NCBI GenBank assembly: GCA_029261035.1 | Contig: JAJDCD010000008.1 | Coordinates: 248,001 to 312,000, forward strand | Reading direction: 5' to 3' | DNA length: 64,000 nt | Origin: Candidatus Omnitrophota bacterium | GTDB lineage: Bacteria; Omnitrophota; Omnitrophia; Omnitrophales; JACROU01 | Shown here: positions 1 to 64,000 of the stretch, piece by piece | Layout: every line of letters begins with the position of its first letter | Numbering within the stretch: the first letter of the stretch is position 1 | Translations under genes and position numbers: made by a program | Notes under the pieces: generated by a model | Databases searched by the model: none | Told to the model about the DNA's origin: nothing | Seen by the model: the letters and a program-made list of their open reading frames with translations, nothing else

Positions 1-301
1 TCCCATCACTGATAATAGGTCTTTTAACCAACTTCCCATTCTTAGCTAGTAATTGGACTAAATCAGCCTCTTTCATCGTTTTAATCTTATCCCTCATATT
101 CATCTCTCGATACAGAACTCCTGACTTATTAAACAAATCCTTAATCCCATAAGTCCCTTCTTTTAATATAGTTACAAATAATTTCTTACTTGGAGGCCTA
201 GACGTAATATCGATATCCTTATACTGAATCTTCTTCCCATCCAAGTATTTCTTAGCATTCCTACAAGTTCCACATTTATCATACCCATAAAACTCCATCA
301 T
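1..301 (-). CDS. Spx/ArsC-family thioredoxin-fold protein (3' end cut by window edge)
   Basis: Reading leftwards from an ATG at 301, the frame stays open to the window edge and gives about 100 residues. A ribosome-binding sequence AAGGGAG lies 6 nt upstream. The N-terminus has a beta strand followed by C10-G-T-C13, the CxxC redox pair of Spx/ArsC-like proteins. Near the visible end is LVKRPI, which matches the conserved RPI segment of this fold. Family members run about 110-120 aa, so some 15-20 residues are missing. The family includes arsenate reductases and the RNA-polymerase-binding regulator Spx; the CxxC favours an Spx/YffB-like reading, but function cannot be settled. A second ATG immediately follows the first. 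Confidence 0.75.
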   Translation of the reverse strand, partial: MMEFYGYDKCGTCRNAKKYLDGKKIQYKDIDITSRPPSKKLFVTILKEGTYGIKDLFNKSGVLYREMNMRDKIKTMKEADLVQLLAKNGKLVKRPIISDG

Positions 302-617
302 CCCAAACTCCCTTCTAGTTAAATGAAATAATTCAGAGACATTATACACACCACCCCAAAACAGGCCCGGGCCTGTTTTTTTCGAAATATTCAGGCCCGG
401 GCCTAAATGAAGGAAAAGCAGACAACAATGTTGTCGTAATCCAATAAAATAACAATATTGTAACTATTGTAGATAAAATACAATTTTATTTATTTTGATA
501 AATACATATAAATAAAACACTTACAAACATACAGGAAAATATTAAAAACATTGGCACACGCATTGCAATTAGAGCACCGTTGAATTTTACTAAATTGATA
601 AAGAAAGGATCGAAATT
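302..617. other. Intergenic regulatory region upstream of amt: palindromes and AT-rich DNA
   Basis: No gene is seen in this stretch. It holds a perfect 22 bp palindrome at 358-379 (core AGGCCCGGGCCT, followed by a T-run to 382) and a second copy of the core at 393-404. The copies are 30 bp apart, about three helical turns. A third inverted repeat, GACAACA-A-TGTTGTC, spans 421-435, and ACAATATTGT lies at 452-461. The first palindrome could terminate transcription. Alternatively the pair could be activator sites, since they lie 150-200 bp upstream of the sigma-54 promoter, a usual distance for enhancer-binding proteins. Confidence 0.5.
552..566 (+). promoter_or_regulatory. Sigma-54 (RpoN) promoter of amt-PII
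   Basis: TGGCAC (552-557), five bases, then TTGC (563-566) matches the -24/-12 sigma-54 consensus, with GG and GC in the required spacing. The expected start is near 578, giving a leader of about 40 nt before the amt ATG at 618. Nitrogen-regulated amt/glnB operons are commonly RpoN-dependent, which fits the two genes downstream. Confidence 0.85.
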
Positions 618-1976
618 ATGGAAATTGGAGAATTAAAAATAGCATTAGATACCTTATGGGTTGTCTTTGCTGGAGTTCTAGTATTCTTCATGAATGCTGG
701 GTTTGGTATGTTGGAAACAGGGTTTACTCGGAGTAAAAACTGCGCCAATATTCTATCAAAAAACTTCATCGTTTTTGCTGTTTCAAGTTTGGCTTTTTAT
801 ACAATAGGTTGGGGCCTAATGTTTGGAGACGGAAACGGTCTATTCGGAACTCAAGGACTTATCGGTTTAAGTGGTTTAGATAATAGTCCTGCAACAGGAG
901 ATGAGTACTCAGGAGTTTACGGGTCCATTAACTGGAGCACGATTCCATTAGAAGCAAAGTTTTTCTTTCAACTCGTATTTGCAGGTACTGCAGCCACAAT
1001 CGTATCTGGAGCCGTTGCAGAACGCGTTAAATACGTTTCATTTATTGTATTCTCATTCTTGCTTGTTTCTTTCATCTATCCTGTCGTAGGTCACTGGATC
1101 TGGGGCGGTGGTTGGTTAGCAAACTTAGGAATGTGGGATTTCGCAGGTTCAACCGTAGTTCACTCTGTTGGTGGTTGGGCTGCACTTGCTGGAGCACTTG
1201 TATTAGGACCTCGTTTTGGAAAATATATCAAAAATAAAATTAGTCCAATTCCTGGACACAGTCTACCTCTTGCAACCATTGGTTGTTTTATACTTTGGTT
1301 AGGTTGGTTCGGATTTAACCCAGGATCTACCATGGCAGCTGTACCAGGTGACATTGCTCACATCTTGTTAACCACAAATAGTGCTGCAATTGCAGGTATC
1401 CTAGGAGCAACAATCGTATCTTGGATTTTCCTTGGGAAACCAGACTTAGGAATGACACTTAACGGTTGCTTAGCAGGTCTTGTTGGAATTACAGCTCCTT
1501 GTGCTTTTGTTTCAATCCCTAGCGCACTTTTAATTGGTTTTATAGCAGGAATTATCGTTGTAGGTTCTGTCATCTTATTTGACCGAATTAAAGTAGACGA
1601 TCCTGTAGGTGCTATTTCTGTTCATCTTGTTTGTGGTATCTTCGGAACCATTGCAGTCGGACTATTCGCGCAAGATAGCGTTGCTCCTGGAACAACAGGA
1701 AACGGTCTATTCTTTGGCGGAGGAACCACCTTACTTACAGCACAATTAATCGGCGTTGCTTCTGCTGGTGCTTTCGTATTCACACTTTCAATGATTATTT
1801 GGCTCTCTATCAAAGCAATTATGGGTGTTAGAGTTAGTCTTGCTGAAGAAATCGAAGGTTTGGATATTGGAGAACATGGAAATACAGCTTACCCAGAAAT
1901 TGTTGCCAAAAACCAAGCTCATTCAGCATTAGGTTTAGGCAGAAGAAAAAGCATCACTGAAAAGGTTGGAGCATAA
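618..1976 (+). CDS. amt: Ammonium transporter (Amt family)
   Basis: Encodes a 452-residue Amt/Mep/Rh channel that conducts ammonia/ammonium across the inner membrane. The hydrophobic profile gives about eleven membrane helices. The family hallmarks are visible: the N-terminal FFMNAGFGMLETGF stretch, HSVGGWAALAGALVLGPR in the middle, LGWFGFNPGS, and the DDPVGAISVHLVCGIFGT segment with one of the paired pore histidines. AAAGGA lies 10 nt before the ATG. The gene follows a sigma-54 promoter and is trailed 32 bp later by a PII gene, the usual amt-glnK arrangement in which PII plugs the channel when nitrogen is sufficient. Confidence 0.97.
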   Translation: MEIGELKIALDTLWVVFAGVLVFFMNAGFGMLETGFTRSKNCANILSKNFIVFAVSSLAFYTIGWGLMFGDGNGLFGTQGLIGLSGLDNSPATGDEYSGVYGSINWSTIPLEAKFFFQLVFAGTAATIVSGAVAERVKYVSFIVFSFLLVSFIYPVVGHWIWGGGWLANLGMWDFAGSTVVHSVGGWAALAGALVLGPRFGKYIKNKISPIPGHSLPLATIGCFILWLGWFGFNPGSTMAAVPGDIAHILLTTNSAAIAGILGATIVSWIFLGKPDLGMTLNGCLAGLVGITAPCAFVSIPSALLIGFIAGIIVVGSVILFDRIKVDDPVGAISVHLVCGIFGTIAVGLFAQDSVAPGTTGNGLFFGGGTTLLTAQLIGVASAGAFVFTLSMIIWLSIKAIMGVRVSLAEEIEGLDIGEHGNTAYPEIVAKNQAHSALGLGRRKSITEKVGA

Positions 1977-2008
1977 GCATTTGCTTTTCAAATAAAGGAG
2001 ATTGAAGA

Positions 2009-2350
2009 ATGAAAAAAATTGAAGCAATTGTCAGACCCGAAAAACTAGATGATGTCTGTCAAGCCTTACAAGACGCTGGATGTCCTGGAATTATGATCAC
2101 AGAAATTGAAGGTCACGGACTTCAGAAAGGCATCAAACAAAAGTGGAGAGGTGAAGAGTTCACAGTGGACTATTTACCAAAAATAAAGATCGAAACAATC
2201 GTAGATGACGGAGAATTAGACGGTATCTGCGACACAATCACCAACGCCGCTTTTACAGGTGAAGTTGGAGACGGAAAGATCTTTATCTACGACGTTCAAG
2301 GTGCAATTCGCATCCGCACCAAGCAAAGCGGAATGGCAGCCATAAGTTAA
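2009..2350 (+). CDS. glnB: Nitrogen regulatory protein PII (GlnB/GlnK family) lacking the Tyr51 modification site
   Basis: A 113-residue PII signal protein that would form a trimer, sense ATP/ADP and 2-oxoglutarate, and bind Amt. It aligns without gaps to enterobacterial GlnB: the N-terminal KKIEAIVRP, the T-loop at 37-55, and the GDGKIFIYDV and IRIRT signatures near the end. In the T-loop the uridylylated Tyr51 is Phe51, position 46 is Trp instead of Tyr, and residue 49 is Glu, so the Ser49 phosphorylation site of cyanobacteria is also absent. Regulation is therefore probably by effector binding alone. AAAGGAG lies 8 nt before the ATG. Linkage to amt suggests a GlnK role; glnB or glnK cannot be separated by sequence here. 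Confidence 0.95.
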   Translation: MKKIEAIVRPEKLDDVCQALQDAGCPGIMITEIEGHGLQKGIKQKWRGEEFTVDYLPKIKIETIVDDGELDGICDTITNAAFTGEVGDGKIFIYDVQGAIRIRTKQSGMAAIS

Positions 2351-2375
2351 TATCCATTCCTAAATTCGATCCACC

Positions 2376-2416
2376 AGCCCCAGACGACATGTTCCCCATA
2401 CATGAAATCTGGGGCT
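2376..2416 (+). terminator. Hairpin downstream of the amt-PII operon
   Basis: AGCCCCAGA (2376-2384) pairs perfectly with TCTGGGGCT (2408-2416), and an inner CATGT/ACATG stem sits in the loop. It begins 25 bp after the PII stop. No strong T-run follows, so termination is likely but not certain. Confidence 0.55.
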
Positions 2417-2444
2417 ACCCCATCCAATTAATTTTCAATTAGAA

Positions 2445-2474
2445 GTCATTGCGAGCGAAGCGTGGCAATCTTTA
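2445..2474. repeat. Short dispersed palindromic repeat (GTCATTGCGAGC... type)
   Basis: The segment GTCATTGCGAGCGAAGCG followed by TGGCAATCTTTAG contains ATTGC/GCAAT inverted arms. The same word type (GGATTGCC ... CTCGCAATGAC) occurs inverted at about 19535-19572. Very similar words are scattered through many bacterial genomes as intergenic repeats. It lies between convergent genes. Confidence 0.55.
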
Positions 2475-2492
2475 GTTTTTTCTGAAAGTTTA

Positions 2493-3164
2493 TTACGAAA
2501 CGTTTGATAACTGAGAGGCGTCAAGATCCGAAGTTTTTGACTGCGAAGAGTTACTACTTATATCTTTAACACAAAATAAAATATCAGAAATCCAAGGCAA
2601 TCTAAATGAAACATAAGACAACTCTACTATATTCCAAAGACGGCTAGGCCAAAGCTTAGAACCCAACCCAAAGCATCTATAACCTAGCTTCTTAAAAGTT
2701 TTAATTTTCCACCAAGACAAATGAGCCTCATGAGGATTAAATCCCGACTCATCCTCTACCCCACCTCTTAGATCTAATTTATTAGGCGTTGATAGCATCA
2801 CTCTTTTTCTGGCGACTCGTTCCAGCTCACTTAAAAGCTTAAAACCATCCTCCTCAGGCATATGCTCTATAATTTCCATAGCAATAATCGTATCAAACGA
2901 ATTATCTTTAAAAGGAAGTCTCATCGCATTAGATTGAGTCAATAAATTATAAATAGAATGTTTATTCAGACGTGCAAGATTGGGAGAGTACAAATCAACA
3001 CCAGCCACAAAAGGCTCTCTCATAATGTCCCCATTTTCAGTGTTCCAAAAGTACTTCTTTGCCAAAAACCCCCATTTTCCGTACCCACACCCTACATCAA
3101 GCACAGAATCCCCTACTATCCTAGGGATAACCACATGATCTAAACTCAATGGACTTGTCGACAT
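2493..3164 (-). CDS. Class I SAM-dependent methyltransferase
   Basis: A 223-residue protein with the Rossmann methyltransferase motifs: motif I VLDVGCGYGKWG near residue 23, an acidic strand end GVDLYSPN, motif II-like DNSFDTIIAMEIIEHMPEEDG around residues 87-106, and LSTPN for motif III. This is the Methyltransf_11 type that often acts on small molecules or lipids, and the substrate cannot be read from the sequence. It stands alone, divergent from the regulator gene at 3390. The C-terminal 25 residues are polar and low-complexity. Confidence 0.85.
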   Translation of the reverse strand: MSTSPLSLDHVVIPRIVGDSVLDVGCGYGKWGFLAKKYFWNTENGDIMREPFVAGVDLYSPNLARLNKHSIYNLLTQSNAMRLPFKDNSFDTIIAMEIIEHMPEEDGFKLLSELERVARKRVMLSTPNKLDLRGGVEDESGFNPHEAHLSWWKIKTFKKLGYRCFGLGSKLWPSRLWNIVELSYVSFRLPWISDILFCVKDISSNSSQSKTSDLDASQLSNVS

Positions 3165-3389
3165 AACGACTCCTATAATTCGGTAAACAAAAATAACATT
3201 ATAACTTATTAAGGAATACTGAATATAGATTATTTTTATACATATTTAATTGTATATTTTAATCTTATTTTAAGTAATTTAATATAATATTAAATTAATA
3301 CTATATTTTATACAATTTTTAATTGTACTTGAATAACCTTTCTGTTGATGCTACCCTTTTGCTTAAGTTCATTTTAAGGAGAAATTTAA
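3165..3389. other. Divergent AT-rich intergenic region
   Basis: Very AT-rich spacer holding the promoters of the methyltransferase (leftward) and the regulator (rightward). I could not pick a convincing -35/-10 pair. The only firm element is the AAGGAG ribosome-binding site just before 3390. Confidence 0.5.
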
Positions 3390-4667
3390 ATGTATAGAAA
3401 AATTCATGAAGATCTCTTAGAGAAGAATCAATCTCAAAGAAAACTTAATATAGGATCTGCTGTTCGGCAATACATGAGAAACAAAAGAATCAGCATGAAA
3501 GATTTACTTAAAAAAACAAAAATAAATGAAAGCACAATTAAAAATATTCTTCACTATGGAGAAATGAATACGAGTCAGAAAAACTTCACAAAATTAGTAA
3601 AAGCATTAGGCGTGTCCGTTGACGAGTTCATTCTTACCGCGAGAGAAACCTCCGAATCCAATTTATATATTTTAAAAAATAACTCTGCCCCCATTTTTAA
3701 ATATGATGGCTATGAAGTTGAGTCACACTCTCCTTCTCAGTTTTCACAAAAAGACTTCATCCTCTCTCTTATCAGAATAAACCCAAGAGCTTCTATTAAC
3801 CACATAAAGTCTGAAGTAGGCATGGAACCTGTTTGCTGTTTTATAGTCAACGGACACCTTAATGTTAATTATAATGGAAAAACACAGCATGTTCACACAA
3901 ATCAATCTTTTATTTTTGACCCAAATCATAAACACAGTTTTAGAAACCCTGCATCATCAGGAACTACAGATTTCTATATCTTGTTTAGATTAAACCCGAA
4001 ATCAGAAGAAAAAGAACAAGAAGCAAAACCGACTTTAGATGAATTCTCAGTCTCAGATTTAATTCAACAAATTAGAAAAGAATTATCTCCGCACACCAAT
4101 AAAGCTTTACCAACACCTTCCCTAGCAGCACTATCAGGGATAGATGCAAACGCTCTTAACCACCTTCAGTTTAGAGAAAATAAAGTAATCCCTTTTGACA
4201 AGCTTGAACTTCTTGCAAGCACAACAGAGAATACTTTTGAACAAATTATACAAAAGTCTCTAAACACTTATAAGGGTTTCTTCCATATATATACAGATGA
4301 AAATAAATTTAAAATTGATCTTTCATTAAGATATGGCACACAATTCACTAGCCATACTCAGCTGGGAACCTCAAACAAAAGTTTCACAATTGCAGACATC
4401 ACACTCGACCCTTATCGAATAGGCTTTCCTAAAAAACAATGGCAATTCAAAGCCCCAGGCTTTATGGCTATTAAAGTAGAAAGAGGTATTGTTGGACTTC
4501 AATATGGAAAACAACCTTTAAAAAAATTGGAATGGGGAGATTCCGTCTATCTAAATACTGATGTAGGATTTACATTAGAAAACTTGATCCCTATTGAAAA
4601 AGCAAAAGAACTGGAAGAGTCTGCAGAACCAAAAGCGATGCTATTTAGTTCCCCCCCTCTTTTTTAA
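3390..4667 (+). CDS. XRE-family regulator with duplicated helix-turn-helix/cupin architecture
   Basis: A 425-residue predicted cytoplasmic regulator. Residues about 18-85 form a Cro/CI-type helix-turn-helix (IGSAVRQYMRNKRISMKD ... TIKNILHYG ... LVKALGVSVDEFI). Residues about 110-205 form a cupin barrel (HVHTNQSFIFDPNHKHSF is the second cupin motif). The pattern then repeats: a weaker helix-turn-helix at about 225-295 (PSLAALSGIDANALNHL) and a second cupin-like region at about 300-410. XRE-cupin proteins normally have one copy of each and repress or activate in response to a small ligand. The ligand is unknown. AAGGAG precedes the ATG. The gene converges on the receiver gene at 4669 with one base between the stop codons. 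Confidence 0.8.
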   Translation: MYRKIHEDLLEKNQSQRKLNIGSAVRQYMRNKRISMKDLLKKTKINESTIKNILHYGEMNTSQKNFTKLVKALGVSVDEFILTARETSESNLYILKNNSAPIFKYDGYEVESHSPSQFSQKDFILSLIRINPRASINHIKSEVGMEPVCCFIVNGHLNVNYNGKTQHVHTNQSFIFDPNHKHSFRNPASSGTTDFYILFRLNPKSEEKEQEAKPTLDEFSVSDLIQQIRKELSPHTNKALPTPSLAALSGIDANALNHLQFRENKVIPFDKLELLASTTENTFEQIIQKSLNTYKGFFHIYTDENKFKIDLSLRYGTQFTSHTQLGTSNKSFTIADITLDPYRIGFPKKQWQFKAPGFMAIKVERGIVGLQYGKQPLKKLEWGDSVYLNTDVGFTLENLIPIEKAKELEESAEPKAMLFSSPPLF

Positions 4668-4668
4668 G

Positions 4669-5442
4669 CTACTTCTTTATTTCTCGTTCCAACGATCGAG
4701 CTAATTGATTTAGAGAATCCAAAGAGAATGGTTTTGATAAATACTTTCTCTCACCAGTCTCTTTCTTCAACCGATCTCTAAACTCCTGATGATCTTGAGC
4801 TGTCATTGCAACAATAACAACATCAGGGTTCAGTGCCTTAATCTCATTAATTAACCAAAAACCATTCTTGTCTACTAGAATAATATCGACAAGCACACAC
4901 TCGGGTCTCATCTCATCATAGAGTCTCAACGCCTCTTTAGCAGAATTTGCTACATAACAATTAAAACCTCGTTTCTCAAAAACCTCACTCAACAATTCTG
5001 TAATCTCAACTTCATCATCAACCAAAAGGATATTTCCTCTACCAACTGTTTCAACTTCATAGGATTTATTCTCCAGTTGATTTAGTAGCAACTCAAAATC
5101 AGAAGAGGTAAATGGCTTTTCCAGAACCTTATTTAAGAGACCTTTTTGAATAAGCTGTTCAAGACCCTCCCCAAACTTACTTAAATTACCTGTCATAGCA
5201 ATCACTGAAACTGTTGGGAATCGGCTATTAATATCGGCTAAAAAAGCCAAAGAATCCAACCTGGGCATATTTAGATCAACAAAAATATAACTTGGATCTC
5301 CCTTATCCAAAAGCAAAGGAATCTCTTTATAATTAACCACCTTAATGACATCAAAGTTGTTCATACCTAAAGTAGTATCTAACGAGTCTACCAAATTAAC
5401 ATCATCATCAATCACAACTGCTAATTTCTTTTTTCTTGCCAT
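4669..5442 (-). CDS. Tandem two-receiver response regulator (REC-REC)
   Basis: 257 residues made of two complete receiver domains and no output domain. REC1 (about 7-122) has the acid pocket D12-D14, phospho-acceptor D56, T84 and K109. REC2 (about 137-255) has D142/D143, D186, T214 and K237, so both look phosphorylatable. AAAAGGAG precedes the ATG. It is the last gene of a leftward run of three kinases and another receiver. With no DNA-binding or enzymatic domain it probably acts as a phosphate relay or sink, or by protein contact. Confidence 0.9.
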   Translation of the reverse strand: MARKKKLAVVIDDDVNLVDSLDTTLGMNNFDVIKVVNYKEIPLLLDKGDPSYIFVDLNMPRLDSLAFLADINSRFPTVSVIAMTGNLSKFGEGLEQLIQKGLLNKVLEKPFTSSDFELLLNQLENKSYEVETVGRGNILLVDDEVEITELLSEVFEKRGFNCYVANSAKEALRLYDEMRPECVLVDIILVDKNGFWLINEIKALNPDVVIVAMTAQDHQEFRDRLKKETGERKYLSKPFSLDSLNQLARSLEREIKK

Positions 5443-5454
5443 AATCTTCTCCTT

Positions 5455-5820
5455 TTAAAGCAACTCACATACTTTTTTATATATCTCATCTGGTTGAATC
5501 CCAGAAGGTTTTAGAGCATAATGAGAAATGCCAGCATCAAATGCTTCTTGCTTTAGATTCTGATCCACATATCCTGTCATTGCTATAATTTTAGCATCAG
5601 GATAGATTTCTCGACACTTTTTAATCACATCAATCCCCGTGGTTGATGTTGAAAGCCTTAAATCAAAAACATAAACATCAAACGAATATTTTGAAAATAT
5701 TTCAATAGCACTTTCACCGGTTAACGCTGTTTCGACTTCAAACTCTCTTTCAAGTTTCTCTTTAATAAAATCACATATTTCTTCCTCATCATCCATAACG
5801 AGTATTCTTTTATTTCCCAT
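5455..5820 (-). CDS. Single-domain response regulator (CheY-like)
   Basis: A stand-alone receiver of 121 residues from the ATG at 5820. That ATG has GGGGG just upstream; a GTG one codon earlier is less likely. The acid pocket is D10/D11, the phospho-acceptor D53 lies in VYVFDLRLS, MTGY supplies the conserved threonine, and ALKPSG the lysine. The start overlaps the end of the kinase gene at 5810 by 11 bp, implying translational coupling and a cognate kinase-receiver pair. There is no output domain. Confidence 0.9.
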   Translation of the reverse strand: MGNKRILVMDDEEEICDFIKEKLEREFEVETALTGESAIEIFSKYSFDVYVFDLRLSTSTTGIDVIKKCREIYPDAKIIAMTGYVDQNLKQEAFDAGISHYALKPSGIQPDEIYKKVCELL

Positions 5821-7450
5821 CACTGTCCCCCAATGGTAGTGATATTCTGAATGTCACTCCTGGCTTATTTTCTTTTTTAATTTCAATTTTTCCACCATGA
5901 ATATCTTCGATAATGTGCTTGCAGATAAAAAGCCCCTGCCCTTGCCCAGACAGATTAACATCAGCGATCACATATCCCTTAGTAGTAAATCCCTGCACCC
6001 AAATATCCTCTTCTATCTCCCTCTTAATCCCTGGCCCAATATCAGAGAATTCAATCTCAGCTTCTCCTTCGTTCTTAGGATTTTTTCTAGCATAAATAAT
6101 TATCTTTTTCTTACGATAAGGCTTCATTGCCTCAATGGAATTTTTAATCATATTGGTAAATACCTGTATCAGTTGTTCAATGTTACCGTTAACCACCAAA
6201 TTGGGCTCAATATGCTCTTCCACATTCAAGTTTAGAGCATCCTCTGTATCAAATGTAAGAAATCTTTTTGCCTCCAAACATTCCTTCCATAAGATCCTAA
6301 AATTCAGAGGCCCAATCTCCCCACTTTCTCCTTCTTCCAAATTAGTTAAAGTTCTAACAGCTACTTCAATTCGTTTTCCTGATCTATATATCCTTTCAGC
6401 CTTATCTTTTATTTTTTTCAAATTATCCAAAACTACATTCTGTTCTTCTAAGTCAGAATCTGTCATTAAGCTCTCTTTGTAATAAGATTCTAACTCTAAA
6501 ACAGCTTCTTCGCTCAAGGTATTAGAACGAGCCAATAACCATGCTAGTGGATTATTGATTTCATGCCCCATCGCCTTTGCCATACCGTCTAAAACACCCC
6601 TCTTCTCAGCCAAAATTAACTCTGTTTGCATATCTTGAAGCATCCTATTCTTTGATTCTAATTCTTTATTACTATTTTCAATTTCTTCCCTTTTATTGAC
6701 GGCTTGGTCATAAAGCCGAGCATTTTCTATAGCTATCTCTGACTGTTGAGCTAAAATAGAAAATACTTTTATTTCTTCTGCTTGGTATCGTTTTCCAGAC
6801 TTTTTTTCCCCTAGAAAGAAGACGCCTCTCAATTTAGAGCCTTCTGCCTGTCCACGGCTTGTTTTAAAACTAGGAATAATAAGCATTATCTCATTCTCTT
6901 TCATAAATTTCTCTATGTCAGCAACTTCAGCATTGTAATTTATCTGGAGTAAATTCCTATAAGAAATATATGTTTGATATTTATTAATATATTCCAAAAC
7001 ATTACATTTTAAAACACCCCCAACAACTCCTCTGCTTGCTTCTAAAGTAAGTTCTCCACTCTTTTCATCGCGCACATAAATTTGAGCCGATTTAATTCTA
7101 GCCCATAGACATAATATAAGAACCAGAAGATTGGAAACCTCGGACAAACTCCTTACTTTAGATATTGCCTGTCCCGCTTTTTGAAGAAACTTTTTATGAT
7201 TAAAGTCTTCCCTAAAAACAGTATTCTCTACCCCATAGGTAACACCCCGTTTAATTGGGTAATAAACCAACATCGCAAAAATAACTCCAAACCCCATAAA
7301 TATATTACTATTTACTATGGCTTTATCTCCAAGAAGAGCCAACGTAAGTTCAGCAACAACAACCCCCATACCTATGATAATTAAAAACAGTAATACAAAT
7401 ATGAGCACTGATTTTATATATCTATTTAAATCTGTTATTTTATATTTCAT
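5810..7450 (-). CDS. GAF-domain sensor histidine kinase
   Basis: 546 residues. Two membrane helices lie in the first 70 residues. A GAF-like domain at about 85-250 ends with the LAQQSEIAIENARL motif, and a coiled coil follows (about 250-280). The dimerisation/phospho-acceptor region has the H-box MAKAMGHEINNPLAW with H296. The C-terminal ATPase domain shows the N-box VFTNMIKNSIEAM, DIGPGI and SGQGQGLFICKHII. The HExxNPL box resembles HPK4-type kinases. The gene begins inside the end of the larger kinase gene (11 bp overlap). Unlike its two neighbours it lacks the long polytopic sensor. Confidence 0.92.
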   Translation of the reverse strand: MKYKITDLNRYIKSVLIFVLLFLIIIGMGVVVAELTLALLGDKAIVNSNIFMGFGVIFAMLVYYPIKRGVTYGVENTVFREDFNHKKFLQKAGQAISKVRSLSEVSNLLVLILCLWARIKSAQIYVRDEKSGELTLEASRGVVGGVLKCNVLEYINKYQTYISYRNLLQINYNAEVADIEKFMKENEIMLIIPSFKTSRGQAEGSKLRGVFFLGEKKSGKRYQAEEIKVFSILAQQSEIAIENARLYDQAVNKREEIENSNKELESKNRMLQDMQTELILAEKRGVLDGMAKAMGHEINNPLAWLLARSNTLSEEAVLELESYYKESLMTDSDLEEQNVVLDNLKKIKDKAERIYRSGKRIEVAVRTLTNLEEGESGEIGPLNFRILWKECLEAKRFLTFDTEDALNLNVEEHIEPNLVVNGNIEQLIQVFTNMIKNSIEAMKPYRKKKIIIYARKNPKNEGEAEIEFSDIGPGIKREIEEDIWVQGFTTKGYVIADVNLSGQGQGLFICKHIIEDIHGGKIEIKKENKPGVTFRISLPLGDSDGK

Positions 7451-10400
7451 ATCTTTTCCCTAAGGGTAAACAAATAATAAAACAAGCCCCTTCATTTAAA
7501 TCCTCATCCAAACTTATCTTTCCCTTGTGAATTGTTTCTACAATATGCCGACAAACATAAAGTCCTTGCCCTAACAACCCTGACTCCCCCACATCAACCT
7601 GTTTCGTTGTAAAATCTTTTTGCCATATTTGATGACGCAGCTCTACAGGAATTCCTTTTCCATTATCCAGAAATCTAATCTCCAAATATCCATTTTTATT
7701 ATCTTCCTTAGCTGATACTGAAATTCTTTTATTCTTCTGTTCCCGCATAGCCTCATAAGAGTTTTTAATTAAATTATTAAAAACCTGAACCATGTTTCCC
7801 ATATTTCCCATAACCATAGCATCAGAAGGAATAGTTGCACTAAATTGACAATTCCCCAATGTCTCATCGTACATAGAAAACCGACTCGTCTTTAATGATT
7901 CATTCCAAACACTACCAAATGAAATTGGCTCCAGCCCACCTTTACTACTTTTCATCAAATCTGTTAATATTTTTACAGCTAGCTCTATCTGGTTCCCCGA
8001 TCGATCCATCCTCATACAAAGATCCTCAATCCCCCCTAATTTCTCTTTAAATACCCTTAAAGGCTCTTCTCTAAGCCCATTGGGGGAACTCGATAAAGAA
8101 TTGCGTATTTCCCTTAAATCCTCTTGTAAAATACCACTTATTCGGGCCCGTGCGATAGCCAACGGGTTATTTATCTCATGCCCCATCGCTTTTGCCATAT
8201 TCACCATAGTATTCGTTTTTTCAGCAATAATAATCTGAGCCTGTTTTTCCTTAATCTTAGAGTTAAATTCTTCAAGTTTAATATGATTTTTCTCAAGATC
8301 TTCAGTTTTCTCAAGCACTTCATCCAATAGCACCGCATTTTCAACTGCTACAGCCACACCATGAGACAACGTAAATAAAGTACTAACCTCATCAGCAGAG
8401 TAATCTTCATCTGACTTTTTCTTCCCTAATGCAATAATACTATTCAAAATAATCTTCCCACTTTCATCTACTCTCATGCAGGGTAATAAGAGATCTGCCT
8501 TAAGCTCCTCCATTAAGAGCATAATTTCGTGATAGTTATAATCTTCATAATGCTTTTTCTTATCTTCCTGAAAAACATCTCTAAATCTAATCGGCAATCT
8601 CCGTTCAAGAAAATATTTTATTACCGAATGAGAGTGAAACAACTCTAACTTAGAAAAAGCAGAACCTTTTCCTCGCACAGCCGAAACAACAAAAGATTGT
8701 TTTGTTTTACTTCGAAATAGAAATGTTGCATTATCAATTCGAGTGCCTAATGTAAAAACGGTGACAAGCTGACGGGATAAATCATTTAAATTCCGAACCC
8801 TTGAGATCAAATGACTCACATTTGAAAGCAACTGACCAAAATCATATTTTCTCTGGAACAAAAATCGATCCGTAACATGAACCAACAAATTTCTGACGGG
8901 TTCATAAATTACTAAAATTATCAAAATGCTTAATATGATAGGCATGCCCTTTACATTCTCAAAGGAATAAAATCTCACTATGTCAGCAAATTTAAATGAA
9001 GAAAACCAGATCAAGGTCACCGTGAGAAAAAAAATAGAAGTAAACACAAGTGTTTTTTTAATAAAAATAGCTATATTCATTAACTGATAACGAAGAATTG
9101 CATAAAAAATCAAAGCTAAAAACATTACTACAAACACGAATCCTATAGGATAAAAAGAATAGCCATAATTTACTAAAAAATCACTGCTAGATAAAAAGTA
9201 AAAGACCAATGCAATTAAAAGATAATAATTTTGATTTCTTAATCTACAATCTATTCTTTCACGAATAGTTTTAGTCGTGATTAAATATAAACATCTCAAA
9301 AACATAACAACAACATACACAATGAATAAAAGATGAAATATTCCACACTGAGGATACACACCCCACAATTGCTCATAATATCCTTTAATAAATCCCTTTG
9401 TTGTAATCAAGAGCAAAATAAACACTGCAGGTATAATTATTAGCTGTCTTGATATTACAATATCTAATCGGCTACCTGAATACTCTGAGAAGAACCTATA
9501 AAAATAGTAAGGAATTAAAATTATAAAAACATACCCTGCTTTTATAATATAAATTATTAAAATTGGATTATCTAGTGGAATCAATACTCCCCAAGTGAAT
9601 TGCCAAAAAAAAGTTACGAAGCATATACAAGAAAAGTACTCTCCTATTTTATCTTTTCTATTAATTAGAACATAAATTCCAAGTCCTAAACTTATGAAGG
9701 AAGAAATTAAAGGAAGCAATGCATATATAGTGATTTTGTGAAAATTAGTATTTATAGCAATAAATAGCAAATACAAGAATAGAGAAAAAATTAATGAAAA
9801 AACAATAGTCCTTTTTAGGTAATAATTTACCCCAAGAGCTCTGTGCCTTACTATTACATAAGCCATAATAGCTACATAAAAGGATATAAGAATGTTGGAA
9901 TAAGGGGGGAAATATATATCAAATGCTGGCAACCAATTACTGCCACCACCAATATATCCAATCAGAGTCGCAAAAAATATATATTTTATTTGAAGAGCTT
10001 TCTCTCCACTTTTTTTTATAACATAAATACAGAGCAAACTTAGACCTATTACAGCCTGCAAAGCCCAAAATACTATATACAAAAAAAATAATGGGTTTTC
10101 TTTTGCTGATGGCCAATATCCCCATCTAAAATAACTAACAACATCAAAAAGAATTAGTTTAAAATTAAGAATCAGAAAAATAAAACAAACAACATCATTA
10201 ATAATTAAATATATTATATATTTATTTTTTTGTGAAGTTAAAGATATGACAAAATGCAAAAACATGGAATTGATTAAGATAATTCCACCTAACAAGATTT
10301 GATAAGACCTCATCCCATCAGAAACATTCTTAGCGATACCCCAATAAAAATACCCATAATTGTATAAAGCAATTGCAAAGCAAAATAAAACGAAAAATAA

Positions 10401-10499
10401 AATTTCAGGATTTGTTTTCTTAGCTTTCAATAAAACGAATAAAGCAATACCTAAAGTTAATACTAAATTAATAAGTCCTATCCAAGAAATTATAGTCAC
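7440..10499 (-). CDS. Large sensor histidine kinase with two consecutive polytopic membrane sensor domains
   Basis: 1019 residues from a GTG start at 10499, with AGGGAG 6 nt upstream. Residues 1-530 are almost entirely hydrophobic and look like two 7TM-type sensor units in tandem. The first ends in VIVRHRALGVNYYLKRTIVF (about 235) and the second in AILRYQLMNIAIFIKKTLVF (about 490). The single unit of the kinase at 10774 ends in the matching AILKYRAMDIEVFIKKSLVF. A GAF-like domain (about 560-730), a coiled coil, the H-box MAKAMGHEINNPLA with H774 and an ATPase domain (DNGKGI, LLGQGLYVCRHIV) follow. The 7TM class is thought to bind diffusible or membrane-soluble ligands; the ligand here is unknown. 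Confidence 0.9.
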   Translation of the reverse strand: MTIISWIGLINLVLTLGIALFVLLKAKKTNPEILFFVLFCFAIALYNYGYFYWGIAKNVSDGMRSYQILLGGIILINSMFLHFVISLTSQKNKYIIYLIINDVVCFIFLILNFKLILFDVVSYFRWGYWPSAKENPLFFLYIVFWALQAVIGLSLLCIYVIKKSGEKALQIKYIFFATLIGYIGGGSNWLPAFDIYFPPYSNILISFYVAIMAYVIVRHRALGVNYYLKRTIVFSLIFSLFLYLLFIAINTNFHKITIYALLPLISSFISLGLGIYVLINRKDKIGEYFSCICFVTFFWQFTWGVLIPLDNPILIIYIIKAGYVFIILIPYYFYRFFSEYSGSRLDIVISRQLIIIPAVFILLLITTKGFIKGYYEQLWGVYPQCGIFHLLFIVYVVVMFLRCLYLITTKTIRERIDCRLRNQNYYLLIALVFYFLSSSDFLVNYGYSFYPIGFVFVVMFLALIFYAILRYQLMNIAIFIKKTLVFTSIFFLTVTLIWFSSFKFADIVRFYSFENVKGMPIILSILIILVIYEPVRNLLVHVTDRFLFQRKYDFGQLLSNVSHLISRVRNLNDLSRQLVTVFTLGTRIDNATFLFRSKTKQSFVVSAVRGKGSAFSKLELFHSHSVIKYFLERRLPIRFRDVFQEDKKKHYEDYNYHEIMLLMEELKADLLLPCMRVDESGKIILNSIIALGKKKSDEDYSADEVSTLFTLSHGVAVAVENAVLLDEVLEKTEDLEKNHIKLEEFNSKIKEKQAQIIIAEKTNTMVNMAKAMGHEINNPLAIARARISGILQEDLREIRNSLSSSPNGLREEPLRVFKEKLGGIEDLCMRMDRSGNQIELAVKILTDLMKSSKGGLEPISFGSVWNESLKTSRFSMYDETLGNCQFSATIPSDAMVMGNMGNMVQVFNNLIKNSYEAMREQKNKRISVSAKEDNKNGYLEIRFLDNGKGIPVELRHQIWQKDFTTKQVDVGESGLLGQGLYVCRHIVETIHKGKISLDEDLNEGACFIICLPLGKRYEI

Positions 10500-10627
10500 A
10501 CTTTGCTCCCTATAGGTTCAGAATAACTTTAAACCATATCTTCCTTTGGATCAACACATAGGTATGCGATTAATTTTTACATGGGCATTATGTAAGTGGT
10601 AATTTATGAATTCATTGTAAAACCTAT

Positions 10628-10705
<78 letters not shown>

Positions 10706-10773
10706 ATAATTATGAAGGGCGTGTATTTTAATAGATTAAGTAAGATATTGGAAGAAATTTTTATATTTATATT

Positions 10774-13095
10774 TTAAGCAACTTTATGGGGTAAAGCAGT
10801 CAATTCTTCTTCAACTAAAGGAAGTTTTATAACGAATTTTGTTCCCTTTCCAATTTCACTTATTACTACCATTACTCCCTTATGCACTGATTCAATAATA
10901 TGTTTGCAAATATACAAGCCTTGTCCTTGACCAGATGTTCCTATCCCTTTTTTTGCATCTTGTTCCTTTGTAGAATAACCTTGTTGAAACACTTTTCTTT
11001 GAACCTCTTCCGTCATCCCAGGTCCATTATCAATAAATTCTATTCTTGCCATTCCCTGATTTTCCTTGTCTATATCTGCAACTAATTTAATTTCTCGGTT
11101 GGACTGTTGATCCATAGCTTCATAAGCATTTTTTATTAAATTAGTAAAAACTTGCATTAATTGTTCTAAATTACCATTAATTAATAAATTCGCCTTAATA
11201 TCTTCCTCAAATTCACAAAAACTCAAGTTTTCATCATATGTTGAAAAACGAGTTGCTTGAACAGATTCTTTCCATAAAACTAAAAAATTTAACGGTGTCA
11301 TCTCACCTTTTGACTCTTTTAAAATATTAGTCAAAGTCTGCACAGCGACTTTTATTCTTCTCGCAGATTTTTCTACCCTAGAAATGTAATCAAAAATCTT
11401 ATCAAAGTTTTCCTCTTCTATTTTTTTCTCTTCAGGAGATAATAGTTGTAAATATGCTGGCATAATTTTCCCTATCTTTTTCCTTAACAAATCAACACGT
11501 CCTTCTACAGTACATAATGGATTGTAAACTTCATGCCCTATAGCTTTAGCCATTCCAACCATCGTTGCATTTTTTTCAGCAATAATTAAAGACGATTGAG
11601 TTTCTTGTAATCTCAAATTAGAGTTTTCTAATTCTTGATTAGTTTTTTCTAAAGCTATCGTACGATCAATTTTTTCATCAAACAAACGCGCATTCTCAAT
11701 TGCTAATGCCGATTCTTGTGCAATTACTGAAATAACGGAAATTTCAGAATCTCGATATATTTCATCCGACTTCTTTTTCCCCAAAACTAGTAAGCCTTTT
11801 AAATCCGATTCATAATAACTTGCTATTATTAATTCTGCACCCATATATTCAAATTCATTTCTTATTAATTTCAGATCTTCTATTTTAATTTTTTTATTGT
11901 TAACATTCTTATCTAACATATCCATTATTTCATCATACTTTATATATGCAGTATTCTTGTACGATTTTAAATATCTCATTATTACAGAATCACACCTAAT
12001 TTCTTCAACTTCAATAAAACGATTGTTGTTTTTTCTAACTTCTACTAAACTGAAACTCTCCCCACTCTCCTTAGGCATATAAATAGATACCGCGCTAATT
12101 CTAGCCCTCATTGTCAAAAAATGACTTATCAATTTAAGTTGATGCTTTAAACTATTAATTTTAGCCAACCCCATACTCGCATCTTTTAAAAGCTTGCTAT
12201 AATCATATTTCTTTTGAAAAAGATACTTATCCGTAATATTAATCAAGATCTTTCTAGTTGGATCATACAAAACCATAGAAACTAATACGCAAATAATTAA
12301 AGTTAAATTAATATTAATTTCATAAAACTGCCCAATTAGATTTTGTGTTAAGATAAATATCAATGATATTACTCCTAAGACAACTGAAAACACCCCTGTA
12401 AATACTAATGACTTTTTAATAAATACTTCTATATCCATTGCTCTATATTTCAATATTGCATAAGTCATCATCCCCATATATATAGGAGCTAGCCCATTAC
12501 CAAATGGAGGTATTTGTATGTTATACCAAAGAAAAAAGTTAGTAACTCCTCCAGCATAACCGATAATCATCCCTATTAAAACTAGCTTAATCTGATTCCT
12601 CCACCCTCCAGTACTTCTTTTTAAAACAACCCATAGAAGATAACATGCATAAACTGCATTAATAAGAAAAAACAAAAGAAAAAAATGAAACAGAATACTT
12701 GGTACTGGCCAATATAGAAAAATATTTCTTTTTTCTACGCCAACTATTAGGTATCCTAAAAAATTTAATATTAAAAATATAAATGAAAGGATATAAGAAA
12801 AGAGAAGATAAGATTCATGTTTCTTATGAAGCTTCACCCAAGAAACTACAAAATCTAAAAAAATTACGGGGATCATGATAGCGCCAGAAATTAAGATTTT
12901 GGCACAGAACAGTGATAAGGATGGGCTTTTGGAAATAAGCCAAAAAAAGTATCCAAAACTCCATATAGCAACCATAAAATTAAAAAAAGCATATTTTATG
13001 TTTACATAGTTTTTAGAGTTCTTAAATAAAACAAAAGACCCTAAAATTATACTTGTTAACGCATTTATTAATCCAGTAATAGCATAAAAAAACAT
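10774..13095 (-). CDS. Sensor histidine kinase with N-terminal 7TM-type domain
   Basis: 773 residues. Residues 1-270 hold seven or eight hydrophobic helices ending in AILKYRAMDIEVFIKKSLVF. A GAF-like domain covers about 300-480 and a coiled coil about 480-510. The H-box is MAKAIGHEVYNPL with H521, in which the usual N/R before the conserved NPL is Tyr. An ATPase domain follows (VFTNLIKNAYEAM, DNGPGM, GTSGQGQGLYICKHII). It is a paralogue of the kinases at 7440 and 5810. It starts 11 bp after the methyltransferase gene at 13107, so the two are almost certainly co-transcribed. Confidence 0.92.
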   Translation of the reverse strand: MFFYAITGLINALTSIILGSFVLFKNSKNYVNIKYAFFNFMVAIWSFGYFFWLISKSPSLSLFCAKILISGAIMIPVIFLDFVVSWVKLHKKHESYLLFSYILSFIFLILNFLGYLIVGVEKRNIFLYWPVPSILFHFFLLFFLINAVYACYLLWVVLKRSTGGWRNQIKLVLIGMIIGYAGGVTNFFLWYNIQIPPFGNGLAPIYMGMMTYAILKYRAMDIEVFIKKSLVFTGVFSVVLGVISLIFILTQNLIGQFYEININLTLIICVLVSMVLYDPTRKILINITDKYLFQKKYDYSKLLKDASMGLAKINSLKHQLKLISHFLTMRARISAVSIYMPKESGESFSLVEVRKNNNRFIEVEEIRCDSVIMRYLKSYKNTAYIKYDEIMDMLDKNVNNKKIKIEDLKLIRNEFEYMGAELIIASYYESDLKGLLVLGKKKSDEIYRDSEISVISVIAQESALAIENARLFDEKIDRTIALEKTNQELENSNLRLQETQSSLIIAEKNATMVGMAKAIGHEVYNPLCTVEGRVDLLRKKIGKIMPAYLQLLSPEEKKIEEENFDKIFDYISRVEKSARRIKVAVQTLTNILKESKGEMTPLNFLVLWKESVQATRFSTYDENLSFCEFEEDIKANLLINGNLEQLMQVFTNLIKNAYEAMDQQSNREIKLVADIDKENQGMARIEFIDNGPGMTEEVQRKVFQQGYSTKEQDAKKGIGTSGQGQGLYICKHIIESVHKGVMVVISEIGKGTKFVIKLPLVEEELTALPHKVA

Positions 13096-13106
13096 ATAAC
13101 TCTCTT

Positions 13107-14129
13107 TTAATTAGAGTTGCTAGCTATAATATATTGCATTATACCTTGTTGCTCATAAGAAAATTTCAACTGCTTATTACTAAAACCTGCTTTTAGAAAC
13201 AACTCTTTAAAGTTATCTGGTTGTCGATATATGAGCTCCCATAACCCCACTAAAATCATAAAATAAAAAGAAGGATTACTATACTTACTTTGCACATCAG
13301 CTATTATCAATACTCCATTAGGGCTCAAAAGTTTTTTCATATTTGCAATTAATCTAACTGCCACTTTATCTCCTAAATAATCAAATAGACCTGTTGAATA
13401 AATTAAATCAAATTTTTTACCAAACTCTTCTTCTATATTCTTTTTTAAAGCAAGCTTTACTGCATTTTTTTTAAAAAATTCTACATTTTTGTAAGGAAGT
13501 AACTTTTCTGAAAAACTCAAAGCATTTTGATCATTATCAATACAAGTAAAATTTGTATCCATAATCTTAAATGGAGACAACTGAAAAATCTCAAAAATCT
13601 CTCTACATGGACCACAAGCTAAATTTAAAACATCAGCTTTGTAATTACGTGCTAAAATAAAATCCAAAATGAATTTTCTAAAGTCATCTTTTCGATTTCT
13701 TACAGCTACAGAAATCGATGACATTTGCATATAATTATCAAATAAACGATCCACACCTTCAGTCGTAGGTGAGTTTTCATATATAAAATTAATCATTTGA
13801 TAATCACCGGCATACCCATAAGGCTTATCTTGACTCCATTTAATATATTCACCCTTAGAAAATTCTTTCAAAAAATTATTTAAAAAGAATTCTCTAAATT
13901 TCTTATTATGACTCAGATTCCCTTTGGCTTCATTTTCTCTTTCAAAGATCATAATATCTCTAAATATCCCATTAATAGTTTGGCTAAAATCACTTTGATA
14001 AACACCCCATTCACTTGGGTTTATATTTAAACTATCTTTTAAATACTCCATCCTCTTTTTATATTGTTTGATTTTTCTCAGCAAAGGGGCTTGCGGTAAA
14101 ACTAAATCATCAACATTCATACTATTCAT
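13107..14129 (-). CDS. SAM-dependent methyltransferase, PhcB-like (candidate lipid-signal synthase)
   Basis: 340 residues from the ATG at 14129 (AAAAGG 6 nt upstream; a TTG two codons earlier is less likely). The C-terminal half has a class I methyltransferase core: motif I VLNLACGPCREIFE near residue 173, then CIDNDQNAL, STGLFDYLG and GVLIIADVQS. The N-terminal half has KPYGYAGDYQMINFIYE followed by an AVRNRKDDF segment. From memory this combination marks the methyltransferases annotated as extracellular-factor 3-hydroxypalmitate methyl ester biosynthesis (PhcB) proteins; I could not run a search. Position between a FadL-like channel and 7TM kinases supports a fatty-acid-ester signal, but substrate remains inference. 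Confidence 0.65.
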   Translation of the reverse strand: MNSMNVDDLVLPQAPLLRKIKQYKKRMEYLKDSLNINPSEWGVYQSDFSQTINGIFRDIMIFERENEAKGNLSHNKKFREFFLNNFLKEFSKGEYIKWSQDKPYGYAGDYQMINFIYENSPTTEGVDRLFDNYMQMSSISVAVRNRKDDFRKFILDFILARNYKADVLNLACGPCREIFEIFQLSPFKIMDTNFTCIDNDQNALSFSEKLLPYKNVEFFKKNAVKLALKKNIEEEFGKKFDLIYSTGLFDYLGDKVAVRLIANMKKLLSPNGVLIIADVQSKYSNPSFYFMILVGLWELIYRQPDNFKELFLKAGFSNKQLKFSYEQQGIMQYIIASNSN

Positions 14130-14158
14130 TATCAACCTTTTAATATTTTAAATTATTA

Positions 14159-15544
14159 CTAGCTATTAGAAATTGATTGTTGTTTTTCAAAAAAAGGAAT
14201 ATGGTCAAAGCGGTAGGTGAAATTTACAATAAAGTCATTAGTATAGCTCGTATATCGACCGTCAATATTAAGACCTGTCTTAGCGAAAACCTCTGAGTTC
14301 TGAATATTTCTACTAAAATGAAATAAACCAAGGTATGCGGTATCTAAACTCATATTTTCTGTGATATTCCACCTTAATCCTAATGACCAACCCATTCTAT
14401 GAGAATCAACCAAAACATTATCTACATGCTCTTTAGGAGATGCTGCTGTGTAGTAAAGAGTTCCTGCCATTAAATCTAATTTATCATTAATTTTGTAATG
14501 ACCTCCGAGGTGAAAGCTCCATGTGTTGTCATAATCCCTTGGTACTCTTCCTAAATTTTGTAGTACGACATTAGTTATTTCGAATGCGAAGTCTTGGTCT
14601 TTGAAAACATTCCACATTGTGTAACCCACGTCAAACTCTATTGCCCACTTATCCGATGGAACATAGGCATAACCAACTGTTATGTTTGGAGGTAAGGGCA
14701 AGTCTGATGTTGCTTGTGTCTTGAAGTCAGGGCCTGTTGGAAATAGATTTCCTAAAACAGGTGAAAATAAAAGTGGGTTTAAACCTTCTATGCGTACTTC
14801 CCCATCAATTTCAACAGTTGCTCTGCTTCTGTAATAAAAACCTATTCTGTGTTTTTCAGATGGTTTGTATAGAGCACCTAAAGTCCATCCTAATCCATAA
14901 CCATCGGAATCAAGTCTTGCTACACCGTCAGGAGCATTATTTGGACCAATAATCCCTGCTAGAACATTGGAATTTGGAAAGTTGGATATCTGATCATATT
15001 TAAATGTTACGTAGTCTACAGCGGCACCTCCAATTGAAAGCTTATCGGAAAGCTTCAAGCCACCTGCCAATGTTATAGCAACCATTTTTAAGGCATTACG
15101 ATGTCCTGTGTACCTCGAGAAGACATCTGTAGAATTGTATCTGTTTTGAAGTCCGAAGGGGGCTGTCATTCCTAAACCAAAACCTACCCTGTCATCTAAA
15201 ATTTCACCTGGATTTGCTGTAAGGAAGAAGTTGGGAACAAATGCAAGCTGAGCACTGCTCTTCTCTCTTCGCCCTGTTCCCTTGCTCTGGAAATGCGTTA
15301 GAGTATTGATAGCAGCGCCACCCACGGATAATTGAACCCCTGGGAGGTCTGGAAGTCCAGCTGGGTTAAATACAACCGCATCTGGCTCATCTGGACGAGC
15401 AACAACTGCATTGGATTGAGCTATCGATCTTGCACTGTAAGTTGCATTCTCAAATCCTGAAGATCCTACCGCCCAACATTGGGACTGGAAAGCTACCAAA
15501 ATAAGAACGATTAAAAGGCTGAGTTTAGTGTAAAGTCTAAGCAT
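14159..15544 (-). CDS. FadL/OMPP1/TodX-family outer-membrane channel
   Basis: 461 residues. A signal peptide ends near ...QCWAVGSSG, after which a mature protein of amphipathic beta strands runs to an aromatic C-terminus (VNFTYRFDHIPF). The N-terminal hatch carries the family's NPAGL motif (AVVFNPAGLPDLPG, about 56-69). FadL-type barrels let hydrophobic molecules such as long-chain fatty acids pass the outer membrane by lateral diffusion. The gene lies 29 bp before the methyltransferase gene on the same strand and appears to lead the signalling cluster. No clear ribosome-binding site is seen before the ATG. Substrate is not determinable from sequence. Confidence 0.88.
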   Translation of the reverse strand: MLRLYTKLSLLIVLILVAFQSQCWAVGSSGFENATYSARSIAQSNAVVARPDEPDAVVFNPAGLPDLPGVQLSVGGAAINTLTHFQSKGTGRREKSSAQLAFVPNFFLTANPGEILDDRVGFGLGMTAPFGLQNRYNSTDVFSRYTGHRNALKMVAITLAGGLKLSDKLSIGGAAVDYVTFKYDQISNFPNSNVLAGIIGPNNAPDGVARLDSDGYGLGWTLGALYKPSEKHRIGFYYRSRATVEIDGEVRIEGLNPLLFSPVLGNLFPTGPDFKTQATSDLPLPPNITVGYAYVPSDKWAIEFDVGYTMWNVFKDQDFAFEITNVVLQNLGRVPRDYDNTWSFHLGGHYKINDKLDLMAGTLYYTAASPKEHVDNVLVDSHRMGWSLGLRWNITENMSLDTAYLGLFHFSRNIQNSEVFAKTGLNIDGRYTSYTNDFIVNFTYRFDHIPFFEKQQSISNS

Positions 15545-15723
15545 ATATAGATTTTCGACATTTATAGCCTCTATTTGAAGGGTTATTTTGTAATTTTATG
15601 GTTAAAAATTCTATATATGGTGCTTAAATTTCCCTCTTCTTCTATATGTAGATAATCAGCTCTGAAATGGCTAACAATCTACTCTTTATAAGGTTTTATA
15701 TAGATTTACAGGGCTTTAGGATA

Positions 15724-15795
15724 TTAACCAAGAAACTTATCGAAGAAGGCATGTTTGATGAGGAAGAAATAGCCAATGAAGATGGAGTTGTGATA
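15724..15795 (-). pseudogene. 3'-terminal remnant of a second CPBP-family protease gene
   Basis: The minus strand reads YHNSIFIGYFFLIKHAFF then DKFLG and a stop. That is the C-terminus of the intact CPBP gene ending at 16754, with only Y/V and F/Y differences. DNA identity over about 70 bp is roughly 85 percent, and homology stops abruptly upstream. This is a truncated duplicate. The stretch between remnant and intact gene holds the HigB/HigA module. Confidence 0.85.
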
Positions 15796-15833
15796 GAAAA
15801 TTAAGAGAAATAAGAAACTGACATTTTTAATTC

Positions 15834-15935
15834 TTAGGCTGCTTGAGCAATGAGTTGAATTCTTTTTAGGGCTTGGGTGACGGCAGCTAATATTATGTCT
15901 TTTGAAATTGTTCCCAGGACTGTCCTGTTACTTGA
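15834..15935 (-). pseudogene. Possible transposase C-terminal fragment
   Basis: An open stretch of about 33 codons ends at a stop at 15834-15836 and reads TVLGTISKDIILAAVTQALK then RIQLIAQAA. A stop lies just upstream (15936-15938), so it is not a whole gene. The alanine/lysine-rich helical tail looks like the end of a transposase, but I cannot name the family. It abuts the antitoxin gene. Confidence 0.3.
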
Positions 15936-15954
15936 TCAGAAGCTTCAAAATATT

Positions 15955-16269
15955 TTACGCTGCTTCTTTTTTTGGTTTAATCACAATTTTTAAACCAACG
16001 GCTTCCAGTATAGAGTTTAAGGTAGATAGTTTAGGGTTTCCTTTTTTAGACATTGCTTTGTAGAGACTCTCTCTACCAAGGTTGGCTTTAGTGGCTACCT
16101 CTCTTACACTATGGGCTTTAGCAACATCCATAAGAGCTAAAAGAAACAACTCTTCTGGATCTCCCTCTTTATCCACCCAACAAGCCATTAGATATTGCGC
16201 TGCATAATTAGGGTCCTTCAATCTCTCTAATAGCCCCTCTTTATATGAAACACTTTTTACTCTTTTCAT
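15955..16269 (-). CDS. higA: HigA-like antitoxin (addiction-module antidote, XRE fold)
   Basis: 104 residues. The N-terminal part has the family's start (YKEGLLERLKDPNYAAQYL, then MACW and EELFLLALMDVAKAH). The C-terminal half is a helix-turn-helix (VREVATKANLGRESLYKAMS, KLSTLNSILEAVGLKIVIKP). Such antitoxins bind and neutralise the partner toxin and repress their own promoter. The start overlaps the end of the toxin gene by 4 bp (ATGA), so the order is toxin first, as in higBA systems. Confidence 0.9.
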   Translation of the reverse strand: MKRVKSVSYKEGLLERLKDPNYAAQYLMACWVDKEGDPEELFLLALMDVAKAHSVREVATKANLGRESLYKAMSKKGNPKLSTLNSILEAVGLKIVIKPKKEAA

Positions 16270-16586
16270 TTAAAATCCCTATATTCTTTCCAGTATTGTT
16301 GAGCTTTTTTTATATCTTTATTTTGCCCACTTTTAGTTCCACCACACAATAATAAAATTATTCTATTTTGTTCTTTTCCAAAATAAATTCGATATCCTGG
16401 ACCATAGTAAATTTTCAATTCAAAAACCCCAGCTCCAACAGATCGACTGTTTCCGAGAGTCCCTCGTTCTACATTTGCAATCCGAGTATCAATTAAAACT
16501 TTAGCACACCTATCTCTTAATGATTCAAACCACTCACTAAATGGTCTTCTTCCCTCAATAGTTACATATTCTCTAATCTCATTCAT
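16266..16586 (-). CDS. higB: HigB/RelE-like toxin (addiction-module killer protein)
   Basis: 106 residues with the RelE/ParE fold features of the phage-derived Gp49-like/HigB subfamily: RRPFSEWFESLRDR in the first helix, IANVERGTLGNSRSVGAGVFELKI, then YGPGYRIYFGKE and ILLLCGGTKSGQNKDIKKA. Such toxins usually cleave mRNA at the ribosome. The conserved basic/aromatic residues of the putative active surface (R49, Y60-Y65 region, K89) are present, so it looks intact. It is the first gene of the pair and has its own promoter at 16602-16630. Confidence 0.9.
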   Translation of the reverse strand: MNEIREYVTIEGRRPFSEWFESLRDRCAKVLIDTRIANVERGTLGNSRSVGAGVFELKIYYGPGYRIYFGKEQNRIILLLCGGTKSGQNKDIKKAQQYWKEYRDFK

Positions 16587-16601
16587 TAATGGCTCACTAC
16601 A

Positions 16602-16630
16602 TTTGTATCCTAAAAGATACTATTTGTCAA
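16602..16630 (-). promoter_or_regulatory. Promoter and probable operator of higBA
   Basis: TTGACA (complement of 16625-16630), a 17-bp spacer, then TACAAA (complement of 16602-16607). An inverted repeat GTATC-6-GATAC (16605-16620) overlaps the spacer and -10, where HigA binding would block RNA polymerase, the standard autoregulation of such modules. Confidence 0.65.
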
Positions 16631-16685
16631 ATTTTAAATAATTAATATTATTATTGCAATATATTAATTTTAATAAGTGCCGTTA

Positions 16686-16724
16686 CTGGTAGTGCCAGGC
16701 TATATGTATTTACAAAAATACATA
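16686..16724. repeat. Inverted repeats between CPBP and higB genes
   Basis: TATGTATTT-4-AAATACATA (16703-16724) and CTGG-5-CCAG (16686-16698). They lie downstream of the CPBP stop codon and could form RNA hairpins there, but no T-run follows. Confidence 0.4.
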
Positions 16725-16753
16725 AGCAAACTCAATGAAAATGAATAGCCTCG

Positions 16754-17866
16754 TTAGCCTAAATATTTATCGAAGAAGGCATGTTTTATTAGGAAGAAAT
16801 AGCCTATGAATATGGAATTGTGGACCACATGAATCACTATGGATGGGACTAGAGAGTTGCTCTTTTCGTACACATAGGCCAAAACCATGCCTAATACAAA
16901 TATGGGGAAAAAAGCAAATATGGAACCATGGATTGATGCGAAAAAGGCTGAGGATAAAACCATAGCCCATTTTGCTCCCCATTTTTTTCTGAATGCGGGA
17001 TAGCAAAACCCTCTGAAGAAGATCTCCTCTACAATAGGCCCTATGGTGCATGCTAAAAAAACAGAAAGATAAATAACCATTGGGTTTTTTTTATCTTCTT
17101 CTAAAAAGATCTCTACCAATTCATGAGGTGGCGGTTCGTAAGAAATCATTTCTGTAATAACAACTAACAAGGCTAAGACCATCGCAATAACAGGAAGTAT
17201 GGCGGAGTAACTTAATAATCCTAACCCCAAGTCTTTAAATCCATATTTGAAGCGCAGTCCAAGGGATGAAAAGTTTGTTTGATATTCTTTATTCAGTAGA
17301 TTCAAAATAAATAAAACGATAACAACATCAATGAAAATAGTTAAAAGTAAAGTCCATAAATTTTCCACCCCCTTGTTATCCAACAAACTATGAAAAGAGC
17401 TTAGCGCAGCTGAAAAAACAAGGGTAGAGAACAAAATGAATATAATACATTTAGCAATATCTCTAACGCTCCAGGGAATTTCTGTCCGAGGCAATCTTGC
17501 TTTAATTATTTCTTTTCCTTTAGCCCACTGGGAAATAATGTTTACATCAATAAAAGCTCCTAAAAATATCCCCCCAAAAATAAGTAATGGAATTAATATC
17601 ATAAAGAAACTCTCTGTAAGAGTAGCCTCTTTAAAAAAATCGAGAATCAACTGAGTTTGGTCTTCTTGTTTTAGCTGGTCCTCTATTTGTTTCACTTGCT
17701 GTATTACTTCAGAAGGCTCTTCTACTTGATTAGGCGAAAGAAAGGAAAGTAAGAGAAAAGAACAGATAGCAAAACAGAACAAATACGAATAGGTCTTTTC
17801 TTCTTTAAAAAATTGATAAATTTCTGAGGTTGTATTTTTGAGGACACTTAGGATTTGATTGATCAT
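16754..17866 (-). CDS. CPBP-family intramembrane metalloprotease (CAAX protease/bacteriocin-processing type)
   Basis: 370 residues with about eight membrane helices. The three catalytic motifs of the family are present in the C-terminal half: EEIFFRGFCYPAF (EExxxR), FFASIHGS (FxxxH) and HVVHNS (HxxxN/B-type). The N-terminal 110 residues contain one early helix, a charged linker (about 40-70, many E and Q) and another helix, an extension beyond the core domain. It follows holB by 8 bp at the end of a leftward housekeeping run. A truncated second copy of its 3' end lies 1 kb further on. Natural substrates of bacterial members are mostly unknown. Confidence 0.85.
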   Translation of the reverse strand: MINQILSVLKNTTSEIYQFFKEEKTYSYLFCFAICSFLLLSFLSPNQVEEPSEVIQQVKQIEDQLKQEDQTQLILDFFKEATLTESFFMILIPLLIFGGIFLGAFIDVNIISQWAKGKEIIKARLPRTEIPWSVRDIAKCIIFILFSTLVFSAALSSFHSLLDNKGVENLWTLLLTIFIDVVIVLFILNLLNKEYQTNFSSLGLRFKYGFKDLGLGLLSYSAILPVIAMVLALLVVITEMISYEPPPHELVEIFLEEDKKNPMVIYLSVFLACTIGPIVEEIFFRGFCYPAFRKKWGAKWAMVLSSAFFASIHGSIFAFFPIFVLGMVLAYVYEKSNSLVPSIVIHVVHNSIFIGYFFLIKHAFFDKYLG

Positions 17867-17874
17867 CGTATGGT

Positions 17875-18843
17875 TTAGAACAAGACATCTTCCAACTGAA
17901 TAGCAATATGCTCTGCTGCTATTTTTTGATTAAGATTACCTTCTAATGTTTCTCTAGAGGACATAAGGTCTTGTATTAATTGAGAAATAGAGTCTCTGCT
18001 TACCGCCCCAACACGTGCTGAAAATTGCTGTATTTCTTCTGGGTAGATTAAAGGAGGATTTTCTTTTTCTATTGTGCTCACTATGTAATCTCTTAAGAAT
18101 TGAATAAACAACTCAACGATGGCTTTTAATTCTTCTCGGTTCTTAACTCCATACTCGTTTAAAAAACCCCATGCTCCTTGATCTAACCAATCGGAAAGCA
18201 AAAAACGGTTATGTTCCAACACGCCCTCTTCAGCAAATGCTAAAGCTTTTCCTAAATTACCTTCTGTAAATCGAGACAAAATATCTATATCTTCTTCTAT
18301 CCCACGTTGTTCTAATACCTGATGAATTGTTTCACTGCTAAGAGGATTCAGCTGAACTTCAATCGAACGACTACGAATAGTATCTAAAAGTACATTTTTT
18401 TGGGATGAAAGCAAAATAATTTGGGAAAAATCAGGAGGCTCTTCCAGCGTCTTCAAAAGTGCATTCTGACTTTCCAAAGTCATCGCGTTCGCATTGTTAA
18501 TAATAAATACTTTTGTTTTTGATTCAAAGGGTTTTAGAGAAATCCAATGGTTAAGGTCGCGAATGTCATCAATCTTCACTTTCTTTGTATCTTCTTCTAC
18601 CCCATACCATTTAATGTCCGGGTGATTTCCCTGTTCTATTTTATGGCAAGAAGAGCACTCACACTCTTCAAAGAAAACGCCTTTTTCGCAACATATCGCT
18701 TTGGTTAGGAAGCGAGCGAATGTCTTTTTCCCCATTCCCTCTTCACCTGTGACTAACAAGCTGTGACTTAAATTATTGTTCTTTATAGAGTTCTCAATAA
18801 ACTCAAGAACCTTTTCATTTCCATAAAATTTATCTAAAAGCAT
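17875..18843 (-). CDS. holB: DNA polymerase III, delta' subunit
   Basis: 322 residues. A clamp-loader AAA+ domain shows the P-loop-like VTGEEGMGKKTFARFL, the four-cysteine zinc module (CCEKGVFFEECECSSCHKIE), HPDIKW, the sensor-1 region and ALLKTLEEPPDFSQIILLSS. The weak Walker A (GEEGMGKK) is unusual for delta', whose loop is often degenerate. The start codon overlaps the tmk end by 14 bp, the common tmk-holB arrangement. Confidence 0.92.
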   Translation of the reverse strand: MLLDKFYGNEKVLEFIENSIKNNNLSHSLLVTGEEGMGKKTFARFLTKAICCEKGVFFEECECSSCHKIEQGNHPDIKWYGVEEDTKKVKIDDIRDLNHWISLKPFESKTKVFIINNANAMTLESQNALLKTLEEPPDFSQIILLSSQKNVLLDTIRSRSIEVQLNPLSSETIHQVLEQRGIEEDIDILSRFTEGNLGKALAFAEEGVLEHNRFLLSDWLDQGAWGFLNEYGVKNREELKAIVELFIQFLRDYIVSTIEKENPPLIYPEEIQQFSARVGAVSRDSISQLIQDLMSSRETLEGNLNQKIAAEHIAIQLEDVLF

Positions 18844-19447
18844 AATTTATTACTTTCTTGATTTCTTCTTGAACATTTTCTATAGATTGAGTTGTAGATA
18901 TAACTCTAAATCGTTTTTTATTTTTTTTTGCTAGCTGCAAGAAACCTTTTCTAACTTTTTCGTGAAAAGCTTTGGGCTTTCTTTCCATCCGATCCGTCCC
19001 ACCGGCCCTTTTAAGACCTGTAGATACAGGAACATCCAGAAGAAGTGTTAAGTTAGGAGTTAAACCATCTGTAGCAAAATCCCCCATAGTCTCAATTAGT
19101 TTCTGAGATAGCTTTCCCGCAAAGCCTTGGTAAACCCATGTCGAATCCTGAAAACGATCACAAAGAACAACTTTACCAGCTTTAAGCGCCGGTAGAATTT
19201 TCTTCTCCACCAAATCTCTTCTAGCGGCTAAAAATAAAAAAGTTTCCACCTCGCTCGATAAAGGTTCATTTTTATGAAGAAGAATTTTACGGATAGCATC
19301 TGCCGTTGGAGTTTTTCCGGGCTCTCTTAATACCAGAACTTTATAGCCCTTCTTTTTCAGCAACTTCTCAGCATAACGAATTTGAGTCGTTTTGCCGCTG
19401 CCTTCTGGGCCTTCAAAAGTTACTAATTTTCCTTTTTTTGATTTCAT
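18830..19447 (-). CDS. tmk: Thymidylate kinase
   Basis: 205 residues. It phosphorylates dTMP to dTDP. Motifs: P-loop FEGPEGSGKTTQI near residue 11, the DRX-type CDRFQDSTWVYQG, and REPGKTPTADAIR. The ATG at 19447 is chosen because AGAGGAA lies 9 nt upstream; an ATG three codons earlier has this site too close. The lid region (about 140-155, KRAGGTDRMERK) has arginines, with no clear type I/II call attempted. It overlaps holB. Confidence 0.95.
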   Translation of the reverse strand: MKSKKGKLVTFEGPEGSGKTTQIRYAEKLLKKKGYKVLVLREPGKTPTADAIRKILLHKNEPLSSEVETFLFLAARRDLVEKKILPALKAGKVVLCDRFQDSTWVYQGFAGKLSQKLIETMGDFATDGLTPNLTLLLDVPVSTGLKRAGGTDRMERKPKAFHEKVRKGFLQLAKKNKKRFRVISTTQSIENVQEEIKKVINYAFR

Positions 19448-19494
19448 AATTTCCATTTCCTCTACTGTCTTTAATAGGCTTATAGCAAGTAATT

Positions 19495-19574
19495 AGATCC
19501 TTCACTACGTTCAGGATGACAGTCCGTTGTCTGGGATTGCCCCGACTCTTTGCTAGGTGTCTCGCAATGACATG
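19495..19574. repeat. Composite dispersed intergenic repeat
   Basis: Between cysS and tmk lies AGATCCTTCACTACGTTCAG then GATGACAGTCC, followed by GGATTGCC...TCTCGCAATGACATG. The first half belongs to the common GTCATCCTGAAC-type repeat and the second to the GTCATTGCGAG-type, here inverted relative to the copy at 2445. Confidence 0.6.
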
Positions 19575-20963
19575 TTAAACCTTTTTAATTCGGGTTCCTT
19601 GTTTCGTGTCTTCCAAAGCATAGCCTTTTGAAATAATGAGATCTCTTAACTCATCGGATCGTTCGTAATTCTTATTGTGTTTTGCTTCATCTCTTTGTGA
19701 AGCAATTTTTAGAATTTCTTCTGGGATCTCATCTTTATGAATTAAAGCTTCTAATCCTAAAATCTGATTAAAAGTTTCTTTAAACTTCAAAACTTCTTTT
19801 TTCTCTTCTTCTGTAAACTGCTGACTCTCCATAGAAGTATTCACTTCGTGCATTAAATCAAAAAAACAACCCAGAGCTCCTGATATATTTAAATCATCTT
19901 TTAAAAAATCTACGAATTGATTTTCTTTACTTTGAAATGAAGCTAATTTAACGGATTTCCCATCTAAGGTCTGACAATCTTCTACCCGAATCCAAAAGTC
20001 TTTTATTTTCTGCAAAATTCCTTGAGCTTCTTCTATCCCTTTCAGCGTAAAATTAACAGGATGCCGGTAATGATGTGAAATCAGCAAATATCGAATAGCT
20101 AGAGCATCATAACCTTTCTCCATCAAATCTCTAAGTGTATAAAAATTACCTTTCGACTTAGACATCTTCTCTCCATCAACCAATAAGAATTTACAATGCA
20201 GCCAATACTGAACGAATTTCTTTCCAGTTGCGGCTTCTGATTGAGCAATTTCATTTTCGTGGTGTGGGAAAATATTATCTTCTCCACCTGTATGAATATC
20301 AAAAGTTTCTCCTAGGTACTGCATTCCCATCACTGAGCATTCAATATGCCAGCCTGGACGACCTTCACCCCAAGGACTCACCCAAAAAGGCTCTCCTTCT
20401 TTTTTGGCTTTCCAAAGAGTAAAGTCACAGAGATCTTCTTTGTGGTACTCGTCCACATCCACTCTGGCGCCTGCGATATTTTCCTGAAGGTCTTTTTTAG
20501 ACAATTTGCCATAATCCGGGAAAGAGGTTACACGATAGTAAACAGAACCCTCTTGCTCATAGGCATGGCCCTTTTCAATCAAAGTTTGAATCATTGCAAT
20601 CATCCCATCAACATGTCTTGTCGCACGAGGATATTCTTCAGCTGTTTCAACAGCTAAGCTTTCGAGGTCTTTATGAAATGCTTCAATGTATTTTTCGGTA
20701 TATTCGTCCAAAGATAGGTTGTTATTTACCGCTTCTCTTATCGTTTTATCATCCACATCCGTAATATTCATTACCTGTGTTACCGTGTAACCAGAAAGCT
20801 TAAGCGTTCTTCTTAAAAGGTCTTCAAAAACATAAGCTCTTAAGTTTCCGATATGTGCATAATCATAAACCGTAGGGCCACAAGTATACATTAAAGCTTT
20901 GCCTTTATTTATAGGCTTAAACTCTTCTTTTTTCTTTGTATACGTGTTGTATAGCTTTAACAT
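19575..20963 (-). CDS. cysS: Cysteinyl-tRNA synthetase
   Basis: 462 residues, normal length. Class I synthetase with the HIGH-type signature in MYTCGPTVYDYAHIGNLRAY (C28 is a zinc ligand), the other zinc ligands in GWHIECSVMG and HHENEIAQSEA, and the KMSKSKGNFYT loop. It follows gltX by 7 bp. The gltX-cysS order matches that in Firmicutes, without the intervening cysE. Confidence 0.98.
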   Translation of the reverse strand: MLKLYNTYTKKKEEFKPINKGKALMYTCGPTVYDYAHIGNLRAYVFEDLLRRTLKLSGYTVTQVMNITDVDDKTIREAVNNNLSLDEYTEKYIEAFHKDLESLAVETAEEYPRATRHVDGMIAMIQTLIEKGHAYEQEGSVYYRVTSFPDYGKLSKKDLQENIAGARVDVDEYHKEDLCDFTLWKAKKEGEPFWVSPWGEGRPGWHIECSVMGMQYLGETFDIHTGGEDNIFPHHENEIAQSEAATGKKFVQYWLHCKFLLVDGEKMSKSKGNFYTLRDLMEKGYDALAIRYLLISHHYRHPVNFTLKGIEEAQGILQKIKDFWIRVEDCQTLDGKSVKLASFQSKENQFVDFLKDDLNISGALGCFFDLMHEVNTSMESQQFTEEEKKEVLKFKETFNQILGLEALIHKDEIPEEILKIASQRDEAKHNKNYERSDELRDLIISKGYALEDTKQGTRIKKV

Positions 20964-20970
20964 TATTAAA

Positions 20971-22413
20971 TTATCCTGCGATTTCAGATGCTTTTTTTAA
21001 ACGATCAAGACAAAGGTCTTTTTTTAATAAAGGAAGTATGCGTTTCATTTCGGGACCATGAGATCGGTATGTAAGAGCTACTCTTAATGGTAGAAATAAC
21101 TCTTTTCCTTTTTTAGAAACGGATTCTTTTAATTGTTGGTTTAAAACAGAGAAATCCATACTTTCCCCATCCGCCACAGACTCAACATAAGATTTAACAG
21201 CTTCTACAATTTGGCTAACGCCTTCTTGCTGTAAAACAAATTCATCCTGCATCGGAGCATTTGGATCATAAATAGTAAGCCGATCTACTAATTCTTCAAA
21301 TCGAGTAATATTGTCTTTAAAAATAAGAAGAATACTTTTAATTTCATCCAACGGTAATAATTTTAATGATTCAGATAAACAATTTTGCTCTTTTAAATAG
21401 TCTAAAGCTTTTTGGACATAAACATCATCTTCCAACATCCGAATGTGTTCACCAGAAAGCCAATCCATTTTCTCAATATCAAAGATTGCTGAAGATTTGT
21501 TGACGCGCTTTACATCAAAAGCTTTTTCCAATTCTTCCATTGTGTAGATTTCTTTATCATCTCCAGCAGACCAACCCAAAAGCGCTAAATAATTATCTAC
21601 TACTTCTGGTAGATAACCTAATTTACGATACTCTTCTAAAGACTTAGCCCCTTCTCTTTTGCTCAATACCTTTCCCCCCTTACCCATAATTAACGAAAGG
21701 TGTGCGTACTGTGGTGGTGTAAAACCCATCGCTTTCATCAATAAAATATGTTTAGGTGTGTTAGCTAAATGGTCTTCACCTCTTAGAACGTGAGTAATCC
21801 CCATAGAACCATCATCATAACAAACTGCTAAATGAAATGTAGGAGTTCCATCAGGACGGACAATAATAAAATCTCCAAACAAATTAAGATCGAATCGAAC
21901 AGAACCACGAACCAAATCTTCGAATGTAAGTTCCGGTTCATCAATTTTAAAACGGATAGCTGCTTTATCCCCTTTTTCTAACCTTTGTTTAACGTCATCT
22001 TCACTTAGATTACGGCAACGATTATCATATCGAGGAGGCTGCCCATTCTTCTTACATTCTTCTTTCATCACATCCAAATCCTGTGGAGTACAAAAACAAC
22101 GATACGCATGTCCTTGTTGTATTAATTGGTCAACAGCCTTTAAATGAAAATCAAGACGCTTAGATTGCTCATAAGGAGCTGAGGCACCACCCACATCAGG
22201 ACCTTCATCCCAATGCAAACCTAACCAATTTAAGTCTTTTAGGATCTGATCAATATATTCTGTTTTCGAACGCTCTTTATCTGTATCCTCAATTCTCAAA
22301 ACCAACTTACCCCCTTGGCTTTTAGCATAAAGATAATTAAACAACGCCGTACGAACATTTCCAATATGTAAATAACCTGTAGGTGAAGGTGCAAAACGAA
22401 CTTTAACACTCAT
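20971..22413 (-). CDS. gltX: Glutamyl-tRNA synthetase
   Basis: 480 residues. Class I synthetase: RFAPSPTGYLHIGNVRTALF (HIGH-type), RIEDTDKERS, the HVLRGEDHLANTPKHILL region, and KVLSKREGAKSLEEY (KMSKS-type loop). The C-terminal anticodon-binding domain is helical. It lies 2 bp from ispDF upstream and 7 bp from cysS downstream, clearly one operon. Whether it is discriminating for tRNA-Glu or also charges tRNA-Gln cannot be read here. Confidence 0.98.
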   Translation of the reverse strand: MSVKVRFAPSPTGYLHIGNVRTALFNYLYAKSQGGKLVLRIEDTDKERSKTEYIDQILKDLNWLGLHWDEGPDVGGASAPYEQSKRLDFHLKAVDQLIQQGHAYRCFCTPQDLDVMKEECKKNGQPPRYDNRCRNLSEDDVKQRLEKGDKAAIRFKIDEPELTFEDLVRGSVRFDLNLFGDFIIVRPDGTPTFHLAVCYDDGSMGITHVLRGEDHLANTPKHILLMKAMGFTPPQYAHLSLIMGKGGKVLSKREGAKSLEEYRKLGYLPEVVDNYLALLGWSAGDDKEIYTMEELEKAFDVKRVNKSSAIFDIEKMDWLSGEHIRMLEDDVYVQKALDYLKEQNCLSESLKLLPLDEIKSILLIFKDNITRFEELVDRLTIYDPNAPMQDEFVLQQEGVSQIVEAVKSYVESVADGESMDFSVLNQQLKESVSKKGKELFLPLRVALTYRSHGPEMKRILPLLKKDLCLDRLKKASEIAG

Positions 22414-22415
22414 TT

Positions 22416-23603
22416 TTATTTATTTCCTTTCGTAACCACAACCATAGCATCACAAGCAACAGCTTCCCCATCACCAATCGGGCCTAATCCTTCGGCTGTT
22501 TTTGCTTTGATATTGATGTTCTCTTTTTCTAAATTGAGAAACTTTGATAATTTAGATTTAATTTTAGATTTATAGAGACCTAATTTCGGTCTTTCTAAAT
22601 GGATCGTACAATCCAGCTGAGAAACAGCCCAACCTTGTTTTTTAGCCATATCTACAATCGAATTTAAAATCTTACTACTGGATATGTTTTTGTTTTTCTG
22701 ATTTGTATCAGAAAAGTATTCGCCAATATCCCCTAAACCCAGAGAACCTAGAATAGCATCCGAAATAGCATGCAACAGAGCATCCCCATCCGAGTGACCC
22801 AAAGGTCCTTTTGAGAATTTCAATCTTTCTCCCCCAAGAATAAATGGGCGTCCCTGAATAAGACGGTGAATATCGTATCCCTGTCCGATTTTAATTTCTG
22901 CCACCTGAGAAACCATATTCTCTGCCAATTTCCAATCCTGCAAGGTTGTTATTTTAAAATTAAGGGAATCCATTTTAACCAATTCAACAGGTTTATCAAT
23001 AGCTTCTAATAAACTACTTTCATCTGTGGCCTCAAAAGGGTGTTTTTTGTAGTGGTGATAGGCTTCCTTAAGCCATGTTTTTTTAGCTACTTGAGGTGTT
23101 TCGGCCTCCCAAAGAGCCGTTCTAGATACCGTTTTAATTCGTTTACCGGATATCTTTTGCTTAACAGTGGAAGCCATGGGTTTTGCGATAATGGCCGCCC
23201 CCATCTTTTTAGCTCTACGGATCACAGCTTCAATTGCTGTTTTTGTAATAAAGGGTCTTGCAGCATCATGAACCAATACCCAGGAGCTTTGAGGCTTTAC
23301 TTTTTTTATACCTTGTAAAACAGAGTCCGCTCTTGTCTTTCCGCCTTCAACAACTTTGACGTTGATATTAGAGGCTCCTTCAGATCGAATCCATTTCTTA
23401 AACGATATGATTTTTTGTTTAGGAACAACAATAATAATTTCAGAAACTAGATTAGAATCTATCAAGGCTTGAACGGAATGCATCAAAAGAGGTTTTCCTG
23501 CCAAAGGCCAAAACCCTTTGGGTTGAGCATGTAAATTTTTTGAAGTTTTTTTCAGACGGCTTCCAGAGCCTCCCGCAACAACAATAGCACTAACGTTTTT
23601 CAT
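22416..23603 (-). CDS. ispDF: Bifunctional IspD/IspF of the MEP isoprenoid pathway
   Basis: 395 residues. Residues 1-230 are IspD (2-C-methyl-D-erythritol 4-phosphate cytidylyltransferase): VVAGGSGSRLKK nucleotide loop, LVHDAARPFI, AMASTVK-type segment, ATDESSLLE. Residues about 236-395 are IspF (2,4-cyclodiphosphate synthase): GQGYDIHRL with the zinc-binding DxH, GHSDGDALLHAISDA, DIGEYFSDT, and KAKTAEGLGPIGDGEAVA. Fusions of these non-consecutive steps occur in alphaproteobacteria and scattered other groups. The start overlaps the PIN/TRAM gene by 14 bp. Confidence 0.97.
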   Translation of the reverse strand: MKNVSAIVVAGGSGSRLKKTSKNLHAQPKGFWPLAGKPLLMHSVQALIDSNLVSEIIIVVPKQKIISFKKWIRSEGASNINVKVVEGGKTRADSVLQGIKKVKPQSSWVLVHDAARPFITKTAIEAVIRRAKKMGAAIIAKPMASTVKQKISGKRIKTVSRTALWEAETPQVAKKTWLKEAYHHYKKHPFEATDESSLLEAIDKPVELVKMDSLNFKITTLQDWKLAENMVSQVAEIKIGQGYDIHRLIQGRPFILGGERLKFSKGPLGHSDGDALLHAISDAILGSLGLGDIGEYFSDTNQKNKNISSSKILNSIVDMAKKQGWAVSQLDCTIHLERPKLGLYKSKIKSKLSKFLNLEKENINIKAKTAEGLGPIGDGEAVACDAMVVVTKGNK

Positions 23604-24597
23604 GTTTATTCATTAAGGGTTTTGCAAATATCATTCGACCTGCCTGAGTTTGTAATACACTTAAAATTTCAATATCAATCGTCTTTCCCACTAGACCAGA
23701 ACCTTCCTCAACAACAATCATGGTGCCATCTTCTAAATAGGAGACACCTTGGTCCGCTTCTTTCCCCTGTTTCACAACCTTAACAGTCATACGCTCACCA
23801 GAAATTGCGGCTGGCTTCAACGCATTAGCCAAATCATTTATATTTAACACATGAACTCCTTGAATTTCAGCTACTTTATTCAAGTTAAAATCATTCGTCC
23901 ATATTTTCGCATTTAGCTCTTGTGCCATTTTTACTAATTTAGAATCAACCGTGGGTATCTCTGGATATTCCATATCTTGTATTTTTACATTAATTCGTGA
24001 AGAGGTTTTTATTTGGTTAAGGATGTCCAATCCGCGACGTCCTTTTGCTCTTTTTAAATCGTCTGCAGAATCCGCTATTTGCTGCAGTTCTTTTAAAACA
24101 AAACGCGGAACAACCATCGTCCCACTCACAAATTCTGTTTCTGCCATCCCCAAAATACGCCCATCAATAATAACACTCGTATCTAAAATAATAATTTCTT
24201 TTCCTGTATTTTTTGTATCTAAACGAACAAAAGGAATTAAAACCTGAAATTCTTCCTGACCCCTCAAAATTACAATTGCTCCTAAATAAGAAAATAGGAT
24301 TGCTGAAAGGTAACTCAACTGCTGGACTGTTGTTTGACTTAAAGAAGACATATTAACAACACTAATAAAAAGACGGCTCAAAACAAGCCCTAAAACGATT
24401 CCCACAAAAATAGAAAGAATATTTCTGACTGTCGCCTTTTTGAAAAAAAGATCCAATAGAATAGCTAAAGCAGCTAAGGTAATCCCAATAACCAAACCCC
24501 AGACAGAAAAAGGCTCTATCCCAAAAGCAGAAAAACCCATATAGTAACTACCACCTATGCAGGATAGTAGAATAAGAACTCTTAAGACATGAATCAT
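23590..24597 (-). CDS. Membrane-anchored PIN/TRAM-domain protein (YacL-like)
   Basis: 335 residues. Four membrane helices fill residues 1-110. A PIN nuclease-like domain covers about 134-258 with the acidic set D139 (IILDTSVIIDGR), E170, D218 and D236. A TRAM domain covers 265-335 (GERMTVKVVKQGKEADQGV, GSGLVGKTIDIEI). The architecture is that of Firmicutes YacL, found in the same neighbourhood (clpC ... yacL ispD ispF gltX). RNA cleavage is suspected for the family but the biological role is unproven. Confidence 0.93.
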   Translation of the reverse strand: MIHVLRVLILLSCIGGSYYMGFSAFGIEPFSVWGLVIGITLAALAILLDLFFKKATVRNILSIFVGIVLGLVLSRLFISVVNMSSLSQTTVQQLSYLSAILFSYLGAIVILRGQEEFQVLIPFVRLDTKNTGKEIIILDTSVIIDGRILGMAETEFVSGTMVVPRFVLKELQQIADSADDLKRAKGRRGLDILNQIKTSSRINVKIQDMEYPEIPTVDSKLVKMAQELNAKIWTNDFNLNKVAEIQGVHVLNINDLANALKPAAISGERMTVKVVKQGKEADQGVSYLEDGTMIVVEEGSGLVGKTIDIEILSVLQTQAGRMIFAKPLMNKHEKR

Positions 24598-24651
24598 ATT
24601 ATTCCTTTTTAAATATTGAATACATTATAGTTATTATAACATTTCAAGGAG

Positions 24652-26439
24652 TTAAAAGCGTGTTTCTAGTTGAGATATAGACTTTTCTTGGCCTGGGTCA
24701 GAAACGTTGTCTAAAGTGTCAAAATTGGCCTTTTTCCCACTCCAAATTGAGAACACCCCGTCTTTAACTACTTCAACACCAGAAAGTATGTTTTTATTAG
24801 AAAAATCCACATCTCCCTGTATTTGAAATGTTCTTCCATCTTTACTCACATTAGAATCTTTCAACTTCAAATAGTGTCTGTTGCCGTAAAAATTTAAAAT
24901 CAAATGATCATAACTTTGGTTATCAATATTTCCATTCTCAATACTGATATACCCAGAAACCTCAGGTTGCTTTGCCTCACCTCTGATCTTGACCTTCCCG
25001 TCCATCTCCCCAATCATTCCAGAAGGAAGTGCATGAAAGCCCAATGAAGTCATTTGATCTAAACTAACATCCTTACACTCCAAATCCAAATCAACATGTC
25101 CGGGGTCTTTAAATTTAATATCTCCTTTTAATGAATATAATTCTCCCCAAGTTATAGCAACATCACTTAATCCATCAATTGAAAATGTGAAATTTCCTTT
25201 AAAGTCTTTTAACGGCTCGTAATTGAATATAAAATAATCTGTGTTAACGGATGCATCCAAAGCAAAATCATTCAAATTCCATTCCTTTTTCTGTGGTTTA
25301 AATTTAATATGAGTTGAAGTAACAATATCAAAATCATAAATATTTAGATGATCCACTTTTAGATCTAACTGTATATCCATATCCTCAAGTGAGAATTGAG
25401 CATCATAACGTTGTTTTCCATAAACCAAGCCGATTTGGATTTGTTTTTCGGGAATCAGAACTCTCAGCTGAGCCGTCTTACCTTCACCCCAAGAATCTTG
25501 TATGAAAATTATTTCTTCTTCTGATTTAATTAAAGATCCACCTAATTCTATTTCTCTTTCTAATAAGTTTATATTGCCATCAAAACGATTTTTCTCAAAG
25601 TCTCCTTCAATATCCAATAGCTCAACTTTCGATTGCAATATCTTTAGCATAAAACTAGGGTTTTCTTTATTAAAACCCGTCAAATTCCCTCCTAATTGAA
25701 CCGGAAATGAAAGCAAATTTATATCCATATTCTCAAACACGATATTGTCCTGTCTCAAACGAACCAAACCATTTAAATCACGCAGGACGTTTACCCCATC
25801 AACAGACTGCCTCACACCCTCTAGATTAAACTGCATATCTACATCTTCTAATTTGTGCCCCACATTGCCTTGTCCAGAGACCTTACCTTCCACACTGCCA
25901 AAAAAACTACCTTGAAACTTAACTTTAATCTGCCCATCTCCTTTTAGAGATATCTCAGCTTTAGCTATTCTCAAACCGGTATCCACTCCATTCACTTTAA
26001 ATAATGAAAACGATGCATCTTTTAATTGAAGAGCAATAGGAACCGTAAATTTAGGGAGATTCCCCTGAAACAACTTCTGAAAGGAAAAATTTAAGAGTTG
26101 AAATTTAGGCTTTTCTAATAGAATTATGGAAGGTATATTAAAATCCTGTTTAATAATATTATTTAAATTAAAAGATAACTTAATTCTCTCAACCCCCTTT
26201 AAAGAAAGGTCGGAATCATCCTGAGGCCGAACAATTACATCTTTTAAAGACAAACGCGTATCAACATCAAAATCCACATCTCCAATATTCAGCTCTGTTT
26301 TAAGATAATAATTAAGACGTTTAGTGATCTGATTTTTTATTTCTTTGGAGTTAACCCATTGATTCACATAGAAGAACGCATAGATAGCTGCTATAAGAAA
26401 AAGAGATAAAAAAAAGAGAGGAATTAAGATTTTTTTCAT
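24652..26439 (-). CDS. AsmA/TamB-like inner-membrane-anchored protein
   Basis: 595 residues. One N-terminal membrane helix (about 5-25) is followed by a long, beta-rich, periplasmic chain with short repeating strand patterns. The LNIGDVDFDVDTRLSLKDV segment near residue 50 resembles the start of AsmA-like domains, and C-terminal LKGDIKFKDPG/GEMDGKVKIRGEA strands resemble the AsmA_2 region. Such proteins are thought to form grooves that carry lipids between membranes. It lies between clpC and the PIN/TRAM gene on the same strand. No partner is identifiable; family assignment is by pattern, so moderate. Confidence 0.65.
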   Translation of the reverse strand: MKKILIPLFFLSLFLIAAIYAFFYVNQWVNSKEIKNQITKRLNYYLKTELNIGDVDFDVDTRLSLKDVIVRPQDDSDLSLKGVERIKLSFNLNNIIKQDFNIPSIILLEKPKFQLLNFSFQKLFQGNLPKFTVPIALQLKDASFSLFKVNGVDTGLRIAKAEISLKGDGQIKVKFQGSFFGSVEGKVSGQGNVGHKLEDVDMQFNLEGVRQSVDGVNVLRDLNGLVRLRQDNIVFENMDINLLSFPVQLGGNLTGFNKENPSFMLKILQSKVELLDIEGDFEKNRFDGNINLLEREIELGGSLIKSEEEIIFIQDSWGEGKTAQLRVLIPEKQIQIGLVYGKQRYDAQFSLEDMDIQLDLKVDHLNIYDFDIVTSTHIKFKPQKKEWNLNDFALDASVNTDYFIFNYEPLKDFKGNFTFSIDGLSDVAITWGELYSLKGDIKFKDPGHVDLDLECKDVSLDQMTSLGFHALPSGMIGEMDGKVKIRGEAKQPEVSGYISIENGNIDNQSYDHLILNFYGNRHYLKLKDSNVSKDGRTFQIQGDVDFSNKNILSGVEVVKDGVFSIWSGKKANFDTLDNVSDPGQEKSISQLETRF

Positions 26440-26454
26440 GAATATATAAGAATT

Positions 26455-26497
26455 AAAAAAGGGACACTTTCCATCTGCTTAAAAGAAGCGTGTCCCT
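26455..26497 (-). terminator. Rho-independent terminator after clpC
   Basis: On the minus strand AGGGACAC (26490-26497) pairs with GTGTCCCT (26460-26467) and is followed by a run of T. An inner GCTT/AAGC stem closes the loop. It starts 9 bp beyond the clpC stop and separates clpC from the AsmA-like gene. Confidence 0.85.
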
Positions 26498-26505
26498 AAA
26501 GTAAT

Positions 26506-28956
26506 CTAGGCTTTAACAAATACCAAAGCTTCTCCTTTGAGATCCGCTTTGATTTTGTCTCCAGCTTTAAAAGTTCCTAACAACAATTCTTCTGAAAGAA
26601 CATTCTCAATATATTTTTGAATTGTTCTTTTAAGAGGTCGTGCTCCATAAACAGGATCGTAACCCTTATCAATCAAAAATTGAACGGCCTTCTTTGAAAA
26701 AGTAAGGTCTAACTCTTGTTCATTCAGACGTTTCACAACATCATTTAATTCTAAGTTAATGATTTGCTCAAGATTTTCCCTATTCAAAGGATGGAAGACA
26801 ATCATATCATCCACACGATTCAAAAATTCTGGACGAAAGAAACGCTTCGCTTCATCAACAAGTTTTCCTTTAAGCTCTTCAAATTTCAAATCATCTCCTG
26901 CAGGCTTAAAACCCAGGTCTCCTTGTTTGTGAATGAGGCTAGCACCCACATTGGATGTCATAATCAAAATAACATTTCTAAAATCCACTTTACGTCCAAA
27001 GGAGTCCGTTAAATGCCCATCTTCCATTACTTGGAGTAGAATATTAAAAATATCAGGGTGTGCTTTTTCAATTTCATCTAGAAGCACAACACTATAGGGA
27101 CGTCTTCTAATTTTCTCTGTTAACTGCCCTCCTTCTTCATAACCCACATACCCTGGAGGCGCTCCCACTAATCGAGATACATTAAACTTTTCTCCATATT
27201 CAGACATATCAATTTGAAGAACAGCTTCTCGATCACCAAACATAAAATCAGCCAACGCTCGCGCTAGCAATGTTTTCCCCACCCCTGTCGGACCCATAAA
27301 AATAAAGCTTCCTATAGGCTTTCTTGGGTTTTGAAGACCACTGCGAGACCTTCTCACTGCATGCGATATAGCTTTAATAGCTTCTTCTTGACCAATTACC
27401 ATATTATGCAGCTCTTCTTCCATACGCAATAATCGTTGAGTCTCTTTTTCCTCTAGGCGCTGCAATGGAATTCCTGTCCATTTCGCAACCACAACAGCAA
27501 TGTCTTCATCCGAAACAATAACTTCTGTATCCGATTTCGCTTCTTGCCATTGTTTTTTAACTCGATTAAATTCTTCTTTAGCTTTACGTTCCGAATCTCT
27601 AAGCTTAGCTGCCTTTTCGAAATCTTGATCTTTGATTGAAGACTCTTTTTCTAAGCGAAATTGTTCTATATCTGCCTCAAGCTTTTTTAGATCTTTTGGA
27701 AGAGTTGTTACAGATAAACGCGCTCTAGAACCCGCTTCGTCAATCAAATCAATAGCTTTGTCTGGTAAGAATCGTCCGGTAATATAACGGTCCGAAAGCT
27801 TCGCCGAAGCCGTCAATGCTTCATCCGTGATCTTCGCACGATGATGCGCTTCGTATTTATCTCTAAGCCCTTTCAAAATCTCAATTGTTTCGGTCACCGT
27901 AGGAGGCTCTACATTTATCGTTTGAAAACGACGAGCTAAAGCAGAATCCTTTTCGATATACTTACGATATTCATCCAATGTGGTTGCTCCGATACATTGG
28001 ATTTCACCACGAGATAAAGCTGGTTTTAAAATATTAGAAGCATCAATTGCACCCTCAGCACCTCCAGCTCCTACCAAAGTATGTAACTCATCAATAAATA
28101 TAATAATATTTTCATGTCTTCGAATCTCATCCATAACCGCTTTGATGCGTTCCTCAAACTGCCCTCGATATTTTGTTCCAGCGACCATAAGGGCCAGATC
28201 CAAAACAACAATTCGTTTATCCATTAATATTTCGGGAACATTTCCATTCACAATTCTTTGTGCTAAACCTTCGACGATAGCCGTTTTACCAACCCCTGCT
28301 TCACCTAACAAAACAGGATTGTTTTTCGTACGACGACTTAGAATTTGTGTTACTCGTTCAATTTCATCTTGTCGATTAACAACAGGGTCTAGCTTTCCAT
28401 CACGAGCGTACTGAGATAAATCTCGACCAAAAGAATCTAATGCCGGTGTCTTTGTTTTCCCTTTAGCGACACCCCCAGAAGCAGCGCCACCACCTCCACC
28501 ACCTCCGCCTTGAGGAGTAGAAGACCCTAACAGTTTAATTACTTCGGTTCTTACTTTATTAAGATCAAGACCTACATTCATTAAAACATGACTAGCAACA
28601 CCCTCTCCCTCTTTAATTAAACCTAAAAGAAGATGTTCTGTTCCTATATAGTTATGCCCCAAGCGACGAGCTTCATCCATTGCTAACTCAATTACTTTTT
28701 TTGCTTTTGGCGTAAAAGGAATATCTCCAGACACAATAGTGCTAGGACCAAACTGAACTAATTTTTCCACTTCTAAACGGATTGTTTCAAGGGAAAGTCC
28801 CAAAGTTTGTAATACCGCAGCAGCAACACTTTCTCCTTCTTTAATCAAACCTAAAAGAATATGTTCTGTTCCAATATAATCATGATTAAATCGCTTAGCT
28901 TCTTCTTTTGCCAATATAATGACTTTGCGTGCTCTTTCTGTAAATCTATCAAACAT
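26506..28956 (-). CDS. clpC: ClpC-type AAA+ unfoldase
   Basis: 816 residues. Two Clp N repeats (1-145: [28 protein letters not shown] twice), a glycine-rich linker, AAA-1 with [15 protein letters not shown] and the matching DExx box, a middle domain containing a UVR motif ([20 protein letters not shown]), then AAA-2 with [25 protein letters not shown] and sensor residues, and a Clp C-terminal domain. ClpC feeds unfolded proteins, including McsB-phosphorylated ones, to ClpP. It is downstream of mcsA-mcsB and has its own promoter. Confidence 0.97.
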
Positions 28957-29055
28957 GATGTATGCCTCCCAACTCGTACATAGCTATAATTTCATTTTTA
29001 AAGTCTGCTTTTATATATCGAATGAATCCCTCTTTGACTTTAAGGTTAAGCCTAA

Positions 29056-29084
29056 ATTATAGGACTTATCCACAGGGGCAGCAA
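29056..29084 (-). promoter_or_regulatory. Sigma-70-type promoter of clpC
   Basis: TTGCTG (complement of 29079-29084), exactly 17 bp, then TATAAT (complement of 29056-29061). The start would be near 29049, leaving a leader of about 90 nt. No full CtsR heptad direct repeat is seen; only a partial GTCAAAGAGGG lies downstream. Confidence 0.75.
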
Positions 29085-29117
29085 GGTATATATATCCTTT
29101 AAAACTGGCTATGAGGG

Positions 29118-29138
29118 TTATTGCTTATACAGCAATAA
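29118..29138. repeat. Hairpin at the mcsB-clpC junction
   Basis: TTATTGC (29118-29124) and GCAATAA (29132-29138) are perfect inverted arms with a 7-nt loop, immediately beyond the mcsB stop. There is no T-run, so a transcript-end or processing role is only possible. Confidence 0.4.
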
Positions 29139-29139
29139 G

Positions 29140-30201
29140 TTAAACAATTTGAACTTTGGAAAGGGTTTCTCGAATAAGCGTGGCTCGTTCTATATCACGT
29201 TCGTCCGGATTAAGAGTTTTACCTTTTCTCTTTTGTAAGTGTGCAGGTTGAGCAAAGATTAGAAGTTCATTTAAATTTTTACGATTCAAACCTTTAATAA
29301 CTTCAATATCCATTCCTAATCGAAGCATTGACAAAAGACCCGTAGCCTCTTTACTCGTCATAATGCGAGCTGATTTAAGCACACCTAAAGCTCTCCAAAT
29401 TTGATCGAAAAATTTTTGCTGTTTCTTTTCCGATAATGTCTTTCTTGCTTCTCTCTCATTATCAATAATTTGTCTTATTACTTTTTCAAAGCCATCAATA
29501 ATATCAATTTCACTTTGCCCTAAAGTAGATTGATTTGAAATCTGAAAAAAGTTACCACTTGCTTCTGTCCCCTCCCCATAAAGACCCCTAACAGCAAGGT
29601 TCAACTTTGAAAGAGCTTGAAGCACTTTATTGATTTGTTTCGTCATAACTAAACAAGGTAGATGAAGCATACACGACGCCCGCAACCCCGTCCCAACATT
29701 CGTAGGACACGCAGTGAGATAACCCAAAGTATTGTCAAAAGCAAAAGAAAGCTTCTTTTCTAATTGATTATCTACTTGATCTATAAGCTTCCAGCATTTC
29801 ATTAAATCAAAACCTGATTGAATTACCTGAATTCTCAGATGATCTTCTTCTATAACCATAACACTAACGGATTCCGTCTTCGTAAAACAGAGCCCTACAT
29901 TATCTTTGTTATTTGCGTGTTCCACACTCATCAAATGCCGCTCCACAAAAAACCGACGATCCATCTCGTTTAAATTTTGTGTCTCCACAAAAAAAGCATT
30001 TTTTAATTTAGTAGAGCTTTGAGCCGAAAGCTTCACTTCTTCAATAAGGGTCTTCCTTTCGTCTTTTGAAAGTTTCTGAGAGAAAGGATATCCTTCAAGA
30101 TTCCTTGCTAAACGAACCCGGCTACTCATCACAATATCATGATCTGGCCCTGTGGCCTTTAACCATTCACAAGGAGAATCAATAAAACTTTTAAGATCCA
30201 T
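29140..30201 (-). CDS. mcsB: Protein arginine kinase McsB
   Basis: 353 residues of the phosphagen-kinase fold. MSSRVRLARNLEGYPF holds the nucleotide-binding arginines. The active-site cysteine loop is TACPTNVGTGLRASCMLHLP, and GEGTEASGNFFQISNQSTLG is the guanidino-kinase signature region. McsB phosphorylates protein arginines and marks them for ClpCP. It overlaps mcsA by 11 bp and precedes clpC, the Firmicutes arrangement. The length is normal and all expected motifs are intact. Confidence 0.96.
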   Translation of the reverse strand: MDLKSFIDSPCEWLKATGPDHDIVMSSRVRLARNLEGYPFSQKLSKDERKTLIEEVKLSAQSSTKLKNAFFVETQNLNEMDRRFFVERHLMSVEHANNKDNVGLCFTKTESVSVMVIEEDHLRIQVIQSGFDLMKCWKLIDQVDNQLEKKLSFAFDNTLGYLTACPTNVGTGLRASCMLHLPCLVMTKQINKVLQALSKLNLAVRGLYGEGTEASGNFFQISNQSTLGQSEIDIIDGFEKVIRQIIDNEREARKTLSEKKQQKFFDQIWRALGVLKSARIMTSKEATGLLSMLRLGMDIEVIKGLNRKNLNELLIFAQPAHLQKRKGKTLNPDERDIERATLIRETLSKVQIV

Positions 30202-30709
30202 TTTTCTTTTTAACTTTCTTTTTAGGTACTTCCAATTTTTTAATTAAATCTCTCACCTTCACAGCTTCCTCAAAGGCTTCTTTCTCTACTAGAATACGGA
30301 GTTGTTCTTGAAGTTTTCTTAATTCGATCTGCGGTTTTAGTTCTCCAGGTACTTTCTTAGGCCTTTTGCCTATATGCTTTGTAGATCGATGTATTCTTTT
30401 AACTAAAGAGTTCAAGGATGTTTTAAAAGAGACATAACAGTGAGGACAACCTAAACGACCCGATTTACTGAAATCTTCAAATGTACTGTTACATTGACTA
30501 CACTTGGAGACTTCTGTGCTTAGTGAAGATTCAACAGTATCCTTATCCGCAATTCCGGCTAGAAGGTCACTAAAATTAAAATACTGTTTTATATCGGTAC
30601 CCTTCTCGTAAGCACATTGCTCACAAAGATGTAACTCCATCATTTTTGAATTAACAATTTCTGTTAAATGTATAGTAGCATCTTCCGTACTACAGACTGA
30701 ACATTTCAC
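30191..30709 (-). CDS. mcsA: McsA-like activator of the arginine kinase
   Basis: 172 residues. Four paired-cysteine groups (CSVCS at 3, CEQC at 29, CSQC at 70, CPHC near 88) form two zinc modules. A basic linker follows, and residues about 130-165 form a UVR motif (LQEQLRILVEKEAFEEAVKVRDLIKKLE). McsA stimulates McsB and bridges to ClpC. The gene overlaps mcsB and begins an mcsA-mcsB-clpC series. No ctsR gene precedes it; the gene upstream is ilvE. Confidence 0.94.
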   Translation of the reverse strand: MKCSVCSTEDATIHLTEIVNSKMMELHLCEQCAYEKGTDIKQYFNFSDLLAGIADKDTVESSLSTEVSKCSQCNSTFEDFSKSGRLGCPHCYVSFKTSLNSLVKRIHRSTKHIGKRPKKVPGELKPQIELRKLQEQLRILVEKEAFEEAVKVRDLIKKLEVPKKKVKKKNGS

Positions 30710-30735
30710 GGCTTCATCCTTTGTTTAATTGAAGA

Positions 30736-30803
30736 GAGTACAGAAGAGAGAGCACAGAAAATAGAAAAATCACTTCAAGACAAGAGAACTGTACTCTGTG
30801 CTC
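30736..30803. repeat. Interleaved inverted repeats between ilvE and mcsA
   Basis: GAGTACAG (30736-30743) is complementary to CTGTACTC (30789-30796), and GAGCACAGA (30750-30758) to TCTGTGCTC (30795-30803). The two hairpins share the right-hand sequence and overlap, so they are mutually exclusive or part of a cruciform-like repeat. The gap contains no gene. Confidence 0.5.
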
Positions 30804-30855
30804 CGTTCTCCATTCTCTATACTCAATTGTAACAGATGGCAATGAGGCGCTTTGG

Positions 30856-31767
30856 TTACAATGAATATTTCACACCTTCTACTTTGGTTAGTTTTTTAAA
30901 AGCGGTTGTCAGTTTCGAAGTTATTTTTCCAGGCTTACCCAAACCGATAATACGATTATCAATTTTAACAACAGGCATCAACTCTGCTGCCGTTCCCGTT
31001 AAAAAGCATTCGTCGGCATTAAAAAGATCATGGCGTGTAAGGGCTCGTTCTTCATTAGGCAACCCAGCATCTCTCGCATTATCCAAAATCGCTTGTCTCG
31101 TAATCCCTTTTAAAGCTCCCATATGAGAGGGCGGTGTTAATAGTTGTCCGTCTTTAACAATAAATATATTAGCCCCAGTACACTCAGAAACATAACCTTG
31201 ATGATTTAACATAATCGCATCCAAATATCCTGCGGTAGTTGCTTCAATTTTTGCCAAAATATTATTTAAATAATTGAGGGACTTAATGCTTGGATTAACT
31301 GCTTCTGGATGATTACGAACCGTTGGAACAGTAATAATCTCAATACCTTCTTTATAAAGTGTGTCAGGATACAAAACAATTTTATCTGTAATTACAAAAA
31401 TGGTTGGTTTTTTGCATTTACGCGGATCTAAACCCAAATCTCCACTACCTCGGGTTACGACTAAACGGATATAGGCATCTTTAAGCTTATTTTTTTGCAA
31501 TGTCTTAATAACAATATCTTGTAGTTGCTTCTTTGTGTATGGAATCTCAAGCATAAGTGTATGCGCCGATTCCCACAAACGATCCAAATGCTCTTCTAAA
31601 CGAAAACAAAGATTATTATAAGATCGCATTCCTTCAAAAACACCATCCCCATAAAGAAGACCATGATCAAAGATAGATACTTTGGCATTTTCTTTATAAA
31701 CATATTCCCCATCTAAAAAAACGATGTTTTTTTCTTTTTTTGTCTTTGTTTGTGTTTTACGTTTCAC
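30856..31767 (-). CDS. ilvE: Branched-chain amino-acid aminotransferase (class IV PLP)
   Basis: 303 residues from a GTG at 31767, chosen because AAAGGAG lies 8 nt upstream and it directly follows the lolD stop. An ATG nine codons earlier would overlap lolD and has no such site. Class IV aminotransferase features: DHGLLYGDGVFEGMRSYN, the PLP lysine in SLNYLNNILAKIEA (SIKSLNYL), and ECTGANIFIVKDG and LTGTAAELMPV. It transaminates leucine, isoleucine and valine with 2-oxoglutarate. D-amino-acid aminotransferases and ADC lyases share this fold, but the motifs best fit IlvE. Confidence 0.9.
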   Translation of the reverse strand: MKRKTQTKTKKEKNIVFLDGEYVYKENAKVSIFDHGLLYGDGVFEGMRSYNNLCFRLEEHLDRLWESAHTLMLEIPYTKKQLQDIVIKTLQKNKLKDAYIRLVVTRGSGDLGLDPRKCKKPTIFVITDKIVLYPDTLYKEGIEIITVPTVRNHPEAVNPSIKSLNYLNNILAKIEATTAGYLDAIMLNHQGYVSECTGANIFIVKDGQLLTPPSHMGALKGITRQAILDNARDAGLPNEERALTRHDLFNADECFLTGTAAELMPVVKIDNRIIGLGKPGKITSKLTTAFKKLTKVEGVKYSL

Positions 31768-31768
31768 C

Positions 31769-32449
31769 TTACGACTCCTTTTGTAAATTCCCACTTGTTA
31801 ATCGATAGACATTAGGCTTCGATTTAACAAAGCTTTCTTCATGAGTCACAATACAGAATGTAACACCTTCTTCTTGGTTAAGCGACTCAATTAGATCATA
31901 TACTATTTTAGCATTTGTTTCATCTAAATTACCCGTAGGTTCATCACACAACACAACTTGTGGAGAATGAACCAAAGCTCGAGCAATAGTTGTTCTTTGC
32001 TGCTCTCCCCCAGATAATTGAGAGGGAAGATGCTGAATACGCTCCTTTAAACCCACTCGTTCAATCCATTCGATTGCCTTTTCTTCTGCATTACTTTCGT
32101 TAGAAATCATCAAAGGAAGCATAACATTTTCCAACAAAGTCAGCTCCGGCAATAAATGATAAAACTGAAAAACAAAACCTATATTTTTATTTCGAAAATG
32201 AGCTAACTGACTTTCATTCATACTCGACAAACTCTTGCCATCAAACAAAACATCCCCAGAAGTCGGCGTGTCTAAACCACCCAACAGATGAAGAAATGTT
32301 GACTTCCCCACACCCGAGTGTCCTAAAATATAATAAACCTCTCCTCGAGCAAGTCTAAAGTTAATTCCTTTAAAAACTTCAACCGTAGTGGCTGAGCTCC
32401 CATCATAAACTTTATGCAGTTTGTTTGTCTCTAAAACTAGCTCACTCAT
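31769..32449 (-). CDS. lolD: Lipoprotein-releasing ABC transporter, ATP-binding protein
   Basis: 226 residues. Walker A GHSGVGKSTFLHLLGG, Q-loop FVFQFYHLLPELTLLENV, signature LSGGEQQRTTIARAL, Walker B VVLCDEPTGNLDE, and the H-loop CIVTHEE. It lies directly after the LolC/E-type permease with an 8-bp overlap. LolCDE extracts lipoproteins from the inner membrane for transfer to the outer membrane, which implies a two-membrane cell. Confidence 0.94.
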   Translation of the reverse strand: MSELVLETNKLHKVYDGSSATTVEVFKGINFRLARGEVYYILGHSGVGKSTFLHLLGGLDTPTSGDVLFDGKSLSSMNESQLAHFRNKNIGFVFQFYHLLPELTLLENVMLPLMISNESNAEEKAIEWIERVGLKERIQHLPSQLSGGEQQRTTIARALVHSPQVVLCDEPTGNLDETNAKIVYDLIESLNQEEGVTFCIVTHEESFVKSKPNVYRLTSGNLQKES

Positions 32450-33710
32450 ATCTAAATGCTTCCACAGGGTTTAATTTAGCGGCCTTATGCGCTGGGTAAA
32501 TGCCCGCAAGTAACGAAACAACTAAAGCCGAAACAATAATTAACGTAACATCAGAAAAATTAATTTCTGCAGGAATTTTATTAAAATAGTAAATATCACT
32601 TGGAAACACTTCATAGCCCGTCAAACGTTCAACAACATCTGCCACTTTATTAATATTAAAGGCCACCAACAAACCTACAATGCCTCCTGAAATAACTCCT
32701 ACAACCCCGACACAAACCCCCTGAAACAAAAATATACTGCGTATTCCGGAAGTTGTTGCTCCTAAAGCACGAAGTAATCCGATGTCTTTTGTTTTCTCCA
32801 TCACAACCATAATCAATGTTGATATAATATTAAATGCGGCTACTAAAATAATAAGAAACAGCAATATCGACATTACTTTTTTCTCAACTTGTAAAGCAAT
32901 GAAAAAATTTCGATTCAAATCCAACCAGCTTCTAATAATAAAAGCTCCTGGCAACTCTGAAATTAATTGTTTTTTAAACTCTTCGGCCTGGTCCACATCA
33001 TTCATGCGTATGCCAATACCACTAACCGTACCTTTCATTTGAAACAAATCCTTAGCTTCTGGGATGCTTATTAAAACAATACTCGAGTCCAAGTCACTCA
33101 TCCCCAACTCAAAAATTCCCGTTATTTCAAATGGAAGAGACTTTGCTTGTGTCGGTAATAACTGACCTTCATTTTCAATATGAGGAGATATTAAATAGAC
33201 TTTAGACCCCACCCCCACGTTCAACGTATTTGCCAATTGCATTCCGATAACAGCGCCAGGAAGTTTCCCTCCTTTTGGACTATCAGAATCTCCTTTAAAC
33301 TTAAAAGAACCAATTCTCATAAAATCCAAAAAGCCTTTTAAGTCATCCCTCCTTTGATCTACCCCCTTCATAATGACGCCCGTAGCATTTACTTTAGAAC
33401 GAATAATCCCTTGCCCTTGAATATAAGGAGCTGCGGTTTTTAAGTCTGGGTTTTTGATTTTACGAATTTGATCAACAATAGCATCAGGATCGCCCATACC
33501 ACCTATCTGTTGAACGAGAATATGAGCATTAGCACCTACAATCTTTGCCTTAAGATCACGGTCAAAACCACTCATAACCGAAAGCACAACGATTAAAGCC
33601 ATAACCCCCAAAGCTATTCCTAAAATAGAAATAAAAGAAAACACCGAAATAACCCCTGAGCTTCGGTGTTTTAAGAGATGTTTTGTTGCAATAAAACGAA
33701 TATAAGCCAA
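32442..33710 (-). CDS. lolC: Lipoprotein-releasing system transmembrane protein (LolC/LolE)
   Basis: About 422 residues from a TTG at 33710 with AAGGAA 7 nt upstream. The longer frame to 33809 would translate a repeat-bearing intergenic stretch before the family's usual start (YIRFIATKHLL). One membrane helix follows the N-terminus (FISILGIALGVMALIVVLSV, then MSGFDRDLK). A periplasmic MacB-like domain covers about 60-280, and the FtsX domain has three C-terminal helices. A single LolC/E-type gene next to lolD suggests a homodimeric permease or a second partner elsewhere. Confidence 0.9.
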   Translation of the reverse strand: MAYIRFIATKHLLKHRSSGVISVFSFISILGIALGVMALIVVLSVMSGFDRDLKAKIVGANAHILVQQIGGMGDPDAIVDQIRKIKNPDLKTAAPYIQGQGIIRSKVNATGVIMKGVDQRRDDLKGFLDFMRIGSFKFKGDSDSPKGGKLPGAVIGMQLANTLNVGVGSKVYLISPHIENEGQLLPTQAKSLPFEITGIFELGMSDLDSSIVLISIPEAKDLFQMKGTVSGIGIRMNDVDQAEEFKKQLISELPGAFIIRSWLDLNRNFFIALQVEKKVMSILLFLIILVAAFNIISTLIMVVMEKTKDIGLLRALGATTSGIRSIFLFQGVCVGVVGVISGGIVGLLVAFNINKVADVVERLTGYEVFPSDIYYFNKIPAEINFSDVTLIIVSALVVSLLAGIYPAHKAAKLNPVEAFRYE

Positions 33711-33731
33711 AATGAATTCCTTTTTGGAATA

Positions 33732-33759
33732 TTCTGAAATCAGAAGTCTGAAATCAGAA
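33732..33759. repeat. Tandem 14-bp repeat before lolC
   Basis: TCTGAAATCAGAAG occurs twice in direct tandem. Each unit contains a TCTGAxxTCAGA-type palindrome. It lies 20-50 bp upstream of the chosen lolC start and supports reading this stretch as non-coding. Confidence 0.65.
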
Positions 33760-33827
33760 GCAAGATAAAAATCAATACTGTCATCCCCATACTCGCTTAT
33801 TAACTCCATGGCAAAGTATTGGGTAAA

Positions 33828-33968
33828 TTGTCATTCCCGAAATTTTTTGTCGGGAATCCATAATGCTTAAAAACATTGCTCTTTCTTTTGATAAAACATG
33901 GATCCCCGACTAATACATTCGGGGATAACAAGCTTTCTTCTGGATTCCCGCCTACGCGAGGATGACAA
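33828..33968. repeat. 141-bp palindromic intergenic element with inverted ends
   Basis: The termini TTGTCATTCC (33828-33837) and GGATGACAA (33960-33968) are inverted. Internally ATTCCCGA/TCGGGAAT (33834-33857) and ATCCCCGA/TCGGGGAT (33902-33926) form two hairpins. The right end GGATTCCCGCCTACGCGAGG belongs to a word family common in intergenic repeats of many bacteria. It is MITE-like in shape but carries no gene. Confidence 0.65.
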
Positions 33969-33969
33969 A

Positions 33970-35442
33970 CTATTTAACTTCAGGTTCTTCTTCTATAGAA
34001 AGCTGAGTTCCATCTCCAGGCTTCATTTGAGGAAATAAAATAACGTCACGAATAGAGCTTTGGTTTGCTAATAACATGACTAGTCGATCAATACCAATCC
34101 CCAAACCACCCGCAGGAGGCATTCCATACTCTAATGCCAGTAGAAAATCCTCGTCTAAATGCTTGTGTTCACCAATCATTTCTTTTTGTTTCTCAAGGCG
34201 AAGTCTTTGCTCTTCCGGATCATTCAATTCCGAGAATGCATTAGCCAGCTCCATGTTTGCGACAAACAATTCGAATCGATCTGCCATATCATCAGAACCT
34301 TCTTTTTGTTTTGCCAAAGGAGAAATTGCCAAAGGAAAATCGACAACAAAAGTTGGGTCCACTAACTCAGGTTCGACAAACACATCAAAAACTTCATTCA
34401 AAACATCCGAATCATCAAAAGGCTCTTCTATCTTCAACTTTAACTTCTCAGCATTTTTCTTATAATCTTTTTCTGTATGCCAATCGATACCTGTTTTTTC
34501 TTTAAGCAAATCATAAAATCCAATTCGTTTCCAAGGTCTTGCAAAATTCAATTCCTTTTCTCCGAATTTTATTTTATCTGTTCCGTAAATTTTACTAATT
34601 TGTTCAGAAATCATTTCCTCAGTAATTTCAATCATATCGGTAAGATCTGCATAACTCTGATAAAGTTCCAACATCGTAAACTCAGGATTATGTTTAATGG
34701 AGATACCTTCATTTCTGAAATTCCGATTAATCTCGTAAACGCGTTCAAATCCCCCCACTAAAAGTCTCTTCAAATAAAGCTCCGGAGCCACTCTTAAATA
34801 CAAATCTAAATGCAAAGCGTTATGGTGCGTTTGAAACGGTTCCGCTTTTGCCCCTCCAGGGATTTGCTGCATCATCGGTGTCTCAACTTCCATAAAAGAT
34901 TTAGAATCCAAGAAAGATCGAAGGTCACGAATAATTTGGCTTCTCAACTGGAATGTCTTTCTAACATTTTCATTAGCAATCAAATCAACATAACGATGAC
35001 GGTATCTAAACTCCACATCTTTAAGCCCATGCCACTTCTCTGGAAGAATTTGTCTAATTTTAGAAAGAATCTTAAAAGATTCTACCTTAACAGTTTTCTC
35101 CCCTTTTTTAGAGAGAAACAACGTTCCTTCAACGCCCAAAATATCTCCCAAATCTAAATGCTGAAACAAATCGTAAGCTTCTTCTCCTACAGCATCTAAT
35201 TTTGCATAAATTTGAATTTTGGCATTCTGGTCTCTGATATCACCAAAACTACTTTTCCCATGACTTCTCTTAGCCATAAGCCTTCCAGCAATACGCACCT
35301 TCTTCTCTTCTTCAAAAGGCTCTAAGATACCTTCAACAGAATCAACAGGAAGAAAACGCTCCCCATATAAATTAGGATTCTTTTGCTTAATCAGCTTGAT
35401 CTTTTCTTCTCTCTCTTTCAAAATCTCGTTTTGTACTTGCAT
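33970..35442 (-). CDS. lysS: Lysyl-tRNA synthetase (class II)
   Basis: 490 residues from the ATG at 35442. A TTG ten codons earlier lies only about 5 nt from the predicted transcription start and has no ribosome-binding site. An OB-fold anticodon domain covers about 45-150 (VRIAGRLMAKRSHGKSSFGD). The class II motifs follow: motif 1 in ETPMMQQIPGGA, motif 2 in YEINRNFRNEGISIKHNPEF, and motif 3 in GMPPAGGLGIGIDRLVMLL. It heads the leftward housekeeping run. Confidence 0.97.
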   Translation of the reverse strand: MQVQNEILKEREEKIKLIKQKNPNLYGERFLPVDSVEGILEPFEEEKKVRIAGRLMAKRSHGKSSFGDIRDQNAKIQIYAKLDAVGEEAYDLFQHLDLGDILGVEGTLFLSKKGEKTVKVESFKILSKIRQILPEKWHGLKDVEFRYRHRYVDLIANENVRKTFQLRSQIIRDLRSFLDSKSFMEVETPMMQQIPGGAKAEPFQTHHNALHLDLYLRVAPELYLKRLLVGGFERVYEINRNFRNEGISIKHNPEFTMLELYQSYADLTDMIEITEEMISEQISKIYGTDKIKFGEKELNFARPWKRIGFYDLLKEKTGIDWHTEKDYKKNAEKLKLKIEEPFDDSDVLNEVFDVFVEPELVDPTFVVDFPLAISPLAKQKEGSDDMADRFELFVANMELANAFSELNDPEEQRLRLEKQKEMIGEHKHLDEDFLLALEYGMPPAGGLGIGIDRLVMLLANQSSIRDVILFPQMKPGDGTQLSIEEEPEVK

Positions 35443-35483
35443 GAGCCCACTCTCTTTAGGGTTAATTTCCAAACTAATGAATT

Positions 35484-35512
35484 ATTATAAGGTGCTGAAG
35501 CACCCATAGCAA
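35484..35512 (-). promoter_or_regulatory. Sigma-70-type promoter of lysS with an inverted repeat in the spacer
   Basis: TTGCTA (complement of 35507-35512), 17 bp, TATAAT (complement of 35484-35489). A perfect GGTGC-TGAA-GCACC repeat (35491-35504) lies between the boxes and could be an operator. It resembles the clpC promoter in box sequence and spacing. Confidence 0.75.
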
Positions 35513-35617
35513 ACTACCAATTATATAGGGGGCAAAAAGGGGTGTCAATGGGGACTGTAACTATTAGTATTTGAGATTACTCTGGATATCTATGTTCTAA
35601 ACCTCGAAATGACCGAA

Positions 35618-36466
35618 TTATACTGGTTCTACACCATACAATTGCTTTACACCAGAAGTCATCATATTAAATCGTTCTCGCTCTGTATCAAATTGTTTAT
35701 TCTCAAAAGTCATCTTTTTGAACACATTCTCTAGATGAATCATTCTATCCGCACTGACGGGCCTCGATTGGTAATAATCGATCATGTAAGGTATCAGCAT
35801 CTGATCTGCATAAATAATCTTATAAAGAACATCTACAAAACCTTGAGGATCATAGCCCGCTTTATTCATATATACTAAAGCTTTTTTATCAGCCAAAAGA
35901 ACCAGGCTATCCACATTTTTCGAAGTCGTTAATTGGTTTAAAGTAGCCACCCCCACAAAAGCCAAAACACCGAAAGGCCCAAAAAAACCTCCGGCAACTC
36001 CCGTAACAACTTCCATCACTTCAAGGGACTTCTTTGCTCCAGAATATTTTGGATTTCGATATTGCAATTGAGCTACTTCATGGGCTAATACACCAGCAAG
36101 CTCTGTTTCGTTGTCTAATATATTGATAAACCCCGTCGTAATGTAAACATGCCCTCCCGGTGCTCCTGTGGCATAAATCTTATCACTCGCTAAAATAGTG
36201 CAATCATATGGAAGATTAGGACGAGAACTCACCTTAGAGATTTCCTCTGTAATATGATTCACATATTGATTCGCTCGTTCTTCAGTGAATAAAGAAAATG
36301 AAGAAAGGATTTGACGATGTATCTGCCGTCCAATCTCTATCTCTTTATAATCACTGTTGGATAACTTTTCATTATAGTTGTGATTAGAATCATTATGAGA
36401 AGTAGTACAGCTGGAAAGAAGAAACAGCACAAGAAAAGAAGAAGTTATTCGGTTAAATAATTGCAT
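35618..36466 (-). CDS. Lipoprotein of M48 (Ste24/BepA-like) metalloprotease fold, catalytic motif lost
   Basis: 282 residues. A lipoprotein signal peptide ends at LSSC20. The rest aligns to periplasmic M48 proteases: EIGRQIHRQILSSF, GAPGGHVYITTGFINILDNETELAGVLAHE, then the usual ADxxAL and KAGYDPQGFVDVL. The zinc motif HExxH is HEVAQ (129-133), so the second histidine is missing. The third ligand (the Glu of ExxAD) is Leu in VLLADKKAL. The protein is therefore probably not a protease but may have kept a chaperone-like or scaffold role at the outer membrane. Surrounding residues are well conserved, so a simple decay is unlikely. Confidence 0.85.
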   Translation of the reverse strand: MQLFNRITSSFLVLFLLSSCTTSHNDSNHNYNEKLSNSDYKEIEIGRQIHRQILSSFSLFTEERANQYVNHITEEISKVSSRPNLPYDCTILASDKIYATGAPGGHVYITTGFINILDNETELAGVLAHEVAQLQYRNPKYSGAKKSLEVMEVVTGVAGGFFGPFGVLAFVGVATLNQLTTSKNVDSLVLLADKKALVYMNKAGYDPQGFVDVLYKIIYADQMLIPYMIDYYQSRPVSADRMIHLENVFKKMTFENKQFDTERERFNMMTSGVKQLYGVEPV

Positions 36467-36509
36467 ACTTAATCCATCCCCTTTTTCTTATTATGAATTA
36501 TTGGCACTA

Positions 36510-36543
36510 GAGCCTGGCCCCACACCACAGGGGTGTAGGGCTC
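36510..36543. repeat. Hairpin between tRNA-Arg and the M48-like gene
   Basis: GCCC-type outer arms and ACACC/GGTGT inner arms around a short loop form a GC-rich hairpin downstream of tRNA-Arg on the minus strand. No T-run follows. It may end the tRNA transcript. Confidence 0.45.
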
Positions 36544-36562
36544 ATACCTTTTTACATCTGTA

Positions 36563-36639
<77 letters not shown>

Positions 36640-36654
36640 ACGAGTAAAGAGATC

Positions 36655-37638
36655 TTACACTTTCTGCTTCAAATTCTCAATAGCAAGTGCAGCGGCACCT
36701 AAAGAACCTACACCTTTAGTAAATTGGGTTCGTACGACCTTACAGTTCTTTAAAGGTTCTTTCCACGCATGCTTCTTAGTGGATGCCAAAATTTCTTTCC
36801 AAATAAAATCAGCTGCTTTTTTAGGTGGTTGAAAAACACCTCCACCAAAAACGATCATTGCTGGATTAAGTAAATTAATGAGGCTTGCCACTCCAACCCC
36901 AAGAAACATCGCTTGTTCAGAAAAAATCTTCTTAGCATCTTTATTTCCTCGAACAAATGCCTGCTTCAATGTTTTAGAAGAAACACCCCCCTCTTTTTTT
37001 AACAACTTCGCCAATTGAGAGTTAGGATTTTCCTTTATAAATTTTTTTGCTTTTTTTGCAACGGCTGTCCCGCTCGCATACGCCTCAAAACAACCTTTCT
37101 TACCACAGTGACACAAATTCCCTCCAGGAACCAAAATCATATGGCCTATCTCACCAGCTCCAAAAGAATGTCCTGCGTAGATCTGTTCGTTCAAAATAAT
37201 TCCACCACCGATGCCCGTACTCACCGTAATATAAATCAAACTTTTTACTTTTTTCCCAACACCAAAATGTTTTTCACATAAGGCCCCGACATTTGCATCA
37301 TTTGCCAAATAAACCGGAACTTTAAATTTTTGTTTTAAAACTCGTACAATAGGAGTTCCTTTCCAACCGGGTAAATGAGGAGACCATGGCAGAACCCCTT
37401 TTTTTGAGTCAACAGGACCTGGCGATCCCACGCCTATTCCTTTTAAACTTTTCTTCTCTAATTTTTTATTTTTCAACAGCTCATCAATCGCTTCAGTCAT
37501 TTTACTAAGAGAGGACAAAGATTCCTTTTTAGACAGCACTTCAAAATAAGCAGATGCCACAACTTTCCCTTGCATAGAAACAAGATCAATCGCAACCTTC
37601 GTTCCTCCGATATCAATCCCTATCACATACTGCTTCAT
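36655..37638 (-). CDS. ROK-family sugar kinase (glucokinase-like)
   Basis: 327 residues. The ATP-binding GIDIGGTKVAIDL, the sugar-binding segment with GVGSPGPVDSKKG and LANDANVGALCEKHFG, TVSTGIGGGIILN, and the zinc motif CHCGKKGCFEAYASG. No helix-turn-helix precedes it, so it is a kinase of the ROK class rather than a repressor. Glucose is the usual substrate, but N-acetylated hexoses are possible. It lies between tRNA-Arg and tRNA-Phe. Confidence 0.92.
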   Translation of the reverse strand: MKQYVIGIDIGGTKVAIDLVSMQGKVVASAYFEVLSKKESLSSLSKMTEAIDELLKNKKLEKKSLKGIGVGSPGPVDSKKGVLPWSPHLPGWKGTPIVRVLKQKFKVPVYLANDANVGALCEKHFGVGKKVKSLIYITVSTGIGGGIILNEQIYAGHSFGAGEIGHMILVPGGNLCHCGKKGCFEAYASGTAVAKKAKKFIKENPNSQLAKLLKKEGGVSSKTLKQAFVRGNKDAKKIFSEQAMFLGVGVASLINLLNPAMIVFGGGVFQPPKKAADFIWKEILASTKKHAWKEPLKNCKVVRTQFTKGVGSLGAAALAIENLKQKV

Positions 37639-37674
37639 TAGAATCCCTCAAATTAAAAATAAAATTGATTATAC

Positions 37675-37706
37675 AAAAAAAAACCCCAAACATCACTGTT
37701 TAGGGT
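37675..37706 (-). terminator. Rho-independent terminator after tRNA-Phe
   Basis: On the minus strand ACCCTAAAC and GTTTGGGGT pair around a 6-nt loop with one C-A mismatch, then a run of nine T follows. It lies about 30 bp past the tRNA-Phe CCA end. Confidence 0.85.
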
Positions 37707-37735
37707 ACGTTTAAACTGAAATAAGATAATTAAGT

Positions 37736-37811
37736 TGGTGGGAAGGAACGGAATCGAACCGCCGACACAGGGATTTTCAGTCCCTTGCTCTACCGACTGA
37801 GCTACCTTCCC
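37736..37811 (-). tRNA. tRNA-Phe (anticodon GAA)
   Basis: Complete cloverleaf on the minus strand. Acceptor GGGAAGG/CCTTCCC, anticodon stem AGGGA/TCCCT around CTGAAAA (anticodon GAA), encoded CCA at 37736-37738. Confidence 0.97.
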
Positions 37812-37978
37812 AACCAAAAATGTCCATCCTAATACAAAACAAGCCTTCATACTAAAGAAATTTTTAAATTTCACAGCGAAGGAGGGTACCGACGCTTTAG
37901 GCTACGATGGTAGGGATACCAAGTGCCGAATCAATGCCATGGATGGCATGTTTTATTTCGGCCCTTCCCAACCAAAAA
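37805..37978 (-). repeat. Duplicated leader and 5' end of tRNA-Phe, with nested hairpins
   Basis: The 16 nt covering nine leader bases and the seven acceptor bases of tRNA-Phe (37805-37820) recur exactly at 37963-37978, 158 bp upstream. In the second copy the tRNA body is replaced by a nested hairpin: GCCGAA/TTCGGC (37925-37930 and 37957-37962) enclosing ATGCCAT/ATGGCAT (37934-37949). A GGTACC...GGGATACC stretch follows. No gene is visible between 37812 and 38050. Confidence 0.8.
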
Positions 37979-38050
37979 CACAGCATTTTATGGATGAGTA
38001 GGTAGAAAGTCAATGGGAAACATATATTCTACGCTTTAGATTAATTTAAT

Positions 38051-39010
38051 TTACAATGTTTTCCAGTGATTCCATAGGATTTTAAGATATTGAGGTATCG
38101 TGGTCGTAGGCACTTCTTTGGGTAAAGGAATTTCGGTAACATCACGAAGATTAATTTGAGGATAGGCATGATGAAAGTAGTGAGACCTGGAGTCATTATG
38201 ATTAATCATATTCCAAATACGATTACTCCAGTGAGTGTTGGGCAAGCTTCGGGTCTTCAAAATTCTATTTTTTAAATTATCTTTTGGATGCAAAACTCCT
38301 AAATGTTCTATCCACTGATCCTGACGTGTGACAACGGCTCCCACCCATATAGATAAAACATACACAAAAATTGCAGGCACTCCTGCTCCTGGATATAAAA
38401 ATTCTACCGAATAACAAACAACAAGCAACATCACAATTCGAATCACAACGCTCATAAACTGTTTCCAAAAAGAAAATTGAGGCGACTTAATAAAACGTGC
38501 CATAAAGTTAATCTCCCACGCTGCATTTCCAAAAAATAGTTCGAATAAAAATTGAGCTTTCCTTTTAAAAGAATTTTTAGAATAATCCTTACAAAAAAAC
38601 TCCAAGTCTCCTTCTGTGTGCAAATGGCGGTGATGAGTCGTATGTGCAAAATTTATAATTTTAGGGTTTGAAAAAAGCATATTAGACACCATATTAAAAA
38701 AGAATCGATTTGGAACTATGGGAATATAGTTATGCCATAACTCATGTCGTAAATATCCTAGCCATGAAACTATAAAAGGAGGAAAAACAATAATAGCAGC
38801 TAATGCTGCTGAAATAGAATGAGTCCAAAGAACAGATACAGATAATAAGTAAAAAAACCAAAGGAAAATGGCGAGAAAAAGATCGGCAACGGAACTCAAA
38901 GAAGCGTTCCTAATAGAGTCCGCATGTAGCCGCACTTCTTTATCCATTTCAACATTCCCTGTTGAATTCAAATTGTAGGCACTATCCATGAGGCCATGGG
39001 TTCCGAACAT
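38051..39010 (-). CDS. Fatty-acid-desaturase-like membrane di-iron enzyme
   Basis: About 319 residues from the ATG at 39010 (a GTG four codons earlier is possible). Three histidine boxes are present: RHELWH, HTTHHRHLH and HNDSRSHYFHHAYP. These are the di-iron ligands of the membrane desaturase/hydroxylase class. Hydrophobic helices flank the boxes (about 45-95 and 190-225). Members desaturate or hydroxylate acyl chains, sterols or carotenoids; the substrate cannot be told. It has no obvious partner, and the next genes upstream are uncharacterised. Confidence 0.85.
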   Translation of the reverse strand: MFGTHGLMDSAYNLNSTGNVEMDKEVRLHADSIRNASLSSVADLFLAIFLWFFYLLSVSVLWTHSISAALAAIIVFPPFIVSWLGYLRHELWHNYIPIVPNRFFFNMVSNMLFSNPKIINFAHTTHHRHLHTEGDLEFFCKDYSKNSFKRKAQFLFELFFGNAAWEINFMARFIKSPQFSFWKQFMSVVIRIVMLLVVCYSVEFLYPGAGVPAIFVYVLSIWVGAVVTRQDQWIEHLGVLHPKDNLKNRILKTRSLPNTHWSNRIWNMINHNDSRSHYFHHAYPQINLRDVTEIPLPKEVPTTTIPQYLKILWNHWKTL

Positions 39011-39098
39011 CCAGATCACCACCTCTCAACGAAAAAATACCTTCATTTAGAATTATACCTGATTTACAGAAATTGGAAGGGGCATAGGACTAGTTCGA

Positions 39099-40598
39099 TT
39101 AGGATTGTTGTTTAAAATGCTGGTATTTTAAAGGAATATTGAAGAATCTAATTTTTTCTGTTTTTGAAGACATTCCAAAAAAACGGATCAAAACTACCAG
39201 AAATAAAACAATCACCTCTGAAGCAAGTAAAAACCAAAAAGTAGAAAGGGTGTCCGCTTTTACCCCCTCCCAAACAAGTAAAAAGATAATACTAGGCCAT
39301 AATATAAACATTAAAAAATAAGCCGCCTGATCAAGCCTCTGCTTGATACCAACATTTGCAGTCATATTTCTAAACGCCAATTTTATACGAGAAATCCAAC
39401 TAAAAAGAATAGCTTTCACACCCAAAATTCCTCTTAACAACAAGCTAGGCTCTAAATTTTTCTTTTCAGCAACATATTCATAAAGAAGTTCTTTATTCCC
39501 TAATTCAAATAAATTGATTTTGGAATCTTCTTTTTTAACTGACTGAATAGCAATCGTCTTAGGAATCAAACTAATAACATGCTGATTTTGCATCCATTCA
39601 TCCAATCGATAAACAGAGTCTCCCCTAAATAAGGTTTGTTGTAATCTGTTGGACTGAAAAAATGTCCAGAGAGGGTTACTCTTATCTGTTTTCACTAATC
39701 CATAAACGCATCCATTCTTATCTTTTTCTTTAAGCCATAAATAAGCTAAATGTGACAACGCATAATCATAAAGAATAGAGGTTTCGTGCATAAAGAGAAC
39801 TAATGGATAACGAGCTAATTTTAGAAATAATTTTAAGAAATGTTCAGAATTTTCTTTTTGTGAATAAACAATCAAAATTCTTTTTTTTCCTTCAACTTCC
39901 AAAATCTCACAAGGTTCTTCCGTTTGAAGGTCTGAAAAATATAAAGGGGAACGATATCGTAACTTATATTCATCCAGGGCAATCGCATCTAAATCTTTTT
40001 GATCCAAATCTCTAAAAACAATTAATTCCCACTCATGGTAATCTATACGATCCATTTCCTTAACCCTAGAAACTAAATCAATTGTTTTTAGATCTAAAGA
40101 ATTCAAATACAAAGATACTGGTGGCGCCAACGCACTTTCAGCTACTTTCTTCTTAGAAAACAATTCGTCCTCATCCCTCTTTTTCATTAACAAGAAAAAT
40201 ATTCGAATTAGAGAAACAGCACGCCACAAAATGCTCATCATCAACAATAGAATTATTCCCATAATAAAATTATGAATATGAGATGTTTTAAAAAAGTTGC
40301 CACGAACTTCACCCTCTCTCTTCAAAGGCCTGCCTCTTCCTGAATCACTTAAGCTGTTTACTTTTAAATCAGCCTTAGACGCAGGCGCACCTACAAGGTT
40401 TTCTGTTTCTTTCTTAAACTCTTCAAGGAAAACCTTTTCCTCTACGAGAGGACTTATAGTTTTTGTTGGAGTTTGTGCTGGTTGTGTCGAAGTTCTCACT
40501 CTTACAGAATTTTGAGAAGCACAAGAATAGAGTAGTAGCACTAAAAAAAGAGAAAGCCCTATGTTTAACATAATCTTAGAAAATGATTGTTTAATCAT
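39099..40598 (-). CDS. Uncharacterised membrane protein with lipoprotein-like N-terminus
   Basis: 499 residues, not recognised. A signal-like helix ends in LLYSC (lipobox-like, Cys about 26), then a proline/threonine-rich linker (about 35-50). A strong membrane helix covers about 110-135, an alpha/beta region about 165-390 has patches such as KKRILIVYSQKEN and YPLVLFMHETS, and two helices lie at about 435-485. Lipidation at C26 would conflict with the downstream helices unless the N-terminus is on the outside. Its start overlaps the end of the HEAT-repeat gene by 8 bp, so the two are coupled. No function can be offered. Confidence 0.6.
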   Translation of the reverse strand: MIKQSFSKIMLNIGLSLFLVLLLYSCASQNSVRVRTSTQPAQTPTKTISPLVEEKVFLEEFKKETENLVGAPASKADLKVNSLSDSGRGRPLKREGEVRGNFFKTSHIHNFIMGIILLLMMSILWRAVSLIRIFFLLMKKRDEDELFSKKKVAESALAPPVSLYLNSLDLKTIDLVSRVKEMDRIDYHEWELIVFRDLDQKDLDAIALDEYKLRYRSPLYFSDLQTEEPCEILEVEGKKRILIVYSQKENSEHFLKLFLKLARYPLVLFMHETSILYDYALSHLAYLWLKEKDKNGCVYGLVKTDKSNPLWTFFQSNRLQQTLFRGDSVYRLDEWMQNQHVISLIPKTIAIQSVKKEDSKINLFELGNKELLYEYVAEKKNLEPSLLLRGILGVKAILFSWISRIKLAFRNMTANVGIKQRLDQAAYFLMFILWPSIIFLLVWEGVKADTLSTFWFLLASEVIVLFLVVLIRFFGMSSKTEKIRFFNIPLKYQHFKQQS

Positions 40599-41724
40599 GA
40601 TGTGCCCGATCTAAATCTTCAAAAATTGGAAAAACTAAATGATGATTCTCATCCAATATTTCACGAACGGCTCTTTTCCCTTCCAAGCCAAGCTCCATCA
40701 AGGTTTCTAAAGCTCTATAACGCACCCAAGGATGTAAATGCGTTACCAACTCTTTTATCTCAGGAGTAAAACGCTTCAACTTAAGACTTCCTATCATTTG
40801 TAACACACGAGCCAGTTCCGGCCAAGAAGCTGTTTTGAATTTCGCTTCAATGGCATTTTCAATAAATTTTTTACATTGAACTTCCACGCGAGACGAAGAA
40901 GTGTTTTTTTTAGGGGCCACCAACTTACCCCCGCTTTTCTCAGTGGAAGAAAGATCAATAATCGCTTTCATGGCTTTCATTCTTACTTCTAAAATAGGAT
41001 CTTCAATTAAAGGTGTCACACAAAGTAAAAAGTCTTTTTGCTTAAGTTGTGACATTATTCCAAGCGCTAAGATCCTAATGTTCGATTCCGGGTTTTGAAG
41101 AGTTTCTTCTAAGGACAACACCCCCTCCTTCCCCAAACTCTGTAAATCGGGTTGTAGTTGAATTAAATCAAAAGCACCGTCTCCTCGAATGCTTTCAAGC
41201 ACCAACTCAATACTAGTCTCATCTTTAAGTTGCAACAAAGCAAAAGCGCTCGCCCATCGCACTTTATCTGAAGAGTCTTTTAATAAAATTTTTAGCTGAG
41301 AAACTGCTTCAACATATTGAAAAGCAGCAAAAACAAGGCTTGCTCTGATACGTTTTTTATCATTATTTGATTTAAGATATTTAAAATTCTGTTCTGGATA
41401 TCGTAGAGATTCCCACAAAAATTGAATTTTTTCTTTGATTGCTTTTGAATTTGAAAAATTAATTAGTCTTTCTAAAAGAAGATCCTCAACACACCTTTTT
41501 AAATAACGACTTTTTTGTTTTAACCATGGAAGCGATTTTTTTCTAGCGTTTGAATGTAAAAAATTATCTAAATCGTAAGCGTACTTCTTTTCAACTTTTT
41601 GATGATACATATATTTAAGTTGCGCAAAAAGATAAGACGTAGACATGAAAAAAAACAGAGTAATAACCAGTGAAGAAATTAGCAAAAACAAGAGTTGAGC
41701 AAATCCTAGAACAAATGTATCCAT
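40591..41724 (-). CDS. HEAT-repeat protein with N-terminal membrane anchor
   Basis: 377 residues from the ATG at 41724. One membrane helix covers about 8-35 and a basic region follows. From about 110 to the end there is a run of paired helices with the HEAT/PBS-lyase pattern (KKRIRASLVFAAFQY, DKVRWASAFALLQLKD, NIRILALGIMSQLKQ, EVRMKAMKAIIDLSS, WVRYRALETLMELG). Such arrays usually bind other proteins. It sits between the zinc-ribbon gene (1-bp spacing to its longer start) and the membrane protein it overlaps, so the three may act together. Confidence 0.75.
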   Translation of the reverse strand: MDTFVLGFAQLLFLLISSLVITLFFFMSTSYLFAQLKYMYHQKVEKKYAYDLDNFLHSNARKKSLPWLKQKSRYLKRCVEDLLLERLINFSNSKAIKEKIQFLWESLRYPEQNFKYLKSNNDKKRIRASLVFAAFQYVEAVSQLKILLKDSSDKVRWASAFALLQLKDETSIELVLESIRGDGAFDLIQLQPDLQSLGKEGVLSLEETLQNPESNIRILALGIMSQLKQKDFLLCVTPLIEDPILEVRMKAMKAIIDLSSTEKSGGKLVAPKKNTSSSRVEVQCKKFIENAIEAKFKTASWPELARVLQMIGSLKLKRFTPEIKELVTHLHPWVRYRALETLMELGLEGKRAVREILDENHHLVFPIFEDLDRAHHD

Positions 41725-41731
41725 AAGCAAT

Positions 41732-42046
41732 CTAGTCCGACCCTCCTCCTAACAGCTCATAAGCTTGGGACTTGCCTGTCCATTTTTTATAATCATCATA
41801 ATCTATAAAAATAAGATCAGGTCTCTTATCTGCAATTCTTCCCGCCCATCGATAACGATCCTTGGACCTTGACGCAATATACTTGAAAGGCACTCCACAT
41901 TCAGGACAATTTTTATGTTTTTCGTAAGACAAACCTAATGCTTTACAAGAAGAACAATCACCTGATGAGTCTCCAACAATTAACAATGAAGATTTAATTT
42001 CATCTAGAGGCAACGACTTCCAAACACGAATGCTAAATTTTTTCAT
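41732..42046 (-). CDS. Small zinc-ribbon protein of unknown function
   Basis: 104 residues with AGGAGG before the ATG. A treble-clef or ribbon-like set C31-SS-C34 ... C47-PE-C50 is followed by a basic patch (RSKDRYRWAGRIADKRPD). No signal peptide. Nothing else is recognisable. It lies 14 bp after the potassium channel gene and next to the HEAT-repeat gene, on the same strand. Confidence 0.7.
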   Translation of the reverse strand: MKKFSIRVWKSLPLDEIKSSLLIVGDSSGDCSSCKALGLSYEKHKNCPECGVPFKYIASRSKDRYRWAGRIADKRPDLIFIDYDDYKKWTGKSQAYELLGGGSD

Positions 42047-42060
42047 AAACCCTCCTTATT

Positions 42061-42966
42061 CTACCTCATCATTTTACGGCCAAAAACTAAAACGAAAAGC
42101 GCCATCATAAAAGCTCCAATAAAAGCCTCCACCCCAGCAAATATTTTACTAATTCCAAGAGGTGTAATATCTCCATAGCCTAATGTCGTCAAAGTAACCA
42201 CACTATAGTATATGCATAGCCCCAGATCTTTAATAGAATCTACTATAGGCTGATTCGGCTGATAACGTAATATTTCATTTCCATATTTAATCCCACACAG
42301 ATAAAAAACAATTCCGTTAAAAATAACAAATAAAGCTGCGCTACTAATAACTCTAGCTGTTTTTTCACCATAACCACACAAAACATCTGTGATTTTAGAA
42401 CTCAGGCGCTTATAAGAAAATAAAGGTTGCTGCTTTCTCCTCATAACCATTTCTCGATAAAATAGATCTGCAGCCTCGTCAAAAATACCTAGCTCTGTCA
42501 AACGAACTCTTAAAACACGATAGATCTCTTCTGCTTCTCTGTATTTTTCTTTCGCTTCTAATTTAAACCCTTTTCCATCCAAAGCTTTTGCTTCTTGCTC
42601 ATTGGCTATAATTCCTTTTGAGCCATATTTAAGGCCTGCTAACTTAGCCCCTTCCAATTTAACTTCCAATAAATTAGCCCCTTGAAAATCTGCCTCTTTA
42701 ATATTAGAAAATTTTAAATTAGCATTAAACAAATTAGATCCTTGGAAGTTAGCTTTGTATAAATGCGCATGCTCCAAATTGGCTCGCTCCAAATTACAGT
42801 TTTTCAAATTTGCTTCGACAAGACTTACTTCTTTAAGATCGGCTCGGGACAAATCAACCCCTTCTAAATTAGCTCCATCTAAAGGCTTCCCATTCTTAAC
42901 CGCCATAATAACGTCTTCGCGAGTTAGCTTCTTCCCCAAACCTTTCATTCCCAGATCTTTACCCAT
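42061..42966 (-). CDS. Pentapeptide-repeat protein fused to a two-helix potassium channel
   Basis: 301 residues, AAGGAGTT before the ATG. Residues about 30-115 are pentapeptide repeats of the A(D/N)LxX type (ANLEGVDLSRADLKEVSL, ANLKNCNLERANLEHAHLYK, ANFQGSNLFNANLKFSN). A charged helical linker follows (about 120-205). Two membrane helices with a pore loop come last, with the selectivity filter TLTTLGYGD (G263-Y264-G265-D266). The N-terminal beta-helix would be cytoplasmic and might gate or localise the channel. It is divergent from the SDR gene. Confidence 0.9.
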   Translation of the reverse strand: MGKDLGMKGLGKKLTREDVIMAVKNGKPLDGANLEGVDLSRADLKEVSLVEANLKNCNLERANLEHAHLYKANFQGSNLFNANLKFSNIKEADFQGANLLEVKLEGAKLAGLKYGSKGIIANEQEAKALDGKGFKLEAKEKYREAEEIYRVLRVRLTELGIFDEAADLFYREMVMRRKQQPLFSYKRLSSKITDVLCGYGEKTARVISSAALFVIFNGIVFYLCGIKYGNEILRYQPNQPIVDSIKDLGLCIYYSVVTLTTLGYGDITPLGISKIFAGVEAFIGAFMMALFVLVFGRKMMR

Positions 42967-43067
42967 ATAAAACTCCTTTATATAAGAAGTATACCTGATA
43001 CATCTTTGTGCTTAATATTATCGGTAAATTCCCTCCCTAAGTTAAATGAAGCCGTTGCAATCCCCTC

Positions 43068-43096
43068 TTTAGACTTACCCCTAAATACGCTATACT
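43068..43096 (+). promoter_or_regulatory. Sigma-70-type promoter of the SDR gene
   Basis: TTTAGA (43068-43073), 17 bp, TATACT (43091-43096). The start would be near 43103, only about 17 nt before the chosen ATG at 43120. Confidence 0.6.
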
Positions 43097-43119
43097 ACCC
43101 TCTTAAACAAAGGATGTTT

Positions 43120-43941
43120 ATGAAACCTAAATCTGTATTAATTACTGGGGCTTCTTCTGGAATTGGCAGAGAATTAGCCATTGAGTTTTATAAGAACAAC
43201 CATAATGTTGTTTTATTTGCTCGTCGGAAAGAGAAACTAGAAATTCTGGCACAAGAACTTAAGGACATTCCCTCTAAAGCCTCTGTCGTTGTGATTGCTG
43301 GAGATGCCACACAAATAGAAGATATCAAACAAGCTCTAAAAGAAACAATCCACCAGTTAGGTCGAATTGATATTTTGATCAACAATGCTGGAGCAGGATT
43401 AAATTCATTTTTTGAGGATTTAGAAATAGAGGAAGCTAAAAAATTGATGGATCTTAATTTCTTTGGGCTCCTATCCTTCTCTCAGGAAGCACTCCCCTAT
43501 ATGAAAAAACAAGGCTGTGGTCAAATCGTTAATATTAGCTCTATAGCAGGAAAACGAGGTTTACCCTCAAGAAGTATCTATAGCGCATCAAAGTTCGCTG
43601 TAGAGGGTCTTACAGAAGGAATTAGGGTAGAATTAGAGCCTGAAAACATCCATTTCACCTTAGTCCGACCCACTTCCACACAAACGGAATTCTTCGATGT
43701 AGAGCCCAAAGGCAACAGCTACCTAGACCAAAGAGATCGAGCAAGGATGACCGCAAAACAAGTAGCTCAAATCGCCTATAAAGGGATCCTTAAAAAAAAG
43801 AAAGTGATAACCATAAGCTTCCACGGAAAGTTAGCTGTTGTGTTAAATACTCTTTTTCCAAACTTTACAGATTGGATTATCTCAAAAGTCTTTAGCCATT
43901 TAAAAAAAGTGACAGTCGCCAAAGGTGACAGCCACTTTTAG
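43120..43941 (+). CDS. Short-chain dehydrogenase/reductase
   Basis: 273 residues from the ATG at 43120, which has AAAGGA 6 nt upstream. Upstream in-frame starts would lie inside or before the promoter. Classical SDR features: VLITGASSGIGRELA nucleotide loop, ILINNAGAG, the catalytic SSIAGKRGLPSRSIYSASKFA (Ser, Tyr and Lys of YxxxK). The FARRKEK after the second strand with basic residues suggests NADPH preference. The C-terminal 35 residues are hydrophobic with a KKKKVITISFHGKLAVVL segment, possibly membrane-associated. Substrate unknown; lipid or polyol reductase roles are typical. Confidence 0.92.
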   Translation: MKPKSVLITGASSGIGRELAIEFYKNNHNVVLFARRKEKLEILAQELKDIPSKASVVVIAGDATQIEDIKQALKETIHQLGRIDILINNAGAGLNSFFEDLEIEEAKKLMDLNFFGLLSFSQEALPYMKKQGCGQIVNISSIAGKRGLPSRSIYSASKFAVEGLTEGIRVELEPENIHFTLVRPTSTQTEFFDVEPKGNSYLDQRDRARMTAKQVAQIAYKGILKKKKVITISFHGKLAVVLNTLFPNFTDWIISKVFSHLKKVTVAKGDSHF

Positions 43942-43950
43942 TGTGTTAAA

Positions 43951-45471
43951 TTACTCTAGCAATTCTTCTCGAAACAAAGTTCCTCTGCCCAAAACACAAT
44001 CAGGATCAAATGCTTTTTTAATTTGAATCATTTCTTTAATCGCTTCTTCCCCATACATCATCTCTAAATAAGGTACTTTAATTTTCCCAATACCGTGCTC
44101 CGCAGAAACAGTCCCTTTTAAATCAATCACTTTTTTCATCCATTTTTTATAAAGCTCTAACGCAACATCAAATTCCTTCTGGCTCTTAGGCATCAAATTC
44201 ACATGCAAATGATTATTCCCGATATGACCAAAAGTAGCCGCCTGTAAACCAACTTCATTAATCGTCATTCGATAATAAAGCATCATCTCTTCTAAGGCTT
44301 CATCCGGCACAGCCATATCTGTCGCAATTTTTCTAAATCCTCTCCTAGACATTATTTCATTAATCACCACAGGGACCTCATGTCGAAAAGCTATCATCTC
44401 CTCATGTTTCTCTCGTGTTGTACCAACCCACGACTGATCTATTATCGCCCGGTATATTTCCATCAACTCAAACCAAGATTCCAACACACGATCTTCTGAT
44501 CCATCGGTTATTTCTTCCTCAACAAACAAAGCTGAATTCGCTTGTTCAGGAATACGCTTAAATTTACCTCTTATAAAATCCAAAGAAAAGGAATCAAAGT
44601 ATTCCAACGCTCTCGCATTCGTTTTACTTTTCGCTTCCCTTACACACTTCAAAACATCATCTTCATTTTCAAAAAAAATCATTAAACTGACAAATTTCTC
44701 AGGCAAAGGAATTAAATTAAGTTCAACTTCAGAGATAACTCCAAGAGTCCCCTCTGAGCCAATAATAAGATCGATTAAATCCATCTTATCAGTCACATAA
44801 TAACCAGCTGCGTGTTTTATGGGGGGCATACAATAGCTTGGAATCTTAAAAGAAGAAGTTGTTTGATCTAATCGTTCTAAATAAATTTCGTCATTAGATG
44901 AAACTATATATTGCCCTCGCTTTAAGACTAAAACTTCTCCACTGCTCAGGACAAGTCTCAACGACTTCACGTGTGGACGCGTAGCTCCATACTTATAAGA
45001 TCTGGCTCCAGAAGCATTCGTAGCAACAGTGCCTCCGATCCACGCACTTCTCTCCGTGGGGTCTGGTGTATAGAACAACCCCTTCGACTCCGCATAGTCT
45101 TGAAAATCTTTTAGGAGAACTCCTGGTTCTACAAACGCTGAGGTATCTGTTCCCCTTAATATAATCTCCGAATAGTTATTTAATTTTTCTAAGGTAAGAA
45201 TAGCCCCCTTTTCAGGAACCGCCGCTCCAGTTAACCCTGTCAAAGCCCCTTGAATAGTTAAAGGCTCTTTCCTTGCCGAAGTTTCTTTTAATACCTGCGA
45301 AATTTGAGACTCACTATGAACAAAAAAGAGAGAATTGCCATCCCCTTTAAAATTGGATGCATCCAACAAATAATTTTGGAATATAGTTTTATCTTCTTTT
45401 TTTAGAATAGGAGGAAGTTGACTTTCATTCTTTTTTAATTTAGGAGCTTCTAAAGGAACTTGTATCTTCAT
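43951..45471 (-). CDS. FAD-binding 2-hydroxyacid oxidoreductase (GlcD/D-lactate dehydrogenase type)
   Basis: 506 residues. An N-terminal FAD_binding_4 domain (about 50-230: EPLTIQGALTGLTGAAVPEKGAIL, GGTVATNASGARSYKYGATR, IGSEGTLGVISEVEL) and a C-terminal FAD-oxidase domain with GHIGNNHLHVNLMP and SAEHGIGKIKVPY (the family's metal/substrate histidines). Such enzymes oxidise D-lactate, glycolate or D-2-hydroxyglutarate. It overlaps the VOC gene upstream by 4 bp (ATGA), so the two are co-translated. Substrate cannot be decided. Confidence 0.9.
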   Translation of the reverse strand: MKIQVPLEAPKLKKNESQLPPILKKEDKTIFQNYLLDASNFKGDGNSLFFVHSESQISQVLKETSARKEPLTIQGALTGLTGAAVPEKGAILTLEKLNNYSEIILRGTDTSAFVEPGVLLKDFQDYAESKGLFYTPDPTERSAWIGGTVATNASGARSYKYGATRPHVKSLRLVLSSGEVLVLKRGQYIVSSNDEIYLERLDQTTSSFKIPSYCMPPIKHAAGYYVTDKMDLIDLIIGSEGTLGVISEVELNLIPLPEKFVSLMIFFENEDDVLKCVREAKSKTNARALEYFDSFSLDFIRGKFKRIPEQANSALFVEEEITDGSEDRVLESWFELMEIYRAIIDQSWVGTTREKHEEMIAFRHEVPVVINEIMSRRGFRKIATDMAVPDEALEEMMLYYRMTINEVGLQAATFGHIGNNHLHVNLMPKSQKEFDVALELYKKWMKKVIDLKGTVSAEHGIGKIKVPYLEMMYGEEAIKEMIQIKKAFDPDCVLGRGTLFREELLE

Positions 45472-46103
45472 TTTTTCTTCGTTTGCGTAGATGCCTTCAT
45501 CAACCCCTCGGCTTGGGGGGGAAGAAAACCAGAATAGCCATGATGTCTTTCTGTTAATTCAAGAACCGTAAATGCTTTACCATCCTTAACGTCTGCTTTT
45601 GTGAAAATTTGTCTTAAATTGCTTCTTGGTTCCCCAACAATATCTCCAGCAAACTCGACTCCTTTCTTTTTTAGGTGCTCAATAGATCCATCAATATCAT
45701 CAACTAATACAGCGATATGGTGAATAACATTATCACTAAACGCATCCACCCAACCAGGAATCACAGATGGTTTTCCACGCTCACCATCATAAGCTTGGTC
45801 AATAAACAAAGCAGGAAAACCAGGCTTTCTTAAAACACGAGCCCACCAATCGTCAAAACTAATCAACCCCTTCTCCCCAACCTCGTTATCCCACTCAAAT
45901 CCCAAGGCGATAAATTCTTCGGAGCGTTTATAAACATCATGGGTTCTAAAGGTTAAATGATCCACTATAGGTCTCAGTCCAATCCCTAGACTATAAAGAT
46001 GTTCAGAGATAATTTGAGCCGCTGAGTTATTTTGAATAAATTGCTCAACATACTTTGCAATAATCTCTTCAACATTATCTACAGAATGATAATTGTCACT
46101 CAT
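45468..46103 (-). CDS. VOC-superfamily (glyoxalase-fold) metalloprotein
   Basis: 211 residues from the ATG at 46103, with GAGG 6 nt upstream; a TTG four codons earlier lacks a site. Two halves follow the vicinal-oxygen-chelate pattern. VDHLTFRTHDVYKRSEEF and HHIAVLVDDIDGSIEHLKKKG supply candidate histidine ligands, and FTVLELTERHHG a glutamate. The first part recalls the 2-oxoadipate decarboxylase/hydroxyglutarate synthase (DUF1338) family, but the protein is shorter. Pairing with the FAD oxidase would fit a step feeding D-2-hydroxyglutarate to it, which is only inference. Lysine-rich tail. Confidence 0.65.
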   Translation of the reverse strand: MSDNYHSVDNVEEIIAKYVEQFIQNNSAAQIISEHLYSLGIGLRPIVDHLTFRTHDVYKRSEEFIALGFEWDNEVGEKGLISFDDWWARVLRKPGFPALFIDQAYDGERGKPSVIPGWVDAFSDNVIHHIAVLVDDIDGSIEHLKKKGVEFAGDIVGEPRSNLRQIFTKADVKDGKAFTVLELTERHHGYSGFLPPQAEGLMKASTQTKKK

Positions 46104-46214
46104 ATCCCACCTCAAATAATTAGTTTATTTCTTTGTTGCAAAATTTGACAACTTGAGTAAAATATCAGCCTCTTTACTCAATTGTAGATGAGATTTGAGT
46201 TTAGAGCAAATGTA

Positions 46215-46291
46215 GGGGGCGTAGCTCAACTGGTTAGAGTACCTGACTGTCGATCAGGATGTTGCGGGTTCGAGTCCCGTCGCTCCCGCCA
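46215..46291 (+). tRNA. tRNA-Asp (anticodon GTC)
   Basis: Complete cloverleaf on the plus strand. Acceptor GGGGGCG/CGCTCCC with one G-T pair, anticodon stem CCTGA/TCAGG around CTGTCGA (anticodon GTC), T-loop TTCGAGT, encoded CCA at 46289-46291. Its 3' part is one arm of a long inverted repeat (see next entry). Confidence 0.97.
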
Positions 46292-46365
46292 TATTTAGAA
46301 CATAAAAAAGGCCATCCACATAGGATGGCTTTTTTTATGTCTAAATGGGAGCGACGGGACTCGAA
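46269..46365. repeat. Long inverted repeat spanning the tRNA-Asp 3' end and its terminator
   Basis: The 19 nt of tRNA-Asp at 46269-46287 recur as an exact reverse complement at 46347-46365. Between them the left (46293-46317) and right (46323-46346) segments are also nearly complementary, leaving a 5-nt loop at 46318-46322. The whole forms a stem of about 43 bp with a small bulge at the CCA. The centre is an ordinary terminator hairpin; the outer part has been extended into the tRNA. Confidence 0.9.
46304..46336 (+). terminator. Rho-independent terminator after tRNA-Asp
   Basis: GCCATCC (46311-46317) and GGATGGC (46323-46329) with a 5-nt loop, preceded by an A-run and followed by seven T. 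It can act in both directions. Confidence 0.9.
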
Positions 46366-46658
46366 AAGAACGACGCCAAATCTATCACGCTGAAATAAAT
46401 AAAAATCTGACTCAATGTCAGGTTATTATTTATTTAAGACTTTACAAGGAGTGAATGGCCGACCTGGAGTAAGTGCTTACGACTAGTAAGTCACGAACGC
46501 AAGGCGCCGAGTCCCCGATTGTCGGATAACTTTTTTAAGGCTTAACGAGAAAGGAACAGCCGCCCTGAAGTAAGCTCTTACAACAAGCAAGTCACAAACC
46601 CAAAGCTCCTAGCCCCTCAATTATCAAATAAATTTTCTATCTCTATTCAAAATAAAAC
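46366..46658. other. Gene-free region with a hairpin and two diverged ~98-bp repeats
   Basis: No gene is seen. A hairpin of AAATAAATAAAAAT-CTGAC / GTCAG-type arms lies at 46393-46435. Two diverged copies of a roughly 98 bp segment follow (about 46440-46537 and 46538-46636). Shared words are GGAxxxAAxGGCCG/CAGCCGC, AGTAAGxxCTTAC, AGTCACxAAC, and GAGTCCCC/TAGCCCC before an AT-rich tail. I estimate 60-65 percent identity. Their nature is unknown; they lie next to tRNA-Asp and the 3' end of the 2170-aa gene. Confidence 0.55.
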
Positions 46659-49600
46659 CTAAAGAATCCCATTCACCAACACATTAAAAACATGCGCTCC
46701 TGGAATATTACTTACTAATTGCAATGAAAGTATTTGATTCAAATTAACTCCTGCTGCAAAAACAATAGTTGGATCCAATATCCAATACTGCGTTCCTGCC
46801 AAAATGCCTGTTAATAAAATATTAACCCTATTTCCATTTACATCCGTTATTTCTAGACGAACTTCACTTAACGTAGATGAGTTAATCCCAAAAATGACTG
46901 ACTTAGCAGAAAGGTTCGCCGTCTCTGTCACCCCTCCTGTTGCAGGGTCGTCAAAATTAAGTTCTGCCCCTCCAAAATCTCCAGAGTTTTGATTGTTCGT
47001 TGTCACACTAAATTCTCCTGAAGAAATTCTATTAACATTCGTTCCGGTAGCGGATCCTCCTGTTGTCCCTAATCGAGGGCTTGCCAAATTAAAAGGCCTA
47101 TTCCTATTTGGGTCTGGAGGAAGTGCTATCACAGCTGTTTCAGGCGATAAGCCAGCAACTCTGATATTTATGTTATGAACTCCCGACTGCCCCGTAACAA
47201 ATTGTAGACTAGCTATCTGATTTAGATCTACCCCGGATGAAAACACAACTTGAGGATCCAAAGTCCAATACTGGGTTGATCCAGATACATTTGTTAATAA
47301 AATAGTTACTTTATTTCCATTAACATCAGCTATCTCTAATCGCACCTCACTCAACGTTGGAGAATCAAGTCCAAACATTACAGATTGAGCTGAAAGGTTG
47401 GCCGTTTCTGTCACCCCTATTGTTGTCGGATCATCAAAGTTAAACTCTGCGCCTCCAAAATCACCCGTGTTTTGATTATTTGTTGTTACATTTACCTCGT
47501 CTAAGGAAGGTTGGTTTACTGTTGTTCCAACGGAAGACCCTCCAGTTGTTCCTATTCTCGGATTAGGTAAGGTGAAAAATCCAGTCTGAGAAGGATCTGG
47601 CGGAAGAGCTAAAACAGCTGTTTCAGGCGATAAGCCCCCTACCACAATGTTCATGGTATTTGTTCCTGGCTGGTCAGTCACAAATTGTAGATCTGTAATC
47701 TTATTTAGATCTACCCCAGATGAAAAAATAGCCTGTGGATTTAATTTCCAATACTGCGTTGTTGCAGTTACTCCTGTTAGTAAAATAGTTACTTTATTCC
47801 CACTCACATCAGAAAGTTCTAAACGAACCTCATTCAACGTTGGAGAATTGATTCCTAATATTACGTCTTGAGATGCCAAATTAGCAGATTCTGTAACTCC
47901 CATCGTTGTTGGGTTGTCAAAATTAAACTCTGCACCTCCATAATCTCCTGCATTTTGATTATTCGCACTAACAGTAACTTGATCCAGAGATATCTGAGTC
48001 ACAACCGTTCCTACAGCAGAACCGCCCGTAGTTCCTACTCGAGGTCTAGGTAATGTAAACATAGACATAATCGCTGGGTCCGGAAGTAATGTATTCAGCA
48101 TTGCTGGCTGCGCAAGATTTCCTAATTGGACAGCTACGCTACTAATTCCAATGCGATCATTAACCACGCTTATTCTTACAATATTCAAAAGATCTAAACC
48201 TAGACTAGCTAGTAAACTTGAAGAAATTGAATAAGTTTGAAGTGTGGTTGAAATATTCGTTAACAACAACTCAACTCTTTTCCCTGAACTGTCTTCAATT
48301 TGTAAAGACAATGGATTTACTCCAGCTGCTTGAGGAGAAGACAAACCTAGAACTAGACCGGCGCTTAAATCTGTAACTTCCACTGCTGTAGTAGCACCAT
48401 TATCAATATTAGCTGTAAAACCATAATATTGACCTGGAAAATTATTAACACCACTCACTAAAGCACTACTCGAAGAAGTTACTGCTATAGTAGCCCCAGC
48501 AACTGAGCCTCCTGTTAGGGTAGGCTGTGCTTGAGTTAGCAAATTTGTAACTACTGCAGGTGTTGTATCAGGAGAAATTTGCGGAATAAATTTCAAGCCT
48601 CCTGTTTTAATTTCTATTGTGGCCGCACCCGTTTGATCCCCTATAATATGAATTGCTTTAACTTGACTTGGATCAAAACCTGCACGAATTAAATCGTTGG
48701 CTGATATTTTCCAAAACTGTTGCATTGGAGACATTTGGGTAAATGTAAATATTCTTTTAATATCATTCACATCTTGAAACTCAATATTAACTTGAGTTTG
48801 ATTTGGAGATGAAAGGCCTAAAACTAGACCTCCCGATAAATCTTGAGTTTCCACAGGAAACGTCCCCAAATTATCAAAACTAAAAGTTGCACCTCCATAG
48901 CTACTTTGGAAAATGTTATTAAGAGTTAAAACAACATCTTGAGACGAAGTTTGGTTAATGGATGTTCCTGTCGCAGACCCTCCTGTTACAATTACTTCTG
49001 GAGCTCCTAATAAAGAAGTAACATCAGCAACGGACAAAGAAGCATCAGGAGCAATCTGAGAAATTGAACCAAATAACTTAAAGGTTAATTGATGTAATTT
49101 TAAATCGGCAGAGTTAATTCCCGTAACAGCTGGGTTGACAAGAACTCGAACTTGAGCCACATCCCTATAAATTGGGTTGCTTGGTATTTGGATGCTGCTT
49201 TTTTGTATTCCATTTCCTGCTGGAATCGTAATTGGGAATATCCCCAACACATTATTTTGAGCATCTACCAGTTCAATCTCAATTTCACCAGGAGTTGTTG
49301 TTGCTGTATATTGAATCTCTAAGGTCTCTCCTGCAGCATCATGAGTTTGATCTAAAACCCAAAAATGCCCTTCTCTATTTACTTGATTCGTATAGTTTAT
49401 TTGCAATCCTGTAATATCAGTTGCTTGAAAAGGAAAAGTCCCTGTATTCCCTTCTGAAGCAAAATTATTTAATACGGTAAACGAACGATCAGGAATCGTA
49501 GGAGGTGATGGCAATGTATTCGTTTGTGGTGTTACAGGTATAATAAGTTGCTCATACAAAGAAGCATACGTATTCGTTAAATTACGATTTGCTAAAAATG

Positions 49601-52600
49601 TATCAAAATCATCCCCACCAGCATTTGATAAACCTAACACGACAGAAGATTGATCAATCGCATAAAAACTTCTACTGAATTCAGTCCCAGATCTTGCAGA
49701 GTCAATAAATCCATATTGCCCTTTAAAAACTCCTGATAACTGATTTCTAAAACTATCAAGCCAAGAAAGGACAAATGCGGGGTCAATAGCATAGGCAGAA
49801 GCCAACGCATATACAGAACCTATATCAAAAGTTAACGCATTAGGATCTAAAGAATGAAGTTCAGAAGCATCCGGAACCCCTTGTAACCCTAAGTATCCTC
49901 CCTCTGGTATCGAACTAGCTGATACAAAACCAGGGATGTTATTTCTGAAAGAAAAATCAGCTTGGGTATATAAGTAATTACGTAAAGCGGGTAAGATTTC
50001 TATAATGTTTTCTTCATTCGTTCTTAATAGAGGCCAAAACATTTGAAATGCTCCGCCATCAAAAGGAACAAAGTTTTCAATCGTATTTCCATTGCGATCC
50101 GTATAGTTACGAGTGGTAATAACTAGGTTATCCCATACAGATTGCTGTATCCCATAAAAGCTAACCACAAAAGCAACAGCAGCTCTAAACTCATCCCCCA
50201 AACGATCTACAAATGAGTTGAACTGTCCTGTATTTGTGTCATAGGCATTCTGAAACACATTAAATGTTGGATGAATAAAAAAGCTGAATCCAGGAGCCAT
50301 ATTACTCAAAAATAATTCAGACTGTGTTATAAGGTTATTAACAACAATTTGATCTTGAGCAGAAAAGGTTCCTCTTTCTAACCCACCAATAAATGCCGCT
50401 AGACTTTGAGCTAAGTTTGCATTATCTCCTAATCCATAATTTGTCGTAGATGCCGTTACTCCTCCAGGAGTTAAATTCATAAATGGTAAAAATCCATTAA
50501 AACCAATATTTGGGTCTGATTGCGCCTGCAATAAATGAGTCATCACTTGAGATGCCTCTGTTAATGCCTGCGAAGTACTTTGCGAAGCATTTAAAAGCTG
50601 ACCATTTGCTGTATCTGACAAAATTTGTAAATAATACCCAATGGCCGTAGGCTGAGTAAACAAACTTTGGTTTCCACTGTCATCAATATTGTCATAAGGA
50701 AAATGACTGACAGGATCAATTCCGATACCTGATTGAAAAAAAGATAAATGGTCACTAATTATCTCTTGTCTAATCGCCTGGTTTTGAGCGGATAGTGTGG
50801 GTTGCTGAAAGCCTGTTGCTCTAACTCTTAAGACTCCAGTAGGGGATGTAACCACAGAAGAATTTACGATAAAATTGATAAAACGAACTTGTGTTAAATC
50901 AATAGCGTTACTACCAGAAAACACCGAAAGAGGAATACGATAAAACTGTTCTGCTGTAGTGATGCCACTCAAAACAACCCTTCCCACATTTCCTTGAATA
51001 TCTTGAACTTCAATAATAACTTCATCCCCTGCCTGACCTCGAAGACCAAACACAAGATCACTCATAATCGCTTGTGTTTCAATATCTGTAGTAGTATTAG
51101 GATCATTGTCATCCGTTGTAAAATCATCAAAAGTAAACCCAGCTCCAGAGTAACTATTTGGAGATGTAACATCATACTGCAAATCTACACGCGTATTTGA
51201 AACAAGGGCAAAACTACTATCTACTGAAGATCCTCCCACAAGGAAAGCCTCAGGACTGTTAGGAAAAGAAGTTAAGTCATTTTCAGTTAAAAGAGGGTCC
51301 GGCTGAACAGAACTCGTAAAACTCAAACCACCTAAACGTAAGCCAATACTTCCAATCCTATTCGCTGTTGGATTAGAAACACCCGGCTCTGCCCCAAATC
51401 GATCTATCACAAAACTTAAATTTTGAATTTGGGACAAGTCTAAGCCCATTAACGTTGAGAGGTCTATACGAAAAAACTGTTCCGTAGAACTCAGAGGTCC
51501 CAAAGGAATAGAATCTTTATTCCCATTCTGATCCTCTACCACTATTTTAATTATAGCTCCCTGTGGTCCTGTTAAACCTAAGACAATCGGTGCTAAAGCT
51601 GAAAGGTTTTGAGTCTCAATTCCTGGTGTTCCAAAGTCATCATAATTAATCAATAGTGCCGCAAATGCATTGTTGTTCGAGCTAATATCATAATTCATAG
51701 TTACTTGAGACGAACTTTGTTGGTTTAAAGAACTTCCTGGTAAGTGATTACTCCCAATTAACACAGGATCCGGAAAATTAGGCAATGACCCAACATTACT
51801 TGACGACAGGTTAGGATCTGATAATTGCACCCCCGTTAAATCTAATTGGTTTGACTGAAGCACCAAAGCCCCTACGTAGTTAGCCGGTAATGCATTATTT
51901 CTATCTACAACAAAGTTGATTGCACGCACTTGAGTTAAATCGAAATTCGGCGCCACTTGATTCAGTTTAAGCTCGTAAAACTGCTGTGAACTTGTTACCC
52001 CATTCAAAATAAACACATCACGGACATTATTAATATCAATAAACTCAACTTTAACCTGAAAGGTATCCGATTGGATTCCAAACACTAGACTCGATAATCC
52101 AGTTAAAGACTGAGTCTCAATAGCTGAAGTTCCAAAGTCATCGTAGTTCACTGCAATACCACTAAAAGAATTTGCAGCTGATAAGTTGTAATTTAACGTA
52201 ACACTTTGATTTAATTGGGACACAGAACTGCCTGCTCCTGCTCCCCCTATCAAACCAGGTTGCGGACTATTCGGTAACGGCGTTAGATTAGAACTGTTTA
52301 GAGCAGAATTTGGCAATAGAACTCCACCCGATCTAAAGAGCATCTGCTCTACGATCGATGCCTCGTTATACATATCCATCGAATGAATAAAACCATTTAA
52401 AGCACTTCTGGCCAACGCACTTTCAGCAGCTGTTCTTTCTTTAGCTTGCTTAATAACTTCCACAATACTCTTATAATCTGAAGGAACACCTCCATTTATA
52501 AGTCCTTGATGGTTATAACCATAAACTCCAGAAGGAGAAATAACATACTCCGTATTTTGCCCTGCTAATTGTACATCCATTCCGCTAGGCTGATCTACCG

Positions 52601-53171
52601 CATGATTTCTTGGATGTGTATGAATAATCAAGTCCGCTTCATTCAATAATGTATTCGCAGGTCCCAAAACTCTAATTTCGGATTCATTCCCACTGGAAAA
52701 CATAACGATTTCCCCATGAATCACAGCAATACCAACTTCAAAGGGCAAATTCAATAAACTTAAAACATCTTCTTCTTCAACGTTTTCCAATACAACAGCT
52801 GAGGCATATTCAGGGCGAAAAAGGTCCAAAGCCTCTTCAACACTATATCTTTCTAACTCATAAGGAACACGAACCTCCTCTTCAACTTCTTCCACTTCAG
52901 ATTCACGAATACTTTCTTCCCCTAACATAAAATCAGAAGTGGATGCAGTAACCTCTCTAACAAACAGAGCTTCGCTACGAAGACGTTCTTCTTCTTGCTT
53001 TTGATCATATTCTTCCAGACTAATAGTTCTTGCATGAGGACTCGTTTCCTCTTCTGCAAGCATAGTAAAATTTGCAATAACTTGTTGCGAGTATCCCGGT
53101 AAGGTTTGAAACAAAACTAGAAGGAATATTAAGCTAGATGAAATCCATTTTTGATATAATTTGTTTTCCAT
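46659..53171 (-). CDS. Giant secreted multidomain protein: JAMM-like region, glycoamylase-like domain and about nine beta-rich modules
   Basis: 2170 residues with AGGAGAT before the ATG and a signal peptide (1-29). Residues about 110-220 hold a JAMM/MPN-like motif: IIHTHP (H184, H186, P187), then S196xxD199, the loop two residues longer than usual. From about 290 on, modules of about 160-170 residues repeat the pattern PNSP..GGS.VGS..NQ..., YSGxxFxFDDF, ETQxLS, LVFGL, DxNGN and QFYxI. Three precede and six follow an alpha-helical block (about 800-1230) ending in SFYAIDQSSVVLGLSN, which fits the glycoamylase-like family. The modules look like galactose-binding or CBM-type folds. Likely a cell-surface or released glycan-degrading protein; the substrate is unknown. 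Confidence 0.75.
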   Translation of the reverse strand: MENKLYQKWISSSLIFLLVLFQTLPGYSQQVIANFTMLAEEETSPHARTISLEEYDQKQEEERLRSEALFVREVTASTSDFMLGEESIRESEVEEVEEEVRVPYELERYSVEEALDLFRPEYASAVVLENVEEEDVLSLLNLPFEVGIAVIHGEIVMFSSGNESEIRVLGPANTLLNEADLIIHTHPRNHAVDQPSGMDVQLAGQNTEYVISPSGVYGYNHQGLINGGVPSDYKSIVEVIKQAKERTAAESALARSALNGFIHSMDMYNEASIVEQMLFRSGGVLLPNSALNSSNLTPLPNSPQPGLIGGAGAGSSVSQLNQSVTLNYNLSAANSFSGIAVNYDDFGTSAIETQSLTGLSSLVFGIQSDTFQVKVEFIDINNVRDVFILNGVTSSQQFYELKLNQVAPNFDLTQVRAINFVVDRNNALPANYVGALVLQSNQLDLTGVQLSDPNLSSSNVGSLPNFPDPVLIGSNHLPGSSLNQQSSSQVTMNYDISSNNNAFAALLINYDDFGTPGIETQNLSALAPIVLGLTGPQGAIIKIVVEDQNGNKDSIPLGPLSSTEQFFRIDLSTLMGLDLSQIQNLSFVIDRFGAEPGVSNPTANRIGSIGLRLGGLSFTSSVQPDPLLTENDLTSFPNSPEAFLVGGSSVDSSFALVSNTRVDLQYDVTSPNSYSGAGFTFDDFTTDDNDPNTTTDIETQAIMSDLVFGLRGQAGDEVIIEVQDIQGNVGRVVLSGITTAEQFYRIPLSVFSGSNAIDLTQVRFINFIVNSSVVTSPTGVLRVRATGFQQPTLSAQNQAIRQEIISDHLSFFQSGIGIDPVSHFPYDNIDDSGNQSLFTQPTAIGYYLQILSDTANGQLLNASQSTSQALTEASQVMTHLLQAQSDPNIGFNGFLPFMNLTPGGVTASTTNYGLGDNANLAQSLAAFIGGLERGTFSAQDQIVVNNLITQSELFLSNMAPGFSFFIHPTFNVFQNAYDTNTGQFNSFVDRLGDEFRAAVAFVVSFYGIQQSVWDNLVITTRNYTDRNGNTIENFVPFDGGAFQMFWPLLRTNEENIIEILPALRNYLYTQADFSFRNNIPGFVSASSIPEGGYLGLQGVPDASELHSLDPNALTFDIGSVYALASAYAIDPAFVLSWLDSFRNQLSGVFKGQYGFIDSARSGTEFSRSFYAIDQSSVVLGLSNAGGDDFDTFLANRNLTNTYASLYEQLIIPVTPQTNTLPSPPTIPDRSFTVLNNFASEGNTGTFPFQATDITGLQINYTNQVNREGHFWVLDQTHDAAGETLEIQYTATTTPGEIEIELVDAQNNVLGIFPITIPAGNGIQKSSIQIPSNPIYRDVAQVRVLVNPAVTGINSADLKLHQLTFKLFGSISQIAPDASLSVADVTSLLGAPEVIVTGGSATGTSINQTSSQDVVLTLNNIFQSSYGGATFSFDNLGTFPVETQDLSGGLVLGLSSPNQTQVNIEFQDVNDIKRIFTFTQMSPMQQFWKISANDLIRAGFDPSQVKAIHIIGDQTGAATIEIKTGGLKFIPQISPDTTPAVVTNLLTQAQPTLTGGSVAGATIAVTSSSSALVSGVNNFPGQYYGFTANIDNGATTAVEVTDLSAGLVLGLSSPQAAGVNPLSLQIEDSSGKRVELLLTNISTTLQTYSISSSLLASLGLDLLNIVRISVVNDRIGISSVAVQLGNLAQPAMLNTLLPDPAIMSMFTLPRPRVGTTGGSAVGTVVTQISLDQVTVSANNQNAGDYGGAEFNFDNPTTMGVTESANLASQDVILGINSPTLNEVRLELSDVSGNKVTILLTGVTATTQYWKLNPQAIFSSGVDLNKITDLQFVTDQPGTNTMNIVVGGLSPETAVLALPPDPSQTGFFTLPNPRIGTTGGSSVGTTVNQPSLDEVNVTTNNQNTGDFGGAEFNFDDPTTIGVTETANLSAQSVMFGLDSPTLSEVRLEIADVNGNKVTILLTNVSGSTQYWTLDPQVVFSSGVDLNQIASLQFVTGQSGVHNINIRVAGLSPETAVIALPPDPNRNRPFNLASPRLGTTGGSATGTNVNRISSGEFSVTTNNQNSGDFGGAELNFDDPATGGVTETANLSAKSVIFGINSSTLSEVRLEITDVNGNRVNILLTGILAGTQYWILDPTIVFAAGVNLNQILSLQLVSNIPGAHVFNVLVNGIL
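46663..48060 (-). repeat. Three near-identical ~480-bp tandem repeats in the 2170-aa gene
   Basis: The last three modules of the giant protein recur at about 480 bp period; the TTGGSxxGT words fall near 47060, 47540 and 48020. DNA similarity is much higher among these three than with earlier modules, indicating recent expansion at the 3' end. Each starts with PxPRxGTTGGS and ends with LQFVTxxxG. Confidence 0.75.
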
Positions 53172-53193
53172 TATAGATCTCCTTTTTTAAAAT

Positions 53194-56100
53194 CTAAGCT
53201 GAAGTCAGAACTCCTTGTACGTAGTTCTTCCATTCTTGAGCCCATTTTTGAATTTGCTCTGACAAGAAATTTGAAGCATAAGAATCTCTAGAATTTAAAT
53301 TAATAGAAGCTTTTTGTTCTGGTGAAAGCTCACTAAAAGATAAAACGGCAATTCTTCCACTCAACACACGTACAAAGGCCAAATCAGAATCATAATTAAC
53401 TTGTTTTTCAGACGTCAAATCATTATAGATTCGAACAGAGTCCCCATACCCAAGGCCTTCAATTCTCTCTGAAGCACCTAAAAACACGGTGTGATTCATC
53501 AGCCCAAGTAAACGGTTCGGCAACTTAATTCCATGCTGCATAATGCCTCTATAAACTTGATTCATAAGCTTATATTTCAAATATTTTTTCAGTTCTTTTT
53601 GACTGATATTCGTTAGGACAATCACATCAAAACGATCTCCAATCACTTTCTGAACCCCATCCATTTGTGATTGAATTCGATCAACCACGGATTGAACCTG
53701 AGTTACATCAGACCCCGTATAAATCAACCTGACAAATAATTCAGGATGAACTTTTAAGTTAGCAAGAATGCTTTGAATATCACTTTCAGATAAAGGAGTA
53801 TCTTCAATAACTTCGATTTGCAAACCCACTCCCCATTTTAGATCTGTAAGTAAAGTTGAAGCTTTCTGTAACAGATTTACTTCTGTTTGAACATTCGATT
53901 CAAAATTGCCTGTATCTTCTTGTGATTGAGCGGAAGCTTTTAAATCAACCAGTTCTTCGATAAGAGTTCTCATAATAGCAATAGAAAATCCTTCAATTCT
54001 TTTTGAAAGACTTTCATAAGTAGGTAGAACAGAACCTAATGCAAGTGATGTGGATAAAACCAAAGATCTATTAAAAGAAGTCTTTTCAGAATTCAGCAAG
54101 GTTCCTAAACTGCGCGCAGTCACTCCACCAAGTTCCAATACAAGAGTTGACTGGTGCGGATTCGCGTCGCCCGTAACTTGTGTAGAAAGAAGTTCTACTT
54201 GAACAATCTTGTCTCGGTCTAGAGCCGCTAAAGGAGAGTTTGCTCCAGAAAATATACTGAGTCCTACATTCTGATTTTCAACTCCTTGGAACAAAAGGCT
54301 TTCTGCAATTGCTCCACTATTATCTGTAAAACGAATAATAAATTGTTGAGGCACATCCGTTGTTGTGCGAAGTAAATTTATATCTAACTGATCTCCTAAG
54401 ACAAAAAATGTATTGGGTTGAGTCGGAGTTAAAATAAACCCGCTTTCAGTATTTGTGGAATCTGTTGCAAAATTTAATGTTAGCTGCTCTGGATTTTGAG
54501 CATTCTGAGTTAAACTCGTTCCGCTAGAAGAATTACCTGTCTTTGTGAAGTCTGCATTTTGAGTAGGGTCAATGTTTCCAAGAGCTGCAAAGCTAGTTGT
54601 ACTTAGAGCTGGAAAAGAGGCTCCTATACTAGTTTCACTTGAAGCAGCAAAGCCTTGAATTTCAACAATAACTTCCCCTGTCATTGTCTGGTCATCAGAA
54701 AGAACCAAATTAAGCTCTAAAACTTGTGCTAAATCAAAACCTGTAGGAATAGTTGCTGGGTCCAATAGAATTTCAAAAACATGGTTATTAGCGGCTACCT
54801 GTTGAGCTAGAGTTTTGTATACTTCTCCTGCCCTATCTTTCAACTCAACTATAATACTAGAAGGAATACTCCCTGAAGCAAACTGAACATTCATACGAAA
54901 TAAGCCATTCAAATTATTGAAATTCATAAAATCTTCAGGATCGGTAGGCTGAGGGGTGTCATTATTATTAGTCGTAATTTGCAAACCAGAAAATTCACCA
55001 TTTTCTGTTTTAAATATTAGTTTAACTTTATTAGCCCCTATCCTCTGAACTGTTGTTCCAGGAACAGAGCCTCCTAATGTTTTAATTTCTGGAATTCTAG
55101 GGTTTGATGAGACAACTACAACAGAACTCAAACTTGTAGTCATCGCTGTTGGAACAGAATTTTGAGCTGTTATTCTTCTTAAAGAATTCACTCCTTGAAA
55201 AGTCACTCTCAGATCCCCCTCAAAACTGCCAGAAACAGATGTGTTCTGACTACTAATCAAACTAATCTCTAAAATACGAGTTAAGATCAAATTAACACTG
55301 GATAAAGGAACCCGTAAAGTCGCTTTAGAACCATCAAATTGAGTGATAGAAAAAGACTTGCTAAACGTAATTCCCATTTCATCAACAAACTGAACTTTAA
55401 ATTCATTCGGTAAGTCCCCTGAAATTTTCTCAATATTGAATACTATTTCTGAAAAGGAAGAAATATCCATAAAGTCTTCGGCTGTTTTATTAGCAATCAC
55501 TCCATTATCATCTTTATTATCTTTGGTAATAGTAACTCCACTATAATCAAAATTATTATTTGGATTTGTTGGCTGAGCAGTATGCTTATAGTGCCAAATA
55601 ACACTATTCTGACTATCAAAAAAGACTGTCGTTTCTATGTTGCTGCCCCCCGTGACCTCTGCGAAGGATGTCCTTAATTGCCTAGGAAACAAAGTAGTAC
55701 TGCTATCTACTACAGCCGGCTGAGACACGGCAATCTGCGGCAGACCAGCTGCAGTTCCAGAAGATCCAGAGTCACCTCCATGATGACAAGCAGAAAGAGC
55801 AAAACTAACTAATCCTAATAGCATAACCATCTTTAAAGACGAAAGAGTAAACTTAAACCGAGGCAGATAACCCTTCAGAGTTCCACCCAAACTTCGAGCC
55901 ATCAAAACATCTTCTTTAACAGACTGCTGGTTTTCTAATGCACTATCTAATTCTAATAAATTCCCTACCGAAAACTGAACACCTGGTCTAAAGCTTTTCC
56001 AAGAAATCCTTAGTAGGGCCACTCCTTCAGAATCCAAAATAGGTAACACCTGAATCTCTTCACCCATAAATAAATCATTCTTTCTTAACTCTAATTGAAG

Positions 56101-57924
56101 AGTATGGGCTAACGATTGCAAATCTAATCTAGAGTCTGAATTTTTCACCAAATCAGTTATAGCTTCATGGATGCCCACTTTCACAAAAGCTTCCATCATC
56201 CATTTAACACGGTTGCGATCCCAAGCACCTAAGTCACTCTGATAGCCTTCTGCCATAAAAAGCTCCGGAACAATGTAAGACTCAACAGGCTTCCTACTCT
56301 CTTGAACACGCCCTAATAAAACTTCTTCATAAATTTCAGATAAATACTGATCCCCTTCAGTACCTGTTTGATAAACTTGAGGAGCTATACTGATAAATCC
56401 TAAACCCCTACGCTTCATCTCTTCTTGAATTCCTTTTGTATGATACCCTCCAGTTACAAATGCAATAGCTGACGTCTTATGTCTGTGACTTAAATGAACT
56501 AAATTATCAACAAATGATATTTCCCTCTGCTCTGCACCGTCATAAAACTCTAATGCTAATCGATATTGTTGAAGCAATGAAGATTTGGTTTCATTAAAAT
56601 ATTCAAAAAAATCAAGATCTAACCCCTCTACGGAAACCCCTAAAGAATCTATTATATTCTCCGATCTGCTTCTCACATGATCTAAATCAGAACGTGAAGC
56701 TTCTAAAAACAACACTCTTTTCAATAAATGAAACTCTCTTTCAGCATGGATAAGTTCTTCTTCGTCATTAGATTTAGCCATATTTCTTTCTAATCGGTAT
56801 ACCAACTGATCAAACTCATTAAAGAAAGCCGTTCCTTCAATCTCTTCCTTTAATATAAGATTTTTTAGAACCCTTAATATTGAGGGAAAAGAGTCCCAAC
56901 CATTAGAACTTTTGACAACATAAGTATGTAATTGCTCAAACATCTCTCTCCAAGTTTTATAATGAGCACTTAATTTAGGATCTATTAAATTCATTGTTAT
57001 TAATTCATGAATTAAAGCATTTAAGTTCAAAAGAGCATGCTTTTCATCCCTGAGTAATGCCCGCAAATTCTCTAACTCCTCAGAAAAAGTTTCAGCGCTA
57101 TATTCCTCTGATTCATTTATAAGGAAATACATTCTATAAAGGTTGGGGTAATCTAGTTGAATTAAAGGATTTTCAAAATCAAGAGCAAGTCTTTCCTCTG
57201 CCTCTTTTAAAGTTTTCTTATAAAAGTAAGGCGCATTCATAGATTTTCTATTTTGAAATGTTTGATATAACTGGTCATACTTCAAAAGTTGAGGGTTATA
57301 GAAATTTGTTTTAAGCTTTGCTATTTTTAAATCTACTTGTTTCAATTCTTTCTTTACATCAACCTTTTCTTTAAGTGCTTTTCGAAACAACTTTATATTA
57401 TCTTTATACCTATCCAAATCCTCTATCCCGCTTACATTGATCTCCGTAGAAGATCCACTCTGTTCTAAAACAAAAAGCTCGCCACCTGTAATAAGTCCTT
57501 TTTCTAATAAATAATTCGCAATTACTAAATTATTATTTTTATTTTCCGTGATCTTTAAGACATTCGGGTCTATTTTTTTATGTGCCCCTTCAAAAGCAAA
57601 CGTGTTTATATTGTAAGTATCTTTTACGTATTTTAATAAATGAGAAATCTTTCTTTGAATTGGAGCATTTGTATGGGCATCTTGAATATGAATAAAAGTT
57701 GGGAGTTTCTGTGTTTCTTGTTTTGGTAATCGAAAATGTTGAATACTTCCAATATTTTCCGGAACAGAAAAACCTTTGAGCACTTTTATATTTTCGAAAG
57801 AATTAGCTTTAGGATTGATAGTAATGCTAGAAAAGTTAATTGGAGTTTGAGAGAAAACACTTGAAGAAATCATCATGATCACAACTAAAAGAGAAATAAT
57901 TTTTATATTATTTTTATAACTCAT
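53194..57924 (-). CDS. Giant secreted protein: ChaN/TraB-like domain plus an internal lipoprotein signal and beta-rich modules
   Basis: 1576 residues from the ATG at 57924 (AAGGG 7 nt upstream; a GTG five codons earlier is weaker). A signal peptide covers 1-26. Residues about 60-560 resemble the ChaN/TraB/Tiki class: FIHIQDAHTNAPIQRKI, FAFEGAHK and, at the end, AFVTGGYHTKGI. Around residue 700 a second signal-like helix, MVMLLGLVSFALSAC, ends in a lipobox Cys713 and is followed by a glycine/serine linker. Three modules like those of the 2170-aa neighbour follow (about 740-1280), then a 270-residue helical C-terminal region. The internal lipobox suggests fusion of two secreted proteins. Function unknown. 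Confidence 0.7.
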   Translation of the reverse strand: MSYKNNIKIISLLVVIMMISSSVFSQTPINFSSITINPKANSFENIKVLKGFSVPENIGSIQHFRLPKQETQKLPTFIHIQDAHTNAPIQRKISHLLKYVKDTYNINTFAFEGAHKKIDPNVLKITENKNNNLVIANYLLEKGLITGGELFVLEQSGSSTEINVSGIEDLDRYKDNIKLFRKALKEKVDVKKELKQVDLKIAKLKTNFYNPQLLKYDQLYQTFQNRKSMNAPYFYKKTLKEAEERLALDFENPLIQLDYPNLYRMYFLINESEEYSAETFSEELENLRALLRDEKHALLNLNALIHELITMNLIDPKLSAHYKTWREMFEQLHTYVVKSSNGWDSFPSILRVLKNLILKEEIEGTAFFNEFDQLVYRLERNMAKSNDEEELIHAEREFHLLKRVLFLEASRSDLDHVRSRSENIIDSLGVSVEGLDLDFFEYFNETKSSLLQQYRLALEFYDGAEQREISFVDNLVHLSHRHKTSAIAFVTGGYHTKGIQEEMKRRGLGFISIAPQVYQTGTEGDQYLSEIYEEVLLGRVQESRKPVESYIVPELFMAEGYQSDLGAWDRNRVKWMMEAFVKVGIHEAITDLVKNSDSRLDLQSLAHTLQLELRKNDLFMGEEIQVLPILDSEGVALLRISWKSFRPGVQFSVGNLLELDSALENQQSVKEDVLMARSLGGTLKGYLPRFKFTLSSLKMVMLLGLVSFALSACHHGGDSGSSGTAAGLPQIAVSQPAVVDSSTTLFPRQLRTSFAEVTGGSNIETTVFFDSQNSVIWHYKHTAQPTNPNNNFDYSGVTITKDNKDDNGVIANKTAEDFMDISSFSEIVFNIEKISGDLPNEFKVQFVDEMGITFSKSFSITQFDGSKATLRVPLSSVNLILTRILEISLISSQNTSVSGSFEGDLRVTFQGVNSLRRITAQNSVPTAMTTSLSSVVVVSSNPRIPEIKTLGGSVPGTTVQRIGANKVKLIFKTENGEFSGLQITTNNNDTPQPTDPEDFMNFNNLNGLFRMNVQFASGSIPSSIIVELKDRAGEVYKTLAQQVAANNHVFEILLDPATIPTGFDLAQVLELNLVLSDDQTMTGEVIVEIQGFAASSETSIGASFPALSTTSFAALGNIDPTQNADFTKTGNSSSGTSLTQNAQNPEQLTLNFATDSTNTESGFILTPTQPNTFFVLGDQLDINLLRTTTDVPQQFIIRFTDNSGAIAESLLFQGVENQNVGLSIFSGANSPLAALDRDKIVQVELLSTQVTGDANPHQSTLVLELGGVTARSLGTLLNSEKTSFNRSLVLSTSLALGSVLPTYESLSKRIEGFSIAIMRTLIEELVDLKASAQSQEDTGNFESNVQTEVNLLQKASTLLTDLKWGVGLQIEVIEDTPLSESDIQSILANLKVHPELFVRLIYTGSDVTQVQSVVDRIQSQMDGVQKVIGDRFDVIVLTNISQKELKKYLKYKLMNQVYRGIMQHGIKLPNRLLGLMNHTVFLGASERIEGLGYGDSVRIYNDLTSEKQVNYDSDLAFVRVLSGRIAVLSFSELSPEQKASINLNSRDSYASNFLSEQIQKWAQEWKNYVQGVLTSA

Positions 57925-58197
57925 ATGATTACCCTTCACATATTAACTTTAATTTTATTAAACATTTTTTAATATATTAATAAAGATTGTTAAAAGTTAG
58001 CACATAGCTGAAAAATTGTCAAACTTAAAGTATTATTGAGATATATTGAGATATAAGGGTTTATTAAGAATATTTAGAGATATATAAGGATAATTACTTA
58101 TAAATGGTCTAAAATGGTGTTTTATATAAAGAATTTATAGAATTAGCTTATAAGTGAATTACTTAAAATATCTAATTTTGAGAGATAATGAAGAAAA
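57925..58197. other. AT-rich region between the 1576-aa gene and tRNA-Val
   Basis: No gene. Very AT-rich with repeated GAGATATA words (58036-58085). It should hold the promoter of the giant gene and the 3' trailer of tRNA-Val; I see no defined promoter or terminator. Confidence 0.5.
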
Positions 58198-58274
58198 TGG
58201 TGGGCGATGGAGGGATCGAACCCCCGACCTTCTGAATGTAAGTCAGACGCTCTAACCAGCTGAGCTAATCGCCC
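58198..58274 (-). tRNA. tRNA-Val (anticodon TAC)
   Basis: Complete cloverleaf on the minus strand. Acceptor GGGCGAT/ATCGCCC, anticodon stem TCTGA/TCAGA around CTTACAT (anticodon TAC), encoded CCA at 58198-58200. Confidence 0.97.
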
Positions 58275-58669
58275 ACAAGAGGGGTAATACTTACTACTGT
58301 TATAACCTTACAAAACTTCTTAGAACTTTCAAGTTCTTGTCCTTCACCTTCTGGTGGAGGGAGCTAATCGCCCTAATTCGTAGGATATTCGGTATTATTA
58401 TATACTTCCGGTACTAATTATCAATTACTACTACTTGTCCTTCACCTTTGGTGGAGGAAGCTAATCGCCCACAAGAGGTGTAATACTTAAAGTGTATATA
58501 ACCTTACAAAACTTCTTAGGACTTTCAACCACTTGTCCTTCGCCCTATGGCGGAGGGAGCTAATCGCCCACAAGAGGGGTAATACTTACTACTGTTATAA
58601 CCTTACAAAACTTCTTAGGACTTTCAACTACTTGTCCTTCAGCCAAGCTGGAGGAAAGCAGTCGCCCAC
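58262..58669 (-). repeat. Four ~98-bp tandem repeats made of the tRNA-Val 5' end, its leader and a hairpin
   Basis: Units begin at 58262, 58361, 58458 and 58557, with a decayed fifth start at about 58658 (period 97-99 bp). Each starts with the tRNA 5' end (complement of GAGCTAATCGCCC), continues through a spacer and ends in a hairpin with 9-bp arms. The hairpins are at 58340-58361, 58438-58458, 58536-58557 and 58635-58655. Upper-stem bases differ in paired fashion: CACC/GGTG twice, CGCC/GGCG, CAGC/GCTG. Spacers of units 1, 3 and 4 are alike, while unit 2 has an unrelated spacer of the same length. No gene lies between 58275 and 58781; 58670-58781 is AT-rich and featureless. Confidence 0.9.
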
Positions 58670-58781
58670 TAAGATATAATACTAATACAAAGATTTCTAT
58701 CGAAATAGTTCTACGAGAATAGTTTTTCGAGAAAGTAGTATACTAAATTATATAAGAATGTAAAGGCTTAAGAACAAGAAA

Positions 58782-60314
58782 TTAAGCTCTTTGTGTGACG
58801 AATGCAGTTACTTCTACATTGGGGCTATTCACTCTCTCAACATTAAGTAAAGCTAATGTTTGAGTACCTTCTTCAAAAAGTAATATATTATTTCCGGGAG
58901 CCAATTGAGTTCCTGCTGAACGAACAAACTCCTGAGCTATATTTACACTAATTAGTCTACTCGCAAGATCATCAAAAGCTGAACTTCCATTATTTTTAGC
59001 AATATATAAATCTGTGTTACTAGATGGTGAAGGGAATATACTGGGTGTTCCGGAAGCAAGAAAAGTTCCTGCAACTTCATTTGGAACTGAAGAAACTGGA
59101 GCAAATTTTAATTGTAGTGTAGCAAAATCAATAAAGATAGATCCTCCACCAGCAGAAAAGCTAAAGCTTTGACGAATACCAACATTATCACCCGGCTCAT
59201 AACTCAACCTTATATCAAAAGGACCACTTTTAGTACCAAGCTTAGGATCAAAGACAAAAGAATTAAATACATCTAAAGTTCCATCACCAAATTTAGCTGT
59301 ATTAGCAATTGCATAAGCACTATCTCCGGAATCCTGAATCAGTTCTATTCCAGTTGTTCCAAACCCTTGACTCGATCCACCATCTATATCTTCGTTATAT
59401 TTAATTGAAGGATTAAAACCAATAGCATCATTTCCATAACTGCCTCTAATTCCAATTTGGCCGATAGGATTTTGCGATAACTCCAAACCATCTTCAGGCA
59501 CATTCAAAAGAGCCCCTAGAGCTTTAGCAATATCAATTCTTCCTTTTGTTGATACCGCACTACTTGAACCTGAATCAATTCCTTGATTAGTATTCCCTTG
59601 ATTGTTAATAGCATCATTTCCACTTCGACCGCTAATAGTAGGTGTATTTAAGTTTGTTCCTGGTTGATTAGGAATTGTTCTTGAATCAAGATCAATAGTT
59701 TTTCCATCAACACCCACACTTCCCTCTCCTCTTCTTACTCCATAACCTTCTAAAGCGTCTTCTGCGCCTTGTGTAATATCTGCATGAGCGGACTTAAATA
59801 ACGAAAACCCTGTTTTGTTATTAGCAACAACAATTTGGCGTGGCTGAATTCTAAATGTTGCAGAAGAACCTGAAGAACGAGTAAGAATTATCTTCCCACT
59901 ATCTCGATCCGTAATCTCTCGTGTCCACCTATATTGAACTGTAATCAAAAGAGGGTTCCCTCTTTGAACTTCAACGCTATCAATTCCATTTAAAACCAGG
60001 CGTATATTCTCAACCAAATTATGATCTTCACGTATACTCACAGCAAAGTCAGCTTTTCTAAAACCTCTATCATTGGAATAATCATCTGCAATGTATTTCA
60101 TTACAGAACTATAATTACCTTTACTATACGAATCAAAAATTTTTCTTAGTGTTAAACTAGCAATTTGTTTTAACAGATTCTCATCAGCTAGTTTAACAAA
60201 CTCTTCTTCTGAAATAACTGTTTTTGAAAACACGCTAGGATTAGGAACCACAGAACTAACAAAGAATACGCTAATCAAAACAAAAATTTTAAGTGGTGTA
60301 ATTATTTTTTTCAT
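58782..60314 (-). CDS. Secreted protein with NTF2-like N-terminal domain
   Basis: 510 residues, AAAAGGG before the ATG, and a signal peptide (about 1-30, ending SVFSKT). Residues about 40-165 look like an NTF2/SnoaL-type cone fold (LRKIFDSYSKGNYSSVMKYIADDYSND, LITVQYRWTREITD). They match the small protein encoded next to it. The rest (about 190-510) is Gly/Asn/Ser-rich and beta-like (GRSGNDAINNQGN, IGIRGSYGNDAIGF), of unknown function. It is the last gene of a leftward five-gene set of exported proteins. Confidence 0.65.
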   Translation of the reverse strand: MKKIITPLKIFVLISVFFVSSVVPNPSVFSKTVISEEEFVKLADENLLKQIASLTLRKIFDSYSKGNYSSVMKYIADDYSNDRGFRKADFAVSIREDHNLVENIRLVLNGIDSVEVQRGNPLLITVQYRWTREITDRDSGKIILTRSSGSSATFRIQPRQIVVANNKTGFSLFKSAHADITQGAEDALEGYGVRRGEGSVGVDGKTIDLDSRTIPNQPGTNLNTPTISGRSGNDAINNQGNTNQGIDSGSSSAVSTKGRIDIAKALGALLNVPEDGLELSQNPIGQIGIRGSYGNDAIGFNPSIKYNEDIDGGSSQGFGTTGIELIQDSGDSAYAIANTAKFGDGTLDVFNSFVFDPKLGTKSGPFDIRLSYEPGDNVGIRQSFSFSAGGGSIFIDFATLQLKFAPVSSVPNEVAGTFLASGTPSIFPSPSSNTDLYIAKNNGSSAFDDLASRLISVNIAQEFVRSAGTQLAPGNNILLFEEGTQTLALLNVERVNSPNVEVTAFVTQRA

Positions 60315-60344
60315 TCTTTTCCCTTTTTATTAATTATGAATGAA

Positions 60345-60848
60345 TTACGGTGTAACACCAAAAATGGCAGCTCCGGTCTGGTCATTCAGAGTTGCTTTAC
60401 CATTTTCAACTTCAAAAATAAATTGCGTTTGTCCTTGCATCAAAATTGGGGCTGTTGCCATAACCATCTGAGGCATCCAAGAACGATCCCAATGAAAATT
60501 GATACTTACATTATTTCCTTCTGCTTCTATATCATCAATGAAGTATTCTATACGAATTACGTCAAATGTCTGAAAGTCATTCTCAACTCTATCTTTAAAA
60601 TCCAGGTAGCCTCTATTAAAACGATTATTGATAAGATTGAAAAAAGTAAATAGACTTTCTCTTTCAAAAGCTCGGACTAAATCATCCAGAGCCTTCTTAG
60701 CCGCTTTAATATTCTCAGTTTCATTCGCTGTTACTGGATAATCAGTTTCCTTAGCGTTCGCATTATAATTCTCTGACGGCTTACTAGCAAAAGCAATGCT
60801 AATCGCACTCACCATCATTAAAAAAACAATTATTCTTATTTTATTCAT
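60345..60848 (-). CDS. Small secreted NTF2-like protein
   Basis: 167 residues from the ATG at 60848 (AAGGAAG 8 nt upstream; a GTG three codons earlier is less likely). A signal peptide covers about 1-22. The mature part has the helical start KAAKKALDDLVRAFERESLFTFFNLINNRFNRG and strands typical of NTF2-like folds (IRIEYFIDDIEA, VSINFHWDRSW). It is similar in layout to the N-terminus of the 510-aa neighbour, so these may be paralogues. A ligand or peptidoglycan role is possible but unsupported. Confidence 0.65.
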   Translation of the reverse strand: MNKIRIIVFLMMVSAISIAFASKPSENYNANAKETDYPVTANETENIKAAKKALDDLVRAFERESLFTFFNLINNRFNRGYLDFKDRVENDFQTFDVIRIEYFIDDIEAEGNNVSINFHWDRSWMPQMVMATAPILMQGQTQFIFEVENGKATLNDQTGAAIFGVTP

Positions 60849-60865
60849 AAGTGTCACTTCCTTAC

Positions 60866-62512
60866 TTAGTACTTAAATTGTAGACGTACAGAACCCACAT
60901 TTTCTTCAAAATCACTGATACTTCTTTGGAATTCTTGGTCATATTGTCTCCAAGAGACTACAAGCATCACATTGTCCAAGATGTCATATTCTGCGTTAAT
61001 TCTCCATGACTGCCTATTCGTATCTGTATCCGCAAAAGAACTATCCACATAATTAATACCATAATTAAAATTAACACGAAGACGGTCGAAAAATTCAGCT
61101 CTCATCCCCCAAACAAAATCACGAAAAGTGCTTCTGTTTGGAATATCATCCAAACGATCATTTCTCATTGTCATATCAAAATAAGGAGCTAACCAAAACT
61201 GATCGAATTTCATGCGATGATCAAAACCAATTCGATATTCATGAACTGTTTGATCCGTAACACCTGCATCATCGGTTCTTTTTCTAATATCATAACCACC
61301 ACGAAGATTAATCCCATAAATAAGTTGTTTAGAAACTTCAACCCCAGTCAAATGAGTATCTGTATCTGTTAATGAGTTCGAAGCTTTTACATGTCTGTAA
61401 TCATAAAAAGGACGAATAACAAAGTCTGTCATATTAGAAAATGGTGTTATGTCTAAACTAAATCGAGGATTAAATGTACGCGTTGATGTGATGATGTCAT
61501 CATCTAAATTATTACGAAGAGTTCTAAGGTTTGAGTTCAAAGTCCAATACTGATTAAAGATTTGTCTCCAACCAGCATAAAAAGCTTCTCTGTCACCCAC
61601 AAACGAACCGGATGAAGCAATAAAATCTGGCTTCACACGATCATAATCAAAGCTGATGTACGATTGCCCCATTCGACTATCAAAATTGTAATCTGTTTTT
61701 AATGTAAAAGCTGTTCCGTGAAGATCCCCGGCAATCACCTGGTCATCATGATCTCCCGTAATGGATTTAGCCAACTCAAGTTCAATTCTTAAATCATCAA
61801 TAGCCCTGATCTTAATATTACCACCAACAAGAAAGTTGTTTAAATCAGCCACACCCAGATCAAACTTTGTACTTCCACCACTATCAAAGGTATGAACCAC
61901 CGTCTGACCTAAAGTAATATCATTAATCACATCTTTAATAAAAGGAGTTTCTGAAATCCAACTTTGAGGCACTTTTTGATCTACATGATAACCCCAAACA
62001 TAACGCGTATTTCTGACCCGTTCCAAACTACGAAATTGACGCCCTGCGATTAAATTCAGATTTGTTCCTGCTCGCTTATTCCAGTCCGCTTTAAAATTAA
62101 AACCTTCAAAAGAACGATTTAAAGTGAGGTTCGTAAATTGTGTATAAAAATCACCAAAAGTTAATTGGTAATTTTTGTTATATAACTTTGAGGTTAACTG
62201 TAAAAGATGGACATCTTGACGTGTATCTACTTGTTGATCGTCGGTTTTACGAACACGTATGTCGGTGTCCCATCTCCAACCATTCTTCAATTTCTTTCGT
62301 GCATTTGCAATGAAGTCATTTGTTAAACTATAACCTTCATCTACAAAAGAAAGATTTTCATTCCCATCAATCTGAGAAAAACTTCCTGTCTCTATAATAC
62401 TTCCTGAAATGCTTGTATCTAGGATTTCAATCTTCGCATAAGCAGGATTAAGAGAAAGAGCCAAAATAACCAAAAGTGCAATAAATGATTTTATTTTAAG
62501 TTGTTTTTTCAT
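60866..62512 (-). CDS. Outer-membrane beta-barrel protein
   Basis: 548 residues. A signal peptide ends in NPAYAKI. The mature chain is a series of alternating amphipathic strands with aromatic girdles (e.g. SYISFDYDRVKPDF, GRQFRSLERVRNTRY, MLVVSWRQYDQEF) and a C-terminal strand finishing in VRLQFKY, the aromatic end recognised by the BAM machinery. Length suggests roughly 20 or more strands. It does not match a named transporter that I recognise. It lies in a cluster with a FecR-domain protein, a small exported protein and two NTF2-like proteins. Confidence 0.8.
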   Translation of the reverse strand: MKKQLKIKSFIALLVILALSLNPAYAKIEILDTSISGSIIETGSFSQIDGNENLSFVDEGYSLTNDFIANARKKLKNGWRWDTDIRVRKTDDQQVDTRQDVHLLQLTSKLYNKNYQLTFGDFYTQFTNLTLNRSFEGFNFKADWNKRAGTNLNLIAGRQFRSLERVRNTRYVWGYHVDQKVPQSWISETPFIKDVINDITLGQTVVHTFDSGGSTKFDLGVADLNNFLVGGNIKIRAIDDLRIELELAKSITGDHDDQVIAGDLHGTAFTLKTDYNFDSRMGQSYISFDYDRVKPDFIASSGSFVGDREAFYAGWRQIFNQYWTLNSNLRTLRNNLDDDIITSTRTFNPRFSLDITPFSNMTDFVIRPFYDYRHVKASNSLTDTDTHLTGVEVSKQLIYGINLRGGYDIRKRTDDAGVTDQTVHEYRIGFDHRMKFDQFWLAPYFDMTMRNDRLDDIPNRSTFRDFVWGMRAEFFDRLRVNFNYGINYVDSSFADTDTNRQSWRINAEYDILDNVMLVVSWRQYDQEFQRSISDFEENVGSVRLQFKY

Positions 62513-62524
62513 AGGCTTATCCTA

Positions 62525-62863
62525 TTAGACTTCAACTTCTTGTTTTATTCTTAATAATTCTCTATTCACCAACTCTGCTTTACTGCTAAGAGATAAGTTT
62601 TCAGAATCTTCCCTGCCATCTAACAATTCAGAATCCGGTATCTTTGTTGGTTCAGGAACTTTCTTGCCCAAAACAACTCCTATAACTTGTTCCCCTGTGT
62701 CCACAAGCTTTTCATCTACAATATTACCGGCACGGTTCAAACTGGCTACGTTTCCTTTACCATTAAAAAAAGCCGCATCGGTTTGCACGGCAAAAGCTGT
62801 GCCTACAGATAAAACAACAATACATACAAATAAAGGTAATACTTTAAATAACTGTTTCATCAT
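62525..62863 (-). CDS. Small exported protein of unknown function
   Basis: 112 residues with AAAGG upstream. A signal peptide covers about 1-26 (VLSVGTAFAVQTD). The mature part is short and charged (GNVASLNRAGNIVDEKLVD, SLSSKAELVNRELLRIKQEVE). It begins 1 bp after the FecR-domain gene and ends 12 bp before the barrel gene, so the three are co-expressed. Nothing else is recognised. Confidence 0.65.
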   Translation of the reverse strand: MMKQLFKVLPLFVCIVVLSVGTAFAVQTDAAFFNGKGNVASLNRAGNIVDEKLVDTGEQVIGVVLGKKVPEPTKIPDSELLDGREDSENLSLSSKAELVNRELLRIKQEVEV

Positions 62864-62864
62864 A

Positions 62865-63344
62865 TTAATAAACCTTTACTCTAAATGAAGTTCCTCTAGC
62901 TCCAACAATTGCCGTAGGTGTTTTTACTTTAAATTGGGAACCAGAACGTGTTTTGGTATCAATAAGAATATTACCGATGGCTAAATCAAGAAGGGTTGAC
63001 TCTACACCGCTTTTTTCATCAAGAGACAAATCGCTAATCCTTAACTCACTGTTGTTAGCAACTTTAATCATTGAGTTCTGCCCCACACTCTCAATAGACA
63101 AAATAGCGGTTGCATTTGCCGTTGTGCGAACAGCGTCGTTTTGATTTAAAACAACACCTTTACGGGCAACTTTCCAATCTGTTTTATTTGCTTGAAGATA
63201 TTCGACGCGGCCATCTACATTAATCACTGTGGCTTGTCTTTGAACTTGTGCGTAGGAAAATGATGGGACTAAATTAACTAGTAAAAACGCGAGTGCTAAA
63301 AAGGATGAAACTTTAAGTAAAAATCCATTTTTTCTTAATGTCAT
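62865..63344 (-). CDS. FecR-domain exported protein
   Basis: 159 residues from the ATG at 63344 (GGAG 9 nt upstream); longer in-frame starts lack a site. The signal peptide ends in FSYAQVQRQ. The FecR-type beta domain follows: VINVDGRVEYLQANKTDW, LNQNDAVRTTANATAILSIE, LLDLAIGNILIDTKTRSGS and the end FKVKTPTAIVGARGTSFRVKV. In TonB systems FecR is an anti-sigma regulator, but this protein has no cytoplasmic domain. It is of the stand-alone secreted class, whose role is unclear. First gene of the five-gene exported set. Confidence 0.85.
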   Translation of the reverse strand: MTLRKNGFLLKVSSFLALAFLLVNLVPSFSYAQVQRQATVINVDGRVEYLQANKTDWKVARKGVVLNQNDAVRTTANATAILSIESVGQNSMIKVANNSELRISDLSLDEKSGVESTLLDLAIGNILIDTKTRSGSQFKVKTPTAIVGARGTSFRVKVY

Positions 63345-63446
63345 AATTTTTGACTCCATTAAGTTTTGGTCATTATGTCCTGTAGAAAGAGTTTCGTCCA
63401 CCAAATTATGAAACTTTAGTAAATAGTTTTGCGATTATAGGACGCT

Positions 63447-64000
63447 CTATTTATTGTCTTCAATACCTTCCTCACCCACACTCCCTTGTGGTTCTTTGGC
63501 TGCAAGAACTTTATTTCTACCTGTTTCTTTAGCCACATAAAGGGCATCATCCGCTCTTTTTATAAGTTCTGCTGTTGAAGCATCTCCTGCAATACAAGCA
63601 ACACCCGCACTAATCATTACGGTATGAGAAGTATTTCCATCCTTTATTTTATGAAGCTCTGTATTCTTCCTCATACGCTCAGCAATAATCATCGCTTCGT
63701 CTATACCTGTTCCTGGAAGTAAGACAATAAACTCCTCCCCACCATAACGTCCTACGATATCTAACTCTCGAACACTCAAACGAAATGTCTTAGCAACCTC
63801 TCTAAGAACTAAATCTCCTGTTTGGTGACCATACGTATCGTTAAATCCCTTAAAGTGATCAATGTCTGTCATCACTACAGAGAATATCTTATCCGGTTTA
63901 CTTTTTTGTTTTTTAAATTCTGCATCCAAGAATAGCTCGAAATGTCTTCGATTAAACAACCCTGTTAAACCATCCCTTGTTGCCAACTTCTCCAGACGTT
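63447..64000 (-). CDS. GGDEF diguanylate cyclase (5' part beyond the window)
   Basis: About 184 residues visible; the frame is open through the right edge, so the N-terminus and any sensor domain are missing. The typical DGLTGLFNRRHFE start of the GGDEF fold, MTDIDHFKGFNDTYGHQTGD, the active-site GRYGGEEFIVLLPG and DDALYVAKETGRN are all present. RELD lies five residues before GGEEF, which is the inhibitory I-site (RxxD). The protein would make cyclic di-GMP under product inhibition. It ends 103 bp before the FecR gene. Confidence 0.92.
   Translation of the reverse strand, partial: RLEKLATRDGLTGLFNRRHFELFLDAEFKKQKSKPDKIFSVVMTDIDHFKGFNDTYGHQTGDLVLREVAKTFRLSVRELDIVGRYGGEEFIVLLPGTGIDEAMIIAERMRKNTELHKIKDGNTSHTVMISAGVACIAGDASTAELIKRADDALYVAKETGRNKVLAAKEPQGSVGEEGIEDNK

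Follow-up and report, generated by a model that had tools for sequence, protein, structure and literature searches.

The tRNA-Val (TAC) gene in the window (the whole stretch of 64,000 nucleotides that was analysed) is preceded by a tandem array of four units of 97–99 bp, each built from the first 12–13 nt of that tRNA, a hairpin with a 9-bp stem and a loop of 3–4 nt, the motif CAAG and a spacer of 60–61 bp, in this order. Read on the tRNA strand, the units occupy positions 58667–58570 (98 bp), 58569–58471 (99 bp), 58470–58374 (97 bp) and 58373–58275 (99 bp), which confirms the tRNA-Val-derived, hairpin-bearing array described in a first-pass annotation. Its membership of a class of tRNA-linked 5' fragments followed by hairpins is well supported, and the array may well consist of ORF-less scars left by homing-type insertions that regenerate the tRNA gene, a reading in which we place about even confidence. 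The features of the locus are as follows:

58198–58274, minus strand: intact tRNA-Val (TAC), the working copy at the array end (ARAGORN; Rfam RF00005, 70.7 bits)
58275–58335, minus strand: spacer S1, the leader of the intact tRNA-Val (identity 95% to S4 and 85% to S3)
58340–58361, plus strand: unit 1 hairpin, TCCTTCACC-TTCT-GGTGGAGGG
58362–58373, minus strand: unit 1 tRNA-Val 5' fragment (GGGCGATTAGCT)
58374–58433, minus strand: divergent spacer S2 (unit 2)
58438–58458, plus strand: unit 2 hairpin, TCCTTCACC-TTT-GGTGGAGGA
58459–58470, minus strand: unit 2 tRNA-Val 5' fragment
58471–58531, minus strand: spacer S3
58536–58557, plus strand: unit 3 hairpin, TCCTTCGCC-CTAT-GGCGGAGGG, with a compensated change of A-T to G-C
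58558–58569, minus strand: unit 3 tRNA-Val 5' fragment
58570–58630, minus strand: spacer S4
58635–58655, plus strand: unit 4 hairpin, TCCTTCAGC-CAA-GCTGGAGGA, with a compensated change of C-G to G-C
58656–58667, minus strand: unit 4 tRNA-Val 5' fragment, outermost and decayed (GGGCGACTGCTT)

The tRNA fragment, GGGCGATTAGCT(C), is exact in three of the four units and mutated to GGGCGACTGCTT in the outermost one; unit 4, with its outermost and most mutated stub, is probably the oldest. The hairpin of unit 1 is preceded on the plus strand by CTTG, which is the CAAG found after the hairpin on the tRNA strand. Spacers S1, S3 and S4 are mutually 85–95% identical, and the spacers resemble one another and a leader rather than the remnant of an ORF. 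For the spacer of unit 2, initially annotated as unrelated and of equal length, independence is not clear, as it shows 55% identity to S4 (shuffle p 0.02) and 52% to S3 and S1 (p about 0.25). It may have diverged or been replaced, and its length could reflect fast divergence. Beyond the hairpins, no significant remainder of the tRNA was detected in the spacers, and a reading of them as decayed tRNA sequence was therefore dropped. The array hairpins showed no intrinsic terminator, an Rfam scan of the locus returned no known RNA family besides the tRNA itself, and the tRNA-Val is uninterrupted and matches no group I intron family (ARAGORN, Rfam). Metagenome assemblies can mishandle repeats, but an artefact is less likely here because the four units differ in sequence. 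A 1,581-aa ORF without any Pfam match at E 0.01 adjoins the array (53194–57939 of the window, minus strand).

On the plus strand, all nine pairs form in each of the four hairpins. One unit has G-C at pair 8-17, where the other three have A-U, and one has G-C at pair 9-16, where the other three have C-G; a T-G pair is kept in all four. The paired changes at two positions, from which covariation had been proposed, are therefore present, but their strength is suggestive only, as 37 of 500 shuffles reached the observed covariation and the four units are few and related to each other. A broader comparison used 37 related hairpins, taken from tRNA fragments and from elsewhere in the related genomes, which follow the pattern arm6-TTC-inner-TAC-arm6 or close variants of it and comprise 21 distinct arm pairs. 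Of the 126 pairs, 125 hold when read on the strand opposite the tRNA and 112 when read on the tRNA strand, and none of 2,000 shuffles reached the pairing of the 21 arm pairs, a score that is inflated by the search having demanded arms that pair or nearly pair and that comes from mutually non-independent sequences. Read on the opposite strand, 14 of the 15 mismatches are G.T (A.C versus G.T on the tRNA strand 14:1, P 0.001). This strand bias is not a product of the search, because the pairing requirement treated both strands alike, and the C-to-T bias that coding strands usually show would lead one to expect the opposite. On the same opposite strand the internal loop of the related hairpins reads GUA/GAA or GAA/GAA, and CA(A/G)G directly follows the hairpin on the tRNA strand in all four array units and in 24 of the 37 related hairpins elsewhere. 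Of the proposed selection on an RNA structure made from the strand opposite the tRNA, maintenance of a structure is thus supported by the pairing across the hairpin class, and so is a class-wide strand bias; the bias itself could be caused either by an RNA function or by a step involving hairpins of single-stranded DNA.

Within the same genome (G000), the strict hairpin pattern has three matches, all in the Val array; the hairpin motif was not found outside the array in the 917-kb genome sample, nor was a second dispersed copy of the entire array found in the genome. Fragments of a tRNA's own 5' end, on the other hand, lie upstream of six tRNAs: Val (four units), Asn (two), Thr, Leu-TAA, Leu-TAG and Lys. 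The genome search that the first-pass annotation had proposed thus gave the hairpin in the Val array only and tRNA 5'-end fragments at five further tRNAs. By a stricter count, an own 5' 9-mer occurs upstream in 5/40 tRNAs (control 0.2). One of the two tRNA-Asn units has the dispersed palindrome CCTGCCTGCCGGCAGGCAGG in its D-loop, the tRNA-Thr fragment is cut at nt 21 by a related palindrome, and the tRNA-Lys fragment spans nt 3–12 and is followed by TCTGCC..GGCAGA and CAGGCAG. We also considered whether the Val hairpin is itself the dispersed palindrome and rejected this, as the sequences differ. The palindrome and its near variants are found at roughly 10 sites of G000 and roughly 42 of the related genome G001 but at none of G002, and are often nested in the loops of other palindromes.

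Other rearranged tRNA pieces were seen in this genome. An insert of 62–81 bp (CACGCACTATGCTAAGCGTGAACAC...) occupies a common D-loop position in the broken copies of tRNA-Leu-TAA and tRNA-Leu-TAG, and is found in part just downstream of tRNA-Tyr; sites of this type are L073 1681–1761, L075 4525–4586 and L078 1330–1373. The tRNA-Asp gene of the window (46215–46291) has an inverted copy of its nt 55–73 at 46347–46365 on the minus strand, 55 bp downstream, and two similar 3'-end pieces, joined to the same AAAAAAAGCCATCC terminator, lie away from tRNAs (contig C24, ~422708 and ~426664). At L020 (contig C3), the 3' end of tRNA-Val-GAC (nt 55–74) is repeated in inverted orientation 10 bp downstream, so that the repeat and the end of the gene itself make up a hairpin of 20 bp.

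By searching 84,980 species for an intact GGGYGATTAGCTCAG with a broken GATTAGCT on its upstream side, we obtained 33 stretches, about 28 of which have a hairpin exactly after tRNA nt 12–13; most of these also have a preceding GGGY, which the pattern did not require. The matches belong to Patescibacteria (Peregrini-, Peri-, Magasanik-, Nomurabacteria and others), Omnitrophota, Neomarinimicrobiota, KSB1, Kiritimatiellales and Bacteroidota, while the four matches lacking a hairpin (Psychromonas, Rhodopirellula, a gammaproteobacterium and Sansalvadorimonas) look like chance. At L166, L173 and L177 the tRNA sequence picks up again after the hairpin, and L197 has two units in tandem. In two Patescibacteria, an own 5' end was found upstream of 13/48 tRNAs (G003, which contains L197; control 0) and of 8/35 tRNAs (G004, which contains L187; control 0.4). 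Other tRNAs have 3' ends downstream, and near-complete dead tRNA copies carry palindromes in their D-, anticodon or T-loops with unmutated stems; the places where fragments end are concentrated around the D- and T-loops. The architecture, whose absence beyond this locus would have spoken against the initial proposal, therefore recurs in other genomes, and the Val array shares the features of the class, which are an own 5' end that is repeated upstream and interrupted in the D-arm by a hairpin, and CA(A/G)G immediately behind that hairpin.

Among the closer genomes, 2/16 tRNAs have their own 5' end upstream in G001, and G002, from the same family, has such fragments at 0/22 tRNAs despite its GIY-YIG genes, as well as no array at its tRNA-Val. 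No close relative with an empty Val site was available, the genus being a singleton and the G001 contig ending 2 bp upstream of tRNA-Val. The Val/Ile arrangement was not found in viral contigs.

Further peculiarities accompany these loci. Behind the hairpin there is often a short stretch of the tRNA 5' part in inverted orientation (e.g., CCGCATAGCT...AGCTATGCGG), as at L017 (tRNA-Lys), L014 (tRNA-Thr), L176, L182, L192, L197 and L238; by pairing with it, the stub would form a larger, closed stem-loop. At L177 (7966, plus strand) a hairpin of the same class begins directly at the tRNA 3' CCA end. In G003, two tandem 3'-end fragments lie downstream of tRNA-Arg-GCG (L236, with an 84-bp period) and of tRNA-Trp (L233), a mirror image of the Val array that recalls E. 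coli rtT.

Searches with the GIY-YIG domain (PF01541) across the genomes having the arrangement revealed small nuclease ORFs linked to tRNAs: 9/12 in G004 (P ~8e-12) and 4/8 in G003 (P ~1e-4) have a tRNA no more than 250 bp away. They stand between the broken and the intact tRNA copies at L314 (Omnitrophica), L210, L120, L216, L226 and L217, and at the first three of these loci the ORF reaches into the intact tRNA at its 5' end. At L314, nt 1–31 of tRNA-Tyr with palindromes are followed by the GIY-YIG ORF and the intact tRNA-Tyr; at L216, the order is a 5' fragment with hairpin, the intact tRNA-Ile, the GIY-YIG ORF and a tRNA-Ile copy whose D-arm is replaced by TCCGCCTAGGCGGA. Residues Y6, Y17, G19, R27 and E63 of the domain are invariant. 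The genome of the window has such an ORF at tRNA-Thr (L014/L115, contig C18:24198–24395, Pfam E 5e-16); it ends in ..MKLA-TAG, the TAG being nt 8–10 of the tRNA-Thr 5' fragment, which meets its palindrome at nt 21 with the intact tRNA-Thr just downstream. No GIY-YIG gene was found near the Val array, the only one on the contig being a 475-aa ORF of UvrC size 138 kb off. Some GIY-YIG genes lie away from tRNAs, and many fragments have no nuclease gene. The tRNA-associated mobile origin that had been suggested is favoured. A Y1/REP transposase, also considered as a cause, proved uninformative: it is present in 10/12 genomes, including G002, which has no palindromes or fragments, and absent from G001, which has both.

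The claim that the array matches no known class was too strong, as two systems are close to it in design. The rtT repeats of E. coli tyrT are tandem units of about 178 bp downstream of the tRNA, each with the tRNA 3' end. They resemble the Val array in that tandem units adjoin a tRNA gene and each contain a piece of that tRNA, but they differ from its 97–99-bp units, which lie upstream and contain the 5' end and a hairpin, and the Rfam RtT model had no match in the array up to E 5. SegB of phages T4/T6 is a free-standing GIY-YIG homing endonuclease of tRNA clusters, which cuts tRNA loci and amplifies a tRNA segment by way of the homology that the 3' end of segB shares with the 5' region of the tRNA (PMC13096335); it sets a direct precedent. 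The small GIY-YIG gene beside tRNAs, the homology of the nuclease 3' end to the tRNA 5' end and the tandem amplification of tRNA segments are all similar; SegB, however, deals with full-length tRNA genes in phages, whereas here truncated hairpin stubs are found in bacterial chromosomes, with a GIY-YIG gene lacking at the Val array and present at tRNA-Thr of the same genome. Homing endonuclease insertions, intron-like and mostly LAGLIDADG, are also known in the rRNA genes of CPR bacteria (PMC11270868). There, too, structural RNA genes of Patescibacteria harbour homing endonuclease genes, but the target is rRNA, whereas the loci described here hold a partial duplicate of a tRNA gene beside an intact copy. 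The distinction from CRISPR and REP holds. Instead of the identical repeats and unrelated spacers of CRISPR, three of four Val spacers are 85–95% identical, and a Pfam scan of the four ORFs flanking the array found no Cas domain. REP elements are palindromes tagged with GTAG or CGTC (PMC3733652), and the hairpin class resembles them as oriented, imperfect palindromes of 20–40 bp with a short conserved one-sided tag, dispersed in related genomes. The tag of the class, however, is CYTG on the strand opposite the tRNA (at the Val foot, CTTG on the plus and CAAG on the tRNA strand), the Val hairpin exists only as array copies, and Y1 transposase genes do not track the feature.

We propose that the Val array is a series of four pseudo-copies of tRNA-Val, truncated to its 5' end and lying upstream of one working tRNA, each stub having been broken in the D-arm, after nt 12–13, by a hairpin followed by a re-made leader. 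In the class as a whole, insertions or partial duplications inside tRNA genes would restore an intact tRNA and leave the broken end alongside, 5' ends upstream and 3' ends downstream, and in the complete, autonomous form a GIY-YIG endonuclease gene would separate the broken copy from the intact one. A homing-type GIY-YIG enzyme, acting in cis or from another locus, would cut the tRNA gene in the D-/anticodon region, and repair would copy in the nuclease gene or a spacer together with the tRNA 5' part. Because a new 5' part would be copied in, the 3' part of the old gene would stay in use and its 5' stub would remain. Repeated events at one tRNA gene would produce an array, and that of tRNA-Val, presumably descended from an ORF-bearing form, would record repeated ORF-less events. 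Palindromes in the loops of a dead copy may keep it dead and unlike the target.

Growth without any nuclease, by slippage or unequal recombination of the leader and tRNA 5' end followed by entry of dispersed REP-like palindromes into the non-functional copies, seems to us possible but rather unlikely. Plain tandem duplication of the leader and the tRNA 5' end is conceivable because the spacers are leader-like and without significant tRNA remainder, and the close identity of three spacers, the dispersal of palindrome families in related genomes, the dead but almost complete tRNA copies that hold palindromes in several loops and the lack of an ORF at the Val locus all suit such a history. It would leave unexplained, however, why GIY-YIG genes lie beside tRNAs far above chance and extend into tRNA 5' ends, and the clustering of fragment ends in the D- and T-loop regions and the lack of dispersal of the Val hairpin in its own genome also argue against it.

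The remaining alternatives assign a function to the array. The hairpin and a 12-nt tag complementary to the tRNA 5' end might form an RNA of the opposite strand, acting as an antisense or guide-like regulator, which we consider improbable: the excess of pairs and of G.T on that strand, the shuffle result, the form of the internal loop and the T-G pair retained in all four units agree with it, but the promoter scan found no promoter-like site on the plus strand of the array, the related G002 manages without such an array, the sequences are non-independent and single-stranded DNA hairpins would give an equal bias. It is more doubtful still that the loci represent a tRNA-parasitic element class of several phyla, in which the opposite-strand hairpin and 12-nt tag would direct a GIY-YIG enzyme or repair to tRNA genes; such RNA- or single-stranded DNA-aided homing with target regeneration strikes us as a long shot. 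Finally, each unit could add a promoter and thereby raise or buffer tRNA-Val expression, the stubs and hairpins being by-products. S2 does contain a near-consensus promoter (TTGATA-16-TATAAT, 11/12, 58424–58397, minus strand), and three of four units have leader-like spacers; yet the scan gave three sites, compared with an expectation of 1.5 from shuffled sequence, S1, S3 and S4 had none of them, and the hairpins and 3'-side fragments would be left unexplained, which makes this proposal very unlikely.

The literature searched contained no description of the chromosomal form, though other papers may exist; the stubs would escape tRNA finders, which may explain why the pattern seems undescribed. 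If the regeneration of tRNA genes by homing-type insertions is confirmed, the tRNA genes of many uncultured bacteria would have been repeatedly entered, destroyed and rebuilt by small elements, which would account for the scattering of tRNA fragments, the tandem arrays and the fusion of nuclease genes to the 5' ends of tRNAs. Phage SegB homing, repeats like rtT of E. coli and loop-seeking palindromes would then be joined in one testable picture, and these genomes would be a source of GIY-YIG enzymes that possibly recognise tRNA genes.
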